Shown here: positions 1 to 64,000 of the stretch, one piece after another
How the letters are laid out: every line of letters starts with the position of its first letter
How positions within the stretch are numbered: the stretch's first letter is position 1
The notes under the pieces: generated by a model
Database searches by the model: none
Told to the model about the DNA's origin: nothing
What the model saw: only the letters and a program-made list of their open reading frames with translations
Made by a program: the position numbers and the translations under genes
Assembly (NCBI RefSeq): GCF_030053135.1
Contig: NZ_CP125652.1
Location: forward strand, 930,001-994,000
DNA length: 64,000 nucleotides
From: Rhizobium sp. BT04
GTDB taxonomy: Bacteria; Pseudomonadota; Alphaproteobacteria; Rhizobiales; Rhizobiaceae
Direction: 5' to 3'

Positions 1-1540
1 CGCTGCTCGGCGGCTGGCGCACCGAAACATTGTCGGTCGAACCGTACCAGTCGACGCTAGATGAGGCGACGGCATGGCCATTCACCTCGACTTCATAGCC
101 GAGCTGGTCGAGATAGTTCGGATCCGAGCGCAGCTTCGGCAGCATCTCGTTGATGATGATCGACTGCGGCACGCCCCAGAACGGATTGAACTCGACCGTC
201 TCGATTTCGTCGTCGAAGAAATAGGTCTGGTTGTTCTTGCCGCCGACCACGACGCGCATGGACAGCTGTTCCTTGCCGTCATTGTGGTAGTAGGCCATGA
301 AGGCCGGCTGATTGATCATCACGTAGCGGGAACCGAGATCCTCCGGCAGCCAGCGCGCCTGCTCCATGGCGACGACGAGCTTGTCGATTTTCGAGGCATT
401 GGTATCGCCGCCTGTCATGGCGCGCACCGTCGCCTGGCCGATGACGCCATCGGCCTTCAGTCCACGCTCCTTCTGGAAATCCTCGACCAGCGAGACGATA
501 TCGGGCGAATAGTCGATGCTGCCTGCATAAGCAGCAAGCGTTGCCGCGTGATCCGTCTTCAGCGTTTCGGAACCGTGCTTGCCGATCGCCTTGACGATAT
601 TAGCGATCTCCGGCGAGCTTTCACCGGGCTTCAGCAGCTTGTCGAGCGAAACAACGATTCGCTCCTCATTGCCGCCGTCGGCGGCGCGAAGCTTGGCAAG
701 CTCCGCCTTCAGCGTCTGGAATTGCGGGCTATCGGGCGATCGGTTGGCGATGTAGGCGCCGACATCGGGGCTCATGCGGGCAAGCTTCAGCACCGGCGCC
801 AGATTGACCGCCTTGCGCTGGAAGTCGTGGTAGCCGGAGATCTTGTTCGGATCGATGCGGCCGCGCTCAGTGTCCTGCACGAAAGCCAGAACCTTGGCGG
901 AGAGTTCGAGCTCGAACTGCGTCAGCGCCCGGTCGCGGAAGGCGGGATCGGGATTGGCCGGATCGATATCAGGCGTCTGGACGGCGTAATCCGCCGGGTC
1001 GAGACCGACGGAGGCTGCACCGGCAAGGGCCGCCATCGCGGCCTTTGCGCGTTCGTTGATCTGGTTGCCCTCGATCCAGACGAGCGGATTGCGGCTGTCG
1101 CTGTAATAGGCTTCGAGTGCCTTTGCGACGTCCGCATTGGCACGCACCTTGGCCTGCGCCAGGAAACGGCGCTGCACCGCGGGTTCGGCGTTGGCATCGC
1201 CGCTCGCCGAAACGTCGGCGACCGCGCCGGTGACGACGGGATCGGCGAACTTGCCGGTATCGACGAACTGCAGCGTTTCGGTTTTATAGGTGTAGTAACG
1301 CGGGCCGCTCACCTTCGGCAGCGGCGCTTCCGGATCGAGCCCGCCGAGCGAGCCGCCGACGGCGCCGCGCGGCACCGGACGGCCGGGCGCCTGATCCATA
1401 AAGATGGTGCTCTGGCTCCGCTGCCTGTCGCCGCGCAGCATATCCATCAGCGTATAAGCATGCGCGGGTACGGCACTCATCACTGCTAATCCGCAGGAAA
1501 TTGCCAATGCGGATGCCGCGCTTTTCAAAACGAACGTCAT
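1..1540 (-). CDS. L,D-transpeptidase (YcbB/LdtD-like), 3' end beyond the window
   Basis: Reading leftwards from an ATG at 1540 gives about 513 residues with no stop before the window edge. The start is preceded by GGAAG. The N-terminus is a signal peptide ending in a VPAHA-type cleavage site, so the protein is exported. Around residues 130-230 lies the helical region typical of the large YcbB-type enzymes (phrases PLVWIEGNQ and GLDPADYAV). A peptidoglycan-binding repeat follows (VEDFQKERGL, then DGVIGQATVRAM). The start of the YkuD catalytic fold is present (VVVGGKNNQT, FNPFWGVP), but the catalytic SHGC segment lies outside the window. Such enzymes make 3-3 cross-links in peptidoglycan or attach proteins to it. 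The family is clear; the in vivo reaction cannot be judged without the C-terminus. Confidence 0.85.
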   Translation of the reverse strand, partial: MTFVLKSAASALAISCGLAVMSAVPAHAYTLMDMLRGDRQRSQSTIFMDQAPGRPVPRGAVGGSLGGLDPEAPLPKVSGPRYYTYKTETLQFVDTGKFADPVVTGAVADVSASGDANAEPAVQRRFLAQAKVRANADVAKALEAYYSDSRNPLVWIEGNQINERAKAAMAALAGAASVGLDPADYAVQTPDIDPANPDPAFRDRALTQFELELSAKVLAFVQDTERGRIDPNKISGYHDFQRKAVNLAPVLKLARMSPDVGAYIANRSPDSPQFQTLKAELAKLRAADGGNEERIVVSLDKLLKPGESSPEIANIVKAIGKHGSETLKTDHAATLAAYAGSIDYSPDIVSLVEDFQKERGLKADGVIGQATVRAMTGGDTNASKIDKLVVAMEQARWLPEDLGSRYVMINQPAFMAYYHNDGKEQLSMRVVVGGKNNQTYFFDDEIETVEFNPFWGVPQSIIINEMLPKLRSDPNYLDQLGYEVEVNGHAVASSSVDWYGSTDNVSVRQPPSS

Positions 1541-1941
1541 ATATCTTCCAGTCCCGGTCATGCTGTTCTCAGATCAAATCCCGCGAAACTCAAGCAGCGT
1601 AGGGCCTCATTGATCAGAAACCGGGCTGCGCCGCCAGCGCCGGCGGACTCAATTTTGTGTGACGGAGATCCTGCGCGGCGCCGCACAGCAGTTCACACAA
1701 AATTATGAAATTATTAGTTAATTTTTTACCGAATTTTCGCCGCCAGACCAGTGAGGCGAAAACGCCCGGACGCATAAAATTTTGAAAGTGGCCTAAAAGG
1801 CACGCCGCTGGACCGGCAAAAACATGACATAATCCCTCAATATTTAACGCGACATACGGTTTTCTTGTAGGTGTTTCCGACCTATAAGACCTCACCTGTC
1901 GAAGATGCCAGAAAATAGCATGTAAAGGGAAGGCAAAGCTC
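1541..1941. other. AT-rich divergent intergenic region
   Basis: This 401-bp gap separates the divergent L,D-transpeptidase and fumC genes and should hold both promoters. It carries a nested inverted repeat at 1651-1704, followed on the plus strand by an AT-rich stretch with a run of six T near 1718-1728. No convincing protein-coding frame belongs to it. Confidence 0.5.
1651..1704. other. Nested inverted repeat / large hairpin
   Basis: The 12-bp arms AATTTTGTGTGA (1651-1662) and TCACACAAAATT (1693-1704) are perfect inverse complements. Inside them lies a second hairpin, CTGCGCGGC / GCCGCACAG, with one mismatch. It sits in the divergent promoter region and is too far from either gene end to be a plain terminator. 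It could be a regulatory site, the 3' end of an unannotated small RNA on the plus strand (T-rich sequence follows), or a repeat relic. Confidence 0.5.
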
Positions 1942-3333
1942 ATGACCGCAACCCGCACCGAAACAGATACTTTTGGCCCCATCGACGTCGCCGCCGACCG
2001 ATATTGGGGCGCCCAGGCCGAGCGTTCGCTCGGCAATTTCAAGATCGGCTGGGAAAAGCAGCCACTGTCGATCGTACGTGCGCTCGGCATCGTCAAACAG
2101 GCGGCGGCCCGTGCCAACATGTCGCTCGGCCAGCTCGATCCGGCCCTCAGCAAAGCCATTGTCGACGCCGCCCAGGAAGTGATCGACGGCAAGCTCGACG
2201 AACATTTTCCGCTGGTGGTCTGGCAGACCGGTTCGGGCACGCAATCCAACATGAATGCCAATGAGGTGATCTCCAATCGTGCCATAGAAATGCTCGGCGG
2301 CGTCATGGGTTCCAAGAAGCCGGTGCATCCGAACGATCACGTCAATATGAGCCAATCGTCGAACGACACCTATCCCACGGCGATGCACATCGCCTGCGCC
2401 GAACGGATCGCTCATCACCTTCTGCCGTCGCTGAAGCACCTGCATGCCGCCCTCGACATGAAAGTCACCGAATTCAGCCACATCATCAAGATCGGCCGCA
2501 CTCACACCCAGGATGCGACGCCGCTGACGCTCGGCCAGGAATTTTCGGGTTACGCCGCCCAGGTCGGCTCCGCCATCAAGCGCATCGAGATGACGCTGCC
2601 CGGCCTCTGTGAACTCGCCCAGGGCGGTACCGCCGTCGGCACCGGCCTCAATGCGCCTGTTGGTTTTGCCGAAAAGGTCGCCCAGGAGATCGCCAATATA
2701 ACAGGCATGCCCTTCGTCACCGCGCCGAACAAGTTCGAGGCGCTCGCCTCGCATGACAGCATGGTGTTCAGCCACGGCGCCATCAATGCCGCCGCCGCCG
2801 CTCTCTTCAAGATCGCCAACGATATCCGCCTGCTCGGCTCCGGCCCGCGCTCCGGCCTCGGCGAGCTGGCGCTGCCGGAAAACGAACCCGGCTCCTCGAT
2901 CATGCCCGGCAAGGTCAACCCGACCCAGTGCGAGGCGATGACGCAGGTCTGCATCCACATCTTCGGCAACAATGCGGCACTCACCTTCGCCGACAGCCAG
3001 GGCCATTTCGAGCTCAACGTCTACAATCCGATGATGGCCTATAATTTCCTGCAGTCGGTGCAGCTGCTCGCCGACGCCGCCGTCTCCTTCACCGACAATT
3101 GCGTCGTCGGCATCGAGGCGCGCGAGGACAACATCAAGGCCGGCCTCGAACGCTCGCTGATGCTGGTGACAGCACTCGCCCCGAAGATCGGCTACGACGC
3201 AGCCGCCAAGATCGCCAAGACCGCGCACAAGAACGGTACGACGCTGAAAGAAGAGGCGCTCGCCAGCGGGTTGGTGACGTCGGAAGAGTATGACGCGATC
3301 GTGCGGCCGGAAACGATGATCGGGCCGAAGTAG
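1942..3333 (+). CDS. fumC: Class II fumarate hydratase
   Basis: This 463-residue protein matches the usual FumC length and interconverts fumarate and malate in the TCA cycle. It belongs to the iron-independent, oxidation-resistant aspartase/fumarase superfamily and acts as a cytoplasmic homotetramer. The superfamily signature [11 protein letters not shown], carrying the catalytic serine loop, is at residues 317-327. The substrate-site segment [11 protein letters not shown] is at about 139-149 and the catalytic histidine motif GRTHTQ at 185-190. The ATG at 1942 follows AAGGGAAGGC. A second, unrelated fumarase lies about 1.2 kb downstream on the same strand, separated by an oppositely oriented gene, so the two are not one operon. 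Confidence 0.97.
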
Positions 3334-3353
3334 GAAGGTCGCATAGGCCACAG

Positions 3354-3438
3354 CCCCTCATCCGGCTGCCGCCACCAACCGGGGTCGAGCCACAGGTCTC
3401 GACCCGTCTTTCGGCCCCCCGCTCGCGGGGAGAAGGTG
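3354..3438. repeat. Palindromic intergenic repeat (RIME-like), copy A
   Basis: About 85 bp beginning with CCCCTCATCCGGC, with an internal inverted repeat (GGTCGAG ... CTCGACC) and a CGCGGGGAGAAGG end. It aligns in opposite orientation with 6187-6276, and its ends match the shorter forms at 13909-14077. The overall look is that of the intergenic mosaic elements reported from rhizobia, but family membership is inferred from memory. Confidence 0.6.
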
Positions 3439-3468
3439 ATATGCCGCAACGCCTCGACTCCCTCCAGC

Positions 3469-4302
3469 CTATAGCAAGGCAAACAGCGAAAAATTGTCCA
3501 TCACGACAGAATTGCCCATGAAGTCGAAACGGATTTCTTCGATGTCTTCGAGATTGACCTCGAGATTGGGGCCGGTGACCTCAAGCTCCTGTTGATAGAC
3601 GATCTGGCCATCGTTCAGGGCGGTGAGCGTCAGGTGAAAGGGCGCTGCCGACAATTCGGCAATCGAAACGCTCTGAAAGGTGAATTCCCCGCCATCGAGC
3701 ATTTTCAAGCTTACGGGCGCAGAACCGGGCGATAGGACCGTATCGCTGAAACCGTCCTCGGTGATGGCGTCGACGCCCGGGATGGTATCATAGACATACC
3801 CGTTCAGAAGCGTCAGGTCGTGGCTGCCGTTCACCGAAAGTGCAAAGTTGCGGTAGTCAGGCAGAGAGAAATTATCCGCCCTCGAGGTGACGCCCATGTC
3901 GTCGAAATCCAGGACTTCGTGGTATTTTTCGCCTACGTCGACGCCGTCGATCGCAAGGGTCAGCACGCCGACGTCCGTGCCCCCTGAGCCATCGGACATC
4001 TTGAAGCTCAGCGTCTCGATGAGCTGATCGTATTTCCCTAAATTTTTCACGACGTCGAGCGTGTAGTCCAACTCATATTCGAAGTGGCCGTCTGGCTTCA
4101 CTCTGAAGGTTCCGTACTCGCCCTTGATGATCGTTTCATGGTCAGGTCCATGTTTGGCGTCGATACGCACGCCATTGACGAAGCGAGCATACATGTTCGC
4201 TCCCTCGGGATCGCTGGACAGACGCAGCAGATTCCCGCGGATCCAATTGTCTTCGAAAAAAACGAGAAGGTCGTCGACAGCAGTTGGCTTTGCATTTGTC
4301 AT
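3469..4302 (-). CDS. VCBS/cadherin-like domain protein
   Basis: The 277-residue product starts at ATG 4302 (MTNAKPTAVDD). A longer frame to 4485 adds an Arg-rich, non-conserved leader and was not used. Residues about 1-125 resemble a VCBS or Ig-like adhesin repeat: a TAVDD opening, the GTFRVKPDGHFEYEL strand pair, then FKMSDGSGGTDVGVLTLAI. The remainder is beta-rich and ends with a phenylalanine pattern (VVMDNFSLFALL). There is no Sec signal peptide. In this family secretion is often by type I systems with C-terminal signals, but no type I exporter is nearby. It may be a secreted or surface adhesin-like protein; its partner and function are unknown. It sits alone between two fumarase genes. 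Confidence 0.65.
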   Translation of the reverse strand: MTNAKPTAVDDLLVFFEDNWIRGNLLRLSSDPEGANMYARFVNGVRIDAKHGPDHETIIKGEYGTFRVKPDGHFEYELDYTLDVVKNLGKYDQLIETLSFKMSDGSGGTDVGVLTLAIDGVDVGEKYHEVLDFDDMGVTSRADNFSLPDYRNFALSVNGSHDLTLLNGYVYDTIPGVDAITEDGFSDTVLSPGSAPVSLKMLDGGEFTFQSVSIAELSAAPFHLTLTALNDGQIVYQQELEVTGPNLEVNLEDIEEIRFDFMGNSVVMDNFSLFALL

Positions 4303-4562
4303 TGGAAGCCCCGGCAGGTTAACGCTGCCGGGAATATGAACTGGCCTCGACCGGAAGGCAACTTTGAGTCGTCTTTTATCGAGGCTCGTGCCGATTTCGC
4401 TATTTCGCCTCATCCGCCGCACGTGCCGCACCAGCTGCGAAAGCACATGCGACCATGGTCTCAACCGGCCGAACTCCGGCCGCATCCCGATTGCATTTGC
4501 CCCGCGCCGGATTTAGACCGGTTCCAATCTAGCGACGCACGCCCAGCAGAAAGGTCACTTCG

Positions 4563-6170
4563 ATGGCTGACGATCTCTTCCCCCTCGGCAAGGATGCCAC
4601 CCCTTACCGCAAGATCAGCGGCGACCATGTCTCGGTCGATACGTTCAAGGGCCAGGAGATCCTGACCGTCGAGCCGGAGGGCATTCGCCTGCTCGCCGAA
4701 ACCGCCTTTGCCGACATCAACCATCTCCTGCGCCCCGGCCATCTGAAGCAGCTCGCCTCGATCCTCGACGACCCCGAAGCGACCGACAATGACCGCTTCG
4801 TTGCCTACGACCTGTTGAAGAACGCCAATATCGCTGCCGGCGGCGTGCTGCCCATGTGCCAGGATACCGGCACGGCGATCATCATGGGCAAGAAGGGCCG
4901 CAGGGTCTGGACCGAAGGCGGGGATTCGGCCGCCCTCGCCCGCGGTGTCATGGATGCCTATGAGAAGAAGAACCTGCGTTATTCGCAGCTGGCGCCGATC
5001 AAGATGTTCGAAGAGAAGAACACCAAGAACAATCTGCCGGCCCAGATCGACATCTATGAGGAAGGCACCGACGCCTATGAATTCCTCTTCGTCGCCAAGG
5101 GCGGCGGCTCGGCCAACAAGACCTTCCTCTTCCAGGGCACGCCCTCGCTTCTGACCCACGACCGGATGATCGACTTCCTCAAGGAGAAGATCCTGACGTT
5201 AGGGACGGCAGCCTGTCCCCCCTATCATCTGGCGATCGTCATCGGCGGCACCTCCGCCGAGATGAACCTCAAAACCGTCAAGCTCGCTTCGACCCGCTAT
5301 CTCGACGAGCTGCCGACCGAGGGCTCGGACAGCGGCCACGCCTTCCGCGACATCGAGATGGAGAAGGAAATCCACAAGCTGACGCAACAGATGGGCGTCG
5401 GCGCCCAGTTCGGCGGCAAGTATTTCTGTCATGACGTCCGGGTCATCCGCCTGCCCCGCCACGGCGCTTCGCTGCCGATCGGCCTCGGCGTCTCCTGTTC
5501 CGCCGACCGCCAGGCCAAGGGCCGCATCACCCGCGACGGCATCTTCATCGAGCAGCTGGAAACCGATCCGTCGAAATACATGCCCGAGATCGATGAAGCG
5601 AAACTGTCGGAATCGACGGTGCGCATCGATCTCAACCGGCCGATGACGGACGTGCTCGCCGAGCTTTCCAGGCATCCCGTCAAGACGCGCCTGTCGCTGT
5701 CAGGCACCATCATCGTCGCCCGCGACCTGGCGCACGCCAAGATCCGCGAGCGGCTGGAAAAGGGCGAAGGCATGCCCGATTACCTCAAGAACCACCCGGT
5801 CTATTACGCCGGCCCCGCCAAGACGCCGGCCGGTTACGCCTCCGGCTCCTTCGGCCCGACGACGGCCGGGCGCATGGACAGCTATGTCGACCAGTTCCAA
5901 TCCTTCGGCGGCTCGATGGTGATGCTCGCCAAGGGCAACCGCTCGCGCGCCGTGCGCGAGGCCTGCAAGAAGCATGGCGGCTTCTACCTCGGCTCGATCG
6001 GCGGCCCCGCCGCCCGCCTCGCCCAGGACTGTATCCGCAAGGTCGAAGTGTTCGAATATCCCGAACTCGGCATGGAAGCCGTTTGGAAGATCGACGTCGA
6101 AGACTTCCCCGCCTTCATCGTCATCGACGACAAGGGCAATGACTTTTTCCAGGAACTGAATCTGGGGTGA
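4563..6170 (+). CDS. Class I (Fe-S) fumarate hydratase
   Basis: The 535-residue protein is a full-length class I fumarase, an oxygen-sensitive [4Fe-4S] hydro-lyase that converts fumarate to malate. Three cysteines sit where the cluster ligands are expected: PMCQDTGTA (Cys99), TAACPPYH (Cys218) and [12 protein letters not shown] (Cys312). The C-terminal half carries [12 protein letters not shown] and the [13 protein letters not shown] segment typical of the beta domain. The ATG at 4563 follows AAAGGTCACTTCG. Having this enzyme beside an iron-independent FumC suggests a switch according to iron or oxidative conditions; that is inference. E. coli names such as fumA do not transfer cleanly, so no symbol is given. 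Confidence 0.95.
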
Positions 6171-6186
6171 TTGGTGGCTGCTTGCT

Positions 6187-6276
6187 CCCTCTTCTCCCCA
6201 GCGGGGAGGGTCCGAAGGACGGGTCGAGACCCGCGGCTCGACCCAGGTCGGTGGCCCGCAGGGTCGGATGAAGGGG
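6187..6276. repeat. Palindromic intergenic repeat (RIME-like), copy B
   Basis: An inverted relative of the element at 3354-3438. It begins CCCTCTTCTCCCCAGCGGGG, contains the inverted repeat GGGTCGAG ... CTCGACCC, and ends GGATGAAGGGGG. It lies just after the class I fumarase gene, as copy A lies just after fumC, so it may also contribute to transcript ends. Confidence 0.6.
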
Positions 6277-6341
6277 GCCGCACGGCACAACGACGCCAAG
6301 TGGCAACCGCACCAACCAAGCCACCCCTCCGCAGCCGGTCC

Positions 6342-6521
6342 CTACCGTATCGCCCCGTCCACGATATCCGCAGCATTCACCACATCCCCGTCATCCACCC
6401 TCGCCAGGATCTCCGTGCGGAAAGCTCCGGCGAAGACGCCGGTATGTTCCAGCAGCAAGGCACTTAAGGCCATGACGGCGACGGCGAGGATGGCAAAGGA
6501 AATATGACGCGGCGTTTTCAT
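6342..6521 (-). CDS. Small single-span membrane protein, hypothetical
   Basis: This 59-residue frame starts at ATG 6521. Residues about 7-28 (AILAVAVMALSALLLEHTGV) form a hydrophobic helix that could be a membrane anchor or uncleaved signal. A short acidic tail follows (VDDGDVVNAADIVDG). The upstream GTGAGATC is only a weak ribosome site. A longer reading to 6701 adds a Cys/Trp-rich leader unlike coding sequence, so the shorter start was chosen. No family is recognised, and it could be a chance frame. Confidence 0.4.
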   Translation of the reverse strand: MKTPRHISFAILAVAVMALSALLLEHTGVFAGAFRTEILARVDDGDVVNAADIVDGAIR

Positions 6522-6872
6522 GATCTCACGGCTGATTTTGCAGGCTGTGATCGGGTCCCGCCGCCAGGAAATATCGTTGCAAAATACCCGTTCTGAAATA
6601 CCAGGCGGCCAAAACCAACTGTCGACAAGATGAATATGATCCCCGGCGCAGACAAGAACTGTAAGTTTTTCAGACACCGCTCCCGCGTAACGAGCATGCA
6701 CTGTCCCGCCAAAGATACGTTTTTCCGTGGAGAATCATAGGTCTGCCTGAGGTATTGGCCTATGGTGCAGTTGTCGTATGTAATCTTTGGTATATGTCGC
6801 TTTAATCTTTTCCCAAGAAATTTAAGCTACCAAATGGAATATTGCCTTTGAATATATGAGGAGTATCGCCGG
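6522..6872. other. Intergenic region upstream of the diguanylate cyclase
   Basis: This 351-bp AT-rich stretch should hold the promoter of the downstream GGDEF gene. A short inverted pair, CATAGG ... CCTATG, lies near 6737-6765. No coding frame or RNA gene was recognised. Confidence 0.3.
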
Positions 6873-7940
6873 ATGAATACGGCTGTCGCGCCCAAGGTGC
6901 AGGTTCCCGACGTAGCGGGACAGATCACCTATGCCATGCGCTCGATGGGCGTTGCGCCGATACCCCGCAATTACGAACTGTTCTACGAGGCCTACATCGG
7001 CTCCAATCCGGCGCTCACTCGGGAACTTGCAGCCCTCGGCGCTCAGGTGACGCAGGCCGAACTCGACGCGCTCGGCGCGAAATATTTCACCAACAGCCCG
7101 GTCCGCGTCTTCGACGACGCCCATTCGCGCATATCAGGCGAGCTGGATGGCCTGTTGCGGATCCTGCGACAGGAGCAAAGCTCGCTGGAAAGCTATACAA
7201 GGCTGCTCGGCGAGACTCATAAGCGCATCACCTCCAAGAGCAATGCCAGCGTCGAATTGATCGAAAACGCCATCGAACTTTTGAGCCAGGCGACCGGCGA
7301 CACCATGGCGCATGGCGAACGCACTGTCGAGGATGTCGTCCAACGCTCGCAGGAGATGGACCAGGTCCGCAAGGAACTCGACGAATACAAGCGTATCGCC
7401 AATACCGATTCGCTGACGCGCCTTTCCAACCGGCGCGCCTTCGACGAGCGCCTCGCCGCCGTCTTCAACAATCCCGGCATGCGGCCGGTGACGGCGCTGT
7501 TGCTCGCCGACATCGACAATTTCAAGAAGATCAACGACACCTACGGCCATCCGGTCGGCGACAAGATCCTTGCCACCGTCGCCTCCGTCATCCGCAGCAA
7601 CGTCCGACGCGACGTCTTCGTCGCCCGCGCCGGTGGCGAGGAATTTGCTCTCATCATCGACGGCAATACATCAGAGGAAATCACGGCGATCGCCGAACGC
7701 ATCCGCCGGACGCTGGAAACGACCCCGTTCAAGAATTCCCGCACGCGGGTGAACTACGGCCCGATTACCGTCTCGATCGGCATCTGCATGGCTTCCAGCG
7801 CCGAGGATGCAGGGGAACTCTACAGCAAGACCGACATCGCCCTTTACGGCGCTAAGAATGCCGGCCGCAACTGCACCATCCTCTATCAGGACGGCATGCA
7901 GAAGGATTTCACCAAGAGCTGGCTGATTTATAAGACCTGA
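6873..7940 (+). CDS. GGDEF diguanylate cyclase
   Basis: The 355-residue cytoplasmic protein ends in an active-looking GGDEF domain that makes cyclic di-GMP from two GTP. The domain opens with NTDSLTRLSNRRAF (177-190). Metal-binding DIDNFKKIND is at 213-222 and the active-site loop is GGEEF at 254-258. A clean RxxD product-inhibition site is not seen; the matching stretch reads NVRRDVFVARA. The first 170 residues are soluble and helical with no recognised sensor family. The region around 85-165 looks coiled-coil and may mediate dimerisation. The start follows GAGGAG. It is monocistronic by context, so its input signal cannot be inferred. Confidence 0.92.
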   Translation: MNTAVAPKVQVPDVAGQITYAMRSMGVAPIPRNYELFYEAYIGSNPALTRELAALGAQVTQAELDALGAKYFTNSPVRVFDDAHSRISGELDGLLRILRQEQSSLESYTRLLGETHKRITSKSNASVELIENAIELLSQATGDTMAHGERTVEDVVQRSQEMDQVRKELDEYKRIANTDSLTRLSNRRAFDERLAAVFNNPGMRPVTALLLADIDNFKKINDTYGHPVGDKILATVASVIRSNVRRDVFVARAGGEEFALIIDGNTSEEITAIAERIRRTLETTPFKNSRTRVNYGPITVSIGICMASSAEDAGELYSKTDIALYGAKNAGRNCTILYQDGMQKDFTKSWLIYKT

Positions 7941-8011
7941 GCGTAATCGGTCGCAGGCAGCGAGTTTGCCTTGAGCCTGGGATCCAGCCCCTGCTGATGG
8001 ACGCCGCGTGG

Positions 8012-8034
8012 ATGCTCGGCTCAAGGCCGAGCAT
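8012..8034. repeat. Perfect 9-bp hairpin after the GGDEF gene
   Basis: ATGCTCGGC and GCCGAGCAT flank a 5-nt loop, TCAAG. No T tract follows, so this is not a classical intrinsic terminator. The flanking GGATCC-rich sequence resembles short intergenic repeats common in Rhizobiales. Confidence 0.5.
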
Positions 8035-8177
8035 GCGGGGTGGCGGAAGGAGCCGATCATGGCGCAGACACTCATGTCGGGAATACTATCCGCCAGCGAA
8101 ACCGCAATGTCGGCCATCGGCTGAACTGACTTGATGAGGGAGGAGAGGTGGACGGCCACCTCTCAACATCACACCCT

Positions 8178-8789
8178 CTACCACATCGTCTTTGCCGCCC
8201 GCCCCGGCCATTCCCGATCATAAGTCTCCTCGTCGAAATCCCCCACTGCCGCCTTCAGCATCTGCCCCGGGGTCGGCAGTTTGGCCGGATCGGCGAAGTG
8301 TTCTCCATTCCAGAGCTCGGCCCGCATCACGGCGCGCGCGCACTGGAAATAGACCTCGTCGATCGAAATGACGACGACGGTGCGCGGATGTTTGCCGTCC
8401 ATCACGAAGCTCGAAAGCAGCGCCTCGTCATCGGAGACGACGCCGCGGCCATTGATGCGCATCGTCGTGTTCGAGCCGGGGATCAGGAACATCAGCGCAA
8501 GCCTCGGATCGCGCACGATGTTGGAAAGCGAATCGACGCGGTTATTGCCGCGCCAGTCCGGCAGATGCAGCGTCTCGTCATCGACGACGCGCACCACGCC
8601 GCCGAGATCGCCGCGCGGCGAACAGTCGAGACCTTCCGGCCCGACGGTCGCCAGCGCCGCGAAGGGCGAGATCTCGATCATCTCACGATAGAGCGGCGTC
8701 AGCCGCTGCGTCACCTTGCTGACGGAGGCCGGTGACAGCCCGGCGCCATAGATCGTGTTGAGCTCTTCAATACTGCTGATGATTTTCAT
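8178..8789 (-). CDS. Pyridoxamine 5'-phosphate oxidase-family protein
   Basis: The 203-residue protein has the split-barrel flavin-binding fold. Recognisable phrases are FAALATVGPEGLDCSPRGD, LHLPDWRGNNRVDSLSNI, PRLALMFLIPG and RINGRGVV. These match a PNPOx-like group with a C-terminal extension (ending about YDREWPGRAAKTMW) rather than true PdxH. It probably binds FMN, heme or F420 and acts as a cytoplasmic oxidoreductase of unknown substrate. It is co-oriented with the upstream hydrolase (start 9793), with a 35-bp gap, so the two may be cotranscribed. Confidence 0.85.
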   Translation of the reverse strand: MKIISSIEELNTIYGAGLSPASVSKVTQRLTPLYREMIEISPFAALATVGPEGLDCSPRGDLGGVVRVVDDETLHLPDWRGNNRVDSLSNIVRDPRLALMFLIPGSNTTMRINGRGVVSDDEALLSSFVMDGKHPRTVVVISIDEVYFQCARAVMRAELWNGEHFADPAKLPTPGQMLKAAVGDFDEETYDREWPGRAAKTMW

Positions 8790-8824
8790 GAAGCGTCCCG
8801 CCGCGGCTGATATCCGGGCGGACG

Positions 8825-9793
8825 CTACAATGCCGCGCGCCTCGCCGGAAGCTCAAAAAGTGGAATGATCTCCGCATCTTTTTTGATGCGTTCGTCGTTG
8901 GCGTCACCCTCTTCCAGAAACGCCGTGATCGCGGCAAAGACAGGGGCAGCACTCACGATGCGCCGGTGGCCGAAGCCATTGGCCCAGAGAAGCCGCACAC
9001 TCTCGCCCGCAGCAGCATAGCGCCTGGCATGGAGAGGCGGCACCTCCTTGTCGTCCTCGGCATGGATGACGAGCACCGGCCGGCCGATCGCACCCGCCGC
9101 CTCGCCGGCATTGAAATCCTCAAGTCTCCGCCCGGCGACAAGATGGACTACATTTTCCAACGCCGCTTGCGCCGCAGGGCGAAGGCCGATCATCCGGCCG
9201 AAATCGGTAAACAGCCAGCGCATCTCGCTCGGCGCGCCGATCAGTGCAAGTCTCCTGACCGTGACGGGTGCCGCGTCGGGCAGCATGCCCGCCGCCGAGA
9301 CCATCAGCGCCGCACCGCCGAAGGAATGGCCGATCGCCGCATCGAATGCGCCGAACCGCGCCTCGGCCGCCGCGATGGTTTCCACCGCAAGCCCCATATG
9401 CAGGAAGCGCCCGCCCGAGCGGCCGTGGCCGGGAAAATCGAGCGCCACGACCTCCGCCCCCGTTGCCGCCAGCATCGAAACGAGATCGGCCATATAGTCG
9501 GCGCTCGAGCCCCAGCCATGCGTCACCAGATAGCGCTTGCGCCTGCCCCTCGCCCCGCCGTTCAGCCGGGTGGCATGCGCCTTGCGTCCCCCGGCAAGCG
9601 TCAGCGTGAAGCGCTCGGCATGGGCAAGCCGGGCTGCACCCGCAGCAAGTGCGGCCTTCGCCTTCTCTCCCTTCGGCCGTGCCGATGGCGTCCGGCAGAA
9701 CAGCCGGAATGCCGCCCTGCCCGCCAGTTCAGGCGAAACCGCCTGCAGAGCCGAGAATCCGAGGCGGGTGACCTTGAGCGCGAAATTTGCCAT
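8825..9793 (-). CDS. Alpha/beta hydrolase
   Basis: The 322-residue enzyme has the serine hydrolase fold. An oxyanion-region motif LVTHGWGSSADY lies near residue 90, the nucleophile elbow GHSFGGAAL near 155, a late acid in VIHAEDDKEVPP, and a terminal histidine in GFGHRRIV. A Sec signal is not evident; the N-terminus is basic-hydrophobic. It is transcribed divergently from a MarR regulator with 47 bp between the starts, and a palindrome in that gap makes MarR control likely. The substrate is unknown. Confidence 0.88.
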   Translation of the reverse strand: MANFALKVTRLGFSALQAVSPELAGRAAFRLFCRTPSARPKGEKAKAALAAGAARLAHAERFTLTLAGGRKAHATRLNGGARGRRKRYLVTHGWGSSADYMADLVSMLAATGAEVVALDFPGHGRSGGRFLHMGLAVETIAAAEARFGAFDAAIGHSFGGAALMVSAAGMLPDAAPVTVRRLALIGAPSEMRWLFTDFGRMIGLRPAAQAALENVVHLVAGRRLEDFNAGEAAGAIGRPVLVIHAEDDKEVPPLHARRYAAAGESVRLLWANGFGHRRIVSAAPVFAAITAFLEEGDANDERIKKDAEIIPLFELPARRAAL

Positions 9794-9811
9794 AGTGGGA
9801 ATCCAAAAATC

Positions 9812-9827
9812 TGTTCAACACTGAACA
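9812..9827. promoter_or_regulatory. Candidate MarR operator
   Basis: TGTTCA-ACAC-TGAACA is a perfect 6-bp inverted repeat with a 4-bp spacer. It lies midway between the divergent hydrolase (start 9793) and MarR (start 9841) genes. Size and position fit a MarR dimer site controlling both promoters. Confidence 0.55.
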
Positions 9828-9840
9828 ATAAAGTGCAACG

Positions 9841-10305
9841 ATGAACAAAAATCAATCCCTTCCCTGGGATCATCCGCGTTTTCGCAGCTGGATCGCGGTG
9901 GCGCGCGCCTGCCAGCTGATGCAGCAATCACTCGCCCGGTCGCTCGCCGATCTCGACATCAAGCCGCCGCATCTCGATATCCTGGTCAATCTTTACCGCT
10001 TCGAAGGCATCTCGCAGCAGGAGCTGGCGCGCAAGCTGCTGGTCGGCCGCTCCAATATGAGCATGCTGCTGCCGCAGATGGAAAAGCGCGGCCTGATCGA
10101 ACGGCGCAGCGACGAGCGGGATAAGCGCGTGCTGCGCCTCCATCTCAGTCCCGAGGGCCGCAAGCTGACCGAGGCGGCCATGGCTATCCAGACCGACCTC
10201 ATCGAACGCACGCTGTCCGAAGAGCCGATCGAACAATGCATGGCAACTGCCCAATCGATGGAGCGCTTGATTACCGTGCTGCTGAGAGATTTGCGCGACG
10301 ATTGA
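9841..10305 (+). CDS. MarR-family transcriptional regulator
   Basis: The 154-residue protein shows the MarR winged helix: LDILVNLYRFEGISQQELARKLLVGRSNMSMLLPQME covers helices 2-4, and the wing follows as RRSDERDKRVLRLHLSPEG. Flanking N- and C-terminal helices give the dimer interface. It probably binds the palindrome 14 bp upstream and so represses itself and the divergent hydrolase; ligand unknown. The ribosome site is weak (AAAGTG). Confidence 0.92.
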   Translation: MNKNQSLPWDHPRFRSWIAVARACQLMQQSLARSLADLDIKPPHLDILVNLYRFEGISQQELARKLLVGRSNMSMLLPQMEKRGLIERRSDERDKRVLRLHLSPEGRKLTEAAMAIQTDLIERTLSEEPIEQCMATAQSMERLITVLLRDLRDD

Positions 10306-10345
10306 GACTGGAGCTATCTTCGAGGCCTGCAGCACACAAGCGGGG

Positions 10346-10978
10346 GTGGCGACGATGCCGGCATGGGATGACAAACTTGCAATAAGCGAGCTTCTTCAGA
10401 ACTGGGCGGTCTGGCGGGATGCCGGTAACTGGGAACGTTTCCAGACCGTATGGCACGACGATGCCTGGATGATGGCGACCTGGTTCCAGGGGCCGGCGAC
10501 GGAGTTTATCCGTGTCAGCAGGGAGGGCTGGAACAAAAGCGTCAGCATCCTCCATTTTCTCGGAGGCAGTTCGATCGACATCAGAGCGCACCGGGCGATA
10601 GCTCAGACCAAGATGACGATCTCACAGCGGGCATCGGTTCACGGTTGCCCTTGCGACGTGGTTTGCACCGGGCGCTTCTATGATTTCCTCGAAAAGAGAA
10701 ATGGCCGCTGGGCAATCGTCATCCGGCAGCCGATCTATGAGAAAGACAGGATCGATCCTCTTTCGCCCGCTGATATACCCGAGATCGACCGGGAGATGCT
10801 GCAGGCATTTCCCGAAGGATATCGGCATCTCGCCTATATATAGGAACAGATCGGCTATCGCGTAAAGCGCGACATGCCGGGTCTCAAGGGCAAGCAGGTG
10901 GAAGCTCTCTATGAGCGCGGCAATCGCTGGCTGGAAGGGCTTGCCGTTACGCCGCAGGAGTTTCTGTCTGATACATGA
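10346..10978 (+). pseudogene. SnoaL-like (NTF2-fold) protein interrupted by an in-frame amber codon
   Basis: The open part, 10346-10843, gives 165 residues of a SnoaL/NTF2-like protein. It opens with DDKLAISELLQNWAVWRDAGNWERF, typical of the ketosteroid-isomerase-like fold, and carries a WAIVIRQPIYEKDRIDP strand pair near residue 130. It ends at a TAG at 10841-10843 after EGYRHLAYI. The same frame then stays open for 44 further codons to a TGA at 10976-10978, and that extension (GYRVKRDMPGL, VEALYERGNRWL) reads like the natural C-terminus of the family. A single base change to TAG in one codon explains this best. The shortened protein might still fold. Sequencing error or readthrough are alternatives. 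Confidence 0.65.
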
Positions 10979-10998
10979 TCTTTAGCGACGCCGACTCT

Positions 10999-12189
10999 CT
11001 AATGCAGCGCCGGTCCCGCCTCTGTACCAGTCAGCGAGCGATATTCCCAAGCCGCGACGACGATCAGCACCAGCGTTGCCAGCACGCCCATCAGATAGAC
11101 CTCGATGAACGGCGCAACGAAGGCAAGCAGGAGCAGCAGTACGAGGCCGGCGAGATGCGAGAGCGGCAGCTGGCCGCTGGTTGCGCCCTTGAACCAGAGA
11201 TTGCCGAGCAGGAACAGGCCGGAACCGCCGAGCACCGCCGCGGCGATGCCGAGATCGCCCGTCTCATGCGGATGCGAGAACATGAACTCGACGGCGACCG
11301 CATGGACGATGATGCCGGCCAGGATGGGAATATGCCCATAGGTGAAGGCCTGCCGCGCCAAGCTCCCCGGCGTCTCTTCATGTTCGATGCGGTGGGCGGC
11401 GCGGCCGTGGCCGAAGCGGAAATACAGCCACCACATGGCGACCGTGCCGATGAAGGCGGTGACGAAGACGATGCTGGTCAGCCCCGAAAACGGCAGCTCG
11501 GAAAAGGTGCGACCGGAAACGAGGATCGCTTCGCCGAGGCAGATGATGACGAAGAGCGCGCAGCGCTCGGCCATGTGTGCGCCGGAAACATCCCAGTCGC
11601 TTGGCCTCGAGCGGCCGAGCCCCGGCACGGCAAAACCCGCGGCCGGCCCGATATATTCGATTGCGAGCGCGATCACCCAGGCGATCAGCCGGGCTTCGTG
11701 CTCGAGCAGCCCGCCGGCGATCCAGAAGACGCCTGCCGCCACGAGCCAGGCGGTGATGCGGACGAAATTCAAGGTGTTGGCGCGGTCGACGCGGGTCATC
11801 GCATAGGTCGTGAACAGCGAGCGCCCGACCTGCATCGCCACGTAGGCGCCGGCAAACAGCAGCCCCTTGTCGCCGAAGGCCTCAGGAATGGAGGCAGACA
11901 ACAGCAACCCGAGCATCATCAGCGCCACCAGCATGCCGCGCACCGGCATTTTCTCGGGATCGAGCCAGTTCGTCACCCAGGTGGTGAAGATCCACACCCA
12001 CCAGACGGCGAAGGTCATCAGCGCCGCCTCGGCCGCGCCAAGCGGCGTGTAGTGGGCGGCGAGCGCATGCGAAAGCTGCGAGATGGAAAAGACGAAAACC
12101 AGGTCGAAGAACAGTTCGAGGAAGCTTACCTTGCTGCCGCCAGCGCTGCCCTTGGCGCGCAGCCAGTTCTTTCCGTTCGTCTTCGCCAT
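10999..12189 (-). CDS. LtrA (low-temperature requirement A) family membrane protein
   Basis: The 396-residue polytopic protein has about ten hydrophobic helices. It begins with the LtrA signature FLELFFDLVFVFSISQLSHAL near residues 23-43 and continues with WVWIFTTWVTNWLDP and an internal AERCALFVIICLGEAILVSG. It sits in the inner membrane. The family is named from a Listeria cold-growth locus, and its biochemical role is unknown. It has no obvious operon partner; the downstream gap faces the broken SnoaL gene. Confidence 0.92.
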   Translation of the reverse strand: MAKTNGKNWLRAKGSAGGSKVSFLELFFDLVFVFSISQLSHALAAHYTPLGAAEAALMTFAVWWVWIFTTWVTNWLDPEKMPVRGMLVALMMLGLLLSASIPEAFGDKGLLFAGAYVAMQVGRSLFTTYAMTRVDRANTLNFVRITAWLVAAGVFWIAGGLLEHEARLIAWVIALAIEYIGPAAGFAVPGLGRSRPSDWDVSGAHMAERCALFVIICLGEAILVSGRTFSELPFSGLTSIVFVTAFIGTVAMWWLYFRFGHGRAAHRIEHEETPGSLARQAFTYGHIPILAGIIVHAVAVEFMFSHPHETGDLGIAAAVLGGSGLFLLGNLWFKGATSGQLPLSHLAGLVLLLLLAFVAPFIEVYLMGVLATLVLIVVAAWEYRSLTGTEAGPALH

Positions 12190-12251
12190 ATGGCCCCCCG
12201 ATAGCTGGAATTATGCGTCGATTGAAAATGATAGCGACGATCAGCTGACCG

Positions 12252-12629
12252 TCAGCGCGGCTTTTCCGCTGTGTCGCGGTTCATGCCCTTTTCCCTCAGT
12301 TCATCCTCATAGGCCGAAAACAGCTCAGCGCCCCGTTCGCCGAGTTCGCGCAGATAGGTCCAGGTGTAGATACCGGTGTCGTGCATGTCGTCGAAGCCGA
12401 TGCGGACGGCATAATTGCCGGTCGGCATCATCGAGATGATCGCGACATTGCGTTTGCCCGGTACCGTCACTTTCTGCCCCGGTCCGTGGCCCTGCACCTC
12501 GGCCGAGGGCGACAGCACGCGCAGGAGTTCGGCAGACAGGTCGAAACTCTGACCGTCGTTGAAGGTCACCGCCAGCCGCTGCCGGTCTTTCGAAACGCGG
12601 AGTTCGCTCGGCCAGATATCGCTCATCAT
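12252..12629 (-). CDS. DUF971 domain protein
   Basis: This 125-residue protein consists essentially of one DUF971 domain, the same fold as the N-terminus of gamma-butyrobetaine hydroxylase. Recognisable segments are WPSELRVSKDRQRLAVTFNDG near the start and YAVRIGFDDMHDTGIYTW near the end. Two adjacent ATG codons (12629, 12626) follow GAGGACAAA; the first is used. DUF971 genes often sit near Fe-S or molybdenum cofactor genes, and here moaA is divergent at 134 bp. The molecular function is unknown. Confidence 0.88.
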   Translation of the reverse strand: MMSDIWPSELRVSKDRQRLAVTFNDGQSFDLSAELLRVLSPSAEVQGHGPGQKVTVPGKRNVAIISMMPTGNYAVRIGFDDMHDTGIYTWTYLRELGERGAELFSAYEDELREKGMNRDTAEKPR

Positions 12630-12762
12630 TTTGTCCTCTTCTCATGCGAGGAGTAGGCGTTGATCTTTTTCAGCGCAAGCTGAAATTGGCATGCGCGTAT
12701 GGGCTGTTTCCCTTGACGCGACAATAGCATATGCCCACATTGACTGGAGTACGGAGATACAG

Positions 12763-13809
12763 GTGAACAGCAGAGTTGGAACGATAGGCGATGCATCGCC
12801 GCTGGCGGCGGATGCGCACCCCATGATCGACCCTTTCGGGCGGGCGGTCACCTATCTCCGCGTCTCCGTCACCGACCGCTGCGATTTCCGCTGCACCTAT
12901 TGCATGGCGGAGAATATGACCTTCCTGCCGAAGAAGGATCTGTTGACGCTGGAAGAGCTCGACCGGCTCTGTTCCGCCTTCATCGCCAAGGGTGTCAGCA
13001 AGATCAGGCTGACCGGCGGCGAGCCCTTGGTGCGCAAGAACATCATGTATCTGGTGCGCCAGCTCGGCCAGAAGATCGGCTCCGGCCTCGACGAATTGAC
13101 GCTGACGACCAACGGTTCGCAGCTTTCACGCCATGCCGAGGAGCTCTATGATTGCGGCGTGCGCCGGATCAACGTCTCGCTGGATACGCTCGACCCCGAC
13201 AAATTCCGCAAGATCACCCGCTGGGGTGATTTCGCCAAGGTCATGGAAGGCATCGACGCGGCGCAGAAAGCCGGGCTGAAAATTAAGCTCAACGCCGTGG
13301 CGCTGAAGGATTTCAACGATGCCGAGATGCCGGAGCTTCTGCGCTTCGCCCATGGCCGCGGCATGGATTTGACCGTTATCGAAACCATGCCGATGGGCGA
13401 GATCGAAGAAGACCGCACGGATCAATACCTGCCGCTCTCCGAGCTTCGCGCCGATCTGGAGAAGCAGTTCACGCTGACTGATATCGACTACCACACCGGC
13501 GGCCCGGCGCGTTATGCCAGGGTCGAAGAAACCGGCGGCCGCCTCGGCTTCATCACGCCGATGACCCATAATTTCTGCGAAAGCTGCAACCGCGTCCGCC
13601 TCACCTGCACCGGTACGCTCTATATGTGCCTCGGCCAGAACGACGCCGCTGACCTGCGCGCGGCCCTGCGCGCCACCGAAGACGACGCCCTCCTCCACGC
13701 CGCCATCGACGAAGCCATCACCCGCAAACCCAAAGGCCACGATTTCATCATCGACCGCACGCATAACAGGCCGGCGGTGGCCAGGCATATGAGTGTTACG
13801 GGTGGGTGA
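12763..13809 (+). CDS. moaA: GTP 3',8-cyclase
   Basis: The 348-residue radical SAM enzyme begins molybdenum cofactor synthesis by converting GTP to 3',8-cyclo-GTP. The N-terminal cluster motif is CDFRCTYC. The second cluster, which binds GTP, is in [11 protein letters not shown] and a following cysteine in LYMCLGQ. The protein ends in the conserved Gly-Gly needed for activation. The chosen start is a GTG (VNSRVGTIG) 7 nt after GGAG; a longer ATG frame to 12691 adds an unlikely leader. moaB/C/E are not adjacent. mobA-mobB of the same pathway lie 17 kb away. Confidence 0.96.
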
Positions 13810-13908
13810 GAAGCGGTCCCGCACAGCGGGAGCAATCGATCCAGTGAATCGATTGCAGCTTCGAACGCCCTGAGCCCCGCGAAGGGCCGGGATACGGTGC
13901 GGCTTGCT

Positions 13909-14077
13909 CCCTCTTCTCTCCCCAGCGGGGAGAAGATGCCCTTCAGGGCAGATGAGGGGGTGAGCGGCAACGCCGCGAATGCACTGAGCGTAAGCGAAGG
14001 GCAACAATGGATGGTGTGCCGTGCGGCCCCCTCATCCGACCCTGCGGGGCCACCTTCTCCCCGCTGGGGAGAAGGGG
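13909..14077. repeat. Pair of inverted RIME-like repeat copies (C and D)
   Basis: Copy C (13909-13960) reads CCCTCTTCTCTCCCCAGCGG onwards and ends GATGAGGGGG. Copy D (14027-14077) reads CCCCCTCATCCGACCCTGCG onwards and ends CTGGGGAGAAGGGG, so D is C in reverse orientation. Both resemble the ends of the elements at 3354 and 6187. They fill the convergent gap between moaA and the methyltransferase and could fold as one long hairpin that ends transcription on both strands. Confidence 0.6.
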
Positions 14078-14085
14078 AAACCCCA

Positions 14086-14880
14086 TCACCCAGGCTTACG
14101 CGCAAAAATCGCAAACCGATCCTGCACCAACCGCTCGAGCCCACGCAGAAACGGCATCTTCCGAGCTTGCGCCCAATGGATGTCACTAAGCTTCCGGTCG
14201 ACAACAATATCCGTAAAGCCCGCCTTACGCAGAAGATCGACAACCGCTTCGGCCGGCATCTCCTTGGCGAAATGCACGCGTGAGCGGATCTTCTGGTGCC
14301 GCGCCATCATTTCAGGCGACATGTGGCTCGCCGCCGGCCTGCCGGTCAGCTTCGTCCAAAACTTCTGCAGGTCCTTGACCCAGGTTTCCCTGCCCATATT
14401 GCCGTCGACGATCAGCACCTTGCCGCCCGGCTTCAGCACGGAAAACCATTCCTTGAAGGCAGACGCCGGGTCCACCAGCGTCCAGACGAGATGCCGGTTG
14501 GTGATGGCGTCGTAGCTGTTCTTGGGCTCCATGGTGTTTTCGGCATCGCCGGAAACGAAGCGGATATCGGTGCCGCGCTTCTTCGCCTTGGCGCGCGCCT
14601 GCGCCAGCATCGCATCCGACCAGTCGAGGCCGGTGACTGCAAAGCCGGCATCATGCATCAGATGCGAAATGACGGCCGTGCCGCAGGCGAGATCGAGGGC
14701 CGCGCGTCCCTGCCCTTCGCCGAGATGTTTTCTGATCAGCCGCTGCCAGCCTTTGCGCTCGGCTTCCGAAAAGATTTCATGGCCGACGCTCTGGTCGAAG
14801 GTCGCTGCCCTTTCCGACCAGAAGTCGCGAATTTCGTCGCGGATGGAGTAGTTCGTATTCATAGAATTCATCTTGGGCAT
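14086..14880 (-). CDS. Class I SAM-dependent methyltransferase
   Basis: The 264-residue Rossmann methyltransferase has motif I as ALDLACGTAVISHLM around residues 60-74. The acidic post-I position is in GLDWSDAML, motif II in NSYDAITNRHLVWTL, and motif III in LKPGGKVLIVDG. The N-terminus (RDEIRDFWSERAATFDQ) is like Methyltransf_11/25 members acting on small molecules. Three nearby ATG codons compete as start; the first is shown. It is divergent from the iron-type ABC importer and shares its control region, which suggests, but does not prove, a role in metabolism of the imported chelate. Confidence 0.88.
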   Translation of the reverse strand: MPKMNSMNTNYSIRDEIRDFWSERAATFDQSVGHEIFSEAERKGWQRLIRKHLGEGQGRAALDLACGTAVISHLMHDAGFAVTGLDWSDAMLAQARAKAKKRGTDIRFVSGDAENTMEPKNSYDAITNRHLVWTLVDPASAFKEWFSVLKPGGKVLIVDGNMGRETWVKDLQKFWTKLTGRPAASHMSPEMMARHQKIRSRVHFAKEMPAEAVVDLLRKAGFTDIVVDRKLSDIHWAQARKMPFLRGLERLVQDRFAIFARKPG

Positions 14881-14923
14881 CCCGGCTTTGGATCACTTTG
14901 GAAAAGCTCTAAAACATAAAACT

Positions 14924-14938
14924 TGATTCACAAAGTCA
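14924..14938 (+). promoter_or_regulatory. Candidate iron-responsive operator (RirA-type)
   Basis: TGA-TTCACAAAG-TCA matches the TGA-N9-TCA core described for rhizobial iron-responsive operators bound by RirA. It lies 49 bp upstream of the iron-type binding-protein gene and 44 bp from the divergent methyltransferase start, a plausible place to repress both when iron is plentiful. The core is short, so chance occurrence is possible. Confidence 0.45.
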
Positions 14939-14986
14939 TATTTCATATGGCTGCGGACATTATTCAGACATCGGGGGAATTTCCAG

Positions 14987-16123
14987 ATGAATTTCGTGAA
15001 AATGCTCGCAGTCTCCGCGGCTGCGATTGCCGCCCTCATGCCGCTTTCGGCATGGGCGCAGTCCTTCACCATCAAGGATGTGGCGGGCCGTGAAGTGACC
15101 TTCGACAAGCCGGTCGAACGTGTGATCCTTGGGGAAGGCCGCATGCTCTACGCTGTCGCCCCGATCGAGAAGGAAGATCCCTTCGCCAAGATCGTCGGCT
15201 GGCGCAACGATCTATGGACCACCGACAAGGATGGCTTCAACGTCTATGTCGAGAAGTTTCCGAAGGGCAAGGACCTGCCCTTCCTCGGCAACCTGACCGA
15301 TGGCACGCTGCAGACTGAGACGGTCGTCAAGCTGCATCCCGACGTGCTGCTGCTGCCGATCGGCAACAAGACGGCGGCCGACGAGGTGAAGCTCGAAGAG
15401 ATGCTCGCCGGCATCGGCGTGAAGATCGTCTATATCGATTTCCGCGAGCACATTCTCGCCAACACCGAACCGAGCCTGGAGATACTCGGCAAGCTCTTCG
15501 GCCATGAGGATCGCGCCGAAGCGGTCGCTGCCTTCTGGAAAGAGCAGATGGCGCGCGTCACCGACAGACTAAAGGCCGCCAATCCGCCCAAGCCCAATGT
15601 CTTCATGTACCGCGCCGCCGGTCTCGTGGAATGCTGCGGCACCTTCGGTCCCGATAATTTCGGCCTGATGGTCGATTGGGCCGGCGGCCACAATCTCGGC
15701 TCCGATTTCCTGCCCGGCTACACCGGCTCCATCAACGCCGAGCAGGTCGTCGCCTCCAATCCTGAGGTCGTCGTCGTCACCGGTTCCAACTGGAGCCAGA
15801 CCAAGAACGCCAAGGATTATGTGAATGTCGGCCCGAACGCCGCCGCGACCCTCGATGACAGCCGCAAGGTCCTGAACACGCTGATGGAAAACCCGGCCTT
15901 CACCGGCTCCAAGGCAGTTGCCGGCGGCAATGTCCACGCGATCTGGCACCAGTTCTACACCAGCCCCTACCAGTTCGTCGCCGTCCAGCAGCTGGCCAAA
16001 TGGTTCCACCCGAACCTCTTTGCCGATCTGGATCCCGATGCCACCTTCAGGGAATTCCACGAGAAATTCCTGCCAGTCGCCTATCAGCCGGGTTACTGGG
16101 TCGACGCCAAGGCCGGTCAGTAA
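14987..16123 (+). CDS. ABC importer periplasmic binding protein, iron/siderophore (FecB/BtuF) type
   Basis: The 378-residue exported protein has a Sec signal ending SAWAQ (residues 21-25). The helical-backbone binding fold starts with IKDVAGREVTFDKPVERVIL. Later landmarks are HPDVLLLPIGN, an unusual adjacent cysteine pair in GLVECCGTFGP, and SINAEQVVASNPEVVVVTG. It delivers an iron chelate, heme or a cobalamin-like compound to the permease encoded 5 bp downstream; which one cannot be read from sequence. The ribosome site is GGGGGAA. A candidate iron operator precedes it. Confidence 0.9.
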   Translation: MNFVKMLAVSAAAIAALMPLSAWAQSFTIKDVAGREVTFDKPVERVILGEGRMLYAVAPIEKEDPFAKIVGWRNDLWTTDKDGFNVYVEKFPKGKDLPFLGNLTDGTLQTETVVKLHPDVLLLPIGNKTAADEVKLEEMLAGIGVKIVYIDFREHILANTEPSLEILGKLFGHEDRAEAVAAFWKEQMARVTDRLKAANPPKPNVFMYRAAGLVECCGTFGPDNFGLMVDWAGGHNLGSDFLPGYTGSINAEQVVASNPEVVVVTGSNWSQTKNAKDYVNVGPNAAATLDDSRKVLNTLMENPAFTGSKAVAGGNVHAIWHQFYTSPYQFVAVQQLAKWFHPNLFADLDPDATFREFHEKFLPVAYQPGYWVDAKAGQ

Positions 16124-16128
16124 TCGGG

Positions 16129-17199
16129 ATGGCCGAGATCGCCGCACGATCGATCGAAGTGGAAGCCGGGAGAGAGCGCTACCGCGCGCTTGCCCGGCGC
16201 AAGCTTCTGATCCTGTTTGCCATGACGGCAGCGCTTTGTCTGTCCTTCGCCGTCGATCTCGCCTGGGGGCCGGCCCGCTATAATCTCGGCGAGGTCGTCT
16301 CCGCCCTCCTCGACCCCTCCTCCGTTTCGGATCAGATCCGCGCCGTCGTCTGGGGCATCCGCATGCCTGTCGCCGGGATGGCGATCGTCGTCGGCGCCTC
16401 GCTCTCCGTTGCCGGCGCGCAGATGCAGACGATTCTCGCCAATCCGCTCGCCAGCCCCTTCACGCTCGGCATTTCGGCGGCGGCAAGCTTCGGCGCGGCG
16501 CTGGCGATCGTCACCAGCGTTCCGCTTCTGCCTGTCGCGGCCGGGCTGCTGGTGCCGGTCAACGCCTTCGTCATGGCGCTGATCGCCACCCTCTTCATCC
16601 ATTTCATCTCGCAGGCCCGCGGCGTCTCGGTGCAGACAGTGGTGCTGCTCGGCATTGCCCTGGTCTTCACCTTCAATGCGGCTCTCGCCTTCCTGCAATA
16701 TCTGGCCTCCGAACAGGCGCTGTCGGCCGTGGTCTTCTGGACGATGGGCAGCCTCACCAAGGCCACCTGGCCGAAGATCTGGGTGACGCTTGCCGTTCTG
16801 CTGGCAGCACTGCCGCTCTTTGCCCGCAATGCCTGGGCGCTGACCGCGATCCGCCTCGGCGAAGACAAGGCCGCCAGCTTCGGCGTCAATGTCCGCCGCA
16901 TCCGGCTGGAGACCATGCTCGTCGTCTCGCTGCTTGCCGCCGTCCCCGTCAGCTTCGTCGGCACGATCGGCTTCGTCGGTCTCGTCGGGCCGCATATCGC
17001 GCGCATGATCCTCGGCGAGGATCAGCGTTTCTTCTTGCCGGGTTCGATCCTGTCGGGCGCGCTGCTGCTGTCGCTAACCTCGATTGTCTCGAAATCGATC
17101 ATCCCCGGCGTCGTCTTTCCGATCGGCATCATCACCGCGCTGGTCGGCGTACCCTTCTTCTTCTCGCTCATCCTCTCGAACAGGAGCCGGTCATGGTAG
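16129..17199 (+). CDS. ABC importer permease, FecCD family
   Basis: The 356-residue inner-membrane permease starts at ATG 16129, 5 bp after the binding-protein gene. Family landmarks are WGIRMPVAGMAIVVGASLSVAGAQMQ, NPLASPFTLGISAAASFGAAL, a middle GSLTKATWPKIW, and GTIGFVGLVGPHIAR near the C-terminus. These are typical of type II importers for siderophores, heme or vitamin B12, with about ten membrane helices. Its 3' end overlaps the ATPase gene by 7 bp, indicating translational coupling. Confidence 0.95.
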   Translation: MAEIAARSIEVEAGRERYRALARRKLLILFAMTAALCLSFAVDLAWGPARYNLGEVVSALLDPSSVSDQIRAVVWGIRMPVAGMAIVVGASLSVAGAQMQTILANPLASPFTLGISAAASFGAALAIVTSVPLLPVAAGLLVPVNAFVMALIATLFIHFISQARGVSVQTVVLLGIALVFTFNAALAFLQYLASEQALSAVVFWTMGSLTKATWPKIWVTLAVLLAALPLFARNAWALTAIRLGEDKAASFGVNVRRIRLETMLVVSLLAAVPVSFVGTIGFVGLVGPHIARMILGEDQRFFLPGSILSGALLLSLTSIVSKSIIPGVVFPIGIITALVGVPFFFSLILSNRSRSW

Positions 17200-17945
17200 C
17201 GCTTCAGTTGCAGTCGGTCGGCGCCTATCACGGCCGCAAGCTCTTCGTCGAAGACGTGACGACACCTGTCATGACCTCAGGTGAGGTCGTGGCGGTGATC
17301 GGTCCGAACGCCGCCGGCAAGTCGACGCTTTTCAAGCGCATCACCGGCCTGCTCAAGGGGCCGGGCCATGTCGTCGTCGAAGGCTCGAAGACGAAAAACG
17401 CCATCAGCTACATGCCGCAGGATATCTCGGCCAATGCGGTGCTGACGGTCTACGAATCAATCCTGCTCGCCCGCAAGCAGGGCCAGTCCTGGGTCGTCGG
17501 CGACAGCGATCTGCGATTCATCGACCAGATCATGGCAGCGCTCGATATCACGGCCATTGCCTTCCGCGATCTCGGCGCGCTGTCCGGCGGCCAGCGCCAG
17601 CTCGTCTCGATCGCCCAGGCGCTGGTCCGCGAGCCGGAGATCATGCTGATGGACGAACCCACAAGCGCGCTCGACCTGCACCGCCAGGTCGAGGTTCTCG
17701 ATTTTATGCGCCGCCAGGCCCGCGCCAAGGGCATGCTCGTCCTCATCGCCATCCACGACCTCAACCAGGCGCTCCGCTTCGCCGACAAAGTCCTCGTCAT
17801 CGCCAACGGCCGCATGCGCGCCTGCGGCACCCCAAGGGACGTCGTCACCGCCGAGATGCTGCGGGAAATCTACAGGGTCGAGGCGCGGGTGGAGAAATGC
17901 TCGATGGACCATGATCACGTGATTGTGGATGGAACGGCGCATTGA
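17193..17945 (+). CDS. ABC importer ATPase, iron/siderophore type
   Basis: The 250-residue ATPase powers the preceding FecCD permease. Walker A is GPNAAGKST near residues 33-41, the signature LSGGQRQLVSIAQAL lies near 129-143, Walker B is IMLMDEPTSALD, and the switch histidine is in IAIHDLNQA. The ATG lies inside the permease gene end (ATGGTAG). The three genes form a complete importer operon. The C-terminus is His-rich (MDHDHVIVDGTAH). Confidence 0.95.
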   Translation: MVALQLQSVGAYHGRKLFVEDVTTPVMTSGEVVAVIGPNAAGKSTLFKRITGLLKGPGHVVVEGSKTKNAISYMPQDISANAVLTVYESILLARKQGQSWVVGDSDLRFIDQIMAALDITAIAFRDLGALSGGQRQLVSIAQALVREPEIMLMDEPTSALDLHRQVEVLDFMRRQARAKGMLVLIAIHDLNQALRFADKVLVIANGRMRACGTPRDVVTAEMLREIYRVEARVEKCSMDHDHVIVDGTAH

Positions 17946-18031
17946 GGTTGGCAGGGCCAACGTGAAAGAAGCGCATCTTGAAGCGCCATGCCCAAGAGAA
18001 CCTTATCCCGAGGTACCGACACCCGAGAGAG

Positions 18032-18080
18032 CCTCATCCTGAAGTGCGCAGCCCAGATGGCGGAGCCTCGAAGGACGAGG
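18032..18080. repeat. Short palindromic repeat (CCTCATCCT ... AGGACGAGG), copy 1
   Basis: About 49 bp starting CCTCATCCTGAAGTGCGCAG and ending GAGCCTCGAAGGACGAGG, with near-complementary ends. A second copy with perfect ends lies at 28176-28219. This type is common between genes in Rhizobiales. It lies in the convergent gap between the ABC ATPase and the SorC regulator and may act as a transcript end. Confidence 0.6.
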
Positions 18081-18101
18081 CGGGGGCTCCACCCTGCCCC
18101 G

Positions 18102-19052
18102 TCAGTCGATCAATCGCTGCGCGGTAAACTTGTCCGTAACCAGCATGTCGATGACCCCCACGCGGAGCGCGCCGGCGATGGCTTCGGTCTTTTTGGATCC
18201 GCCGGCAAGCGCAATAACCCGGTCCACCCGTTCGAGATCCTCAAGCGGAAGGCCTATGACCCGGTCATCCAGGGGTGTCTTGACCGGCTTGCCGTTTTTA
18301 TCGAAGAAGCGAAGCGAGATATCACCGACGGCTCCCGCTTCCGCGAGATCGGACAGTTCGCGAGATGAAAAGATGTTGCCGGAGCGTGCCAGAAGTTCGG
18401 ACGGTTCGACGGCGCCGATTCCGACGATCGCAAGCGTTATGCTGCCGAACAGGTCCATCGTCTCGCGGACGAACGGGTCGGCCTGCATCAGAAGTTTTGC
18501 CTCTCTGGACGACGTAACGCCTTGCACAGGCAGCAGCTTCGGCTCGGCGCCAGTCAACCGCGCAAGTCGCGTGGTCAGCTGCGTCGCATGCGTCTGCACG
18601 GAAGGATCGCCCATGCCGCCAAGGGTCTGGACGACGTATTTCACCTGAGCGCTCTTCTGAGGATGAATGTTCTCGACCATCTTGAAAATGGTCTGGCTCC
18701 AGCTCGAAACGCCGATGATCTCCCCTGGCGCAAGCGTCACCTCCAGGAGATGAGCCGCGGCCTCTCCGATACGGGCCATGATGGCTCCGTCCCGATCTTC
18801 CGTGCACTCGACGACGATCGCCTCCGGCAGATCGTATTTCTCGCGAAGCGCGCCCTCGAGCTCGCTGTAGGTGCCGACGGGAGGGATCACGCTGGTTCGC
18901 ACGATATCTTCAGCCTCGGCACGCTTGAGCATGCGCGACACCGTCGCCTGCGACAGGCGAAGATGCTGGGCGATATCCGCCTGTCGCCGTCCCTCCATAT
19001 GGTACATCTGGGCGACCCTTGAAATGAGGCGGAGTTCGTTGAGGCGAGTCAT
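18102..19052 (-). CDS. SorC/DeoR-type sugar-responsive regulator
   Basis: The 316-residue protein opens with a helix-turn-helix (MYHMEGRRQADIAQHLRLSQATVSRMLKRAE, residues about 17-47). A sugar-phosphate-binding domain follows, with landmarks IGVSSWSQTIFKMVE, YVVQTLGGMGDPSVQTHA, GVTSSREAKLLMQ, IVGIGAVEPSELLARSG, GDISLRFFDKNGKPV and VIALAGGSKKTEAIAGALR. This architecture is characteristic of SorC regulators whose effector is a phosphorylated sugar. It is the last gene of the split-transketolase/kinase operon, 21 bp after the kinase. Three related palindromes in the locus are candidate operators. It probably controls the divergent transporter operon too. Confidence 0.93.
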   Translation of the reverse strand: MTRLNELRLISRVAQMYHMEGRRQADIAQHLRLSQATVSRMLKRAEAEDIVRTSVIPPVGTYSELEGALREKYDLPEAIVVECTEDRDGAIMARIGEAAAHLLEVTLAPGEIIGVSSWSQTIFKMVENIHPQKSAQVKYVVQTLGGMGDPSVQTHATQLTTRLARLTGAEPKLLPVQGVTSSREAKLLMQADPFVRETMDLFGSITLAIVGIGAVEPSELLARSGNIFSSRELSDLAEAGAVGDISLRFFDKNGKPVKTPLDDRVIGLPLEDLERVDRVIALAGGSKKTEAIAGALRVGVIDMLVTDKFTAQRLID

Positions 19053-19065
19053 CGCTAATCCCAGA

Positions 19066-19081
19066 GTGAATTTTTATTCAC
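19066..19081. promoter_or_regulatory. Candidate SorC operator, site A (perfect palindrome)
   Basis: GTGAAT-TTTT-ATTCAC has perfect 6-bp arms. It overlaps the kinase stop codon and lies 14 bp upstream of the SorC start. Related sites lie at 22381-22396 and 22521-22536. This one may give autoregulation. Confidence 0.55.
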
Positions 19082-20537
19082 CTTTAGCCGTTGTTTCGCG
19101 GGACGTCGAGCGGGCGAGCGCATCATTCCAGGTATCGAGAAGGACCGCGCGATCCACGGGTTGCGGCTCGATGGTTTGCGTGTTTCGCGGCAGCTCCGCG
19201 ACATCGAGATCGCTCCACAAGCCGAGTGACAGCCCCGCCAGATAAGCAGCGCCCAAAGCCGACGCCTCGGGTGCTTCGCATTGGATCACCGGATGGTCGA
19301 TGAGGTTGGCGACACACTGCATCAGGAAGCGGTTCTGGCTTGGTCCGCCGTCCACATAGAGTGCGCCGAGCGCGCCGCCGCTCTGCGTCCGCATGGCCGC
19401 GATCACGTCATGCACCTGGAAGGCGATGGAGTCGGTTACCGACCGAGCCATTTGCGCACGTGTCGTGTTGAAGTTGATCTGAGAGAACAGGGCACGGGCG
19501 TCGGAGTTCCAATAGGGTGCGCCCAGTCCCACGAATGCCGGCACGAAGCCGGGTCCGCCCGGCTCGGCGCTCGCCGCAAGTTCGACAAGGGCCGCCACAT
19601 CCGCAAGGCCGAGAATATCAGCCATCCAGGGAAGACTGGCGGCGCAGACGAGAATATTGCCTTCGAAAGCGAAAGTCGGTCTTCCCCCGATACGCCAGGC
19701 GATGGTGGTTGTGACGCCGTTGCGCGGGGGAATGAATCGCGCAAGCGTCGTCATGACAGAGGAGCCGGTTCCGAAGGTCACCTTGCCGTCGCCCGGCTTG
19801 AATGCTCCGTGACCGAACAGGGCGGCATGGCTGTCTCCGATCGCGGCCATGATGGGAGTGCCATCAGGCACTCCCGGCAATCCCAGCGTTCTGCCGAAAT
19901 CGGCAGAACTGTCGAGCACCTCGGGCAGCAGCGCGATATCGACGCCGAAAATCTCGCCGAGCTCCTCGCTCCATCTCTGCTCCCGGAGATCGAACAACTG
20001 GCTCCTGGCGGCATTGGAAGCATCGCAGGCATGCCGGCGCCCGCCCGTCAGGCAGTGGACGAGCCAGCTGTCGATCGTTCCCAGCCGCACCGATCGCCCG
20101 GCCGGAATACGGTCGAGCAGCCATCGGAATTTCGAACCCGGGAACATCGGATCCAATGGCAGGCCCGTCAGCGCTTGCACCCGGTCAAGGTGGCCTTCGG
20201 CTATGAGAGCTTCGCAATCCGGTGCCGTCCGGCGGCACTGCCAGCTTACCACCGGCCCGAGCGCCTCTCCCGTGTCGGCATCCCAGGCCGTGACGGACTC
20301 GCGCTGGTTGGAAATGGCCACGGCCTCGATAACCACATCGGGGCCGGCTTTCAGGCAGGCGTCGACCGCTTCGCAGACCGATGCGTAGAGCCGGCGTGGG
20401 TCTTGTTCGACCCAGCCCGGCTTCGGATAGGAGATGCCGACAGGAGCCGAACCTCTGCCGACGATCTCTCCCTTTTCGGAAACGAGAACTGCCTTTGAAT
20501 TGGTCGTGCCCTGGTCGATTGCCAGAATTGCCCGCAT
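19074..20537 (-). CDS. FGGY-family carbohydrate kinase
   Basis: The 487-residue kinase has both actin-like FGGY domains. Phosphate-1 region is AIDQGTTNSKAVLVSEKGEIVG at residues 4-25, the middle has WQCRRTAPDCEAL and TIDSWLVHCLTGG, and the C-terminal ATP site includes DGGPSQNRFLMQ and EASALGAAYLAGL. It is nearer to glycerol kinase and xylulokinase than to hexose kinases. Beside a split transketolase it more likely phosphorylates a ketopentose or ketotetrose than glycerol; that is inference from context. ATG 20537 follows GAGGAGGATGGA. The operon order is transketolase N, transketolase C, kinase, SorC. Confidence 0.92.
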   Translation of the reverse strand: MRAILAIDQGTTNSKAVLVSEKGEIVGRGSAPVGISYPKPGWVEQDPRRLYASVCEAVDACLKAGPDVVIEAVAISNQRESVTAWDADTGEALGPVVSWQCRRTAPDCEALIAEGHLDRVQALTGLPLDPMFPGSKFRWLLDRIPAGRSVRLGTIDSWLVHCLTGGRRHACDASNAARSQLFDLREQRWSEELGEIFGVDIALLPEVLDSSADFGRTLGLPGVPDGTPIMAAIGDSHAALFGHGAFKPGDGKVTFGTGSSVMTTLARFIPPRNGVTTTIAWRIGGRPTFAFEGNILVCAASLPWMADILGLADVAALVELAASAEPGGPGFVPAFVGLGAPYWNSDARALFSQINFNTTRAQMARSVTDSIAFQVHDVIAAMRTQSGGALGALYVDGGPSQNRFLMQCVANLIDHPVIQCEAPEASALGAAYLAGLSLGLWSDLDVAELPRNTQTIEPQPVDRAVLLDTWNDALARSTSRETTAKGE

Positions 20538-20605
20538 TCCATCCTCCTCAGATCGGTGCCGGCCGGGACGGCGAAAAAGCGTCCCGGCTGGTCACGCGAT
20601 CCCAG

Positions 20606-21562
20606 TTACTTGCGCCTGATCAGCGACTCCGCCGCGTCGGCAATTGCGGACGGCGCCATCCCGAATTCATCGAGCAGGAACTCTGCCGAACCGGTCGGAG
20701 CGTAGACGCCGGGAACGCCGAGACGTTTCATCGGGACCGGAGCATTGTCGACCACCACTTCGGCGACCGCGGAGCCGAGCCCGCCGAAGATCGAATGTTC
20801 TTCGGCCGTGACGATCGCTCCGGTTTCCTTCGCCGCGGCGATGATAGCCTCCTCGTCGATCGGACGCACCGTTGCAAGGTTGAGCACTCTGGCATCGATG
20901 CCGCGGCCTGCGAGGATTTCGGCAGCCTTCAAAATTCGATGAGTCAAAGTGCCGTTGGCGATAAGGGTGACTTGGGAACCCTGGCGAAGGAGATTTGCCT
21001 TGCCAAGTTCGAACTTATGGCCTTCCGGAAGGAGGTCGGGCACCCCTACCCGCGACAGACGCAGGAAACAGGGCCCGTCATAGGTCGCTGCCCAGGCAAC
21101 AGCGGCAGCGGTTTCGATGCGGTCACAAGGTGCAATCACCGGCAGATTGGGCAGGACCCGCGTCCAGGCGAAGTCTTCGATCGAGTGATGGGTCGGACCG
21201 AGTTCGCCATAGGCCATTCCGGAAGAAATGCCGACCAGTTTGACGTTGGCATTCGAATAGGAAATATCGGCCTTGATCTGCTCCAGGGACCGCCCCGTCA
21301 GAAACGGAGCAGCGGCGCACACGAATGGAAGACGTCCGCCGTTGGCAAGGCCTGCTCCAACGCCGACCATGTTCTGCTCGGCGATGCCGACGTTTACGAG
21401 GCGATCCGGAAATTTCGACTTGAAGCCGCCGAGCTTGGAGGAACCGACCGAGTCGTTGCAGACTGCAACGATCGTTTCGTTTTCAGCAGCCAGCCGCTCA
21501 AGCGTGGCAGCGAATGCATCGCGGCAATCGTAAAGCTTGGGTGGGTTTATTGGCGCGTTCAT
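20606..21562 (-). CDS. Transketolase-like, C-terminal subunit
   Basis: The 318-residue product carries the pyrimidine-binding and C-terminal domains of a split transketolase. The catalytic glutamate region is VNVGIAEQNMVGVGAGLA near residues 58-75, followed by HHSIEDFAWTRVLPNLPVIAPCD and, late, AEEHSIFGGLGSAVAE. The start ATG at 21562 overlaps the upstream stop (TAATG), so the two subunits are translationally coupled; a longer frame to 21769 runs inside the other gene. With its partner it should move a two-carbon ketol unit between sugar phosphates using thiamine diphosphate. Confidence 0.94.
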   Translation of the reverse strand: MNAPINPPKLYDCRDAFAATLERLAAENETIVAVCNDSVGSSKLGGFKSKFPDRLVNVGIAEQNMVGVGAGLANGGRLPFVCAAAPFLTGRSLEQIKADISYSNANVKLVGISSGMAYGELGPTHHSIEDFAWTRVLPNLPVIAPCDRIETAAAVAWAATYDGPCFLRLSRVGVPDLLPEGHKFELGKANLLRQGSQVTLIANGTLTHRILKAAEILAGRGIDARVLNLATVRPIDEEAIIAAAKETGAIVTAEEHSIFGGLGSAVAEVVVDNAPVPMKRLGVPGVYAPTGSAEFLLDEFGMAPSAIADAAESLIRRK

Positions 21563-22371
21563 TACAGGGCCTCCGACAATTCTGCCAATGCGATTTCGTA
21601 TTGTTCCTTGCTCGGTACCTTGTGGTGCCAGTCGACCCGGTCCTGCATGAACGAGATTCCATGGCCCTTGTTGGTATGGGCAACGATGCAATGTGGTCTT
21701 GCCCCCCGGCGTTCGAGAGCGGGAACGACTTCGCTCATATTGTTCCCGTTGATTTCGGTGACCTCCCAATCGAACGCCTCCAGCTTCGGACGCAGCGGCG
21801 CGAGATCATTGGTTTCGGCCAGCGCCGCGCCCTGCTGGAACCTGTTGTGGTCGATGACCAGCGTCAAATTGTCGAGCTTGAACTGGGCGGCCGCCATGAT
21901 CGCTTCCCAGTTGGAACCCTCCTGCATCTCACCGTCCCCGGTGACGACATAGGTGTGATATTTCGCGCCTGAGAGCTTGGCGGCTTTCGCCATTCCTATG
22001 GCGACCGGAAGACCGTGACCGAGCGGCCCGGTATTCGTTTCGACGCCCGGAACCTTGTTGCAATTTGGATGCCCGTTCAGCCTCGAATACGGCTGCAAAA
22101 AGGTGGAAATCTCCTCCTCCGGGATAAAGCCACGTTTGGCGAGCGTCACATACAGAGCGCATGCCGTATGTCCCTTTGAAAGAACGAACCTGTCGCGGCC
22201 TGGATGTTTGGGCTGATCCGGCCAGACATTCAGCACCCTGAAATAGAGCGCCGTCAAAATGTCGATGACCGACATTTCCCCGCCAATATGGCCGGCGCCC
22301 GCTTCGAAGACCGCCTGAAGATCGCGCAATCGGATTTCGCGGGCGATGCGCTCAAGTTCTGTCGTATCCAT
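21562..22371 (-). CDS. Transketolase-like, N-terminal (ThDP-binding) subunit
   Basis: The 269-residue subunit binds thiamine diphosphate and metal. Motifs are FVLSKGHTACALYVTLAKRG, NTGPLGHGLPVAIGMAKAAK, and the GDGEMQEGSNWEA to NRFQQG segment (the GDG-N30-N ThDP motif). The start at 22371 (MDTTELERIAREIR) follows AGAGGA at normal spacing; an in-frame ATG at 22386 adds only five residues. Split transketolases outside the central pathway usually serve dedicated sugar routes, for example the D-apiose pathway or sulfo-sugar pathways. The exact substrate here is unknown. Confidence 0.94.
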   Translation of the reverse strand: MDTTELERIAREIRLRDLQAVFEAGAGHIGGEMSVIDILTALYFRVLNVWPDQPKHPGRDRFVLSKGHTACALYVTLAKRGFIPEEEISTFLQPYSRLNGHPNCNKVPGVETNTGPLGHGLPVAIGMAKAAKLSGAKYHTYVVTGDGEMQEGSNWEAIMAAAQFKLDNLTLVIDHNRFQQGAALAETNDLAPLRPKLEAFDWEVTEINGNNMSEVVPALERRGARPHCIVAHTNKGHGISFMQDRVDWHHKVPSKEQYEIALAELSEAL

Positions 22372-22380
22372 GAGTTCCTC

Positions 22381-22396
22381 TTGCATAAATATTCAT
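22381..22396. promoter_or_regulatory. Candidate SorC operator, site B
   Basis: On the minus strand the site reads ATGAAT-ATTT-ATGCAA, sharing the TGAAT-N4-AT core of site A. It lies 10 bp upstream of the transketolase N-subunit start, beside its ribosome site. A weaker half-match (TCAATATTTTTGCA) lies just beyond it. Confidence 0.45.
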
Positions 22397-22520
22397 TCAT
22401 CAATATTTTTGCACAAGAAGCCGATTAGTCAAGCCCTTAAGCGAGCCTGACGGCAGCTGACGCCAGAGCAAATCCTATTGACAGCCGGAAAGCAAGTTGT
22501 TAATGAATTTTCCAGCAGGT

Positions 22521-22536
22521 GTGAATATTTATTCCC
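22521..22536. promoter_or_regulatory. Candidate SorC operator, site C
   Basis: GTGAAT-ATTT-ATTCCC differs by one base in the right arm from the perfect palindrome at 19066. It lies 45 bp upstream of the sugar permease start, on the transporter side of the divergent promoter region. Confidence 0.5.
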
Positions 22537-22580
22537 TCCTGAACGAATATCGGATACAAGCCTACGCAGAGGGAGGAGCA

Positions 22581-23561
22581 ATGGTGGCGCTCGATATCAA
22601 TGAACACAGGCTTTCCTCCGGTGCGTGGTTGAGCAAGCTCAAGGGAGCGACCGGTCCACTCGTGGGACTGCTCGTGCTGTGCGTCTTTCTGAGCTTCAGC
22701 ACAGACACGTTTCTTTCGGTTCGAAACGGCCTCAACATCCTCGACCAGATCACTGTTCTCGGCATCATGGCCGTGGGAATGACGTTCGTCATCCTCATCG
22801 GCGGCATCGATCTCTCTGTCGGCTCGGCACTTGCCCTGGCGATGATGGTCATGGGCTGGACCGCCAATGTCGCCGGCCTGCCGCTGCCTGTCGGCATCGC
22901 CTTTGCGCTGATCGCCTCGGCGGTATCAGGCCTGATCGTCGGACTTCTGGTGACGCAGTTCAGGGTTCCAGCCTTTATTGCCACGCTTGCAATGATGTCT
23001 GCAGCTCGCGGCGTTGCAAACATGATCACGGACGGCCAGCAGATCGTCGGATTCCCCGACTGGTTCATGATGCTGGCGATCGATCGCCATTTCGGCGTCA
23101 TGACAGCCACGGTGTTTCTGATGCTTGCGGTTGTTCTCGCGGCCTGGCTTTTCCTGCACTTCCGATCCGAAGGGCGCATGCTCTATGCGGTGGGCGGAAA
23201 CTCCGAAGTCGCGCGCCTGGCCGGCATCAACGTCCCGCTCGTGACGATCGGCGTCTATGTCATGAGTGCCGTTCTTGCGGGACTTGCCGGCGTCGTGCTC
23301 GCCGCCCGACTGGATTCCGTCCAGCCATCCAGTGGCCTGGGTTATGAACTGGACACCATCGCCGCGGTCGTCATCGGCGGGACTTCGCTCTCCGGCGGCG
23401 CGGGCGGCATCGGGGGAACGCTGATCGGCGTTCTGATCATCGGTGTGCTTCGCAACGGCCTCAACCTTCTCAACGTCTCACCGTTTCTTCAGCAGGTGAT
23501 CATCGGCATCGTCATCGTGCTCGCGGTCGGCGCGGAGACCATTCGTCGGCGTCGCGCCTGA
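22581..23561 (+). CDS. Sugar ABC transporter permease, RbsC type
   Basis: The 326-residue inner-membrane permease has eight to ten helices. It shows ITVLGIMAVGMTFVILIGGIDLSVGS, the typical RbsC segment, and later GRMLYAVGGNSEVARLAGI and VIGGTSLSGGAGGIGGTLIG. ATG 22581 directly follows GGGAGGAGCA; an upstream in-frame start at 22497 would place the operator within the gene and was rejected. It forms the channel for the binding protein and RbsA-type ATPase encoded downstream. Expression is probably under the SorC regulator. Confidence 0.94.
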   Translation: MVALDINEHRLSSGAWLSKLKGATGPLVGLLVLCVFLSFSTDTFLSVRNGLNILDQITVLGIMAVGMTFVILIGGIDLSVGSALALAMMVMGWTANVAGLPLPVGIAFALIASAVSGLIVGLLVTQFRVPAFIATLAMMSAARGVANMITDGQQIVGFPDWFMMLAIDRHFGVMTATVFLMLAVVLAAWLFLHFRSEGRMLYAVGGNSEVARLAGINVPLVTIGVYVMSAVLAGLAGVVLAARLDSVQPSSGLGYELDTIAAVVIGGTSLSGGAGGIGGTLIGVLIIGVLRNGLNLLNVSPFLQQVIIGIVIVLAVGAETIRRRRA

Positions 23562-23567
23562 CGAGCG

Positions 23568-23619
23568 GGGTCCGCCGTGTTGGCGGACCCGGAATTCCGC
23601 CCCAGAATGTTGGGGCGGA
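23568..23619 (+). other. Two tandem perfect hairpins between permease and binding-protein genes
   Basis: Hairpin 1 is GGGTCCGCC / GGCGGACCC (23568-23576 and 23582-23590). Hairpin 2 is TCCGCCCCA / TGGGGCGGA (23596-23604 and 23611-23619). No T run follows either. They lie 60 bp upstream of the binding-protein start and could be RNA processing or stability elements that separate binding-protein mRNA from the permease message. Confidence 0.55.
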
Positions 23620-23678
23620 TCAATACCCCGAGGGGGAGGACATACCCGAGGGTTCCATCAAACAACGGAGGAAATACA

Positions 23679-24608
23679 ATGAAAATAGCGCGCACCATGC
23701 TCGCGTCTGCTGCACTGCTCGGCCTCATGCTCGGCCCCGTACACGCGGCGGAACTGAAGAAGCTCGGCTTGGCCGTTGCCAACCTTCAGGCAAACTTCTT
23801 CAACCAGATCAAGCAATCGGTCGAAGCCGAAGCCAAGAAGCGCGGCATCGAAGTCATCACGGTTGACGCCAAGGGCGACGGCCCGACACAGGTCAACCAG
23901 ATCCAGGACCTCCTGACTCAGAAAATCGACGCGCTGATCTACATTCCGGCAGGTGCGGCGGCTGCGACCGTTCCGGTCAAACTCGCGAAGAGCGCTGGTA
24001 TTCCGGTCGTCAACGTTGACCGCAACGCCGAGGGAGCGCCCGGCGATACCTTCCTTGCAACGGATTCCGTCGCCTCTGCCAAGGCGGTGTGCGACTACAT
24101 CCTGAAGGAAGCCGGCGGCAAGGGAAAGATGGTCATCATCCACGGCCAGAAGGGCACGACGCCGGAGGTCGATCGCTCGAAGGGCTGTGCTGAATCTCTG
24201 AAAGCATATCCTGATGTCAAGGTTGTCGCCGAGCAGTTCTCGAACATCTGGAGCCAGGACGAAGGCTTCCAGATCATGCAGAATATGCTGCAGGCAAATC
24301 CGGACGTTTCGATCGTGTTCGCCCAGGCCGACGGTCTCGCCCTTGGCGCCGCCCAGGCGATCAAGGTCGCCAATCCATCGCAGAAGATCGTGGTTGGTGG
24401 TTTCGATGGCGACACCGCAGCTCTCGAAGCCCTCAGCAAGGGCGTCTTCAACGTAACTGCGACCCAGCAGACACAGAAAATGGGCCGCGATGCGGTTGAA
24501 AATGCCGCCAAGCTTGTCGCCGGAGAAAAGGTGCCGCCGGTCCAGCTCATGGATGCCACGTTGACGACCAAGGAAAACGTCGCAGGCTTCATCGCCAACC
24601 ATCCGTAA
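23679..24608 (+). CDS. Sugar ABC transporter periplasmic binding protein, RbsB type
   Basis: The 309-residue protein has a Sec signal ending GPVHAAE and a periplasmic binding protein type 1 (Peripla_BP_4) fold. Landmarks are LGLAVANLQANFFNQIKQSVEAEAKKRG, DLLTQKIDALIYIPA, PVVNVDRNA, VVGGFDGDTAALEAL and FNVTATQQTQKMG. The aromatic and acidic residues at these places usually stack against a pentose or hexose. ATG 23679 follows CGGAGG. The next gene is separated by a structured repeat. It should bind the substrate of this catabolic island, likely a pentose, pentitol or branched sugar. Confidence 0.94.
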   Translation: MKIARTMLASAALLGLMLGPVHAAELKKLGLAVANLQANFFNQIKQSVEAEAKKRGIEVITVDAKGDGPTQVNQIQDLLTQKIDALIYIPAGAAAATVPVKLAKSAGIPVVNVDRNAEGAPGDTFLATDSVASAKAVCDYILKEAGGKGKMVIIHGQKGTTPEVDRSKGCAESLKAYPDVKVVAEQFSNIWSQDEGFQIMQNMLQANPDVSIVFAQADGLALGAAQAIKVANPSQKIVVGGFDGDTAALEALSKGVFNVTATQQTQKMGRDAVENAAKLVAGEKVPPVQLMDATLTTKENVAGFIANHP

Positions 24609-24711
24609 CGCATCGGCCCGAAAATCGGAATCGATTTTCGGAAAGCACGATGCGTAGATTCAAAGCGTTAGAGCGTCCTTTGTGCGTCCAAACGGACGCA
24701 CGGCGCTCTAA
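24608..24711 (+). repeat. Structured intergenic repeat, copy 1 (binding-protein/ATPase junction)
   Basis: The element begins at the binding-protein stop codon. Helix P1 is ACGCATCG / CGATGCGT (24608-24615 and 24648-24655). Within it, P2 is CCGAAAATCG / CGATTTTCGG with a GAAT loop (24618-24641). P3 is TTAGAGCG / CGCTCTAA (24668-24675 and 24704-24711) enclosing P4, GTGCGTCC / GGACGCAC (24682-24701). Copy 2 lies at 48835-48937 and keeps all helices through paired base changes, with constant ATTCAAA and TCCTTTG linkers. Probably a stabilising or processing element for binding-protein mRNA. Confidence 0.7.
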
Positions 24712-24738
24712 TAAGTCGAGGTCTTGAGGAGGTGTGCC

Positions 24739-26217
24739 ATGACTGACCCGGTTCTTTCCCTGAGGGGCATATCCAAGTGGTATGGGCCGCTCCAGGTTCT
24801 GAAGAATGTCAGCTTGGACGTCTATCCGGGCGAAGTGGTTGCACTTCTCGGTGAAAACGGAGCGGGCAAGTCGACGCTATCGGGCATCATCGCCGGGTCC
24901 CGCACACCGTCCGAAGGATCAATGACATGGCTGGGGCAGCCTTATGCCCCGGCCACCCCTAGGGAAGCGATCGACAAGGGCGTCGTCCTGATCCACCAGG
25001 AACTGCAGCTTCTGCCGCAGCTGTCGATCGCGGAAAACGTCTTCATCGGACGCTGGCCGATGAAGAACGGTGTCGTCGACCGTGCCCAAATGGTTCGCCG
25101 GGCCCAGGACCAGCTCGCGCGATTGAACCTTCACATACCCGCAACGCGAACGGTCGCCGGCCTTTCGACAGCAAATCAGCAGCTCATCGAGATCGCCAAG
25201 GCGCTGGCTCTCAACGCAAAGCTGCTGATCCTCGATGAGCCGACAGCCGCGCTTGGCGGCGCGGAGACGGAAGCTCTCTTCGAACAGGTGCGGAAGCTTC
25301 GCTCGGAGGGCGTCGGCATCGTCTACATCTCCCACCGCATGGAAGAGATCAAGCAGATCACCGACCGGATCGTCGTTCTTCGCGACGGTGAGCGCGTGCA
25401 GGAATTCTCAGACAGCGCGACCCCGGTGCGCACGATCGTCGAGAGCATGGTCGGACGCCCGCTTGACCGCTTGTTCCCCACCCTGCCCGTTCCGACAGAC
25501 CGTCCGGTCCTTGAGGTATCCGGGCTGAGCTCGCCTGATAACGCGTTCCGTGACGTTAACTTCGAGGTGCGGGCCGGGGAAATTCTCGGGATTGCCGGAT
25601 TGGTCGGCGCCGGCCGCACCGAACTGGTGCGCGCCATTTCGGGCGCGGACCCAATCAGTGCAGGTTCGATCAAGCTGGAAGGCGAAGAACTCAGGCTGCA
25701 CGATCCGGCCGACGCGATCGCCAAGGGGATCGTGATGGTTCCGGAAGACCGCAAGGAGCAGGGCCTGATCGTCGGCCACCGGATCAGCGAGAACATTATC
25801 TACGCCAATCTCGACAAGCTGGGCGGGCGTTGGATTACGCCGCGCATCAAGCGCTCGTTTGCAGAAAAGGCAGTTGCCAAGTTCGGCGTAAAGGGCCGCG
25901 CAGAGCAATACGCCTCGGACCTTTCCGGCGGCAACCAGCAAAAGGTCGTGATCGCCAAGTGGCTTATGCGCGATCCCAAGGTCGTCGTGCTCGACGAACC
26001 GACGAGAGGCATCGACGTCGGCGCCCGGGCGGGCATCTACGACATCATCGTCAATCTTGCCAAACAGGGCGTGGCGGTCATCGTCGTAAGCTCGGACCTC
26101 GAGGAAGTTCTCGGAGTCTCCAATCGCATTCTCGTGCTTGCCCAAGGCAAGCAGGCGGGGATCCTCAATCGTGACCAGGCAAATGACGTTTCGGTCATGG
26201 AGCTAGCCACCATCTAA
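24739..26217 (+). CDS. Sugar ABC transporter ATPase, RbsA type
   Basis: The 492-residue protein has two fused nucleotide-binding domains. The first has Walker A GENGAGKST near residues 38-46, the degenerate signature AGLSTANQQLIEIAKAL, and Walker B LLILDEPTAAL. The second has the usual divergent P-loop region GLVGAGRTELVRAI, signature LSGGNQQKVVIAKWL and VVVLDEPTRGIDVGA. ATG 24739 follows GAGGAGGT. It energises import through the RbsC-type permease; such transporters carry sugars and polyols. A structured repeat separates it from the binding-protein gene. Confidence 0.95.
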   Translation: MTDPVLSLRGISKWYGPLQVLKNVSLDVYPGEVVALLGENGAGKSTLSGIIAGSRTPSEGSMTWLGQPYAPATPREAIDKGVVLIHQELQLLPQLSIAENVFIGRWPMKNGVVDRAQMVRRAQDQLARLNLHIPATRTVAGLSTANQQLIEIAKALALNAKLLILDEPTAALGGAETEALFEQVRKLRSEGVGIVYISHRMEEIKQITDRIVVLRDGERVQEFSDSATPVRTIVESMVGRPLDRLFPTLPVPTDRPVLEVSGLSSPDNAFRDVNFEVRAGEILGIAGLVGAGRTELVRAISGADPISAGSIKLEGEELRLHDPADAIAKGIVMVPEDRKEQGLIVGHRISENIIYANLDKLGGRWITPRIKRSFAEKAVAKFGVKGRAEQYASDLSGGNQQKVVIAKWLMRDPKVVVLDEPTRGIDVGARAGIYDIIVNLAKQGVAVIVVSSDLEEVLGVSNRILVLAQGKQAGILNRDQANDVSVMELATI

Positions 26218-26239
26218 ACAGACAGAGAAAGGAAGAGCG

Positions 26240-27028
26240 GTGTCCGACATCACTCTGAACGCCCCGAAGCTTTTCGATCTCAGCGGCCAGGTCGCCATCG
26301 TTACCGGAGCCGGGAGCGGCATTGGGCAGCGCATTGCCATCGGCCTTGCGCAATGCGGCGCCGACGTGGCGCTGCTCGACCGCCGGACCGACGACGGATT
26401 GGCCAGGACGGCCGAACACATTCGCGCCGCCGGCCGCCGCTCGATTGAGATCGCAGCTGACGTCACAAGCAAATCGTCCCTTGCAGAGGCCGTCGCCCGT
26501 ACCGAAGCGGATCTCGGCGCGTTGACGCTTGCAGTCAACGCTGCAGGCATCGCTAACGCGAACTCGGCGGAAGAGATGGAAGAGGATCAATATCAGACGT
26601 TGATGGACATCAACCTCAAAGGCATTTTCCTTTCCTGCCAGGCCGAGGCCCGCGCCATGCTGAAGAATGGACGCGGTTCCATCGTCAACATCGCCTCCAT
26701 GTCCGGCGTGATCGTAAACCGGGGGCTGAGCCAGGCGCATTACAACGCCTCCAAGGCGGGCGTCATCCATATGTCGAAGTCTCTGGCGATGGAATGGGTC
26801 GACCGCGGTATCCGCGTCAACACCATCTCCCCCGGATACACGGCAACGCCGATGAACACCCGTCCGGAGATGGTTCATCAGACCAAGCTCTTCGAAGAGC
26901 AGACGCCGATGCAGCGTATGGCATCGGTCGACGAGATGGTCGGACCGGCGGTGTTCTTGCTGTCGAATGCAGCAAGTTTCGTGACCGGCGTCGATCTTCT
27001 CGTCGACGGCGGCTTCTGCTGCTGGTGA
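26240..27028 (+). CDS. Short-chain dehydrogenase, probably polyol dehydrogenase
   Basis: The 262-residue classical SDR uses a GTG start preceded by GAAAGGAAGAG, 22 bp after the transporter ATPase. The cofactor motif is TGAGSGIGQR (residues about 24-33), the catalytic Ser is in NIASMSGVIVNRG, and YNASK holds the catalytic Tyr and Lys. An aspartate after beta 2 (LLDRR) points to NAD. The SMSGVIVNR segment and the C-terminal VDGGFCCW resemble bacterial galactitol and xylitol-type dehydrogenases with a terminal Trp near a metal. It could oxidise the imported polyol to the ketose used by the kinase; this fits, as no isomerase is present in the locus. Confidence 0.88.
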   Translation: MSDITLNAPKLFDLSGQVAIVTGAGSGIGQRIAIGLAQCGADVALLDRRTDDGLARTAEHIRAAGRRSIEIAADVTSKSSLAEAVARTEADLGALTLAVNAAGIANANSAEEMEEDQYQTLMDINLKGIFLSCQAEARAMLKNGRGSIVNIASMSGVIVNRGLSQAHYNASKAGVIHMSKSLAMEWVDRGIRVNTISPGYTATPMNTRPEMVHQTKLFEEQTPMQRMASVDEMVGPAVFLLSNAASFVTGVDLLVDGGFCCW

Positions 27029-27191
27029 TAACTGAAAAAATGAACGGTCTCGCTTCCTCCCTGGCTGAGATCGAGGCGCTGAAGGAACGGGCAAGACGGC
27101 GTGCGATATCGTCGTCTTGCCCGCCCTTCACGCCGATAGAACGGGTAGAGGAGTCGGGCGTCGTCATCGGCGCTCAAGACGGCCTGAATTC

Positions 27192-27208
27192 CCCGAGATT
27201 ATCTCGGG
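27192..27208. other. Short perfect hairpin between two SDR genes
   Basis: CCCGAGA-TTA-TCTCGGG has 7-bp arms. It lies in a 264-bp gap with no credible gene, and no T run follows. It may attenuate or end the sugar operon before the second dehydrogenase. Confidence 0.4.
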
Positions 27209-27292
27209 CAGCCGTTCGAGCTCCAATAAGCATCACAGCGCAGATCGCACCCAGATTTGCTGTTTGTTGACGGATACTGGGAAGGAAAGAGC

Positions 27293-28075
27293 ATGAAACG
27301 CTTTGAGCAAAAGACTGTCGTCATTACCGGGGCTAGCCGCGGCATCGGCGCGGCGATCGCCAGGCGCTTTGCGCGCGAAGGCGCCAATCTCGTGGTCTCG
27401 GCCAACGAGGAGCTGGTCCATGGCGTTGCCGATGGGATCCGGGCCGAAGGCGGCACGGCGATCTCGTTCATCGGCGACGTCACCGACAAGGCGGGCGTCA
27501 TTGCCCTCTATGATGCCGCCGAGAAGGAATTCGGCGCGGTCGACGTCTCGATCCAGAATGCCGGCGTCATCACCATCGCCCGCATCGAGGATCTGACCGA
27601 AAACGAGTGGGACAAGGTCATGGCCGTCAACACCAAGGGCGTCTTCCTCTGCGCCCAGGAGGCCATTCTGCGGATGCGCAAACACAAGCGCGGCGGCCGC
27701 ATCATCAACACCGCCTCCGGCCAGGCCCGCGACGGCTTCATCTACACGCCCCACTATGCCGCCTCGAAAATGGGCGTCGTCGGCATCACCCAGAGCCTGG
27801 CCAAAGAAGTCGCCACCGAGAAGATCACCGTCAACGCCTTCTGCCCCGGCATCATCGAAACGGATATGTGGGCCTATAACGACCAGGCCTGGGGCAAACT
27901 GCTCGGCAACTACGCTCCCGGCGAATTGATGAAGGAATGGGTCGAGGGCATTCCGATGAAGCGCGCCGGCTCCGGAGAAGACGTCGCCGGCCTGGTCACC
28001 TTCCTCGCCAGCGACGACGCCGCCTACATCACCGGCCAGACGATCAATGTCGACGGTGGTTTGATCATGTCCTGA
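27293..28075 (+). CDS. Short-chain dehydrogenase/reductase
   Basis: The 260-residue SDR has the cofactor loop TGASRGIGAAI near residues 12-22, catalytic Ser in NTASGQARDG, and YAASK. ATG 27293 follows GGAAGGAAAG. The protein ends GLIMS. It resembles sorbitol- or acetoin-type dehydrogenases; the substrate is unknown. The 264-bp gap from the previous SDR suggests separate transcription or a leaky boundary, so membership in the sugar regulon is uncertain. Codon use in this gene is richer in GCC and ATC than in the preceding sugar genes, whose wording is less GC-biased. Confidence 0.88.
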   Translation: MKRFEQKTVVITGASRGIGAAIARRFAREGANLVVSANEELVHGVADGIRAEGGTAISFIGDVTDKAGVIALYDAAEKEFGAVDVSIQNAGVITIARIEDLTENEWDKVMAVNTKGVFLCAQEAILRMRKHKRGGRIINTASGQARDGFIYTPHYAASKMGVVGITQSLAKEVATEKITVNAFCPGIIETDMWAYNDQAWGKLLGNYAPGELMKEWVEGIPMKRAGSGEDVAGLVTFLASDDAAYITGQTINVDGGLIMS

Positions 28076-28175
28076 GCCTTCTGGAGCAACGGTGGCCAGT
28101 CCCGTCTTCGGGGCTCCTTCGGGGGGGCCAGGACGAGGCTGGAGAGAGGTCGCAGCCGGCGGCACCCCCGATCAG

Positions 28176-28219
28176 CCCTCATCCTGAGGTGTGGAGGCCG
28201 GAGCCTCGAAGGATGAGGG
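28176..28219. repeat. Short palindromic repeat (CCCTCATCC ... GGATGAGGG), copy 2
   Basis: A 44-bp element with perfect 9-bp ends CCCTCATCC / GGATGAGGG and an interior containing GGAGCCTCGAA. It matches 18032-18080. It lies between two convergent SDR genes, as copy 1 lies between convergent genes, and may serve as a bidirectional transcript end. Confidence 0.65.
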
Positions 28220-28312
28220 CGGGTGGTTGGGCACCCGCGATCACATCCGTCGCCGGAGGAGCTACCAGTGGCTCGACCTCATGCCTGCCGATCCCCGCCT
28301 CTTCCTCACACT

Positions 28313-29080
28313 TTACGTCCGGCTGATCGACACCCCGCCATCCGCCAGCATCGCCGTCCCCGTGACGAAGCTCGACATGTCGGACGCCAGGAACAGCGCC
28401 GCATTGGCGATCTCTTCCGGTTGCGCCATGCGCTTCAGCGAATGCAGCCCCTCGACGAAGGCGAGCACCTCAGGCGTGGCATCAGGCGCGTTGGTGATGC
28501 TGGCGGGTGTGTCCGTGCCGCCGGGAAGCAGGGCGTTGACGCGGATGTTCTGTCGGCCGAGTTCGGCGGCGAGCACCTGCACGAAGCCGATCAGCCCCGC
28601 CTTACCAGCCGCATAGGCGGCCATGCCGGGCATGCCGGCGGTGTGGCCGACGAAGCTGGAGGTGAAGATCAACGATCCGCCGCCTTTTCCCATCGCTGCC
28701 GACTGGTGTTTGGCGCCGAGGAAAGCGGCGGTGAGATTGGTCTCGATCGTCTCGCGCCAGCCTTCCAGCGAGAGGCCGGCAACCGGCCCCATCTCGCCAA
28801 GGATGCCGGCATTGTTGAAGGCGATGTCGAGCCCGCCGAAGCGCGAGACCGCCATGTCGGCAAGCCTTGCCTGCAGCGCCTCGTCCCTGACGTCGCCCGA
28901 TATGGCGACAGCCTGTCCGCCCTCCGCCTCGATTTCGGCGATGACGGCGTCGAGCGCCTGCTGTCGCCTTGCGGTGACCACGAGCTTCGCGCCCTCTCGC
29001 GCAAAGAGCTTCGCCGCCGCGCGGCCGATGCCCGAGCTTGCGCCGGTGATGATCGCGACCTTGTCGTTCAGAAGTGTCAT
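28313..29080 (-). CDS. Short-chain dehydrogenase/reductase
   Basis: The 255-residue SDR has TGASSGIGRAAA near residues 13-24, a basic VTARRQ after beta 2 that favours NADPH, and catalytic Ser in FTSSFVGH. The usual YxxxK is YAAGK (in MAAYAAGKAGLIG). It ends ADGGVSISRT. ATG 29080 follows GAGGAGAAACGG. It resembles generic FabG-like oxidoreductases with unknown substrate. It is convergent with the preceding SDR and stands alone on its strand. Confidence 0.88.
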   Translation of the reverse strand: MTLLNDKVAIITGASSGIGRAAAKLFAREGAKLVVTARRQQALDAVIAEIEAEGGQAVAISGDVRDEALQARLADMAVSRFGGLDIAFNNAGILGEMGPVAGLSLEGWRETIETNLTAAFLGAKHQSAAMGKGGGSLIFTSSFVGHTAGMPGMAAYAAGKAGLIGFVQVLAAELGRQNIRVNALLPGGTDTPASITNAPDATPEVLAFVEGLHSLKRMAQPEEIANAALFLASDMSSFVTGTAMLADGGVSISRT

Positions 29081-29418
29081 GTCCGTTTCTCCTCAGTTGT
29101 CGAGGCATCCGAGATCTCAAAGATCGGGCCGTGCAGCCACCCGTTTCCCGCGTGGACAGCCGAAAACCGCCGACAGTCGATGCTTCGGCCGGCGATCCGT
29201 TCGCCAGCCGAGGGCGGATGGAAGCCTGGATCGTCCGTGAGAAATCGGAATTCACATTATAAAACGGTGCCTTGCCGTGGCCTCCAAACACGCGCCTGCC
29301 GCTGCGTCAGCACCGTTGTGCGCCGCATCATCGATTTATCCCGGGTGTGACATTCATCCGATTCCCTTCATGTATCTTCCCGACTAAGAAGGGGCGCACA
29401 GGTAACGGGAATCTCTTC
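29081..29418. other. Divergent intergenic region (SDR / DMT transporter)
   Basis: This 338-bp region should hold two divergent promoters. An AT-rich patch (CACATTATAAAACGGTG) lies near 29252-29268. No credible small gene or repeat was found. Confidence 0.3.
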
Positions 29419-30327
29419 ATGCCGCGGTCACGCAATACTGAGGGCGCCATCTATATGAGCATGGCGATGGCCGGCTTTTCCGCAAGCGATGCTCTGTCCA
29501 AATCGGTGGTCGCCTATATGAACGCCGGCGAGATCATGTTCCTGCGCGGCCTCTTCACCAGCCTGCTCGTCTATCTGATCGCCAGGAAAATGGGCGCTCT
29601 GCGCTCCTGGCGCGTCGTGCTGCAGCCGATCATCCTCGTCCGCATCATCTGCGAGATGTTTTCCGCCGTCACCTATATCACCGCGCTCGGCATGATGCCG
29701 ATCGCCAATGCCTCGGCGATCCTGCAATCGCTGCCGCTGGTCGTCACTTTCGGTGCCGCCCTCTTCTTCCGCGAGCCCGTCGGCTGGCGGCGCTGGTCGG
29801 CGATCCTCGTCGGCCTCGTCGGCGTGATGATCATCATCCGCCCCGGACCGGAAGGTTTCACCGCCGCCGCCCTGCTCTGCGTCGGCGCCGTGCTGACGAC
29901 GGCCGGCCGCGATCTCGCCACCCGCTCGATCGACCCGGAGATTCCCTCGCTGATGATCACCGTCATCACCGCCATCTCCATCTCCTTCTTCGGCGCCTTG
30001 CTGATCCCGGTACTCGGCGGCTGGCAGCCGGTCAGTGCGACTTCGCTCGGGCATCTGCTGCTCGCTTCGGTGCTGGTGCTCGTCGGCTACCAGTCGGTCA
30101 TCCTCGCCATGCGCACCGGCGAAATCTCCTTCGTCGCACCGTTCCGCTATACCAGCCTGATCTTCTCCTCGCTGCTCGGTTTTTTCTTCTTCGCCGAAGT
30201 GCCCGACAACTGGACGCTCCTCGGCGCTGCAATCGTCATCGCTTCCGGCCTCTATACGTTCTATCGTGAAGCCAAGCGCCGCGTACCCCCGATCGCGCAG
30301 GAATCCGCGCCGCGCTCACCGGTTTGA
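29419..30327 (+). CDS. DMT-superfamily (EamA) transporter
   Basis: The 302-residue inner-membrane protein has ten predicted helices arranged as two EamA repeats, as in RhaT/YdcZ-type exporters. It opens with EGAIYMSMAMAGFSASDALSK. A glutamate precedes the helix IMFLRGLFTSLLVYLIA, and the second repeat includes FVAPFRYTSLIFSSLLGFFFFAEVPD. ATG 29419 follows ACGGGAA; the longer frame to 29272 adds an unlikely leader. Members export metabolites such as amino acids, but specificity is unknown. mobA starts 7 bp downstream, so they may be cotranscribed. Confidence 0.9.
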   Translation: MPRSRNTEGAIYMSMAMAGFSASDALSKSVVAYMNAGEIMFLRGLFTSLLVYLIARKMGALRSWRVVLQPIILVRIICEMFSAVTYITALGMMPIANASAILQSLPLVVTFGAALFFREPVGWRRWSAILVGLVGVMIIIRPGPEGFTAAALLCVGAVLTTAGRDLATRSIDPEIPSLMITVITAISISFFGALLIPVLGGWQPVSATSLGHLLLASVLVLVGYQSVILAMRTGEISFVAPFRYTSLIFSSLLGFFFFAEVPDNWTLLGAAIVIASGLYTFYREAKRRVPPIAQESAPRSPV

Positions 30328-30333
30328 GGCAGG

Positions 30334-30966
30334 ATGATGACTGAATTCCCGCTCGACACATCCGATATAGCAGGCGTCGTGCTGGCCGGCGGCCGCTCGC
30401 AACGCATGGGCCACGACAAGGCGGGCGCAATGCTCGGGGCCGAAAGCCTGCTGCGCCATGTGCTGACCCGCCTTTCGCAGCAGGTTGCCCTCATTGCGGT
30501 CAATGCCGATGCCGCCGCCGAGGATGTGCCTGTGGTCCCCGACCGTTTTCCCGGCAAGGCGGGGCCACTGGCCGGCATTCATGCGGCCATGGTCTATGCC
30601 GCCGGCCTTCCCGCGATCAGCCATGTCGTCACCGTCTCGGTCGACTGCCCGTTCTTCCCGACCGATCTCGTCGCCCGGCTGGCGGCATCGCTCGAACGCC
30701 CGTCGCAGATTGCCATCGCCGCCTCCGAAGGCCGCAGCCATCCGGTCTTCGGGCTGTGGCCGGTGACGCTCGCCGCCGATCTCGAAGCCTGGATCGCCAC
30801 CGACGAGAAGCGCCGCGTGCGCGACTTCCTGTTGCGGCATGACGTTACGGAAGTAGTGTTTCCGCTGCATCCGACCCGCGCCAGCCTGCTCGATCCCTTC
30901 TTCAACATCAACACGCCTGACGATCTTGTCGAGGCGGAACGCTGGCTGGAGGCCCTTCGCGCATGA
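30334..30966 (+). CDS. mobA: Molybdenum cofactor guanylyltransferase
   Basis: The 210-residue enzyme links GMP to molybdopterin to make the guanine dinucleotide cofactor. The nucleotide-binding signature LAGGRSQRMGHDKA lies near residues 17-30, PDRFPGKAGPLAGIHAAM near 70-87, and the metal-binding SVDCPFFP near 105. The C-terminal INTPDDLVEAERWL is typical. Two ATG codons open the gene (MMTEF). The stop overlaps mobB by 4 bp (ATGA). The pathway links it to moaA at 12.8 kb. Confidence 0.96.
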   Translation: MMTEFPLDTSDIAGVVLAGGRSQRMGHDKAGAMLGAESLLRHVLTRLSQQVALIAVNADAAAEDVPVVPDRFPGKAGPLAGIHAAMVYAAGLPAISHVVTVSVDCPFFPTDLVARLAASLERPSQIAIAASEGRSHPVFGLWPVTLAADLEAWIATDEKRRVRDFLLRHDVTEVVFPLHPTRASLLDPFFNINTPDDLVEAERWLEALRA

Positions 30967-31484
30967 CCGCACCGAAAATCTTCGGCATTGCCGGCTGGAA
31001 GAACTCGGGCAAAACCGGGCTCGCCGTCCGGCTGGTGACGGAGTTCACCCGCCGCGGCTATAGGATCTCGACGATCAAGCACGCCCATCATGATTTCGAC
31101 ATCGACAAGGTGGGCGCCGACAGCTACCGCCACCGGCAGGCCGGCGCCCACGAGGTCACGATCGTTTCCGGCACCCGCTACGCCATCATGCACGAGCTGC
31201 GCGGCGCGCCCGAACCTGCGTTCGAGGAGATCCTCGCCCGTCTTGCCCCCTGCGATCTCGTGCTCATCGAAGGTTACAAGCGCGAACCGATCCCGAAGAT
31301 CGAGGCGCGCCGCCTGGAGGCCGCCAATCGTCAACCGCTGGCGCCGAGCGATCCCCGTATCTGCGCCATCGCCGCCGATCATGCCGTCACGGATACGGCC
31401 CTACCGGTCTTCGATCTAGACGACACAGGCGCCATCGCCGATTTCATCGCTGATATCGTCGGGCTTGGAGAGGCGATGTCCTGA
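30963..31484 (+). CDS. mobB: Molybdopterin-guanine dinucleotide biosynthesis GTPase
   Basis: The 173-residue P-loop protein assists MobA. Walker A is GWKNSGKTGLA near residues 11-21, followed by the diagnostic STIKHAHHDFDIDKVGADSYRHRQAGA and a Walker B-like CDLVLIEGYKREPIPKIE. It begins inside mobA's stop. Its last 69 bp overlap, in antisense, the end of the hybrid kinase gene, an unusually long convergent overlap. Confidence 0.95.
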   Translation: MTAPKIFGIAGWKNSGKTGLAVRLVTEFTRRGYRISTIKHAHHDFDIDKVGADSYRHRQAGAHEVTIVSGTRYAIMHELRGAPEPAFEEILARLAPCDLVLIEGYKREPIPKIEARRLEAANRQPLAPSDPRICAIAADHAVTDTALPVFDLDDTGAIADFIADIVGLGEAMS

Positions 31485-33614
31485 AGCGCCGCCGCCGCTG
31501 GCTGATCTGGGAACCGGAACCGCTTCGCCTGCCATCGCCTTGCTGATTTCCCTGGCAAGCTGCGCCTGATTATAGGGCTTTCCCAATCTCGGAAGATCGA
31601 TATCGGTGCCGGCGGGTAGATCGGCATAGCCGGTGGCCAGCACGATTGGCAGCGCTGGCAAAATGTCCCGCGCGGCCTCAGCGAGCTGTGCACCGGTCAT
31701 ACCAGGCATCGAATAGTCGGTGATGACAAGGTCGAAATGCTGGCCGCCCCTGATCAGCTCGAGCGCCTCCGAGCCGGAATTTGCCTCGACCACCTCGTGG
31801 CCGAGATCTTCGAGCATGTCGACTGAACTCATAGCGATCAAGGCATCATCATCGACCAGAAGGATCTTCAGTCTGGATGCAGCCTGCGGGACGGTAAACT
31901 CCGCCTCTGCCAGCCGCTCGGGGCGCCGTTCGGTCGCCGGAAGCCACAATTCGGCTGTCGTTCCCACCCCAAGCTGGCTTGTCAGAAGAAGTGCGCCATT
32001 GAGCTGAACGGCAAGTCCGTGGATCATCGATAGACCCAGGCCCGTGCCCTTTCCGAGTTCCTTGGTCGAGAAAAACGGATCGACGGCCTTCTTCAGCGTC
32101 TCCGCATCCATGCCGGTGCCGCTGTCGGCCACCGCCAATACGAGATAGGCTCCCTCGCCGAGATCGCCGCCATTGCCGGCAACCTGTTCCTCGCGCAGCG
32201 AAATAGACAGCGTCCCCCCGTCCGGCATCGCATCACGGGCATTGACCGCAAGGTTGAGCAGCGCCAATTCGAGCTGGTTCGCATCGACCAGCGCCGGCGG
32301 CAGGGTCGCCGGCAGCATAGTCTCGATGCTGACCGAGGATCCGACCGAACGCCGCAGCAGGTCGTTCATGCCGGAGACCAGCTCGGCCAGGTCGACAGGC
32401 TTGACCTGCAGATCCTGCTGCCTGGCAAAAGCCAACAGCCGCTGGGTCAGCGCCGCCCCGCGCCGCGCGCCTTGAAGCGCCCCGTCGATCAGACGCATCG
32501 CTTTGGCATCTCCGGCCACGTGCTTGCCGAGCAGCTCCAGATTTCCGAGAACGACCATCAGCAGGTTGTTGAAGTCATGGGCGACGCCGCCCGTCAGTTG
32601 GCCGATTGCCTCCATCTTCTGCGATTGACGAAGCTGCTCCTCGGCTCTTTCACGCTGGGCGACTTCCTCAAGCAAGGTCTGGTGAGCGGCGTTGACCTCC
32701 CTGGTCCGTTCCCTGACGCGCTCTTCGAGGTTTTCATTGAGCCGTCGCAGATTTTCCTCGATGGTCTTGCGGGCAGTGGTATCGGAGCAGACGCCGACGA
32801 GCTTCCTGGCGGAACCATATCTGTCGGTGTAGAGCTGCGCATGAACCTCGGTCCAATGCAGTGATCCATCCGGCCAGATCGTCCTGTGCTCGATCGAATA
32901 GTCGTGCCCGGTATCGATGGTCCGGCGCAGACTTGCGAGCACACCGTCCCGGTCATCGGGGTGGATGCTTGCGATCAGATCGTCGCGCGTCACATCATCA
33001 TCCGCTCCTCGGCCGAAGACTGCCTTGCAGGTCGCCGAGGCGGACAAGGCCATCGAGGAGAGCTCCAGCTCCCAGGCTCCCAGACGACCGGCAGCGAGCG
33101 CCGTCTGCAACCGTCGCTCCCCTTCGCCGAGAGCTTCAAGCCGGGCTCGCGCTTCATATTGGCGCAGGCGCCCCTTTAAGGCAGTCCGGGCAACGCTGAT
33201 GAAGGAGGTCGCATGGAACGGCCGTTCCAGAAAGGTGACATTGCCAAGAACCTCGGAAAGCCTGGCAGCGGCCGGATTTCGTTCAGGCCCGCCGCCACGT
33301 ATGGTGAGCACGATGAATGGCAGATCTGACCAGCTCGGTTGGGCCGAAACCCAGGCGGCGATCGGCTTGAGATCGCTCGAGCGAACGGCCTCTTCCGTCA
33401 GCACACCAAGCGCGATGTCCTCGCTGAGCGATGACGCGAACATAGACAGATCGGCGGCGGCAATCGACGTCAACCCGGCCTCATCGACCAGCGATCTTGC
33501 CACCCAGGCATCGCGACCTGCGGGGGCGTAGATCAACGCTTTCGGTTTGCTGGAATTAGGAATTGCCGCTATCCCCGCTATCGGTCGCGAGGAGCGGCGT
33601 TGAGGTCGTGACAA
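31416..33614 (-). CDS. Hybrid sensor histidine kinase / response regulator
   Basis: Up to 732 residues. An N-terminal receiver-like domain (about 24-145) lacks the phosphoacceptor Asp. A PAS domain (about 165-285, SLHWTEVHAQLYTDRYG) and a coiled coil follow. The HisKA domain has His346 in GGVAHDFNN, the ATPase domain has NLAVNARDA (454), DSGTGMD (497) and GKGTGLGLS, and a true receiver has VDDD and Asp633 in ITDYSMPG. There is no membrane span, so sensing is cytoplasmic. The reading frame opens at TTG 33614, within the KaiC-like gene, and no ATG lies near; the real start is uncertain. The overlap suggests coupling and joint function with KaiC. The last 35 residues, antisense to mobB, lie beyond the receiver fold. 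Confidence 0.9.
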   Translation of the reverse strand: MSRPQRRSSRPIAGIAAIPNSSKPKALIYAPAGRDAWVARSLVDEAGLTSIAAADLSMFASSLSEDIALGVLTEEAVRSSDLKPIAAWVSAQPSWSDLPFIVLTIRGGGPERNPAAARLSEVLGNVTFLERPFHATSFISVARTALKGRLRQYEARARLEALGEGERRLQTALAAGRLGAWELELSSMALSASATCKAVFGRGADDDVTRDDLIASIHPDDRDGVLASLRRTIDTGHDYSIEHRTIWPDGSLHWTEVHAQLYTDRYGSARKLVGVCSDTTARKTIEENLRRLNENLEERVRERTREVNAAHQTLLEEVAQRERAEEQLRQSQKMEAIGQLTGGVAHDFNNLLMVVLGNLELLGKHVAGDAKAMRLIDGALQGARRGAALTQRLLAFARQQDLQVKPVDLAELVSGMNDLLRRSVGSSVSIETMLPATLPPALVDANQLELALLNLAVNARDAMPDGGTLSISLREEQVAGNGGDLGEGAYLVLAVADSGTGMDAETLKKAVDPFFSTKELGKGTGLGLSMIHGLAVQLNGALLLTSQLGVGTTAELWLPATERRPERLAEAEFTVPQAASRLKILLVDDDALIAMSSVDMLEDLGHEVVEANSGSEALELIRGGQHFDLVITDYSMPGMTGAQLAEAARDILPALPIVLATGYADLPAGTDIDLPRLGKPYNQAQLAREISKAMAGEAVPVPRSASGGGASGHRLSKPDDISDEIGDGACVV

Positions 33615-35067
33615 ATTCGGGAACGCCGCGAAGCACGCCCTGAAACCCGACGAGAGGATCGCCGAACCTCAAGCCGGAAGCGTCTATCCGATACTCCCGG
33701 ATGGTATCCTCGTGAAAGCCGGTCCTCTTCTTGATCACCGAGACTGCCCTCCGCACCTTTCCCGCCGCCTCGAAGTAACGCAGCAGAATGACGGTATCGG
33801 CGAGATAGGTAACGTCGACAGGTGCCTTCATGTCACCAACCAGCCCGTGCTGGGCAACGGTGAGAAAGGTGTTGGCACCCTGCCTGTTCAAATATTGCAG
33901 CAGCTCATGCATATGAAGGATCAGCGAATTCTCATCTGGCATCGAAGCCTGATAACCGTTGATACTATCGATGATCACGGTTTTCGCATCCGACTTGTCG
34001 ACGCAGTTGCGCACGCGGTGGGCGAATTCGCCCGGCGACAGTTCGGCGGCATCGAGCTGTTCGATGTGGATATGACCCGCGTTCCGCATGGCTTCGAGAT
34101 CCATTCCGAGCGCCTTCAGCCGCGTGAAGAGCAGGCCCAGCTCCTCGTCAAAAATGAAGGCCGCCACTTTCTCGCCGCGCGCGACCGCAGCCACCAGGAA
34201 TTGAAACGAGAACGTGCTTTTGCCAGTGCCGGCAGGACCAAGGATGAGTGTACTGGAACCTCGCTCGAGGCCACCTCCCAGAAGAAGGTCCAGTTCCGCA
34301 ATATTGCAGGAAATCTGATCGCGGGCGTAACTCGACCTGTGTTCGGCGGCGACGAGCCGCGGAAAGACGATCACGCCGCCAGTCTGGATAATGAAATCGT
34401 GATAGCCGCCGCGGAAGGCCTGTCCGCGATATTTTATGACCCTGAGACGTCGGCGTTCGGAGCCGTAGCTCGGCGCCATCTCTTCGAGATGGATGACACC
34501 GTGCACAACGCTGTGCACCGTCTTGTCGAGCACCTCGGACGTCAGATCATCGAGCAGAAGCACTGTCGCTCCTTGTCGGGCAAAATAATGTTTGAGCGCG
34601 AGGATCTGTCGGCGGTAGCGCAACGAGCTTTGCGCGAGCAGCCTTATCTCCGACAGACTATCGAGAACCACGCGACGTGGCTTGATCCGCTCGAAAGCGG
34701 CAAAGATTTCCTTTGTTGTCTCTCCGAGTTCAAGATCCGACGAATAAAGCAGGCTCTGCTGTTGGTCGGCGTCCAGCAGGCTTTCCGGAGGCACGACCTC
34801 GAAGACCTCGATATTGCCGTCGATCACCATGCCATGCGATGCAGCACCGGCCCGAAGCTCGCTCTCGGTTTCCGAAAGAGTGATGTAGAGCCCCTGCTCG
34901 CCGAGCCGTGCACCTTCGATCAGGAACTGCAGCGCAATCGTTGTCTTGCCCGCCCCCGGATTTCCCTCCAGGAGAAACACGTGCCCCGGCGAAAGGCCCC
35001 CCGCCAGAACTGTATCCAAACCGGACACGCCGGTCCGAGCTTTCGTGGCAGGTGCCGCAGTATTCAT
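33556..35067 (-). CDS. KaiC-like double RecA ATPase
   Basis: The 503-residue protein has two KaiC domains. Walker A motifs are GNPGAGKTT (35-43) and GPAGTGKST (277-285); catalytic-acid stretches are TLSETE (63-68) and FIFDEE (304-309). Where cyanobacterial KaiC has the Ser431/Thr432 phosphosites, a hand alignment of DVTYLADTVILLRYFE puts Thr420/Tyr421, so classical dual phosphorylation is doubtful. The tail after domain 2 includes FHEDTIREYRID as in KaiC. kaiA and kaiB are not adjacent. The overlapping hybrid kinase suggests a signalling pair, as in other alphaproteobacteria, rather than a complete clock. Confidence 0.92.
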   Translation of the reverse strand: MNTAAPATKARTGVSGLDTVLAGGLSPGHVFLLEGNPGAGKTTIALQFLIEGARLGEQGLYITLSETESELRAGAASHGMVIDGNIEVFEVVPPESLLDADQQQSLLYSSDLELGETTKEIFAAFERIKPRRVVLDSLSEIRLLAQSSLRYRRQILALKHYFARQGATVLLLDDLTSEVLDKTVHSVVHGVIHLEEMAPSYGSERRRLRVIKYRGQAFRGGYHDFIIQTGGVIVFPRLVAAEHRSSYARDQISCNIAELDLLLGGGLERGSSTLILGPAGTGKSTFSFQFLVAAVARGEKVAAFIFDEELGLLFTRLKALGMDLEAMRNAGHIHIEQLDAAELSPGEFAHRVRNCVDKSDAKTVIIDSINGYQASMPDENSLILHMHELLQYLNRQGANTFLTVAQHGLVGDMKAPVDVTYLADTVILLRYFEAAGKVRRAVSVIKKRTGFHEDTIREYRIDASGLRFGDPLVGFQGVLRGVPEFVTTSTPLLATDSGDSGNS

Positions 35068-35221
35068 TCACTGTTTCCTTCAATTTCAAGTGTGAATTAG
35101 CGGCGAGTGATCGAATGTCAAATCACTGGCAGGCATGATTTCGCTTCCGGCAAGAGCCGATCGTTTGAACGTCGCAATGGCTCGGATATCTGCCGGTCTG
35201 CGCAGCTCGAGCGATGGGCGG

Positions 35222-36115
35222 CTATCCCCGATAGCGAAGCGCATCGACAACGAGGGCGAAGGCTGGCGACGTATGCCGGCGGCTTGGATAGTAGAGATGG
35301 TAGCCGGAAAACGGCGGGCACCAGTCCTCGAGGACCCGCACCAGCCGTCCATCGGCAAGATGCGCCTCGACCAGGTTCTCCGGCATATAGGCCAGCCCAA
35401 GACCAGCCAGCACTGCGTTCAGCCGCAGGGCTATATTGTTGAAAACCAGTTGGCCTTCGACGCGAACCCTGAGCTCGCGCCCGTCCTTTTCGAACTCCCA
35501 GGCATAGACGCTGCCATAGGTCGGCAGGCGCAGATTGATGCAATTGTGATCGGTAAGATCCTGCGGCGTCAGCGGCTTCGGCCTGGTGGCGAAATAGGCG
35601 GGAGTGCCGACCACGGCCATGCGCATGTCGGGGCCGATGCGCACCGCAATCATGTCCCTCGCCACCTGTTCCCCCAGCCGCACGCCCGCATCGTAACGTT
35701 CCGCGACGATGTCGGTCAGACCGTAATCGACGATGATCTCGACATTGATATCGGGATAATCGGGCAGCAGCTTTTCCAGGGCGGGCCAGAGAACGGCATC
35801 GGCCGCATGCTCGCCGGCATTGATGCGGATCGTGCCTGCCGGCTTCTCCCGAAACGCGCTCAAGGCAGCCAGTTCGCTCTCGATCTCGTCGAGCCGCGGT
35901 CCAATGGAAACGAGCAGGCGTTCGCCGGCCTCCGTCGGCGAGACGCTGCGCGTCGTGCGTGTCAGCAATCGCAGCCCAAGCCGCTCCTCGAGCCCGCGGA
36001 TGGTGTGGCTGAGCGCCGATTGCGACACACCCAGCTTGCCCGCCGCCTTAGTGAAGCTCTGTGCACGCGCAACGGCGAGGAAGGCAATGAGGTCGTTGAC
36101 GGCGGGGCGTGGCAT
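35222..36115 (-). CDS. LysR-family transcriptional regulator
   Basis: The 297-residue regulator begins with the LysR winged helix (FLAVARAQSFTKAAGKLGVSQSALSHTIRGLEERLG, residues about 12-47). The two-lobed effector domain contains GTIRINAGEHAADAVLWPALEKLLPDYP and, near the end, GLGLAYMPENLV. It is divergent from the cupin/aldo-keto reductase genes across 154 bp and is their likely regulator. The intergenic region holds a tandem 17-bp direct repeat (GACCTGTCTGCCCCGGG, starting 36201 and 36221). Confidence 0.93.
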   Translation of the reverse strand: MPRPAVNDLIAFLAVARAQSFTKAAGKLGVSQSALSHTIRGLEERLGLRLLTRTTRSVSPTEAGERLLVSIGPRLDEIESELAALSAFREKPAGTIRINAGEHAADAVLWPALEKLLPDYPDINVEIIVDYGLTDIVAERYDAGVRLGEQVARDMIAVRIGPDMRMAVVGTPAYFATRPKPLTPQDLTDHNCINLRLPTYGSVYAWEFEKDGRELRVRVEGQLVFNNIALRLNAVLAGLGLAYMPENLVEAHLADGRLVRVLEDWCPPFSGYHLYYPSRRHTSPAFALVVDALRYRG

Positions 36116-36200
36116 TTATGAAACTTTCTCATGGGTTCTTGCCGTTTATACCATCTAATCGCGACCACACGCAGGCGCTAAATATCCTGTCATCCCCGGC

Positions 36201-36242
36201 GGACCTGTCTGCCCCGGGCGGACCTGTCTGCCCCGGGCGGAC
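36201..36242. repeat. Tandem 20-bp direct repeat upstream of the cupin gene
   Basis: The unit CGGACCTGTCTGCCCCGGG occurs twice in direct succession with a 20-bp period, followed by a partial third start (CGGACCAG). It lies in the LysR/cupin control region. It may be simple slippage, or a repeated regulator contact. Confidence 0.5.
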
Positions 36243-36269
36243 CAGCCCCGACACTGGAAAGGAAGACAA

Positions 36270-37669
<1,400 letters not shown>

Positions 37670-37678
37670 GAAAAGAAA

Positions 37679-37700
37679 CGGCCGCTATCGTTTGCGGCCG
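37679..37700. terminator. Bidirectional terminator-like hairpin
   Basis: CGGCCGC and GCGGCCG enclose an 8-nt loop. It is followed by CTTCTTCATT on the plus strand and by TTTCTTTTC on the minus strand. It lies between the convergent aldo/keto reductase and GST genes. Confidence 0.6.
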
Positions 37701-37717
37701 CTTCTTCATTGATCGCA

Positions 37718-38353
37718 TCATCGTCTTGGCGCCGGCGCATTCTCCTGGAAAGCCGGGATCGACTCGAGTCTGCCGACGATCTCCGCGATATTGGGCCAAC
37801 GGGCGAGATCGAAGCCCATGCGCCGGGCACTGATCGCCTGCGGGAAGAGAAAAATATCGGCAGTACCGGGCCGGTCGCCGACGGCGAAGGCGCCTTGCCT
37901 GCGGCCGGCGATCATCGTCTCGACAGCGGCCATTCCCTCGCCCACCCAGTGACGGCTCCAGGCGGCAATGGCGTCGGCATCGGCCTGGAAGGCCGATTTG
38001 AGATGCAGGCCGATTCGCGGCGGCAGCAGCGCGTGGATCTCGGCGGCGATCGCCAGCGCGATCGACCGCGCCAGCGCCCTGCCCTCCGCCGTGTCGGGCA
38101 GCAGCGGTGGTTGCGGCTGGACCTCATCGAGATATTCGACGATCGCCAGCGACTGGGTAATGAGGACGCCGCTATCCGTCAGCAACGCCGGCACCAGCCC
38201 CTGCGGATTGACGCTGCGATATCCGGCCTGGCGGCTCTCGGCCTCTTCGCCGAGGATGGTCACAGGTAGTGTCTCGGCCGTCAATCCCTTCAGGGCGAGC
38301 GCGATGCGGACTCTCGACGTCGCCGAGGAAATTTCATTCTGATAGAGCTTCAC
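37718..38353 (-). CDS. Glutathione S-transferase, zeta/maleylacetoacetate isomerase-like
   Basis: The 211-residue GST has the thioredoxin-like N-domain (MKLYQNEISSATSRVRIAL ... NPQGLVPALLTDSGVLITQSLAIVEYL) and a helical C-domain (RPGTADIFLFPQ). The pattern SSxxSRVRIAL is that of maleylacetoacetate isomerase, but the family's SSC cysteine is replaced by Ala (SSAT). Isomerase activity is therefore uncertain; the serines that activate glutathione remain. No tyrosine-degradation genes are near. Confidence 0.85.
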   Translation of the reverse strand: MKLYQNEISSATSRVRIALALKGLTAETLPVTILGEEAESRQAGYRSVNPQGLVPALLTDSGVLITQSLAIVEYLDEVQPQPPLLPDTAEGRALARSIALAIAAEIHALLPPRIGLHLKSAFQADADAIAAWSRHWVGEGMAAVETMIAGRRQGAFAVGDRPGTADIFLFPQAISARRMGFDLARWPNIAEIVGRLESIPAFQENAPAPRR

Positions 38354-38372
38354 GGGTCTTCTCCCTGGTGAC

Positions 38373-38534
38373 TTAAAAGAGGGCTTGGAACGGCCGTTGC
38401 TCCCCTGAAGACGACGCTGCGGATGCCGCCGTCACGAGGCCCGCAAGCGGCGAAGGCTCCTGCGAGCTTACGTCGTAGATGCAGGGCGCGGCGAAAACCA
38501 TCGCGCCCAGAATGCAGATGATCATCAGTCTCAT
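38373..38534 (-). CDS. 53-residue small exported or membrane protein, hypothetical
   Basis: A short gene starting at ATG 38534 behind a strong ribosome site (GGAGG, 5-nt spacing). Residues 1-17 are hydrophobic (MRLMIICILGAMVFAAP) with a cysteine at 18, resembling a signal or small lipoprotein-like start. The rest is Ser/Ala-rich (LAGLVTAASAASSSGEQ). No homologue is recalled. The ribosome site and composition favour a real gene. It lies between Ohr and the GST on the same strand. Confidence 0.5.
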   Translation of the reverse strand: MRLMIICILGAMVFAAPCIYDVSSQEPSPLAGLVTAASAASSSGEQRPFQALF

Positions 38535-38636
38535 CAGATCCTCCATCGGCGAGGCCCGGTCGGCCTCGTCCTGTTTGCTTTCGGCTTCTGTTCTCTACCC
38601 GCCGTAACCTATGGCCTTCGGCGGGCAGAGAGTGCG

Positions 38637-39053
38637 TCAGGCAACGCTCAATTCGACATGGATATTGCCGCGCGTGGCCTTCGAATAGGGGCAGGTCTGG
38701 TGCGCCTCATCAATGAGGGCTCGTGCCAGCTCAGCTTCGATCCCCGGCAGGCTGACCTTGAGACGGGCCTGCAGGAAATACCCGCCATCGGCCGTTCCCA
38801 GGTCGACCTCGGTGTCGACGGCAAGATCGGCGGGAAGCTTGACCTTTTGATTGGCCGCGGCAAAGCCGATCGCGCCGATGAAGCAGGCAGACCAGCCGGC
38901 GGCAAAAAGCTGTTCGGGATTGGTGCCGGCGCGGTTGCTGCCCGGAGGCGAAAGCTTGATCTCCAGCTGGCCGTCGTCGCTGTGCGACGCGCCGTCGCGC
39001 CCGCCCGTCGTGTGGGTCTTGCCGGTATAGAGAACCTTGTCGATCTTTGTCAT
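38637..39053 (-). CDS. ohr: Organic hydroperoxide resistance protein (Ohr/OsmC family)
   Basis: The 138-residue thiol peroxidase detoxifies organic hydroperoxides in the cytoplasm. Its two reactive cysteines are Cys57 (AGWSACFIGA) and Cys121 (HQTCPYSKA), both in classical Ohr positions. TGGRDGASHSDDGQLEIKL near the start is typical of Ohr rather than OsmC. The start at 39053 follows AAGGAGTG; the longer frame to 39185 was rejected. OhrR is usually adjacent in rhizobia but none is seen within several kilobases. Confidence 0.93.
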   Translation of the reverse strand: MTKIDKVLYTGKTHTTGGRDGASHSDDGQLEIKLSPPGSNRAGTNPEQLFAAGWSACFIGAIGFAAANQKVKLPADLAVDTEVDLGTADGGYFLQARLKVSLPGIEAELARALIDEAHQTCPYSKATRGNIHVELSVA

Positions 39054-39244
39054 GGAACACTCCTTGTGTTGCGTCGCTCCAGGCGACTGGCCGCGCTGCG
39101 CGGCCGGGTTGACGGAGTGTGGTTTGACCGACGGATATATCCGCCATGTTTCCGAAATCGCCCGAAATGTCACAAAACGTAGCATCCGAGATCGAAGACA
39201 TCTTTACATACAAACATCTCGAAATTTTGCGGTGACTGCCGACG

Positions 39245-40567
39245 TCAACGAATGGTGACTTCCGCCGCCAGACCGCCACCGGCGCGATTGTAGAGCCGGA
39301 GCGATCCGCCGATCTTGGCCGTCAGTTGCTGGGCGATAGCAAGACCGAGACCGGTACCGCCGGTCTCCCGGTTGCGGGATTGCTCCAGCCGGAAGAAAGG
39401 CTGCATGGCGGCTTCCAGCATATCGTCCGGAATTCCCGGGCCGCGATCCATGACCGATATGACGATATCGTTTTCGGCGCTACGCTCGACGCTGATCTCG
39501 GCAGCGCCTGCAAACTTCAGCGCATTGTCGACGAAATTCGACAGGATGCGACGAAGCGCATGCGGCTTGGTGAAGGCCGCACCCTGAACCAGGCCGACGA
39601 CGGTGACGGCCTTTCCGGTATCCTGGTAGTCATAGGCGATGCTGTCGATGAACGAGGCGAGATCGATCCGGGCGTTCTTCTCGCCGTTGCCATGCGCGCT
39701 GCGCGCATAGGCTATTCCGTCCTGAACGAGACGCTGGATCTCGCCGAGATCATGCACCAGCTTGTCCTTCTCCGGCGAATCCTCCGCCATGTCGGCGCGC
39801 AACCGCATGCGGGTGATCGGCGTCTGCAGATCATGCGAGATGGCCGCCAGGATCTGGACGCGCTCTTCGAGGTAGTGGGCAATCCTCTCCCGCATCTTAT
39901 TGAACGCTCTTGCCGCATGCGCGACCTCGCTCGGCCCCGCCTCGCTCAAGGCCGGACCGTCCTTGTTCGGGTCGAGAGCATCGGCGGCGGCGGCAAGCTC
40001 GCCGAGCGGCCGGATCGCCTGGCGAACCGCAAACCAGGTACAGAGGATCAGCAGCGCCATCTGGACGATGAAGACATAGGGCAGCCACGCGGCGATCGGC
40101 ATGACGCCCTTAGGCGTGACGTCGATCGTCAAGGGGCTTCCGTCGCTCAGCGTCAGATGCGCCTGCAACCGGTTCACATCGCCAGGAATTCGTTCGATCC
40201 GGATCGGAAAGCGGTGCCCGATAGCCTCCTCGATCTTCCCTGAGATTTCCGCCCCTTTGCTTGATGTGTCAGGCACGCCGGGAAGGCCGGGCCCGAGCAC
40301 GAAACGATAGTTGCCGCGGCCAAGCCGGTCCAGGAGACCGCCGCGTTCGCCTGGCGGAAGCCGGTCGAGAACGGCAATCGAGGTCGCGACGTCGTTCTCC
40401 AGCGTGCCGAGCATCACTGCTTTGGCCGACATATAGCGCTCCATATAGAGCACGCTGAAGGACAGGCCGTAGGCCAGCGCCAGTCCGATCAGCAGGATCA
40501 GGAAGATCCGCGACCGCAACGTGCTCGGCCACATCAAACCCGAGAACAAGGGTATCCCCGCCCTCAT
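39245..40567 (-). CDS. Two-component sensor histidine kinase
   Basis: The 440-residue inner-membrane kinase has a first span at about 20-41, a periplasmic sensor of about 120 residues, a second span near 162-183, and HAMP (VRQAIRPLGELAAAADAL). The dimerisation domain has phospho-His245 in AAISHDLQTPITRMRL. The ATPase domain has a late N-box (NFVDNALKFAG), DRGPGIPD and GGTGLGLAI. It is EnvZ/RstB-like in layout. Its start overlaps the regulator gene by 4 bp. The input signal is unknown; gene context suggests envelope redox or oxidative stress. Confidence 0.95.
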   Translation of the reverse strand: MRAGIPLFSGLMWPSTLRSRIFLILLIGLALAYGLSFSVLYMERYMSAKAVMLGTLENDVATSIAVLDRLPPGERGGLLDRLGRGNYRFVLGPGLPGVPDTSSKGAEISGKIEEAIGHRFPIRIERIPGDVNRLQAHLTLSDGSPLTIDVTPKGVMPIAAWLPYVFIVQMALLILCTWFAVRQAIRPLGELAAAADALDPNKDGPALSEAGPSEVAHAARAFNKMRERIAHYLEERVQILAAISHDLQTPITRMRLRADMAEDSPEKDKLVHDLGEIQRLVQDGIAYARSAHGNGEKNARIDLASFIDSIAYDYQDTGKAVTVVGLVQGAAFTKPHALRRILSNFVDNALKFAGAAEISVERSAENDIVISVMDRGPGIPDDMLEAAMQPFFRLEQSRNRETGGTGLGLAIAQQLTAKIGGSLRLYNRAGGGLAAEVTIR

Positions 40568-41304
40568 TGGCGCAGCTCCGAGATTTCGACCGGAACCGAA
40601 AACACATAACCTTCGCTCCGCACCGTCTTGATGTAGGTCGGTTCGCGTGCATCGTCGCCCAGGCGCTGACGCAGCCGGCTGACCAGGAGATCGATGGAAC
40701 GATCGAACAGATCGGCGTCGCGGCCCTGTGTCATGCTCAGAAGCTGGTCGCGATTGAGCACCCGCTGGGGGTGGTCGATGAAGACGCGAAGCAGACGGTA
40801 TTCGGCGCCGCTGAGCGCAATCGCGGTCCCTTCCTTGTCGAGAAGGTGCCGGGCGACCGTATCGAGCCGCCAGTCGCCGAAGCTCAGCAACTGTCCAGCC
40901 TCGCTGATCTGCAGATTGGGCGGCATCATCCGCGTCCGCCGCAGCACCGCCTTGATGCGGGCGAGCAGCTCACGCGCGGCAAAGGGCTTGGCAAGATAGT
41001 CGTCGGCGCCCATCTCCAGGCCGAGGATCCGGTCCATCTCGTCGGTGCGGGCCGTCAGCATTAGGATCGGGATCGCCTTGTGCCGGCCGGAGCGCAGTTC
41101 GCGGCACAGCACCAGCCCGTCGTCGCCGGGCATCATCACATCGAGCACGATCAGGTCGACCGCATTGGCCTCGAGAAAACTGCGCATCTGGCGCCCGTCC
41201 GCGGCAACGCTCGTCCTCAGACCGTTCTTCTGCAGATAGCCCGAGACCAGCTCGCGGATTTCGCGATCGTCGTCGACGATCAGGATGTGATCGACATGAT
41301 CCAT
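40564..41304 (-). CDS. OmpR-family response regulator
   Basis: The 246-residue regulator has a receiver with DDD at 11-13, phosphoacceptor Asp55 in LIVLDVMMPG, and Lys in YLAKPFAAREL. The winged-helix output includes LSGAEYRLLRVFIDHPQRVLNRDQLL and SIDLLVSRLRQRLGDD. The start chosen is ATG 41304. The stop overlaps the kinase start (ATGA). It probably binds the paired direct repeats at 42581 and 42668, because its gene follows the hydrolase transcribed from that region. Confidence 0.94.
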   Translation of the reverse strand: MDHVDHILIVDDDREIRELVSGYLQKNGLRTSVAADGRQMRSFLEANAVDLIVLDVMMPGDDGLVLCRELRSGRHKAIPILMLTARTDEMDRILGLEMGADDYLAKPFAARELLARIKAVLRRTRMMPPNLQISEAGQLLSFGDWRLDTVARHLLDKEGTAIALSGAEYRLLRVFIDHPQRVLNRDQLLSMTQGRDADLFDRSIDLLVSRLRQRLGDDAREPTYIKTVRSEGYVFSVPVEISELRQ

Positions 41305-41424
41305 ATGTCCATGTTCCCTTACCGATAGAAGCGCCGCGCCCTCCTCCTCGACATCGAGGCGGCTGACGCGACCTACGCATATTCGGCCGGCCGGAGCAAC
41401 GAGGCTCTGCGGCCGCCTCATCGA

Positions 41425-42471
41425 TCAGAAGCGATCGACATCGATGACAGCCTGTGCGAAGGCCTGGGGCGCCTCCTGCGGCAGGTTGTGGCCGATGCCG
41501 CCGCCGATCGTGCGATGCTCGTATCTGCCGGAGAATTTCCCGGCATAGGCGGAGGGCTCCGGATGCGGCGCACCGTTTGCATCGCCCTCCATGGTGATCG
41601 TCGGCACTGATATCATCGGCAATGCGGCAAGCGTCTTCTCATAGGCATCGTATTTGGCCTCACCTTCGACAAGTCCCAGGCGCCAACGATAGTTGTGAAT
41701 GACGATGGCGACGTGGTCGGGATTGTCGAAGGCGGCGGCCGACCTGTCGAATGTCGTATCGTCGAAGTTCCACTTCGGCGAAGCCGTCTGCCAGATGAGC
41801 TTTGCAAAATCATGGGTATTGCTCTCGTAACCCAGACGACCGCGTTCGGTAGCGAAATAGAACTGGTACCACCAGGCAAGTTCGGCCTTCGGCGGCAGCG
41901 GCTTCAAGTTGGCCTCCTGGCTGCCGATCAGGTAGCCGCTCACCGAGACCATCGCCTTGCAACGCTCCGGCCAGAGCGCCGCCATGATGTTGGCGGTTCG
42001 CCCGCCCCAGTCGTAGCCGGCAATGACCGCCTTCTCGATATCGAGCGCGTCGAGCAGCGCGATCATATCGGCAGCCAGCGCTGACGGCTGGCCGTTGCGC
42101 GGCGTCTGGTCGTCCAGGAAGCGGGTCGTCCCGTAACCGCGCAGATAGGGCACGATCACCCTATAGCCTGCCGAGGCAAGCAGCGGTGCGACATCGACGA
42201 AACTGTAGATGTCATAGGGCCAGCCATGCAGCAGCAATACGACAGGGGCATCCGCCTTCCCCGCCTCGGCATAGCCGATGTCGAGCACGCCGGCCTTCAC
42301 CTGCTTCAGCGCTTCGAAGGATGTATTGGTTCCGGCCTTCGCGGCAGGCAGAGATATGGCAGGCGCCGATTGCGCGGCGGCCGTGCCGGCCACGCCGAAC
42401 TCGACCGCAGCAAGGGCGACTGCCGTCATCCCGAAAAAGCGGCGGCGGTGATGGTTGATTTGCTCTGACAT
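41425..42471 (-). CDS. Tat-exported alpha/beta hydrolase (epoxide hydrolase-like)
   Basis: The 348-residue enzyme has a twin-arginine signal (HRRRFFGMTAVALAAVEF, then AGTAAAQ), so a folded export is expected. Hydrolase landmarks are LLLHGWPYDIYSF, RVIVPYLRGYGTTRF, and the nucleophile elbow AGYDWGGR with Asp, as in epoxide hydrolases and haloalkane dehalogenases. A terminal His lies in GGGIGHNLPQEAP. It is upstream of the two-component genes on the same strand with a 120-bp gap and may be cotranscribed with them. Confidence 0.9.
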   Translation of the reverse strand: MSEQINHHRRRFFGMTAVALAAVEFGVAGTAAAQSAPAISLPAAKAGTNTSFEALKQVKAGVLDIGYAEAGKADAPVVLLLHGWPYDIYSFVDVAPLLASAGYRVIVPYLRGYGTTRFLDDQTPRNGQPSALAADMIALLDALDIEKAVIAGYDWGGRTANIMAALWPERCKAMVSVSGYLIGSQEANLKPLPPKAELAWWYQFYFATERGRLGYESNTHDFAKLIWQTASPKWNFDDTTFDRSAAAFDNPDHVAIVIHNYRWRLGLVEGEAKYDAYEKTLAALPMISVPTITMEGDANGAPHPEPSAYAGKFSGRYEHRTIGGGIGHNLPQEAPQAFAQAVIDVDRF

Positions 42472-42580
42472 CGGTCTCTCCTGTCGAATGGATCACGGTG
42501 CTGATATGAGTTGGCGCTTGTATCCCCCATATGTCGCGGGCCGTCGGTTTTTGAATGCGCATGTAGCTTCCGGCCGCCGC

Positions 42581-42600
42581 GATACATTCTGATACAATCG
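42581..42600 (-). promoter_or_regulatory. Candidate response-regulator site, hydrolase side
   Basis: GATACA occurs at 42581 and 42591, a 10-bp direct repeat reading TGTATC-N4-TGTATC on the minus strand. Spacing of 10 bp fits tandem binding of an OmpR-family dimer on one DNA face. It lies 110 bp upstream of the hydrolase start. Confidence 0.5.
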
Positions 42601-42667
42601 TGCCGACCGAGCAAAGCCTCTCACCGGCCACGGCGCTTTCGCCACAGGCCACCGCCGGGCGGCAGTT

Positions 42668-42685
42668 TGTATCGCTTTGTATCGC
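42668..42685 (+). promoter_or_regulatory. Candidate response-regulator site, dipZ side
   Basis: TGTATCGC-TT-TGTATCGC repeats with 10-bp spacing at 42668 and 42678, the same hexamer as the 42581 site but in the opposite orientation. It lies 141 bp upstream of dipZ. The mirrored layout suggests one regulator serving both divergent promoters. Confidence 0.5.
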
Positions 42686-42825
42686 CCGCCCCGGCCGCAA
42701 TAGTTCGGTACATTTCCCCGCCAAACCGGACACATCGAGGATACGTCCGCCCGGCATATCCCCGCCATTGCTGGTTCAGGCCCCATCGCCGTCCAGAGCC
42801 CGATCAATCGGTTTCAAAGGAAACG

Positions 42826-44604
42826 ATGATGACACTGCTGATCATTGCCTATCTCGGAGGCGCGCTGACGATCCTCAGCCCGTGTATCCTGCCCATCCTC
42901 CCCTTCGTCTTCGCCCGCGCCGGACAGCCCTTCGTCAGAAGCACGCTGCCGATGCTGGCGGGCATGGCCGCCACCTTCGCGCTGGTCGCCACACTTGCCG
43001 CAGTCGGTGGCAGCTGGGCCATTCGCGCCAATGAGTATGGCCGGCTTGCTGCGATCGTCCTGCTTGCCCTCTTTGGCGCAAGCCTGCTTTCACCGCGCAT
43101 CGCAGGCACGCTTGCCCGGCCGGTCGTCGATCTCGGCAACAACCTTGTGAACGCTACGGGCAACGGACAAACCGCGCCGACGGTCAAGAGCGCCCTTATA
43201 CTCGGCGTTGCTACCGGCCTGCTCTGGGCGCCCTGCGCCGGGCCGATCCTCGGCCTTGTTCTGACGGGGGCGGCCTCGCAGGGCGCCAATCTACAGACAA
43301 CCTTCCTGCTGATCGCCTATGCCGCCGGTGCTGCGACTTCACTTGCCGTCGCCTTGCTGGTCGGTGGTAGGGTATTCACCGCCATGAAGCGTTCGCTGGG
43401 CCTCGGCGACCGGATTCGTAAAGCGCTCGGCGCTGCCGTGCTGGCGGGCGTCGCCATCATCGCGCTCGGCCTCGATACCAGCCTGCTCGCCCGGCTCTCC
43501 TATGCCAGCACCGCATCGCTGGAACAGGCCGTGCTTGACAGGCTACACGCAAAGCCGCTGAGTGGCGCATCCTCCGAGCTGGCGAGCAACGGCATGGTGA
43601 TCGCCGCGGCCGATGCGAAGAGGCCTTTCCGCAGCGATTTGCCCGTCGAAGGCTCTGCGCCTTCGCTTGACGGTGCCGTCGAGTGGCTGAATTCCAAACC
43701 GCTGACCACGGAGCAGCTGCGCGGCAAGGTGGTGCTCGTCGATTTTTGGACGTATTCCTGCATCAACTGCATTCGCACGATCCCCTATGTCAGGGCCTGG
43801 GCGGAAAAATATGCCGATCAGGGTCTCGTCGTGATCGGCGTCCACGCTCCGGAATTCGCCTTCGAAAAGAAGATCGACAACGTCAGGAAGGCGGTCAGCG
43901 ACTTCAAGCTCAGTTATCCCGTCGCGATCGACAATGATTACAAAATCTGGCGGGCCTTCGAAAACAGCTACTGGCCGGCCGGCTATCTCATCGACGCCGA
44001 GGGCCATATCCGCTATCGCCATTTCGGCGAAGGCAACTATGTCAGGACCGAAAAAGCCATTCAGGACCTGTTGCGCGAGGCCGGCAGCCATATGCCTTCA
44101 AGTGCGCCGGTCGCACCGGATGCCAAAGGCGTGGAGGCAGGTCCGGACCTTGGCAACATCCGCTCCGGCGAAACCTATCTCGGCTACGAACAGGCGGCGA
44201 ATTTTGCCTCGCCCGAAGGGCTGCAAGCCGACGCGCCCCATAACTATTCGATCGCCGAACCCGGCCTCAACGGCTGGGGCCTGTCCGGAACCTGGACCGT
44301 CGGCAAGGATCAGGCGACGCTTGATCAGGCCGGCGGCGGCATTACCTATCGCTTCAGCGCCCGCGATCTGCATCTCGTTCTCGGACCCGGCGCCAACGGC
44401 AAACCGATCCGCTTCCAGGTGACGGTCGACGGCAAGGCGCCCGGGCCGGACCACGGCTCCGATATCGATGCCGATGGCAAAGGCACGGTGATCGCCACAA
44501 GGCTTTACCAGCTCGTCCGCCAGTCCGGCACGGTCGGCGCCCGCAATTTCGAGATCCACTTCCTCGATTCCGGGGTGCAAGCCTACGCCTTCACCTTCGG
44601 CTGA
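42826..44604 (+). CDS. dipZ: DipZ-type thiol-disulfide protein (CcdA-thioredoxin fusion)
   Basis: The 592-residue envelope protein transfers reductant from cytoplasm to periplasm. Residues about 1-230 form a CcdA-like membrane domain with cysteines in SPCILPILPF and WAPCAGP. A thioredoxin-like domain follows with CxxC in TYSCINCIRTIPYVR, VIGVHAPEFAFE and WPAGYLIDAEG. The final 150 residues are the DipZ C-terminal beta domain (WGLSGTWTVGKDQATL). ATG 42826 (or 42829) follows AAAGGAAACG. An exported hydrolase starts 52 bp downstream. Regulation by the adjacent two-component system is likely. Confidence 0.93.
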   Translation: MMTLLIIAYLGGALTILSPCILPILPFVFARAGQPFVRSTLPMLAGMAATFALVATLAAVGGSWAIRANEYGRLAAIVLLALFGASLLSPRIAGTLARPVVDLGNNLVNATGNGQTAPTVKSALILGVATGLLWAPCAGPILGLVLTGAASQGANLQTTFLLIAYAAGAATSLAVALLVGGRVFTAMKRSLGLGDRIRKALGAAVLAGVAIIALGLDTSLLARLSYASTASLEQAVLDRLHAKPLSGASSELASNGMVIAAADAKRPFRSDLPVEGSAPSLDGAVEWLNSKPLTTEQLRGKVVLVDFWTYSCINCIRTIPYVRAWAEKYADQGLVVIGVHAPEFAFEKKIDNVRKAVSDFKLSYPVAIDNDYKIWRAFENSYWPAGYLIDAEGHIRYRHFGEGNYVRTEKAIQDLLREAGSHMPSSAPVAPDAKGVEAGPDLGNIRSGETYLGYEQAANFASPEGLQADAPHNYSIAEPGLNGWGLSGTWTVGKDQATLDQAGGGITYRFSARDLHLVLGPGANGKPIRFQVTVDGKAPGPDHGSDIDADGKGTVIATRLYQLVRQSGTVGARNFEIHFLDSGVQAYAFTFG

Positions 44605-44656
44605 GCCGCAGACTGATCAATTCCGACCCTCAACAACGACCAAAGGAGTCATACCC

Positions 44657-45415
44657 ATGAGCAGACGTCTTCTTTTCACGGCAGCCCTTGCCTTCGCCAC
44701 CACCGCCATCGCCTGTGCAGCAGAGGCTGCCGCGGTGAAGAACATCGTGATCGTCCACGGCGCATTGGCCGACGGCTCGGGATGGCGCAAGACGACCGAG
44801 ATTCTCGAAAAGCGCGGCTTCAACGTCACCATTGTCCAGCAGCCCATCACCTCGCTCGACGACGATGTGGCGGCGACGAAGCGCGTTCTCGACCTCCAGC
44901 AAGGACCGAGCCTGCTCGTCGGCCACAGCTATGGCGGCATGGTCATTACCGAAGCCGGCAACGATCCCAATGTCGCAGGCCTCGTCTATGTCGCGGCCTT
45001 CCAGCCCGACAAGGGCGAAAGCCTGCTCGGTCTCGCCAGCTCGAAGCCCGCCGGCAGCATGGATATCAAGGAAACCAAGGACGGCAAGTATCTCTATCTC
45101 GATCCGGGCGCCTTCGCCGCGGATTTCGCCGCCGACCTGCCGAAAGCCGAAGCCGCTTTCATGGCAAGATCACAGGTCTTCGCCTCGAAGCAGGCTTTCT
45201 CGGCCAAGATCACCCAGCCGGCATGGCGGACAAAGAAAAGCTGGTCGATCGTTGCCACCGAGGATCGCTCTATCAATCCCGAGCTGGAGCGTGACATGGC
45301 AAAACGCGCCGGCAGCGACGTGACCGAGATCAAGGCCAGCCACGCCGTCTTCGCCTCCCAAGCGGAAAAGGTCGCCAATGTAATCGAAAAGGCAGCCAAG
45401 CAGGCCGGTGAGTAG
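44657..45415 (+). CDS. Exported alpha/beta hydrolase
   Basis: The 252-residue protein has a signal peptide (RRLLFTAALAFATTAIACAAEA) and a compact hydrolase fold. HGALADGSGW supplies the oxyanion region, GHSYGGMVITEA the nucleophile Ser, and KASHAVFASQ the late His. It resembles small esterase/MenH-like proteins often described as chloroperoxidase-like. It is 52 bp downstream of dipZ and preceded by CAAAGGAG, so probably in its operon. Substrate unknown. Confidence 0.88.
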   Translation: MSRRLLFTAALAFATTAIACAAEAAAVKNIVIVHGALADGSGWRKTTEILEKRGFNVTIVQQPITSLDDDVAATKRVLDLQQGPSLLVGHSYGGMVITEAGNDPNVAGLVYVAAFQPDKGESLLGLASSKPAGSMDIKETKDGKYLYLDPGAFAADFAADLPKAEAAFMARSQVFASKQAFSAKITQPAWRTKKSWSIVATEDRSINPELERDMAKRAGSDVTEIKASHAVFASQAEKVANVIEKAAKQAGE

Positions 45416-45477
45416 AGGAGACGAAGCGCTGCTCCGAGTCTCTCCTCCCCAGCCGGGAGAAGAGGGAGCAAGAAAAG

Positions 45478-45505
45478 TGCCCCTCCCCACGAATGGAGAG
45501 GGGCA
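45478..45505. terminator. Convergent terminator-like hairpin
   Basis: TGCCCCTC and GAGGGGCA form an 8-bp stem between the convergent hydrolase and OmpA-family genes. No long T tract is present, so factor-dependent ending is also possible. Just upstream (45440-45475) is a further relic resembling the CTCCCC-type repeats. Confidence 0.45.
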
Positions 45506-45511
45506 ACGCTA

Positions 45512-47710
45512 TTACTGGTTGGCTGCGACCGGGCGGACCAATGCGGTGACGCGGCGGATGGTCACGCGGCGGTTTTCCTGTTCGGGGCCTGCCGTGTTGA
45601 CCTTCAGATACTGCTCGCCGTAGCCCTGCGTTGCCAGGTTCTCCGGCGGAATGCCGTAGACGTCGGAAAGCACGTTGGCGACCGATTCGGCCCGCTGGTC
45701 GGAGAGAACCAGATTGCTCTGTTCAGTCCCGACGGCATCCGTATGGCCCTCGATCAGGAAGGTCTCGCTCGGATCCTTCTTCAGCACCTGGCTGATCGCG
45801 TCGGCGACCTTGCGCAGGGTGCGCGCCTGGGTCATCGGGATCTCGGCGCTGCCGGTCGCAAAGGTCACCGTGTCGAGGTCGATGCGGCGCACCTTGTCGC
45901 GAATACGGGCGGAATATTTCACCTCGTCCAGCGAATAGACACGCTCCACCGGCTCGACGGGCGGCTCGCTCAGGAACTCGTAGTAATCCCGGTCCGGGTC
46001 GCTGCGGGTGTCGATGATATAGTCGCTGAGCGGCACGCGCAGCCGCATCGGCGGCAGGTCGGCGCCCGGATCCTCGAAATAGTCGCGGTCCGGATCCTCA
46101 TAGAGGTCCTGCGAGTAATAGAGCACGTGCTCGCGTCCGCGGGCATCGACGCGCGACCGCTGGATGATGTCACCGTAGCGATTGCGGATCGTGACGATGC
46201 GGTAGCCCTCCGGCCGCATGATCGTCTCACGGTAGCGATCGCCCGACAGTTCCTCGTAGGTCGGCCGCTCGCCGTCACGCAGGAACCGCCTGTCGTCGTC
46301 GCCGCGTACGATCACCCGGTTATCGTACTGGATGATCACCCGGCTGTTGTCTTGGCTGTCGCTGAACTGCGCACCATCCGGGCGGGCAAATCGCGGCCGC
46401 TCATCGAGCTTCCTGCCCTTCTCGCTGGTCACAGCTTCGAGCTTGACCGGCGCCGGCGCTTTGGCGCCGGTAGCGGACTGCGCATCGGCATCCGAGGTCG
46501 GCACCTTGACGTCCTGGCTGTCGGCGCGTTGCCTGTCGCGGTCGCGGCGGCCTTCCCGGCCCTTGCTGCGGTCGGCATCCTTGTCGCTATCGAGTACGGC
46601 AGCACCGTTCTCGACCGGCAGCACGACGGTCTCATTGCTCTTGGCCGGATCTGCGGCAATCTTCTTGCGGCGCTCCAGCTCCTCGGGCGATGCTTTTTCA
46701 GGCGCCGGAATGGCCTGCTCCACCTGCTGGCCGCCGCTGGCATCCGGCAGCGGCTTGGCAGTGTCGGTCGCCGGCGCGGCCGGCTGCTCGCCGGCGGGCT
46801 GTTCACCGGCAGGTTTTGCCGCGGCGCCGTCCTTCGGCTTCTCTGCGGGCGCGGCTTCCGGGGCGGCCGCCTTGTCTTCGGTCGTCTTGCCTTCGATCGT
46901 TTTATCCGCGGGTGCTGCGGCCTCGCCCTTTGTCGGCTTCTTTTCGGCCGGCGCCTCGGCGGCAGGTTTTGCCTCCGGCTTGGCTTCGGGCTTGGCTTCA
47001 GGCTTGGCCTGCTCTTCGCTCGGCGTCACCGCGTCGGGAGCGGCAGTCTCGGTCTTGCCTTTGCCTTTATCCCGGCCCTGGGCCTTATCCTGCCCTTTTT
47101 CCCGCTTGCCGCCTTCCGGCTTGGCTTCAGGTTGTGTCTGTTCCGTTTCCGGCTGAGCTTTGTTTGCTGCCGGCTGCTGTTCGGGCTGCGGCTGAGCCTC
47201 CGGCTCGGCCTGCTGGGCTTCTGGCTTCTTCGGCTTCCTGGGCTTTTCCTGCGTTACCGGCTGCTCTTCCTGCTGCGGCGCGGCCTCCGGCTTTGCCTCG
47301 GGCTGGGCCTGTTGTTTGGCCTTCCGCTCGGGCTTGCTTTCAGGCTGCTCCGCAGGCGCGGCCTTGGGTGCTTCCGCCTTCGGCGCTTCCGGCTCTGCCT
47401 TGGGTTCAGGCGCTTCCTTCCGCTCGGCCTTCGGCTTTTCGGCGGGCGCTTCCTGCTGCGCCGGCTTCTCAGCGGCCGGCGCCTGTTCAGCCGGAGCCTC
47501 TTCCTTCTGCTTCTTCTTTTTCTTCAGCAGTTCCTCCTCGGAAGGCGCGTCCTGCGCCACCTCGAAGCTGCCCTGTTCGACCTGCCGCATAGCCGCAGCC
47601 TGCGTCTCAACGCCGTGCGCAGCCGCCATCGCCGAGACCGGCTGCAAAGCCAGCGAGAAGGAAAGCAGCGGAAAAGCTGCGCTTGCGAACAATCTTGATT
47701 TCATGCCCAT
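45512..47710 (-). CDS. OmpA-family protein with long Pro/Ala/Lys/Glu-rich domain
   Basis: The 732-residue exported protein has a signal peptide (LLSFSLALQPVSAMAA). From about 50 to 370 it is a low-complexity charged region built of AKPEAKPEAKPE-like and QPEAKPE-like repeats, with a KKKKKQKEE patch near 62. A structured part (about 430-590) is rich in Arg/Asp/Tyr (VRGDDDRRFLRDG, DLYEDPDRDYFEDPG). The C-terminal OmpA peptidoglycan-binding domain has TVTFATGSAEIPMTQ, LIEGHTDAVGTEQSN and LSDQRAESVANVL. It probably tethers the envelope to peptidoglycan, the repeat acting as a spacer. The start follows GAGGAAACCCG. Confidence 0.92.
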   Translation of the reverse strand: MGMKSRLFASAAFPLLSFSLALQPVSAMAAAHGVETQAAAMRQVEQGSFEVAQDAPSEEELLKKKKKQKEEAPAEQAPAAEKPAQQEAPAEKPKAERKEAPEPKAEPEAPKAEAPKAAPAEQPESKPERKAKQQAQPEAKPEAAPQQEEQPVTQEKPRKPKKPEAQQAEPEAQPQPEQQPAANKAQPETEQTQPEAKPEGGKREKGQDKAQGRDKGKGKTETAAPDAVTPSEEQAKPEAKPEAKPEAKPAAEAPAEKKPTKGEAAAPADKTIEGKTTEDKAAAPEAAPAEKPKDGAAAKPAGEQPAGEQPAAPATDTAKPLPDASGGQQVEQAIPAPEKASPEELERRKKIAADPAKSNETVVLPVENGAAVLDSDKDADRSKGREGRRDRDRQRADSQDVKVPTSDADAQSATGAKAPAPVKLEAVTSEKGRKLDERPRFARPDGAQFSDSQDNSRVIIQYDNRVIVRGDDDRRFLRDGERPTYEELSGDRYRETIMRPEGYRIVTIRNRYGDIIQRSRVDARGREHVLYYSQDLYEDPDRDYFEDPGADLPPMRLRVPLSDYIIDTRSDPDRDYYEFLSEPPVEPVERVYSLDEVKYSARIRDKVRRIDLDTVTFATGSAEIPMTQARTLRKVADAISQVLKKDPSETFLIEGHTDAVGTEQSNLVLSDQRAESVANVLSDVYGIPPENLATQGYGEQYLKVNTAGPEQENRRVTIRRVTALVRPVAANQ

Positions 47711-48030
47711 CGGGTTTCCTCGATCCTGTTTGAGCTTCCTGAAGGCCGACAGGCCCTGGTTCCGCCCCTAGCGTTGCAATGAGGCGAAATGGCAATCGCC
47801 GAGTCGCCGATTTGTTCCGGTTCTAGGAAGCCCGAGATTAACCTCGCGTGAATGTTGCAATCTGCCGGCGTTCATCTCGTCCGCTATTTGCACGCTCAAT
47901 TGCGATGGGATTTGTGTTGCAATTCCATGAAAAAAAGTCTGATTATCGCCGCAAGGCGGTCTTGGACCGTTGAGCTGCGGCCGTCAGCCCACGAGAAAAA
48001 GAGCGACGGCTACCAACAGAGAGGATCTTC
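47711..48030. other. Divergent intergenic region (OmpA-family / amino acid binding protein)
   Basis: The 320-bp region holds two promoters. GTTGCAAT recurs at about 47775, 47854 and 47914; the meaning is unknown. No credible gene was seen. Confidence 0.3.
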
Positions 48031-48804
48031 ATGCATATCTCCACCCGTATTTTCGCGGCAGCCTCGATCGCGGCGATATCCCTTTTCGCCGGTTCGGCCA
48101 TGGCCGATGGCGAGAAGTATGTGATCGGCACCGATTCGACCTATCCGCCCTTCGAATTCGTCGATGCCAGCGGCACGATCCAGGGCTTCGACATCGACAT
48201 CACCAAGGCACTCTGTGCCCAGATGAAGGCCGAATGCTCCTTCGTCAGCACCGATTGGGACGGCATCATCCCGGCGCTCAACGCCAAGAAATTCGACATG
48301 ATCGTTTCCTCCATGTCGATCACGCCGGAGCGCCTCAAACTCGTCGACTTCTCCAACAAGTACTACAACACCCCGCCGGCCGTTGCCGTGCCGAAGGATT
48401 CGACGATCACTGACGTTGCCGGCCTGAAGGGCAAGGTGATCGGTGCGCAGACCTCGACGACACATGCCAACTACGCCGAGAAGCATCTCGCCGACACCGA
48501 GCTGAAGCTCTATCCGACGGCTGACGAATACAAGCTCGACGTTGCCAGCGGCCGCGTCGATGCCGTCATCGACGACGTCGTGGTGCTGTCCGAGTGGGTC
48601 AAATCCGACGCCGGCGCCTGCTGCAAGATCCTGACGACCCTGCCGGTCGACAAGGAAATCAACGGCAACGGCGCAGGCATCGCCATTCGGAAGGGCGATC
48701 CGCTCAAGGAAAAGCTCAACACCGCGATCGCCGCGATCCGCGCCAGCGGTGAGTACAAGAAGATCCAGGACAAGTACTTCGATTTCGACGTTTACGGCGA
48801 ATAA
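48031..48804 (+). CDS. Polar amino acid ABC transporter binding protein
   Basis: The 257-residue periplasmic protein has a signal peptide ending AGSAMADGE. The family 3 fold begins YVIGTDSTYPPFEFVDASG, with GFDIDITKALCAQMKAEC, MIVSSMSITPERLKLVDFSNKYY, and an unusual late cysteine pair (DAGACCKIL). It is most like lysine/arginine/ornithine, histidine or opine binding proteins. ATG 48031 follows CAGAGAGG. The permease genes follow after a structured repeat and an intrinsic terminator. Confidence 0.93.
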   Translation: MHISTRIFAAASIAAISLFAGSAMADGEKYVIGTDSTYPPFEFVDASGTIQGFDIDITKALCAQMKAECSFVSTDWDGIIPALNAKKFDMIVSSMSITPERLKLVDFSNKYYNTPPAVAVPKDSTITDVAGLKGKVIGAQTSTTHANYAEKHLADTELKLYPTADEYKLDVASGRVDAVIDDVVVLSEWVKSDAGACCKILTTLPVDKEINGNGAGIAIRKGDPLKEKLNTAIAAIRASGEYKKIQDKYFDFDVYGE

Positions 48805-48834
48805 GAAATTCGTTATTTGGCCGATGAAAGCTAC

Positions 48835-48937
48835 TGCATAATTCCTTAAATCGGAATCGATTTAAGGATAAAATTATGCAGCCATTCAAAATGTTACAGC
48901 GTCCTTTGCGCGTCTGAAAAGACGCGCGGCGGTGTAA
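48835..48937 (+). repeat. Structured intergenic repeat, copy 2 (binding-protein/permease junction)
   Basis: Helices correspond to copy 1 at 24608. P1 is TGCATAATT / AATTATGCA (48835-48843 and 48872-48880). P2 is TCCTTAAATCG / CGATTTAAGGA with the same GAAT loop (48843-48868). P3 is TTACAGCG / CGGTGTAA with one mismatch (48894-48901 and 48930-48937). P4 is GCGCGTC / GACGCGC (48908-48914 and 48921-48927). Most stem differences from copy 1 are compensated on the partner strand, which supports a functional RNA fold. It begins 30 bp after the binding-protein stop. Confidence 0.7.
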
Positions 48938-48971
48938 TGGCGGAAGGCTTGCTCTTCCGCCATTTTTGTTT
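48938..48971 (+). terminator. Intrinsic terminator / attenuator after the binding-protein gene
   Basis: TGGCGGAAG and CTTCCGCCA form a perfect 9-bp stem with a 7-nt loop, followed by TTTTTGTTT. It lies 50 bp upstream of the first permease gene. It should limit readthrough, so that binding protein is made in excess over the permeases; a TTGACA sequence at 48970-48975 could also start a separate permease promoter. Confidence 0.7.
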
Positions 48972-49021
48972 GACAAAGGTGGCAAGATCAAAACGGCAAA
49001 AGCCGTGAGGGGAATTCTCGC

Positions 49022-49828
49022 ATGGGCGGATTGTTTTCCGCGCTTGGCTCCTTCTGGAGCTCACTTGTGCACATTTTCGATCCGCTATGCGGACCCGTTG
49101 GCATCTTTACCTGGTTTGGTCAGTCGACGCTTCTTGCGTGTGGCGATACCGGCTGGGGCGACGAGATCGCGCTCGGCTTGCAGGTTACCGTTTCCGTGGC
49201 GATCGTCACCTTGCCGATCGGCCTCATCATCGGTTTTCTCGTGGCGCTGGGCCAGCAGTCCGAGGAAAAGCCGCTGCGGCTGGCGGCCGGCATCTACACC
49301 ACGATCTTCCGCGGCCTGCCGGAGCTTCTGACGCTCTTCATCATCTATTACGGCATGCAGATGCTGATCCAGTCTTTGCTGACCTTCGTCGGTTATGACG
49401 GACCGCCGGTCGAGATCAACGCCTTCTTTGCCGGCGTCATCGCGCTTTCGGTGGTCTTCTCCGCCTATTGTTCGGAAGTGCTGCTCTCGGCCTTTCGCGC
49501 CATTCCCAAGGGGCAATATGAGGCGGGCGACGCGCTTGGGCTGCATCACGGCCGCACGCTGCGCCTGATCATCCTGCCGCAGCTCGTGCGCATCGCGCTG
49601 CCGGGCCTGACGAACCTCTGGATGGTGCTCCTGAAGGACACCTCCTACGTCTCGATCATCAGTCTTGCCGATATCCTGCGCCAGACGAGCGTCGCAGTGC
49701 GTGTTACCAAGGAACCCTTCTTCTTTTATGGCCTGGCTTGTTGCCTCTATCTGGTGCTCGCCGTCCTCTCCTCCTTTCTGCTTGTCTATGTCGACCGCTG
49801 GGCCAAGCGTTCGGAGGTCCGGCGATGA
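49022..49828 (+). CDS. Polar amino acid ABC transporter permease (HisQ type)
   Basis: The 268-residue inner-membrane protein shows the binding-protein-dependent permease fold. It has GLQVTVSVAIVTLPIGLIIGFLVALG, IFRGLPELLTLFIIYYG, and the EAA-loop region EAGDALGLHHGRTLRLIILPQLVRIALPGL that docks on the ATPase. ATG 49022 follows GAGGGGAATT. It overlaps the second permease gene by 4 bp. Confidence 0.94.
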   Translation: MGGLFSALGSFWSSLVHIFDPLCGPVGIFTWFGQSTLLACGDTGWGDEIALGLQVTVSVAIVTLPIGLIIGFLVALGQQSEEKPLRLAAGIYTTIFRGLPELLTLFIIYYGMQMLIQSLLTFVGYDGPPVEINAFFAGVIALSVVFSAYCSEVLLSAFRAIPKGQYEAGDALGLHHGRTLRLIILPQLVRIALPGLTNLWMVLLKDTSYVSIISLADILRQTSVAVRVTKEPFFFYGLACCLYLVLAVLSSFLLVYVDRWAKRSEVRR

Positions 49829-50655
49829 GCTACGCTGAAACATTGATCCCGCCGCAGCCCGCGCCCCGTAAAGTGGCCAAGCCGATAACGACCGCCCGCC
49901 TCGCCGGCTATATCTTCGTTGCTATTTGGGCGCTATTTGCCGCGCTGCTGGTCTACACCGTCATCAATGGCTGGGATCTTGAGAAGTTCACCCGCTACGG
50001 GCCGCGCTACCTGCACGGTCTCGGAATAACACTGAGCCTCGTTGCCATCTCCGTCGTCTGCGGCGCCCTGCTGTCGCTGCCGCTCGCCATGGCGCGCCTG
50101 TCGAGCAGCCGGGTGCTGAACTGGCTGGCCTACGGCTACATCTACTTCTTCCGCGGCACGCCGCTGCTTGCCCAGCTGTTCCTGGTCTATTACGGCCTCG
50201 GCATATTCCGGCCGCAGCTGGAGGCCGTCGGCATCTGGTGGTTCTTCCGCGACGCCTGGTATTGCGGCCTTTTTGCCATGACCATCAATACCGCGGCCTA
50301 CCAGGCGGAAATCCTGCGCGGCGCTATCGAAAGCGTACCGCACGGCCAGCGCGAGGCGGCCGCGGCACTCGGCATCCACAAGTTCATCGCCTTCCGCAAG
50401 ATCATCCTGCCGCAGGCTCTCATCGTCGCACTTCGCCCTTATGGCAACGAGATCATCCTGCTGATCAAGGGCTCGGCAGTCGTCGCCATTATCACTGTGC
50501 TCGACCTTATGGGCGAAACCCGCTACGCCTTCTCCCGCACCTTCGACTACCAGACCTATCTTTGGGCGGCGATCTTCTACCTCTCCATCGTCGAGGCATT
50601 GCGCCATCTCTGGGCCTGGATCGAGCGTCGCCTGACCCGGCATCTCAAGCGCTGA
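49825..50655 (+). CDS. Polar amino acid ABC transporter permease (HisM type)
   Basis: The 276-residue partner permease has a basic N-terminal tail, first span at about 26-48, and HGLGITLSLVAISVVCGALLSLPLAMARL. FFRGTPLLAQLFLVYYGLG is the conserved translocation helix, and EAAAALGIHKFIAFRKIILPQ the ATPase-docking loop. It starts inside the HisQ-type stop (ATGA). No ATPase gene follows within the window, so a HisP-like subunit must be encoded elsewhere or shared. Confidence 0.94.
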   Translation: MSYAETLIPPQPAPRKVAKPITTARLAGYIFVAIWALFAALLVYTVINGWDLEKFTRYGPRYLHGLGITLSLVAISVVCGALLSLPLAMARLSSSRVLNWLAYGYIYFFRGTPLLAQLFLVYYGLGIFRPQLEAVGIWWFFRDAWYCGLFAMTINTAAYQAEILRGAIESVPHGQREAAAALGIHKFIAFRKIILPQALIVALRPYGNEIILLIKGSAVVAIITVLDLMGETRYAFSRTFDYQTYLWAAIFYLSIVEALRHLWAWIERRLTRHLKR

Positions 50656-50718
50656 TGCGTGACAGCCAAACGTGTGTCGCGGTTTCGGGATAACGGCATG
50701 TATTGACAAGAAGCGACT

Positions 50719-50744
50719 GGCAGCACTCTCTCCATCGTGCTGCC
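50719..50744. other. Hairpin after the permease operon
   Basis: GGCAGCA and TGCTGCC form a perfect 7-bp stem with a 12-nt loop, 64 bp after the second permease gene. No strong T run follows. A second small stem, GCGCT-GATA-AGCGC (50831-50844), lies in the presumed leader of usg. Confidence 0.4.
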
Positions 50745-50874
50745 AAGCCTTTGATATTAAAAATCAATTGTTCTTTCATGAGGTATCTGTAAAGTTTCCG
50801 TTAACCACTCGCATGTTTCCATATCACGTGGCGCTGATAAGCGCGCGAGTGGGAACGAGAAGAAGCGGAATACG

Positions 50875-51141
50875 ATGCACAAGGACATGGAAAAACAACT
50901 GCAAGGCTACGGTCTAACGACAGCCCAGATCCTCTACCACCTGCCGGATCACCCGGCGATCCTGCAAAGCTACGTCTGGCAGGAGTACGATCTCGCCCCC
51001 GATTTTCCCGAAATGCGCGGCTTCCTGAAATTCTGGGAAGAAAAGCTCGACGGGCCCTTGCATTCGGTGCGCTACGTCCACCGCAAGCTGATCTCGGCAA
51101 CCGAGTGGCGGGCGCTGAAAGGCGAGTTCATCCTGCACTGA
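50875..51141 (+). CDS. usg: Usg-family protein
   Basis: The 88-residue protein matches the Usg family, named for the gene upstream of trp genes in Caulobacter. Characteristic phrases are GYGLTTAQILYHLPDHPAILQ, VWQEYDLAPDFPEMRGFL and FWEEKLDGPLHSVRYVH. Biochemical role is unknown. No trp genes are adjacent here. The start may be ATG 50875 or the in-frame ATG at 50887; neither has a strong ribosome site. Confidence 0.9.
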   Translation: MHKDMEKQLQGYGLTTAQILYHLPDHPAILQSYVWQEYDLAPDFPEMRGFLKFWEEKLDGPLHSVRYVHRKLISATEWRALKGEFILH

Positions 51142-51156
51142 TCGGAGCTCGCTACG

Positions 51157-51882
51157 TCAGACATGCGCCTCGCCATGACCGAATTCGCCTTCGTCGCGGT
51201 CCGGGCGAAGCGCGAAAGCGAGCATGCCGAGATAGAAAACGACGACGGTGGCAATGACGGCAAGGCCGGGAACCGGCCCGAGCACGGCATTGTCGATGAC
51301 ATAGGCCCATGACTGCGCCTGAAGCCCCGGCATGCCCTCCGTCTGCAGTTTCGGCGTCGAGATCTTCAGGCACCAGGCGAGCAACAGGATGAAATACATC
51401 CAGCCGTAATTGCGTTTGAGCCGGCGATGCATCGCCTCCTGATAGCTGAGCAGGAAGCGCGGTTTGCGCAGGCTGCGGGCGACCACCATCGCCCATTCGC
51501 CGCCGTTCCTGGCCTCGGGCGCCAGAATCTCGGCGAAATAGCAACGCTCGATCTGGCGGATGCGGGCGCGGTAGATATCGAAGAAACGGTAGCGCCGCGC
51601 CTCGATCATCAGCAACAGCGTCACCAGCATCATCCCGAAAAGCAGCACTCCGTGATGCGAGGTCGGCGTCGACAGCGACACCGAGAGCAGCGCCGCGACG
51701 ACGGTGATCGCCCAGTTGGAGGTCCGGTCGATGCGGTCGCGCCAACTCGTCATCCGTCCGAGTTCGCCGCGATAATAGTGAATGAGCGTGTTGGTAACCT
51801 CGCCCGGTGTACTTGGCAGTAGCAATGGCCGCGCCCCCTCTCCTTCCCGTACCGATGACGTCTTGTCTTCCTCCATTTTCAT
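51157..51882 (-). CDS. DUF2270 membrane protein
   Basis: The 241-residue protein starts at ATG 51882 behind GGGAGGAACG; the longer frame to 51969 was rejected. LIHYYRGELGRMTSWRDRIDRTSNWAI near residue 35 and EARRYRFFDIYRARIRQIERCYFAEIL are the DUF2270 hallmarks. Four hydrophobic helices are predicted (two near 65-105, one near 178-195, one near 215-235). Function unknown. Convergent with usg. Confidence 0.9.
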   Translation of the reverse strand: MKMEEDKTSSVREGEGARPLLLPSTPGEVTNTLIHYYRGELGRMTSWRDRIDRTSNWAITVVAALLSVSLSTPTSHHGVLLFGMMLVTLLLMIEARRYRFFDIYRARIRQIERCYFAEILAPEARNGGEWAMVVARSLRKPRFLLSYQEAMHRRLKRNYGWMYFILLLAWCLKISTPKLQTEGMPGLQAQSWAYVIDNAVLGPVPGLAVIATVVVFYLGMLAFALRPDRDEGEFGHGEAHV

Positions 51883-51997
51883 GGCTCGTTCCTCCCTTCG
51901 TCTTCTTTTCGGCCATTCTGCGCCTGCAAACGCGCCATTGCAAAACATCGAAAGCGGCCTTAGAGCCATGCCTGAAACAAAGAGACGGTGAATTGCG

Positions 51998-52816
51998 ATG
52001 GCAAAGAAGATCGACGAAGAAGCCCTCGGTGAAGCCTATAACCGCGCGCTGGCGCTGGAAAAGGCCGGCGATGTCGACGCGGCCGTGGCAGCCTATGAGG
52101 AAGTCCTGGCAATCGACCCCGACGATCACGGTGGCGCCGCCGTGCGCATCGCCGCGATGGGTCGCGGCGAAACACCGGTCAGGGCGCCCGACGCCTATGT
52201 CGAGACCTTGTTCGACCAGCATGCCGAGGTTTTCGAGGACGTGCTCGTCGAGCAGCTCGGCTATCATGTGCCGATGCTGGTGCGCCAGCGACTGCAGGCG
52301 CTGAAGCTCGGGCCGTTCAAGCGGCTGCTCGATCTCGGCTGCGGTACGGGCCTGACCGGCGGCGCCCTGCGCGATCTCTGCGCTGACATGACCGGCATCG
52401 ATCTATCGGAGAAAATGGTCGAGATCGCCCATGAGAAAGATCTCTACGAGACGCTCTTCGTTGCCGAGGTCGAGGATTTCCTCGACGACAACGACGAGGA
52501 AGCCTTCGACATCATCACCGCCACCGACGTGCTGCCCTATCTCGGCGCGCTCGAACCGCTGTTTTTCGGCGCCGCCGAGAATCTGGCGCCGGGCGGCCTG
52601 TTCATCTTCTCGTCGGAGACCCTGCCCGAGGAGACCCTCGCCGGCCGCGCCTACATGGTCGGCCCGCACCAGCGCTTCGCCCATGCCGACGCCTATGTGA
52701 GAGAACGTCTGGCAGCCACCGGTTTCGAACTTGTCGAAATAACCGATATCAACGTGCGCATGGAAGACGGCCAGCCCACTCCCGGCCATCTGGTGATCGC
52801 CAGATATATCGGCTGA
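51998..52816 (+). CDS. TPR-containing SAM-dependent methyltransferase
   Basis: The 272-residue protein begins with a single TPR-like helix pair (EAYNRALALEKAGDVDAAVAAYEEVLAIDPDD, residues 10-42). A linker with YVETLFDQHAEVFEDVLVEQLGYHVP follows. The methyltransferase domain has motif I LLDLGCGTGLTGGALRD near 109-125, DMTGIDLSEKMVEIA, and FDIITATDVLPYLGAL. This arrangement is common in rhizobia; the substrate is unknown. Divergent from DUF2270. Confidence 0.9.
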   Translation: MAKKIDEEALGEAYNRALALEKAGDVDAAVAAYEEVLAIDPDDHGGAAVRIAAMGRGETPVRAPDAYVETLFDQHAEVFEDVLVEQLGYHVPMLVRQRLQALKLGPFKRLLDLGCGTGLTGGALRDLCADMTGIDLSEKMVEIAHEKDLYETLFVAEVEDFLDDNDEEAFDIITATDVLPYLGALEPLFFGAAENLAPGGLFIFSSETLPEETLAGRAYMVGPHQRFAHADAYVRERLAATGFELVEITDINVRMEDGQPTPGHLVIARYIG

Positions 52817-52919
52817 CGGAATAGTTGCGCGATTGGCAAAGTATCCGTTGCGCAATTTCTTCCGACCTGATACTTAGTCGATCGGTAAAGTTTACCGCAA
52901 CGATAGGAAAGGTCGCCGC

Positions 52920-53606
52920 ATGTCGCTCGTTTTCTATGGACATCCGCTCGCCTCCTTCTGCCACAAAGTGCTGATCGCGCTTTATGAAAACGGCACGCCA
53001 TTCGACAATCGCATCGTCGATCTATCCGACGAGAACTCGCGCGCCGATCTCTTCCGCTTCTGGCCGATCGGCAAGATGCCGCTGCTCAGGGACGAGGCGC
53101 GCGACAGCACCATTCCCGAGACCTCGATCATCATCGAATATCTCGAGCACTATTATCCCGGCCCCGTTCGCCTGCTGCCGCTGGAGCTCGACCGGGCGCT
53201 GCAGGTCCGCCTCTGGGACCGGTTCTTCGACCACTATGTCCAGACGCCGATGCAGGCGCTCGTCAGCAATCGCCGGCGCCCCGAGGGCACCGCAGACGAG
53301 ATCGAGATCGGCGCCGCCAGGGCGATGCTCGCCACCGCCTATGCGATGATCGAAAAACAGCTCGCCGACAAGCCGTGGATCACGGGCGACGACTTCACGA
53401 TGGCCGATTGCGCCGCAGCGCCCGCCCTCTTCTATGCCGAGACGCTGGTCCCGCTTTCACGGGATCAGCCGAACCTTCGTGGCTACTACGATCGGCTGCT
53501 GGCGCGCCCGTCCTTTGCAAGGGCGCTGGAAGAGGCTCGCCCCTACTTCAAATTCTACCCCTATCACGACAGGCTGCCGGCCCGCTTCCAGGATGCGGCG
53601 GGATGA
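52920..53606 (+). CDS. Glutathione S-transferase family protein
   Basis: The 228-residue GST has an N-terminal thioredoxin fold (MSLVFYGHPLASFCHKVLIALYENG, with Ser/Cys at the active-site position) and a cis-Pro in IGKMPLLRDEA. The glutathione-contact motif is PETSIIIEYLEHYY, and the helical domain includes FTMADCAAAPALFYAE. ATG 52920 follows AGGAAAGG. Its stop overlaps the ArsR gene by 4 bp, so this is the first gene of a three-gene coupled operon. Confidence 0.92.
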   Translation: MSLVFYGHPLASFCHKVLIALYENGTPFDNRIVDLSDENSRADLFRFWPIGKMPLLRDEARDSTIPETSIIIEYLEHYYPGPVRLLPLELDRALQVRLWDRFFDHYVQTPMQALVSNRRRPEGTADEIEIGAARAMLATAYAMIEKQLADKPWITGDDFTMADCAAAPALFYAETLVPLSRDQPNLRGYYDRLLARPSFARALEEARPYFKFYPYHDRLPARFQDAAG

Positions 53607-53944
53607 TCGACAGCCAGGCCGATCTCGACCGCATGTTCCACGCGCTTTCCGACCGCAGCCGCCGCGGCATGATCGACCGCCTCGGCCGCGGGCCGGCTTC
53701 GGTCACCGAGCTGGCAGCGCCGCTTGCGGTCGCCCTGCCGACGGTGATGAAACATCTCCAGGTTCTGGAGGAGAGCGGCCTCGTGTTCTCGGAAAAATCC
53801 GGCCGGGTGCGGACCTACCGCCTGCAGCAGGATGCGCTTGCTGCCGTCGAACGCTGGGTGGAACAGCGAAAAACCCGCTGGAGCGCCGCCTTTGACAGGC
53901 TGGATCAATATCTCGCTGAGGAAAAGGAAACGCTTCCCGAATGA
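53603..53944 (+). CDS. ArsR-family regulator (AHSA1-associated)
   Basis: The 113-residue winged-helix protein has MFHALSDRSRRGMIDRLGRGPASVTELAAPLAVALPTVMKHLQVLEESGLV, followed by a wing with SGRVRTYRLQ. There are no metal-binding cysteines, so it belongs to the group that accompanies AHSA1/SRPBCC proteins. It overlaps both neighbours by 4 bp, coupling GST, regulator and SRPBCC translation. Operator not identified. Confidence 0.92.
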   Translation: MIDSQADLDRMFHALSDRSRRGMIDRLGRGPASVTELAAPLAVALPTVMKHLQVLEESGLVFSEKSGRVRTYRLQQDALAAVERWVEQRKTRWSAAFDRLDQYLAEEKETLPE

Positions 53945-54417
53945 CGACACGATCCGCCGAACACGCCACTTTCATCATCGAGCGCCGCCTGAAGGTGCCG
54001 ATCGCCCGGGTCTTCCGCGCCTGGTCGACGCCGGAGGCCAAACGTCAGTGGTTCGCCTGCCACGGTGAATGGGTGCAGCTGGACTACCGGCTCGATTTCC
54101 GCCCGGGCGGCACGGAAAGGAACCACGTCGCCGATACCGACGGCCTCCTGCACGCCTACGACGCCCATTATATCGATATCGTGCCCGATGCCCGCATCAT
54201 CTATGCCTATGAGATGAAACTCGGGCAAACCCGCATCTCCGCCTCCCTCGCAACCGTCGCTTTCGAAGCCGAACCCGCCGGCACCAGGATGGTCTTCACC
54301 GAGCAGGCGGTCTTCCTCGACGGCTACGCCGACAATGGCGCCCGCCTCCAGGGCACCCAGATCGGCCTCGATAATCTCGAACTTTTTCTCGAGCGCGAGG
54401 CAGGCCCGATCCATTAG
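53941..54417 (+). CDS. SRPBCC (AHSA1-type) protein
   Basis: The 158-residue START-like protein has IIERRLKVPIARVFRAWSTPEAKRQWFAC at the start, DFRPGGTERNHV in the middle, and VFTEQAVFLDGYADNGARLQGTQIGLDNLELFL at the end. This is a typical activator-of-Hsp90-like lipid-binding fold of bacterial stress modules. It is the third gene of the GST-ArsR-SRPBCC operon and ends 12 bp from a convergent DUF1801 gene. Confidence 0.92.
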   Translation: MTTRSAEHATFIIERRLKVPIARVFRAWSTPEAKRQWFACHGEWVQLDYRLDFRPGGTERNHVADTDGLLHAYDAHYIDIVPDARIIYAYEMKLGQTRISASLATVAFEAEPAGTRMVFTEQAVFLDGYADNGARLQGTQIGLDNLELFLEREAGPIH

Positions 54418-54429
54418 GCGATCTTGGCC

Positions 54430-54882
54430 TCAGCCGCTTGATTTCTTTCGGGAACCGGCAGCCTTTGCTGAGCTATTCAGCCCTGCGGCGGCGCGAATAA
54501 GCGCCTTCAACGCCTCCTCGTCGATCTCGTCACCCTCATGAAAATCGATGGCGCGCCTGGTGTTGCCTTCGAGGCTGGAGTTGAAAAGGCCCGAAGGGTC
54601 TTCCAGTGAGGCGCCCTTGGCGAAGGTCAGCTTCACCGCGCTCTTATAGGTCTCGCCGGTGCAGATGATGCCGGAACGCTCCCACACCGGAACCCCTCGC
54701 CACTTCCATTCCTCGATCACCTCCGGCTCGGCCTGTTTGATGAGCACTCGAACCCGGGCGAGCATCGCGCCGCGCCAATCGCCGAGTTCCTTGATCCGGT
54801 CGTCGATTCGTTGAGAGGGAGAAGCTCCCTCGTTTTCGTCCCCGGCTTCACCCTTCTTCATGGTTACCGTCGCTTTCTTCAT
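54430..54882 (-). CDS. DUF1801 protein
   Basis: The 150-residue protein starts at ATG 54882. It has RIDDRIKELGDWRGAMLARVRVLIKQAEPEVIEEWKWRGVPVWERSGIICTGE, the core of DUF1801 (YdhG-like), and a late GNTRRAIDFHEGDEID. The C-terminus is Lys/Ser/Ala-rich. It is the last gene of the minus-strand ArsR module. Function unknown. Confidence 0.9.
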   Translation of the reverse strand: MKKATVTMKKGEAGDENEGASPSQRIDDRIKELGDWRGAMLARVRVLIKQAEPEVIEEWKWRGVPVWERSGIICTGETYKSAVKLTFAKGASLEDPSGLFNSSLEGNTRRAIDFHEGDEIDEEALKALIRAAAGLNSSAKAAGSRKKSSG

Positions 54883-54925
54883 GATTGTCCCGCCCCTCGC
54901 TCCGGTGCTGAAACCTAACGTCCGC

Positions 54926-55396
54926 TTACATCCGTTCGCCTGGCAATCGGCTGGCCTGCTCCACCCAGGCGGCGATCTGGGCCTCGTCGAATGGGTCCTC
55001 CTCGCGGATATCGAGATAGCGGACCTCTTTCTGCTTGGATTCTCCTGGCGGCAGGGGATGCAACGACGTGCCGCGAAAGAAAGCCAGCTTGACGTATTTC
55101 GTAAAGCAATGAACACCGAGGAACCAGCCCTCACCCTCGATGCCGTAGAAGGGCGAGTTCCATTTGATCGCCTTATACACATTGGGCACGGTGCGCGTGA
55201 TCAGCGCATCGAGACGACGACCGATGTCGCTCTTCCAGCCCGGCATGGCGGCGATATAGGCCTGCACCGGAGCATCGCCATAGCCCTTGGGAATCTGAGG
55301 ATTGCCGCCCGAGAGAAGGGGTGGTTCACCACTGGCCGGCCTGACGGCGGCCTTCTTCGTGACTTTCTCCCCGATCTTAGGCGTCTTGCCGGTCAT
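54926..55396 (-). CDS. DUF1801 protein
   Basis: The 156-residue protein has a basic N-terminal tail followed by DUF1801 with VQAYIAAMPGWKSDIGRRLDALITRTVPNVYKAIKWNSPFYGIEGEGWFLG. FFRGTSLHPLPPGESKQKEVRYLDIRE closes the domain. It overlaps the small membrane-protein gene by 20 bp and precedes a second DUF1801 gene by 43 bp. Function unknown. Confidence 0.92.
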   Translation of the reverse strand: MTGKTPKIGEKVTKKAAVRPASGEPPLLSGGNPQIPKGYGDAPVQAYIAAMPGWKSDIGRRLDALITRTVPNVYKAIKWNSPFYGIEGEGWFLGVHCFTKYVKLAFFRGTSLHPLPPGESKQKEVRYLDIREEDPFDEAQIAAWVEQASRLPGERM

Positions 55397-55673
55397 CGCC
55401 CTTCACTCCCATCCGCCGTTGCGCTCTGCCCAAGGGAAGCATGAACAGGTAAAGACCGGTCACCAGAAGCAGGCCGAGCGGCAGCATTGCCAAGACCCCG
55501 CCCAGCAGGAGCCCCATCCGGACGGCCGATCTCTGCTGCACCATGGCGATGATATTGGTGATGGCGGCCAGCGTAAAGGCAATGGAAAGCCAGCGGTGGA
55601 TCCGCCGAAACCGGGTTCCACTTGAATGCGACCTCCTCCTCTTGAAAATGGACGATCCGCGCGACAGCCTCAC
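55377..55673 (-). CDS. Small membrane protein
   Basis: The 98-residue frame starts with a GTG that overlaps the SRPBCC stop (GTGA), the same 4-bp coupling used elsewhere in this operon; no ATG is available. The N-terminus is strongly basic. Two hydrophobic helices follow, about 36-52 (WLSIAFTLAAITNIIAMV) and 60-85 (GLLLGGVLAMLPLGLLLVTGLYLFML), separated by QQRSAVR. RIHRWLSIAFTLAAI resembles small transmembrane proteins that often accompany ArsR/AHSA1 genes. Function unknown. Confidence 0.65.
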   Translation of the reverse strand: MRLSRGSSIFKRRRSHSSGTRFRRIHRWLSIAFTLAAITNIIAMVQQRSAVRMGLLLGGVLAMLPLGLLLVTGLYLFMLPLGRAQRRMGVKGDDRQDA

Positions 55674-56080
55674 GCCAGCCGCGCCAGCACCTGCTCCAGC
55701 TTTTCGAAGAACTGCGGCCAGCCGCTCCTGGCGCCGCCATAGGCCTGCCGCTGATCCCATCCGAAGCCCGATTGCTCCATGCGCAGATGTGTGCCGCCGC
55801 TCGTCGGCGTGAGCGTCCAGGTGACGACGGTTTCGAGGCCATAGGCGTCCCAGCTATAAGCGAGCGTCTTGTTCGGCTCGACCTCCAGCACCCGGCAGTC
55901 GACGGAGCCCCAATCGGCATTGAAGTTGAAGCGATGGTCGACGATCGGCTTAAAGTCACTCTTCATCAGCCACTCCTCAATCAGATGCGGCTGGGTCAGC
56001 GCCCGCCAAATCTTCTCGGCCGGAAAAGGAATGTCCCGTTCGATGACGACGGAACGCGTTTCGGTCGATATATCGGTCAT
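55670..56080 (-). CDS. SRPBCC (AHSA1-type) protein
   Basis: The 136-residue START-like protein has VIERDIPFPAEKIWRALTQPHLIEEWLM at the N-terminus, DWGSVDCRVLEVEPNKTLAYSWDA in the middle, and GGARSGWPQFFEKLEQVLARL at the C-terminus. The start overlaps the ArsR stop by 4 bp. It forms, with the ArsR upstream, a second AHSA1 module facing the one at 53603-54417. Confidence 0.92.
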   Translation of the reverse strand: MTDISTETRSVVIERDIPFPAEKIWRALTQPHLIEEWLMKSDFKPIVDHRFNFNADWGSVDCRVLEVEPNKTLAYSWDAYGLETVVTWTLTPTSGGTHLRMEQSGFGWDQRQAYGGARSGWPQFFEKLEQVLARLA

Positions 56081-56409
56081 TGATCCATCCTCTTCAGCAA
56101 ATCCTCAAGGGCATCGAAACGGCTTTGCCAGAAGCCCGCCATCTCGCTTGTCCAGTCGATCAGCGGTGCCAGCGCGCCGAGCTGCGCGCTATAATGCGTC
56201 TGCCTGCCTTCGTGGCGGTCGCGCACCAATCCGGCCTGCTTCAGGATACCGAGATGTTTTGAGACGACCGGTTGCGAGACCCCGGCTCCGGCGGTCAGAG
56301 CCCCGACCGTCTTCTCCCCTTCCCGGCACAGCCGCTCGAAAAGAGCTCGCCGGGTTGGGTCAGCGAGTGTTCTGAAGAGCACGTCCTGAGCGTCCGTCAT
56401 CCAATCCAT
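56077..56409 (-). CDS. ArsR-family regulator (AHSA1-associated)
   Basis: The 110-residue winged-helix protein has LFRTLADPTRRALFERLCREGEKTVGALTAGAGVSQPVVSKHLGILKQAGLVRD, then RHEGRQTHYSAQ. ATG 56409 or 56400 is the start; the longer frame to 56592 has no coding character. It heads a coupled operon of SRPBCC, membrane protein and two DUF1801 genes. A palindrome 10 bp upstream of its start is a likely autoregulatory operator. Confidence 0.92.
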   Translation of the reverse strand: MDWMTDAQDVLFRTLADPTRRALFERLCREGEKTVGALTAGAGVSQPVVSKHLGILKQAGLVRDRHEGRQTHYSAQLGALAPLIDWTSEMAGFWQSRFDALEDLLKRMDQ

Positions 56410-56418
56410 ATCCCAGCG

Positions 56419-56438
56419 GCTATAGATTAACGTATAGC
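56419..56438. promoter_or_regulatory. Candidate ArsR operator
   Basis: GCTATA-GATTAACG-TATAGC has perfect 6-bp arms separated by 8 bp and lies 10-29 bp upstream of the ArsR start. Position and AT-rich symmetry fit a repressor site overlapping the promoter. Confidence 0.5.
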
Positions 56439-56629
56439 CATCAAGATATGAGTGAGTCAAGCTGGACCAAGGCGACTTGAGGCTATTATTGCCGAATCCG
56501 CGCATGCAACGGCAGGCCTGGCAGAGACACGAAAGCCTCTCATAGCCAAACGAATATGCATTTTCACATTCGGTCATGGCCCGCGTCGACACATGCCGAG
56601 ATCATGCGGCTTTGCCAACAGCGCTGGGA

Positions 56630-57445
56630 TCAATGGCCGCCGTCGGTGCCGAGGATCGCGGCAAGCAGCCGGCCTTCGAGTTCGGCGAGGCCGGGATGGC
56701 CGTGCCGGCGGGGATGCGGATAAGGAATGGGAAGATCGAGCGCGATCCGCCCCTCGTCGAGCACGATGACCCGATCGGCGAGATGCACCGCTTCGCTGAC
56801 ATCATGGGTGACGAGCACGGCAGTGAATCCGAGTTCGCGCCACACGCGATTGATGAGTTCCTGCATGCTGATCCGCGTCAGCGCATCGAGCGCGCCGAGC
56901 GGTTCGTCGAGCGCCAGCACGCCCGGCCGGCTCACCAATGCCCGTGCCAGCGCCACACGCTGCCGCTGACCGCCGGAGAGCCGCGCCGGCCATTCGCCGG
57001 CCTTCTCCCCAAGCTGAACTTCGGCAAGCACGGCCTCCGTCGCCTTCAGCGCCGCCCGCCTGTCGATGCCGTCGCCAAGCCCAACCACCACATTGTCGGC
57101 GACGCTGAGCCAGGGCAGCAACCGCGGCTCCTGGAAGACGATACGCGCATTCGGGCTCGCCTGTACGCCGTCAGCATCCTCGAAATGCAATTCGCCGTCA
57201 CTCGGCTCGTCGAGGCCCATCAGGATGCGCAGCAGCGTACTCTTGCCGCAGCCGCTCTTGCCGATCACGGCAACGAACTGGCCGGCCGGAATATGCAGGT
57301 TGATGCCGCGCAACACGCGGTTGGTCCCAAAACTCTTTTCAAGCCCCTTCAGGCTGATCGCCGCTGGCGCGATGCGCTCCGTCGCAGGTGCATAGGCTGG
57401 CTCAGCGGCGGCGGCGTGAAAACGCTCATGCGCGATCGATGTCAT
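56630..57445 (-). CDS. ssuB: Aliphatic sulfonate ABC transporter ATPase
   Basis: The 271-residue ATPase has Walker [10 protein letters not shown] near residues 58-66, [16 protein letters not shown], signature [15 protein letters not shown], Walker [13 protein letters not shown], and [18 protein letters not shown]. These match SsuB/TauB importers. The start at 57445 (MTSIAHERF) follows AGGAGAG, 10 bp after ssuC. It is the last gene of the ssu operon. Confidence 0.93.
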
Positions 57446-57455
57446 CGCGTCTCTC

Positions 57456-58292
57456 CTATTTCTGATAGACCGGGTTCCAGACGAGCATCCGCCTCTCCAG
57501 CGTCCGGGCGATGACATCGGCAAGCTTGCCGAGCACGGCATAGATGACGAGGGCGAGCACGACGACGTCAGTCATCATGAATTCGCGGGCTTCGTTTGCC
57601 ATGTGACCGATGCCTGAGGATGCGGCGATCGATTCCGATACGATCAGCGTCAGCCACATGATGCCGAGCGCATATCTCAAGCCGACGAAGATCGACGGCA
57701 GCGCGCCCGGAAAGATCACCTTGCGGAACAGCGTCCAGTTGCCCATGCCATAGACCTTGCCCATCTCGATCAGATCGCGATCGACATTGCGCACTCCGTG
57801 ATAGGTATTGAGATAAACGGGGAAGAGCACGCCGAGCGAGGTCAGAAACAGCTTCGATTCCTCGCCGATCCCGAACCACAGAATGATGAGCGGGATCATC
57901 GCCAGATGCGGAATGGTGCGCAGCATCTGCAACGTCGTATCGGTCAGCTGCTCGGAAATGCGCGATACGCCGTTGGCGATGCCGAGCAGGAAGCCGATCG
58001 AGCCGCCGACGAGAAGGCCGGCAAAGGCGCGGCCGGCACTCACCAACACGTCGTTCGGCAACTGGCCGGAAACCGTCGTCGACCAGAAGGCGAGGCCGAC
58101 ATCGGCCGGCGACGGCATGATGCGCGACGAGATCCAGCCGACAGAGGAGGCAAGCTGCCAGAACGCCACGATCGCCACCGGCACCAAATAAGGCGTCAGC
58201 TTCTCCAGCCCGGGCAGCGGCAGGCGTAAACCCGCCTTCCCGACCTTTTCGGAAGCGACAGGCCTTACGAACGGAGTATCGAAAGTCGACAT
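57456..58292 (-). CDS. ssuC: Aliphatic sulfonate ABC transporter permease
   Basis: The 278-residue permease has about six helices. [22 protein letters not shown] and [28 protein letters not shown] are the SsuC/TauC hallmark, and [28 protein letters not shown] is the ATPase-docking loop. The start at 58292 follows GAGGACAATGC. It lies between ssuD and ssuB. Confidence 0.94.
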
Positions 58293-58370
58293 GCATTGTC
58301 CTCGCGCTTATCGAAAGCAGGATGTCGCAAGCCGTAAGCGGCTTGCGACGATGTCACGCTCTGTTCGAGC

Positions 58371-59546
58371 TCAGGAACCGGAGACGACCTTCAGATTGCC
58401 GCCATGGCTGCCGCCGGCGAAGACCTGCTTACGGCCGAACTCATTGTTGAAGCCCAGGCGCTGCTGTTCGCGGGTGATGCCGAGTTCGGGGAAAAGCAGC
58501 TCGGCGACGCGATAGGCTTCTTCGAGATGCGGATAGCCGGAACCGATTACCGTATCGATGCCGATCTCCTGATATTCGCGAAGGCGCGCAGCCACCGTCT
58601 TCGGTGACCCGACAAGCGCCGTGCCCGCGCCGGCGCGCACCAGGCCGACACCGGCCCAGAGATTCGGCGAGACTTCGAGCTTGTCGCGGCGCCCGCCATG
58701 AAGGGCAGCCATGCGCTTCTGGCCGACCGAGTCGGACTCGTGGACGAAACGCTCCTGCGCCTCGCGGATCGTATCGTCGTCGAGATGGCGGATCAGCCGT
58801 TCGGCCGCCTCCCATGCCTCCTCATCGGTTTCGCGGACGATGAAATGCAGGCGGATGCCGAAGCTCACCTCGCGGCCGCGCTCGCCGGCAGCCTTGCGCA
58901 CCTTGGCGACCTTTTCGGCCACCTGTGCCGGCGGCTCGCCCCAGGTCAGGTACTTGTCGACGCGGCCGACGGAGAAATCGATACCCGCATCCGACGACCC
59001 GCCGAAATAGAGCGGTGGGCGCGGGTTCTGCACCGAGGGGAAGCCGAGGCGCGCATTGGTCGCCTTGATGTATTTGCCGTCGAAGCTTGCCGTTCCCTTT
59101 TCCAGCAGCTCCTCGAAGACGGTGAAGAACTCCTCGGCATGGGCGTAGCGCTCGTCATGCTCGAGATGGATGCCGTCGCCGGCAAGCTCCGCCGGGCTGC
59201 CGCCGACAACGATGTTGAGCAGCAAGCGGCCGTTGGAGATGCGGTCGAGCGTCGTCGCAAGACGCGCGTAATAAGCAGGCGACGCCGTGCCGGGGCGGAT
59301 CGCCACCAGGAACTGCAGCTTCTCGGTCTTGGCGGCGAGGGCTGCCGCCGTCACGAAGGATTCCTCGCAGGCAACCCCGGTCGGCAGCAGCACGCCGGAA
59401 TAGCCGAGCCGGTCGACGGCCTGAGCGATCTGCGTGAGGTAGCCGATCTCGGGCGCTCGGTTGAGCTCGGAGGAGCCGAGATAGGTGCCGTCGCCCGAGG
59501 TCGGGATGAACCAGAGGAAATTGATGGGATTTGAGGTGGCGGTCAT
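58371..59546 (-). CDS. ssuD: FMNH2-dependent alkanesulfonate monooxygenase
   Basis: The 391-residue enzyme cleaves alkanesulfonates to aldehyde and sulfite using reduced flavin. It has [19 protein letters not shown] at the start, [21 protein letters not shown], the conserved [34 protein letters not shown], and late [18 protein letters not shown]. No flavin reductase (ssuE) is present in the window. Start 59546 follows AAAGGACC. Confidence 0.94.
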
Positions 59547-59582
59547 GGAAGACGGTCCTTTGCTGCGAATTCGAAAATCAAC

Positions 59583-59726
59583 TCACGCGGTCGAGATGGC
59601 CCCTGGCCAGCGACGACATACGTAAACCGTCTGCCTGCGCGGCGCCGCCGCCGCGCGGATGCTTGGGAGGATCGCGGTGGCGGCGGAGGTCGTGAGAAGG
59701 CCGGGTGGCTGTCTGTGCGTGAACAT
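59583..59726 (-). pseudogene. Remnant of an ssuA-like binding-protein gene (signal peptide only)
   Basis: The 47-residue frame from ATG 59726 contains GLLTTSAATAILPSIRAAAA, which aligns with the SsuA signal segment GLFAAAAATAILPAVRPARAAA encoded downstream in the window. After this the similarity ends and the frame closes (YVCRRWPGAISTA). The motif shared upstream of both, at 85 and 89 bp from the respective ATGs, supports a common origin. Alternatively it is a short leader peptide for ssuD. Confidence 0.45.
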
Positions 59727-59810
59727 CTGAAATATTCCTGTCGATCGGATGGATACCTTCCCGGCATCCACCCACGGATCGTGAGAATAGTGACATAGAC
59801 CACTAATTAG

Positions 59811-59837
59811 ATCGACAATATCAATTTGCTATTGTAG
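59811..59837. promoter_or_regulatory. Duplicated ssu promoter-region motif, copy 1
   Basis: ATCGACAATATCAATTTGC followed by TATTGTAG; the same pattern, ATCGACAATTTTATTTGC then GATATTCG, occurs at 60978-61003 upstream of ssuA. It contains an inverted ACAATA / TATTGT pair. It may be a shared activator site or part of a duplicated 5' region. Confidence 0.5.
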
Positions 59838-59864
59838 TCCATTTTGGAGAATATTTTTCCGGAT

Positions 59865-59895
59865 CGGCGACATGGAGGCCCTCTCCATGTCGCCG
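59865..59895. terminator. Perfect 13-bp hairpin after ssuA
   Basis: CGGCGACATGGAG and CTCCATGTCGCCG enclose a 5-nt loop. It lies 29 bp downstream of the ssuA stop. No T run follows, so it may stabilise the ssuA 3' end or act with Rho. It would favour a high level of the binding protein. Confidence 0.55.
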
Positions 59896-59923
59896 CGCGA
59901 AAAACTTGGCCCCGGCCGAAAAA

Positions 59924-60889
59924 TCAGCTCGCCTTAGGACGCCAGACGATATCGCCTGTCGTAAGCTTCTTCGGCAGGATGCCGAGCCCGTAGAACTCGT
60001 CGGCGAGCGACTGCTGATAAGCGGCTGCGGCATCGCTGATGGTCGCGACGCTGCCAAGATCGGCGCCCTTGCGCGTTAATGTCACGCGCGTCACCTCAGC
60101 CGGCACACCGGTGATTTCGGAAAGCTCCTTCACCGTCGCTTCGAGATTGCCTTGTGCCGACTTGCCGACCTTTGCAAGCTCATCGATCACGTCGACGATT
60201 ACCTGCCCGTTCGCTTCGGTGAAATCACGGTTGGCGAGGAAGAAACTGTAGGAGTCGACAATGCCTTCGGCGGTCGTCAGGATACGCGTCTCCGGATCGG
60301 CTTCGGCAATCGCCAGATAAGGATCCCAGATCGACCAGGCGTCAATACTGCCGTTCTTGAAGGCGGCGGCGGCATCCGGCGGCGAAAGGTCGACCTGCTC
60401 GACATCTTCAGGCTTCAGGCCCGCCTTACGCAGAACCTTGACAGTGACGTTGTGGGCGCTGGAGCCGCGTTTGAAGGCGACCTTCTTACCCTTGAGGTCT
60501 TCAAGCGTCTTGATCGGCGAATCCTTGCGCACGACGATGGCCGAGGCTGCCGGGCTGCCCTTGTAGAGACCGACATAATAGAGCCGCCCGCCGGCCGCCT
60601 GGGCAAACAGCGGCGGCACATCGCCGGTCGCGCCGAAATCGAGGGCGCCGGCGCCCAGTGCTTCAAGAAGCGGCGGGCCGGAGGTGAATTCCGACCAGCT
60701 GACGGTAATGCCGCGATCGGCAAGCCGCTTCTCAAGTGCGCTGCGACGCTTAGCGAGCGCCAGCACGCCGTTCTTCTGCCAGCCGATACGGAACTCGCTG
60801 GCGGCAGCACGCGCCGGCCTGACGGCTGGCAGGATTGCCGTGGCCGCGGCGGCTGCGAAAAGCCCGAGCGTTTGTCGACGTGAAATCAT
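59924..60889 (-). CDS. ssuA: Aliphatic sulfonate ABC transporter binding protein
   Basis: The 321-residue periplasmic protein starts at ATG 60889 behind AAAGGGGAAAG. Its twin-arginine-like signal reads SRRQTLGLFAAAAATAIL. The binding fold has EFRIGWQKNGVLALAKRRSALEKRLADRG, SGPPLLEALGAGALDFGATGDVPPLFAQ, VRKDSPIKTLEDLKGKKVAFKRGSSAHN and WSIWDPYLAIAEA, all typical of SsuA. The frame to 60955 adds a weak leader. It heads the ssu operon. The motif at 60978-61003 lies in its promoter region. Confidence 0.94.
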   Translation of the reverse strand: MISRRQTLGLFAAAAATAILPAVRPARAAASEFRIGWQKNGVLALAKRRSALEKRLADRGITVSWSEFTSGPPLLEALGAGALDFGATGDVPPLFAQAAGGRLYYVGLYKGSPAASAIVVRKDSPIKTLEDLKGKKVAFKRGSSAHNVTVKVLRKAGLKPEDVEQVDLSPPDAAAAFKNGSIDAWSIWDPYLAIAEADPETRILTTAEGIVDSYSFFLANRDFTEANGQVIVDVIDELAKVGKSAQGNLEATVKELSEITGVPAEVTRVTLTRKGADLGSVATISDAAAAYQQSLADEFYGLGILPKKLTTGDIVWRPKAS

Positions 60890-60977
60890 GACTTTCCCCT
60901 TTTTGATAGTGCCGAGCCTGTTTTCGGCTGGCCGACCTGTCAGCGATGAGTGCATGATGATGAAATCTATAATTTAT

Positions 60978-61003
60978 ATCGACAATTTTATTTGCGATAT
61001 TCG
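60978..61003. promoter_or_regulatory. Duplicated ssu promoter-region motif, copy 2
   Basis: ATCGACAATTTTATTTGC then GATATTCG, 89 bp upstream of the ssuA start, pairs with the copy at 59811-59837. It may be the binding site of a sulfur-limitation activator, which is not encoded nearby. Confidence 0.45.
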
Positions 61004-61064
61004 GCCTTTGTTGAAATTTTGCGGCCCGGAAATCGCCTTTAAGCGGATTTTTTTCGCGCATCCG

Positions 61065-61295
61065 TTATGCCGTTACTATTCCGCCTCCGCCCCAACCTTC
61101 GGCGGCCGGACGCTCCCGGATGAAGGTGGGGCCGCCGGCAAGACGCTTGGCAAGCAGGTTTGCGGGATCGACCATGCGCCAATAGGGCGAGACCGTCGAA
61201 ACCGGTTCGCCCTTTTCCAGCGCACTGAAAGACAGCTCCCCTTTGCGCAGCGGCTTGATCGTCGGAATTTCGCTCATGTCACCGTCCGGAAACAT
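61065..61295 (-). CDS. Small hypothetical protein
   Basis: A 76-residue frame starts at ATG 61295 behind GAGAGAGGG; an internal ATG at 61277 (MSEIPTIKPLRKG) is possible. It has no membrane segment. The middle (SPYWRMVDPANLLAKRLAGGP) looks like soluble coding sequence, and the end is Gly-rich. No family recognised. It is divergent from the dehydrogenase at 61438. Confidence 0.5.
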   Translation of the reverse strand: MFPDGDMSEIPTIKPLRKGELSFSALEKGEPVSTVSPYWRMVDPANLLAKRLAGGPTFIRERPAAEGWGGGGIVTA

Positions 61296-61437
61296 TGCGC
61301 CCTCTCTCCGATCGAGGGTTTCCGAACGGTGGCCAGCCTCATATGCAGCAATCGGAAGGAAGTGTCGGCACGGGCTTTTCTGCTCCCGCCGTTTCAGTTA
61401 ATCCTCGGGCCTGCACTTGAGGTAAAGGATAGGACAT

Positions 61438-62307
61438 ATGGCTAAAGTCGCATTCATCGGTCTCGGCGTCATGGGTTTTCCCATGGCCGGTCATCTGAAG
61501 ACGAAGGGCGGCCACGATGTTACCGTCTACAACAGGACCGCCGAAAAAGCCGCCGCCTGGGCCGAGAAATTCTCCGGCAAATCCGCCCCTACTCCGGCCG
61601 AGGCCGCCGCCGGGGCCGACTTCGTCTTCGTCTGCGTCGGCAATGACGAAGATCTCCGATCGGTGACATCGGGCAAGGACGGCGCCCTGCACGGCATGAA
61701 GCCGGGTTCGGTGTTGATCGACAACACCACCGCCAGCGCCGAGGTCGCCCGCGAGCTTTATGCCGCGGCAAAGGAAAAAGGCGTCGACTTCATCGATGCT
61801 CCCGTCTCCGGCGGCCAGGCCGGCGCCGAAAACGGCATCCTCACAGTCATGTGCGGCGGTGACGAGGCCGTCTTCGAACGCGCCAGGCCGGTCATCGACG
61901 CCTATGCCCGCATGGTCGGTCTGATGGGGCCTGCAGGCTCGGGCCAATTGACCAAGATGGTCAACCAGATCTGCATCGCCGGCCTCGTCCAGGGGCTTGC
62001 CGAAGCGCTGCATTTCGGCAAGCGCGCCGGTCTCGATATCGAAAAGGTCGTCGAGGTGATCTCCAAGGGGGCGGCCGGCTCCTGGCAGATGGAAAACCGT
62101 CACAAGACCATGAACGCCGGCAAATATGATTTCGGCTTCGCGGTCGATTGGATGCGCAAGGATCTCGGCATCGTGCTCACCGAAGCTCGCCGCAACGGCG
62201 CCAAGCTGCCGGTCACCGCCGTCGTCGACCAGTTCTACGGCGACGTCCAGGCGATGGGCGGCAATCGCTGGGATACATCCTCCTTGCTCGCCCGCCTCGA
62301 AAAATGA
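61438..62307 (+). CDS. NAD-dependent beta-hydroxyacid dehydrogenase (GarR/MmsB-like)
   Basis: The 289-residue protein has the Rossmann start AFIGLGVMGFPMAGHLKTKGG, then NTTASAEVARELYAAAKEKGVDFIDAPVSGGQAGAENG, the superfamily substrate-binding motif. The catalytic Lys lies in QLTKMVNQICIAGLVQGLAEAL. It reduces tartronate semialdehyde or oxidises 3-hydroxyisobutyrate or a similar acid; sequence alone does not decide. Its stop overlaps the AlkD-like gene by 4 bp. Confidence 0.92.
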   Translation: MAKVAFIGLGVMGFPMAGHLKTKGGHDVTVYNRTAEKAAAWAEKFSGKSAPTPAEAAAGADFVFVCVGNDEDLRSVTSGKDGALHGMKPGSVLIDNTTASAEVARELYAAAKEKGVDFIDAPVSGGQAGAENGILTVMCGGDEAVFERARPVIDAYARMVGLMGPAGSGQLTKMVNQICIAGLVQGLAEALHFGKRAGLDIEKVVEVISKGAAGSWQMENRHKTMNAGKYDFGFAVDWMRKDLGIVLTEARRNGAKLPVTAVVDQFYGDVQAMGGNRWDTSSLLARLEK

Positions 62308-62987
62308 TCACGCCCGCCTCCGACGCAGCCGAACTGATCGCGCATCTCGAAACGCTGCGTTCGGAGGAAAATATCGCCGGCATGGCGCGCTTCGGCATCG
62401 TCACCGATCGCGCCTTCGGTATCTCCAATCCCGATATCAAGGCGGTCGCCAGACTGGCGAAGAAGGATCACGTCAGGGCAATGCAACTCTGGCGAAGTGA
62501 TATCCGCGAAGCCCGCCTGCTTGCCCTCTACACGGCCGAGACGAAGCGGTTGACGACGGAAGAAGCCCGAAATTGGGCCGATGATTTCAGCTCCTGGGAG
62601 ATCGTCGATTGCGCCGCCGATCTCTTCGTTGAAGCCCGGCTGGATGAACTCATCTCAGACTTCGCCGCCGACGAGCGTGAATTTATCAGGCGCACCGCCT
62701 TCGCCATGATGGCCGGTGCCGCGGTTCACTTGAAGAAGGAACCTGATGCGACCATCCTCGCTTGGTTGCCGCTGATCGAGGCCCATGCCGGCGACCCGCG
62801 AAACTTCGTGCGCAAGGCGGTCAACTGGGCGCTGCGCAGCATCGGCAAGCGCAATCTCGCCTGCCATGCGCCGGCACTGGCGCTCGCAAAGGCCCTGGCG
62901 GAAAGCCCCGACAAAACCGCCCGCTGGATCGGCAAAGATGCCGCCAGGGAACTGACCAGCGAAAAGCTATTGGCACGGTTGAGATAA
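62304..62987 (+). CDS. AlkD-like DNA alkylation repair protein
   Basis: The 227-residue helical protein is made of HEAT-like repeats. It shows FGIVTDRAFGISNPDIKAVARLAKKD, MQLWRSDIREARLLALYT, SSWEIVDCAADLF, FIRRTAFAMMAGAAVHLKK, and FVRKAVNWALRSIGKRN with the Trp and Arg/Asp features that cradle alkylated bases in AlkD. It would excise positively charged alkylpurines. ATG 62304 lies in the preceding stop (ATGA), coupling it to the dehydrogenase gene. Confidence 0.92.
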   Translation: MITPASDAAELIAHLETLRSEENIAGMARFGIVTDRAFGISNPDIKAVARLAKKDHVRAMQLWRSDIREARLLALYTAETKRLTTEEARNWADDFSSWEIVDCAADLFVEARLDELISDFAADEREFIRRTAFAMMAGAAVHLKKEPDATILAWLPLIEAHAGDPRNFVRKAVNWALRSIGKRNLACHAPALALAKALAESPDKTARWIGKDAARELTSEKLLARLR

Positions 62988-63027
62988 GGAGAATACCGGC
63001 TCGAATAGAGATGCCTGGTGCTGCGTG

Positions 63028-63924
63028 TCAATGATGTCTGGATTTTTCGACCAGGAAATCGATCAGCACCCGAACCGCCGGCGGCATGCCCTTGGCGGTC
63101 GTGAAGACGATATAGAACTGGCTCTCCTCTGATTGCCACTCCGGCAGCACCCGCACCAGATTCCCGGCCTGGAGGTCCGCCTCGCAGGCACTTTCGAGCA
63201 GAAGCCCAAAGCCGAGACCGGCACGGGCCGCGTCGAGGATGGCGGTCATGCTGCGGCAGGTGAGCCGCGGCTGATGCCGAATCACCTGTTTGGCATCATT
63301 CGGGCCGATCAATTCCCAGGTGTGGAACGACACCCATGACGTCATTGCCAGCGTCGGCAGGTCGGCGAGCTCGTCCACGCAATTCAGGTCGCCGGTACGC
63401 TCGACGAGCGAGGGACTGGCGACCAGGATACGCCTGATACGGTCGAGCTTGCGCATCGTCAGGCTCGTCTGCGTCTCCGGCTCGTTGGTCGCCCTCACCT
63501 CAAGATCGATGCGTTCGTTGATCAGATCGGCACGCCGGTCGGAGCCGATGATCTGCAGCTTGATCTTCGGATAACGCTCCAGGAATTCAGGCAGGATTCC
63601 GCCGACCGAAATGTCGACGAGACCGAGCGGACAAGCCATCCGAACCACGCCTTGCGGGTCGGACTGAGCTTCGCTGACGATTGACTTGGCGCGATCGGCC
63701 TCCTGCAGGATGGTCTGGCATCTTTCGTAGAAAGCTTGACCGATCTCCGTCACCCGGAAGTGACGAGTCGAGCGTTCTATCAGCCTTGCGCCAAGCCCGT
63801 CTTCCAGCCGGCTGACACGCCTGCTCAGCTTCGAACGCGGTATCTTGAGATCGCGACTTGCAGAAGCAAAACCGCCGCTGGAGACGACAGCGGCGAAATA
63901 ATAGTAATCGTTGAGATCGTCCAT
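63028..63924 (-). CDS. LysR-family transcriptional regulator
   Basis: The 298-residue regulator starts MDDLNDYYYFAAVVSSGGFASASRDLKIPRSKLSRRVSRLEDGLGARLIERSTRHFRVTEIG, a typical LysR helix-turn-helix. The effector domain includes GVVRMACPLGLVDISVGGILPEFLERYPKIKLQI. A tail of low hydrophobicity ends the protein. It is convergent with the AlkD gene; its target is probably to the right, outside the window. Confidence 0.92.
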   Translation of the reverse strand: MDDLNDYYYFAAVVSSGGFASASRDLKIPRSKLSRRVSRLEDGLGARLIERSTRHFRVTEIGQAFYERCQTILQEADRAKSIVSEAQSDPQGVVRMACPLGLVDISVGGILPEFLERYPKIKLQIIGSDRRADLINERIDLEVRATNEPETQTSLTMRKLDRIRRILVASPSLVERTGDLNCVDELADLPTLAMTSWVSFHTWELIGPNDAKQVIRHQPRLTCRSMTAILDAARAGLGFGLLLESACEADLQAGNLVRVLPEWQSEESQFYIVFTTAKGMPPAVRVLIDFLVEKSRHH

Positions 63925-64000
63925 AAGAACAAGCTATCCGAGCAAAGGAATGAATGCCAGCCCCCCCGCAAGGGTTGTATCCCCTCTCCCCAAAAGCTGT

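Follow-up and report, generated by a model that had tools for sequence, protein, structure and literature searches.

Rhizobial intergenic regions reportedly harbor Rhizobium-specific intergenic mosaic elements (RIME), which Osteras is said to have described in 1995 as mosaic units of about 105–108 bp with two large palindromes; RIME1 was reportedly described from the chvI-chvG region. In enterobacteria, a hairpin repeat of the REP type follows the binding-protein gene inside an operon at malE-malF. According to the accessible part of one report, REP units are 20–40 bp long (PMC3733652). For Caulobacter, the accessible part of a 2007 review describes CcrM-associated intergenic repeats (CIR) of about 110 bp, which consist of two arms and a linker, carry the loop GANTC in one arm, and have TA at the termini with no terminal inverted repeat; a target-site duplication is entered there with a question mark (PMC2229807). 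Bru-RS1 and Bru-RS2 of Brucella are intergenic stem-loop palindromic repeats of 103–105 bp, as given in the available part of PMC2267715, and Sm-4 and Sm-5 are intergenic repeats of S. meliloti, a member of a sister genus, whose places were taken from the available part of PMC2780559.

In the present study, we analyzed a 64,000-nt stretch of the genome of Rhizobium sp. BT04 (the window), in which two copies of a two-arm repeat lie downstream of binding-protein genes (Table 1). Both features are very probably recent insertions of a non-autonomous, two-armed palindromic repeat of about 101 bp that belongs to the RIME/CIR kind. The repeat agrees with the description of RIME in being intergenic and mosaic, in its two large palindromes, and in its similar length, and this is a likeness of description rather than of sequence. 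Hits of the covariance model described below lay upstream of a chvG-type gene, for which we take PF13756 to be the mark, in 2 of 42 loci, which is a positional hint towards RIME; the one such locus that was read showed a two-arm element beside the apparent chvI 3′ end. As far as the accessible description of CIR goes, the repeat shares with it the build of two arms and a linker, a length of about 110 bp, the terminal TA, and the lack of a terminal inverted repeat, the last judged by eye (terminal inversion extended to the TA and a few bases only). The TA duplication, entered with a question mark for CIR, is seen in the repeat at its empty sites, and the likeness to CIR is again one of description and not of sequence. 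The same holds for Bru-RS1/RS2 as described in the available source, with which the repeat has in common that it is an intergenic stem-loop of similar length. Compared with the shorter REP units, it forms one two-arm unit of 101 bp, and a stabilizing role by analogy would be putative. Identity with Sm-4 or Sm-5 was rejected, the best score among six pSymA/pSymB stretches (two of Sm-4, three of Sm-5, and one unnamed) being 7.9 bits (E 0.52). The repeat is filed in the RIME/CIR kind by description, without a sequence-level name.

Table 1. Features at the two repeat-bearing junctions of the window (positions are those of the window).
Feature	Position	Strand	Evidence
RbsB-type sugar-binding protein gene (Peripla_BP_4), upstream of copy 1	23679..24608	+	
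Left TA of copy 1, the TA of the rbsB stop codon TAA (24606-24608)	24606..24607	+	
Copy 1, two-arm repeat, left-arm subtype A, 101 bp	24608..24708	+	fold z -7.32; model R1 123.5 bits
Right TA of copy 1, target-site duplication	24709..24710	+	comparison with empty sites
ABC ATPase gene (RbsA type, ABC_tran), downstream of copy 1	24739..26217	+	
Amino-acid binding-protein gene (SBP_bac_3), upstream of copy 2	48031..48804	+	
Left TA of copy 2	48832..48833	+	comparison with 68 empty sites
Copy 2, left-arm subtype B, 101 bp	48834..48934	+	fold z -6.72; model R1 119.4 bits
Right TA of copy 2, target-site duplication	48935..48936	+	comparison with empty sites
Native GC-rich hairpin followed by TTTTT, outside the repeat; terminator-like, at the binding-protein/permease junction	48937..48968	+	
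Permease gene (BPD_transp_1), downstream of copy 2	49022..49828	+	

The first-pass annotation had described a four-helix folded copy after each of the two binding-protein genes, and both copies were present as described, with the flanking genes correctly named. The GAAT loop and the linkers ATTCAAA and TCCTTTG, which it gave as common to the two copies, were also as stated. Each copy consisted of two arms, and each arm of two stacked helices. RNA folding of 121 nt yielded −59.4 kcal/mol for copy 1 and −51.9 kcal/mol for copy 2, and in both cases 0 of 200 shuffles were as good. The bit scores in Table 1 come from a model that was itself built with both copies. At the gathering score, neither copy had a match in Rfam.

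To describe the family, the covariance model R1 was built from 21 copies and gave 94 hits at E 0.1. The 77 rows at E <0.001 were reduced to 74 by removing hits that overlapped a copy on the opposite strand, 11 from fetched stretches were added, and duplicates that arose where loci overlapped were dropped. The BT04 genome carried at least 85 copies, a lower bound since 150 candidates out of 2059 were scored; a single blastn run on the same genome yielded 43 matches. R1 hits were found in 9 of 13 genomes, with 0 to 41 in each of eight other members of the genus, and an order-wide scan at 1e-6 with stricter filters detected a hit in 26 of 149 genomes. Among plasmids, 382 and 395 records, mainly of Rhizobium and Sinorhizobium, held relatives, at 976 and 1907 places, respectively. 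These results bore out the earlier expectation that the repeat family is widespread in Rhizobium. Several left-arm types (A, A2, B, C, and others) were combined with two right-arm types; the make-up is mosaic, with exchangeable left arms, two of which were found at one site.

The orthologous junctions of relatives were then compared in filled and empty form. For copy 1, 180 RbsB relatives were found, and the named loci of the best 80 were surveyed. The rbsB-rbsA junction held an intact element in seven loci, a right-arm remnant in two, a weak antisense match in one, and no element in 70; the gap was ≤41 nt in 65 of these 70, and a longer gap with other sequence was present in five loci (L201, L202, L205, L211, and L212). 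Many empty sites of relatives read TAATGAAG, and the filled form reads TA, the element, and TAATGAAG, so that filled and empty junctions differ by one element and a duplicated TA. Two of the seven intact elements (L149 and L152), together with L321 from a further genome, occupied the same site with another left arm, the right arm being closely similar, which may reflect arm exchange in place or repeated insertion. In Allorhizobium undicola (L208), the rbsB-rbsA gap of 321 nt (3428-3750 of the locus) contained palindromes, and its antisense match to the repeat model, which was weak (26.5 bits, E 0.0027), may mark a separate insertion at this junction.

For copy 2, 70 ortholog junctions were read from 120 genomes searched. 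The element was found in two of them (BT04 itself and genome G050) and was absent from 68; at two of these 70 junctions, tandem paralogs are present and the stretch read covers the second one. A third junction (C6:1130164, between SBP_bac_3 and an ATPase gene) was filled in nine genomes and contiguous-empty in six, and the empty sites read AA or AC at the expected TA, so the duplication was not clean there. A fourth junction, outside the binding-protein cases, was filled in three, contiguous-empty in 17, and diverged in two, with a clean TA duplication within a TAA. The duplication was clean at three of four junctions, which gives the repeat the target-site duplication of a MITE. Among 91 copies, TA was present at the left edge of 46, the right edge of 73, and both edges of 37, with an intergenic TA frequency of 2.8%. 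The element TA coincided exactly with a gene end in 13 of 82 abutting ends (six left and seven right); no special rule of insertion into stop codons is claimed, as by a rough estimate random choice of TA in short gaps would give a similar number. In the accessible parts of the literature searched, which did not include the original RIME and CIR descriptions, no statement of a TA duplication was found for the repeat family, and absence from print is not claimed.

Collectively, the repeat turns up dispersed through the genome, with TA on its flanks and in every arrangement of neighboring genes; relatives carry it at some orthologous sites and lack it at others, and its left arm varies from copy to copy, at one insertion site as well. 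It is best read as a TA-targeting, MITE-like, modular element. Against this reading stand the unclean duplication at the third junction, a left TA intact in only 46 of 91 copies, the modest sense bias given below, and the weak L208 match. The clean pairs of empty and filled sites indicate that TA is where a two-arm rhizobial repeat inserts, a point that the accessible part of the 2007 review left open for the similar CIR repeats (PMC2229807). What had looked like regulatory design becomes the footprint of a mobile element, and strains that naturally have or lack the element in one operon can be paired for testing its effects on operon mRNA. The TA duplication at empty sites, the differing left arms at one site, and the absence of preferential GANTC conservation reported below may be new.

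The first-pass annotation had also regarded the paired stem differences between the two copies as covariation and had asked for an excess of compensatory over uncompensated changes in a multi-copy alignment. In the 91-copy alignment, 92.7% of stem cells paired, both-side change was seen in 28 of 38 pairs, and both-side-changed cells numbered 322, compared with a shuffle mean of 91. This alignment was fitted to the model and leans towards structure, and the shuffles do not keep relatedness. Within left-arm subfamilies (three of the 91 copies resembled no left-arm consensus closely enough to enter the left-arm count), both-side-changed cells paired in 114 cases and failed to pair in 11, with about 42 both-changed cells expected from independence; one-side changes that broke a pair numbered 152. 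Stem compensation is real, and uncompensated decay is common. The covariation claim stood in that compensation occurs inside subfamilies, but much of the apparent covariation between the two copies was a difference of left-arm subfamily. Single-side deviations were 94 G-U and 77 A-C on the element strand (86 and 72 under slightly different row filters); read along the transcript, they were 77 and 59 (p 0.14). A count of 119 to 79 was set aside because it included a pair with a G-U consensus. Selection on the RNA strand as judged by G-U versus A-C was not significant. A G-U excess would be expected if the structure were selected as RNA, so these counts give no good evidence for selection at the transcript level, and such selection may still act. 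With no significant strand preference in the stem changes, stem pairing may be constrained in large part at the level of DNA rather than RNA.

The placement of the copies was examined relative to genes called by our own codon-usage script, which makes gene ends and neighbors approximate. The 85 copies comprised 37 tandem-sense, 24 tandem-antisense, 13 convergent, and 11 divergent cases, and 60 copies in relatives comprised 31, 18, 5, and 6, respectively. Among the 81 genes whose 3′ end abutted a copy, SBP_bac_3 occurred three times and Peripla_BP_4 twice, two of these five being the starting cases and the fifth an SBP_bac_3 gene on contig C5 (C5:656855); rarer binding-protein families could be missed, as the Pfam tallies hold the 25 commonest families. 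In a control of 147 of 711 genes, SBP_bac_3 and Peripla_BP_4 were absent among the 25 commonest families listed, where OpuAC, which is also substrate-binding, occurred twice.

It had been claimed that the placement after binding-protein genes was selected for mRNA stabilization, that is, that the repeat was placed or retained at these junctions as a 3′ stabilizer like REP in malE-malF. This is unlikely, since every gene arrangement was used and the element was missing from most of the orthologs read for both operons. The enrichment behind ABC binding-protein genes predicted with this claim was checked with the covariance model. On the main contig, a copy lay directly 3′ of 4 of 24 binding-protein genes of two families (10 PF00497 and 14 PF13407 genes above 100 bits, a set chosen after the hits were seen); the share among genes was about 1.6% (binomial p 5e-4). 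Once the two starting cases were removed, the excess shrank to 2 of 22 (p 0.048; 0.08 after a rough gap-size correction), and the other 20 of the 24 genes had no model hit in the stretches read. A 3′ gap of ≥60 nt was present in 14 of 20 binding-protein genes versus 52% of 859 genes, and these longer gaps offer more target for insertion. Of the 56 genes that abutted a copy in relatives, two matched Peripla_BP_4 (one of them the RbsB ortholog, 98.7% identical), and the 25 commonest families listed for these genes did not include SBP_bac_3. In favor of stabilization, tandem gene pairs showed a sense bias (68 of 110, p 0.017, with some orthologous copies probably counted more than once), which is modest and which neutral insertion would not predict; the transcript-strand G-U excess, on the other hand, was not significant. 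Binding-protein genes of this genome tended to have strong 3′ hairpins: among 20 repeat-free ones (L343–L362), 13 had a hairpin of ≤−18 kcal/mol just after the stop codon, a level reached by 36% of 726 genes and, where the 3′ gap was ≥50 nt, by 41% of 422. Measured as the best 45-nt fold after the stop codon, the median was −21.2 kcal/mol versus −15.8 for the 726 genes (p 4e-4) and −16.0 for the 422 (p 0.002). Because these 20 genes have no repeat copy, the general idea of 3′ hairpins at binding-protein genes is sound by way of native hairpins, but the repeat is not their usual carrier. Copy 2 itself adjoins a native hairpin (−15.5 kcal/mol) with a T-run that was kept in 70 of 70 ortholog loci read (up to 3–4 mismatches), 68 of them without the repeat; this hairpin with TTTTT is probably the real expression-setting element at the SBP_bac_3/permease junction. 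At rbsB, the element was the only strong hairpin, with −56.8 kcal/mol (104 nt) versus −9.5 for one relative's empty junction (60 nt); at this gene, where empty junctions were mostly short and the one that was folded was weak, the repeat could have been co-opted as a hairpin. That the repeat stands behind transporter genes is probably for the most part coincidence and not the mark of a dedicated switch.

A role in DNA methylation, in which GANTC in the arm loop would be a CcrM site that times gene expression or replication, as speculated for the Caulobacter CIR, is very improbable. The P2 loop reads GAATC at 24628 in copy 1 and at 48854 in copy 2, and GATTC occurs at 24657 in the copy 1 linker; GAATC in this loop is a CcrM-type site, a kind of site described in the accessible part of the CIR review (PMC2229807). 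Related repeats of the same genome also carried GAATC or GATTC in the right arm, and GANTC was kept in 49 of the 85 copies with a 4-nt loop. This fraction, however, is about what independent decay of the positions predicts (about 58%), and changes were spread over G (12), A (18), N (11), and T (12), the free N being about as variable as the required positions; 35 of 91 copies had no GANTC at all. Preferential conservation of a CcrM site was not supported, a possible difference from CIR. A family of independently transcribed small RNAs is more improbable still. The Brucella sRNA BASRCI27 (Rfam RF02600) showed similarity to L031, L032, and L152, a similar left arm and a 4-nt bulge going with the matches of 33.1 and 26.5 bits, but these scores lay below the gathering score of 59.8, and copies stood in all orientations to their neighbors; among loci with another left arm, one of four was similar, again below this score (25.6 bits). 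BASRCI27 may itself derive from a related repeat.

Under the preferred reading, that of a mobile two-arm repeat, a putative transposase with TA targets would move the element in trans, and recombination between copies would exchange the arms. Non-coding gaps, binding-protein/permease junctions among them, would tolerate insertion, and so would the TA of a TAA stop codon, since the A or G with which subtype A starts restores a stop. A copy resident in an operon would be transcribed and may act incidentally as an RNA hairpin; the palindrome may be needed for movement, with the pairing constraint perhaps on DNA. A fuller version of this scheme is offered only tentatively: a TA-specific mobile repeat of exchangeable hairpin modules, whose arms are swapped in place by recombination and whose stem compensation persists since movement acts on the DNA palindrome itself, as a cruciform or single-strand hairpin; in a minority of operons, for example rbs, a copy would then have been co-opted as a 3′ hairpin of the sort that binding-protein genes of this genome often carry.

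Sister two-arm repeats with other arms were also abundant in the BT04 genome. Their arm core GCAAAAGTGTGCAGCGGTTTTGC gave 57 matches with ≤2 mismatches, and the reversed-pattern control gave 0. Among 30 fetched repeats with this core (L413–L442), 19 fitted the pattern with TA at both ends, and an extra inner stretch was present inside the arm in L418, L420, L422, L423, L432, and L436.
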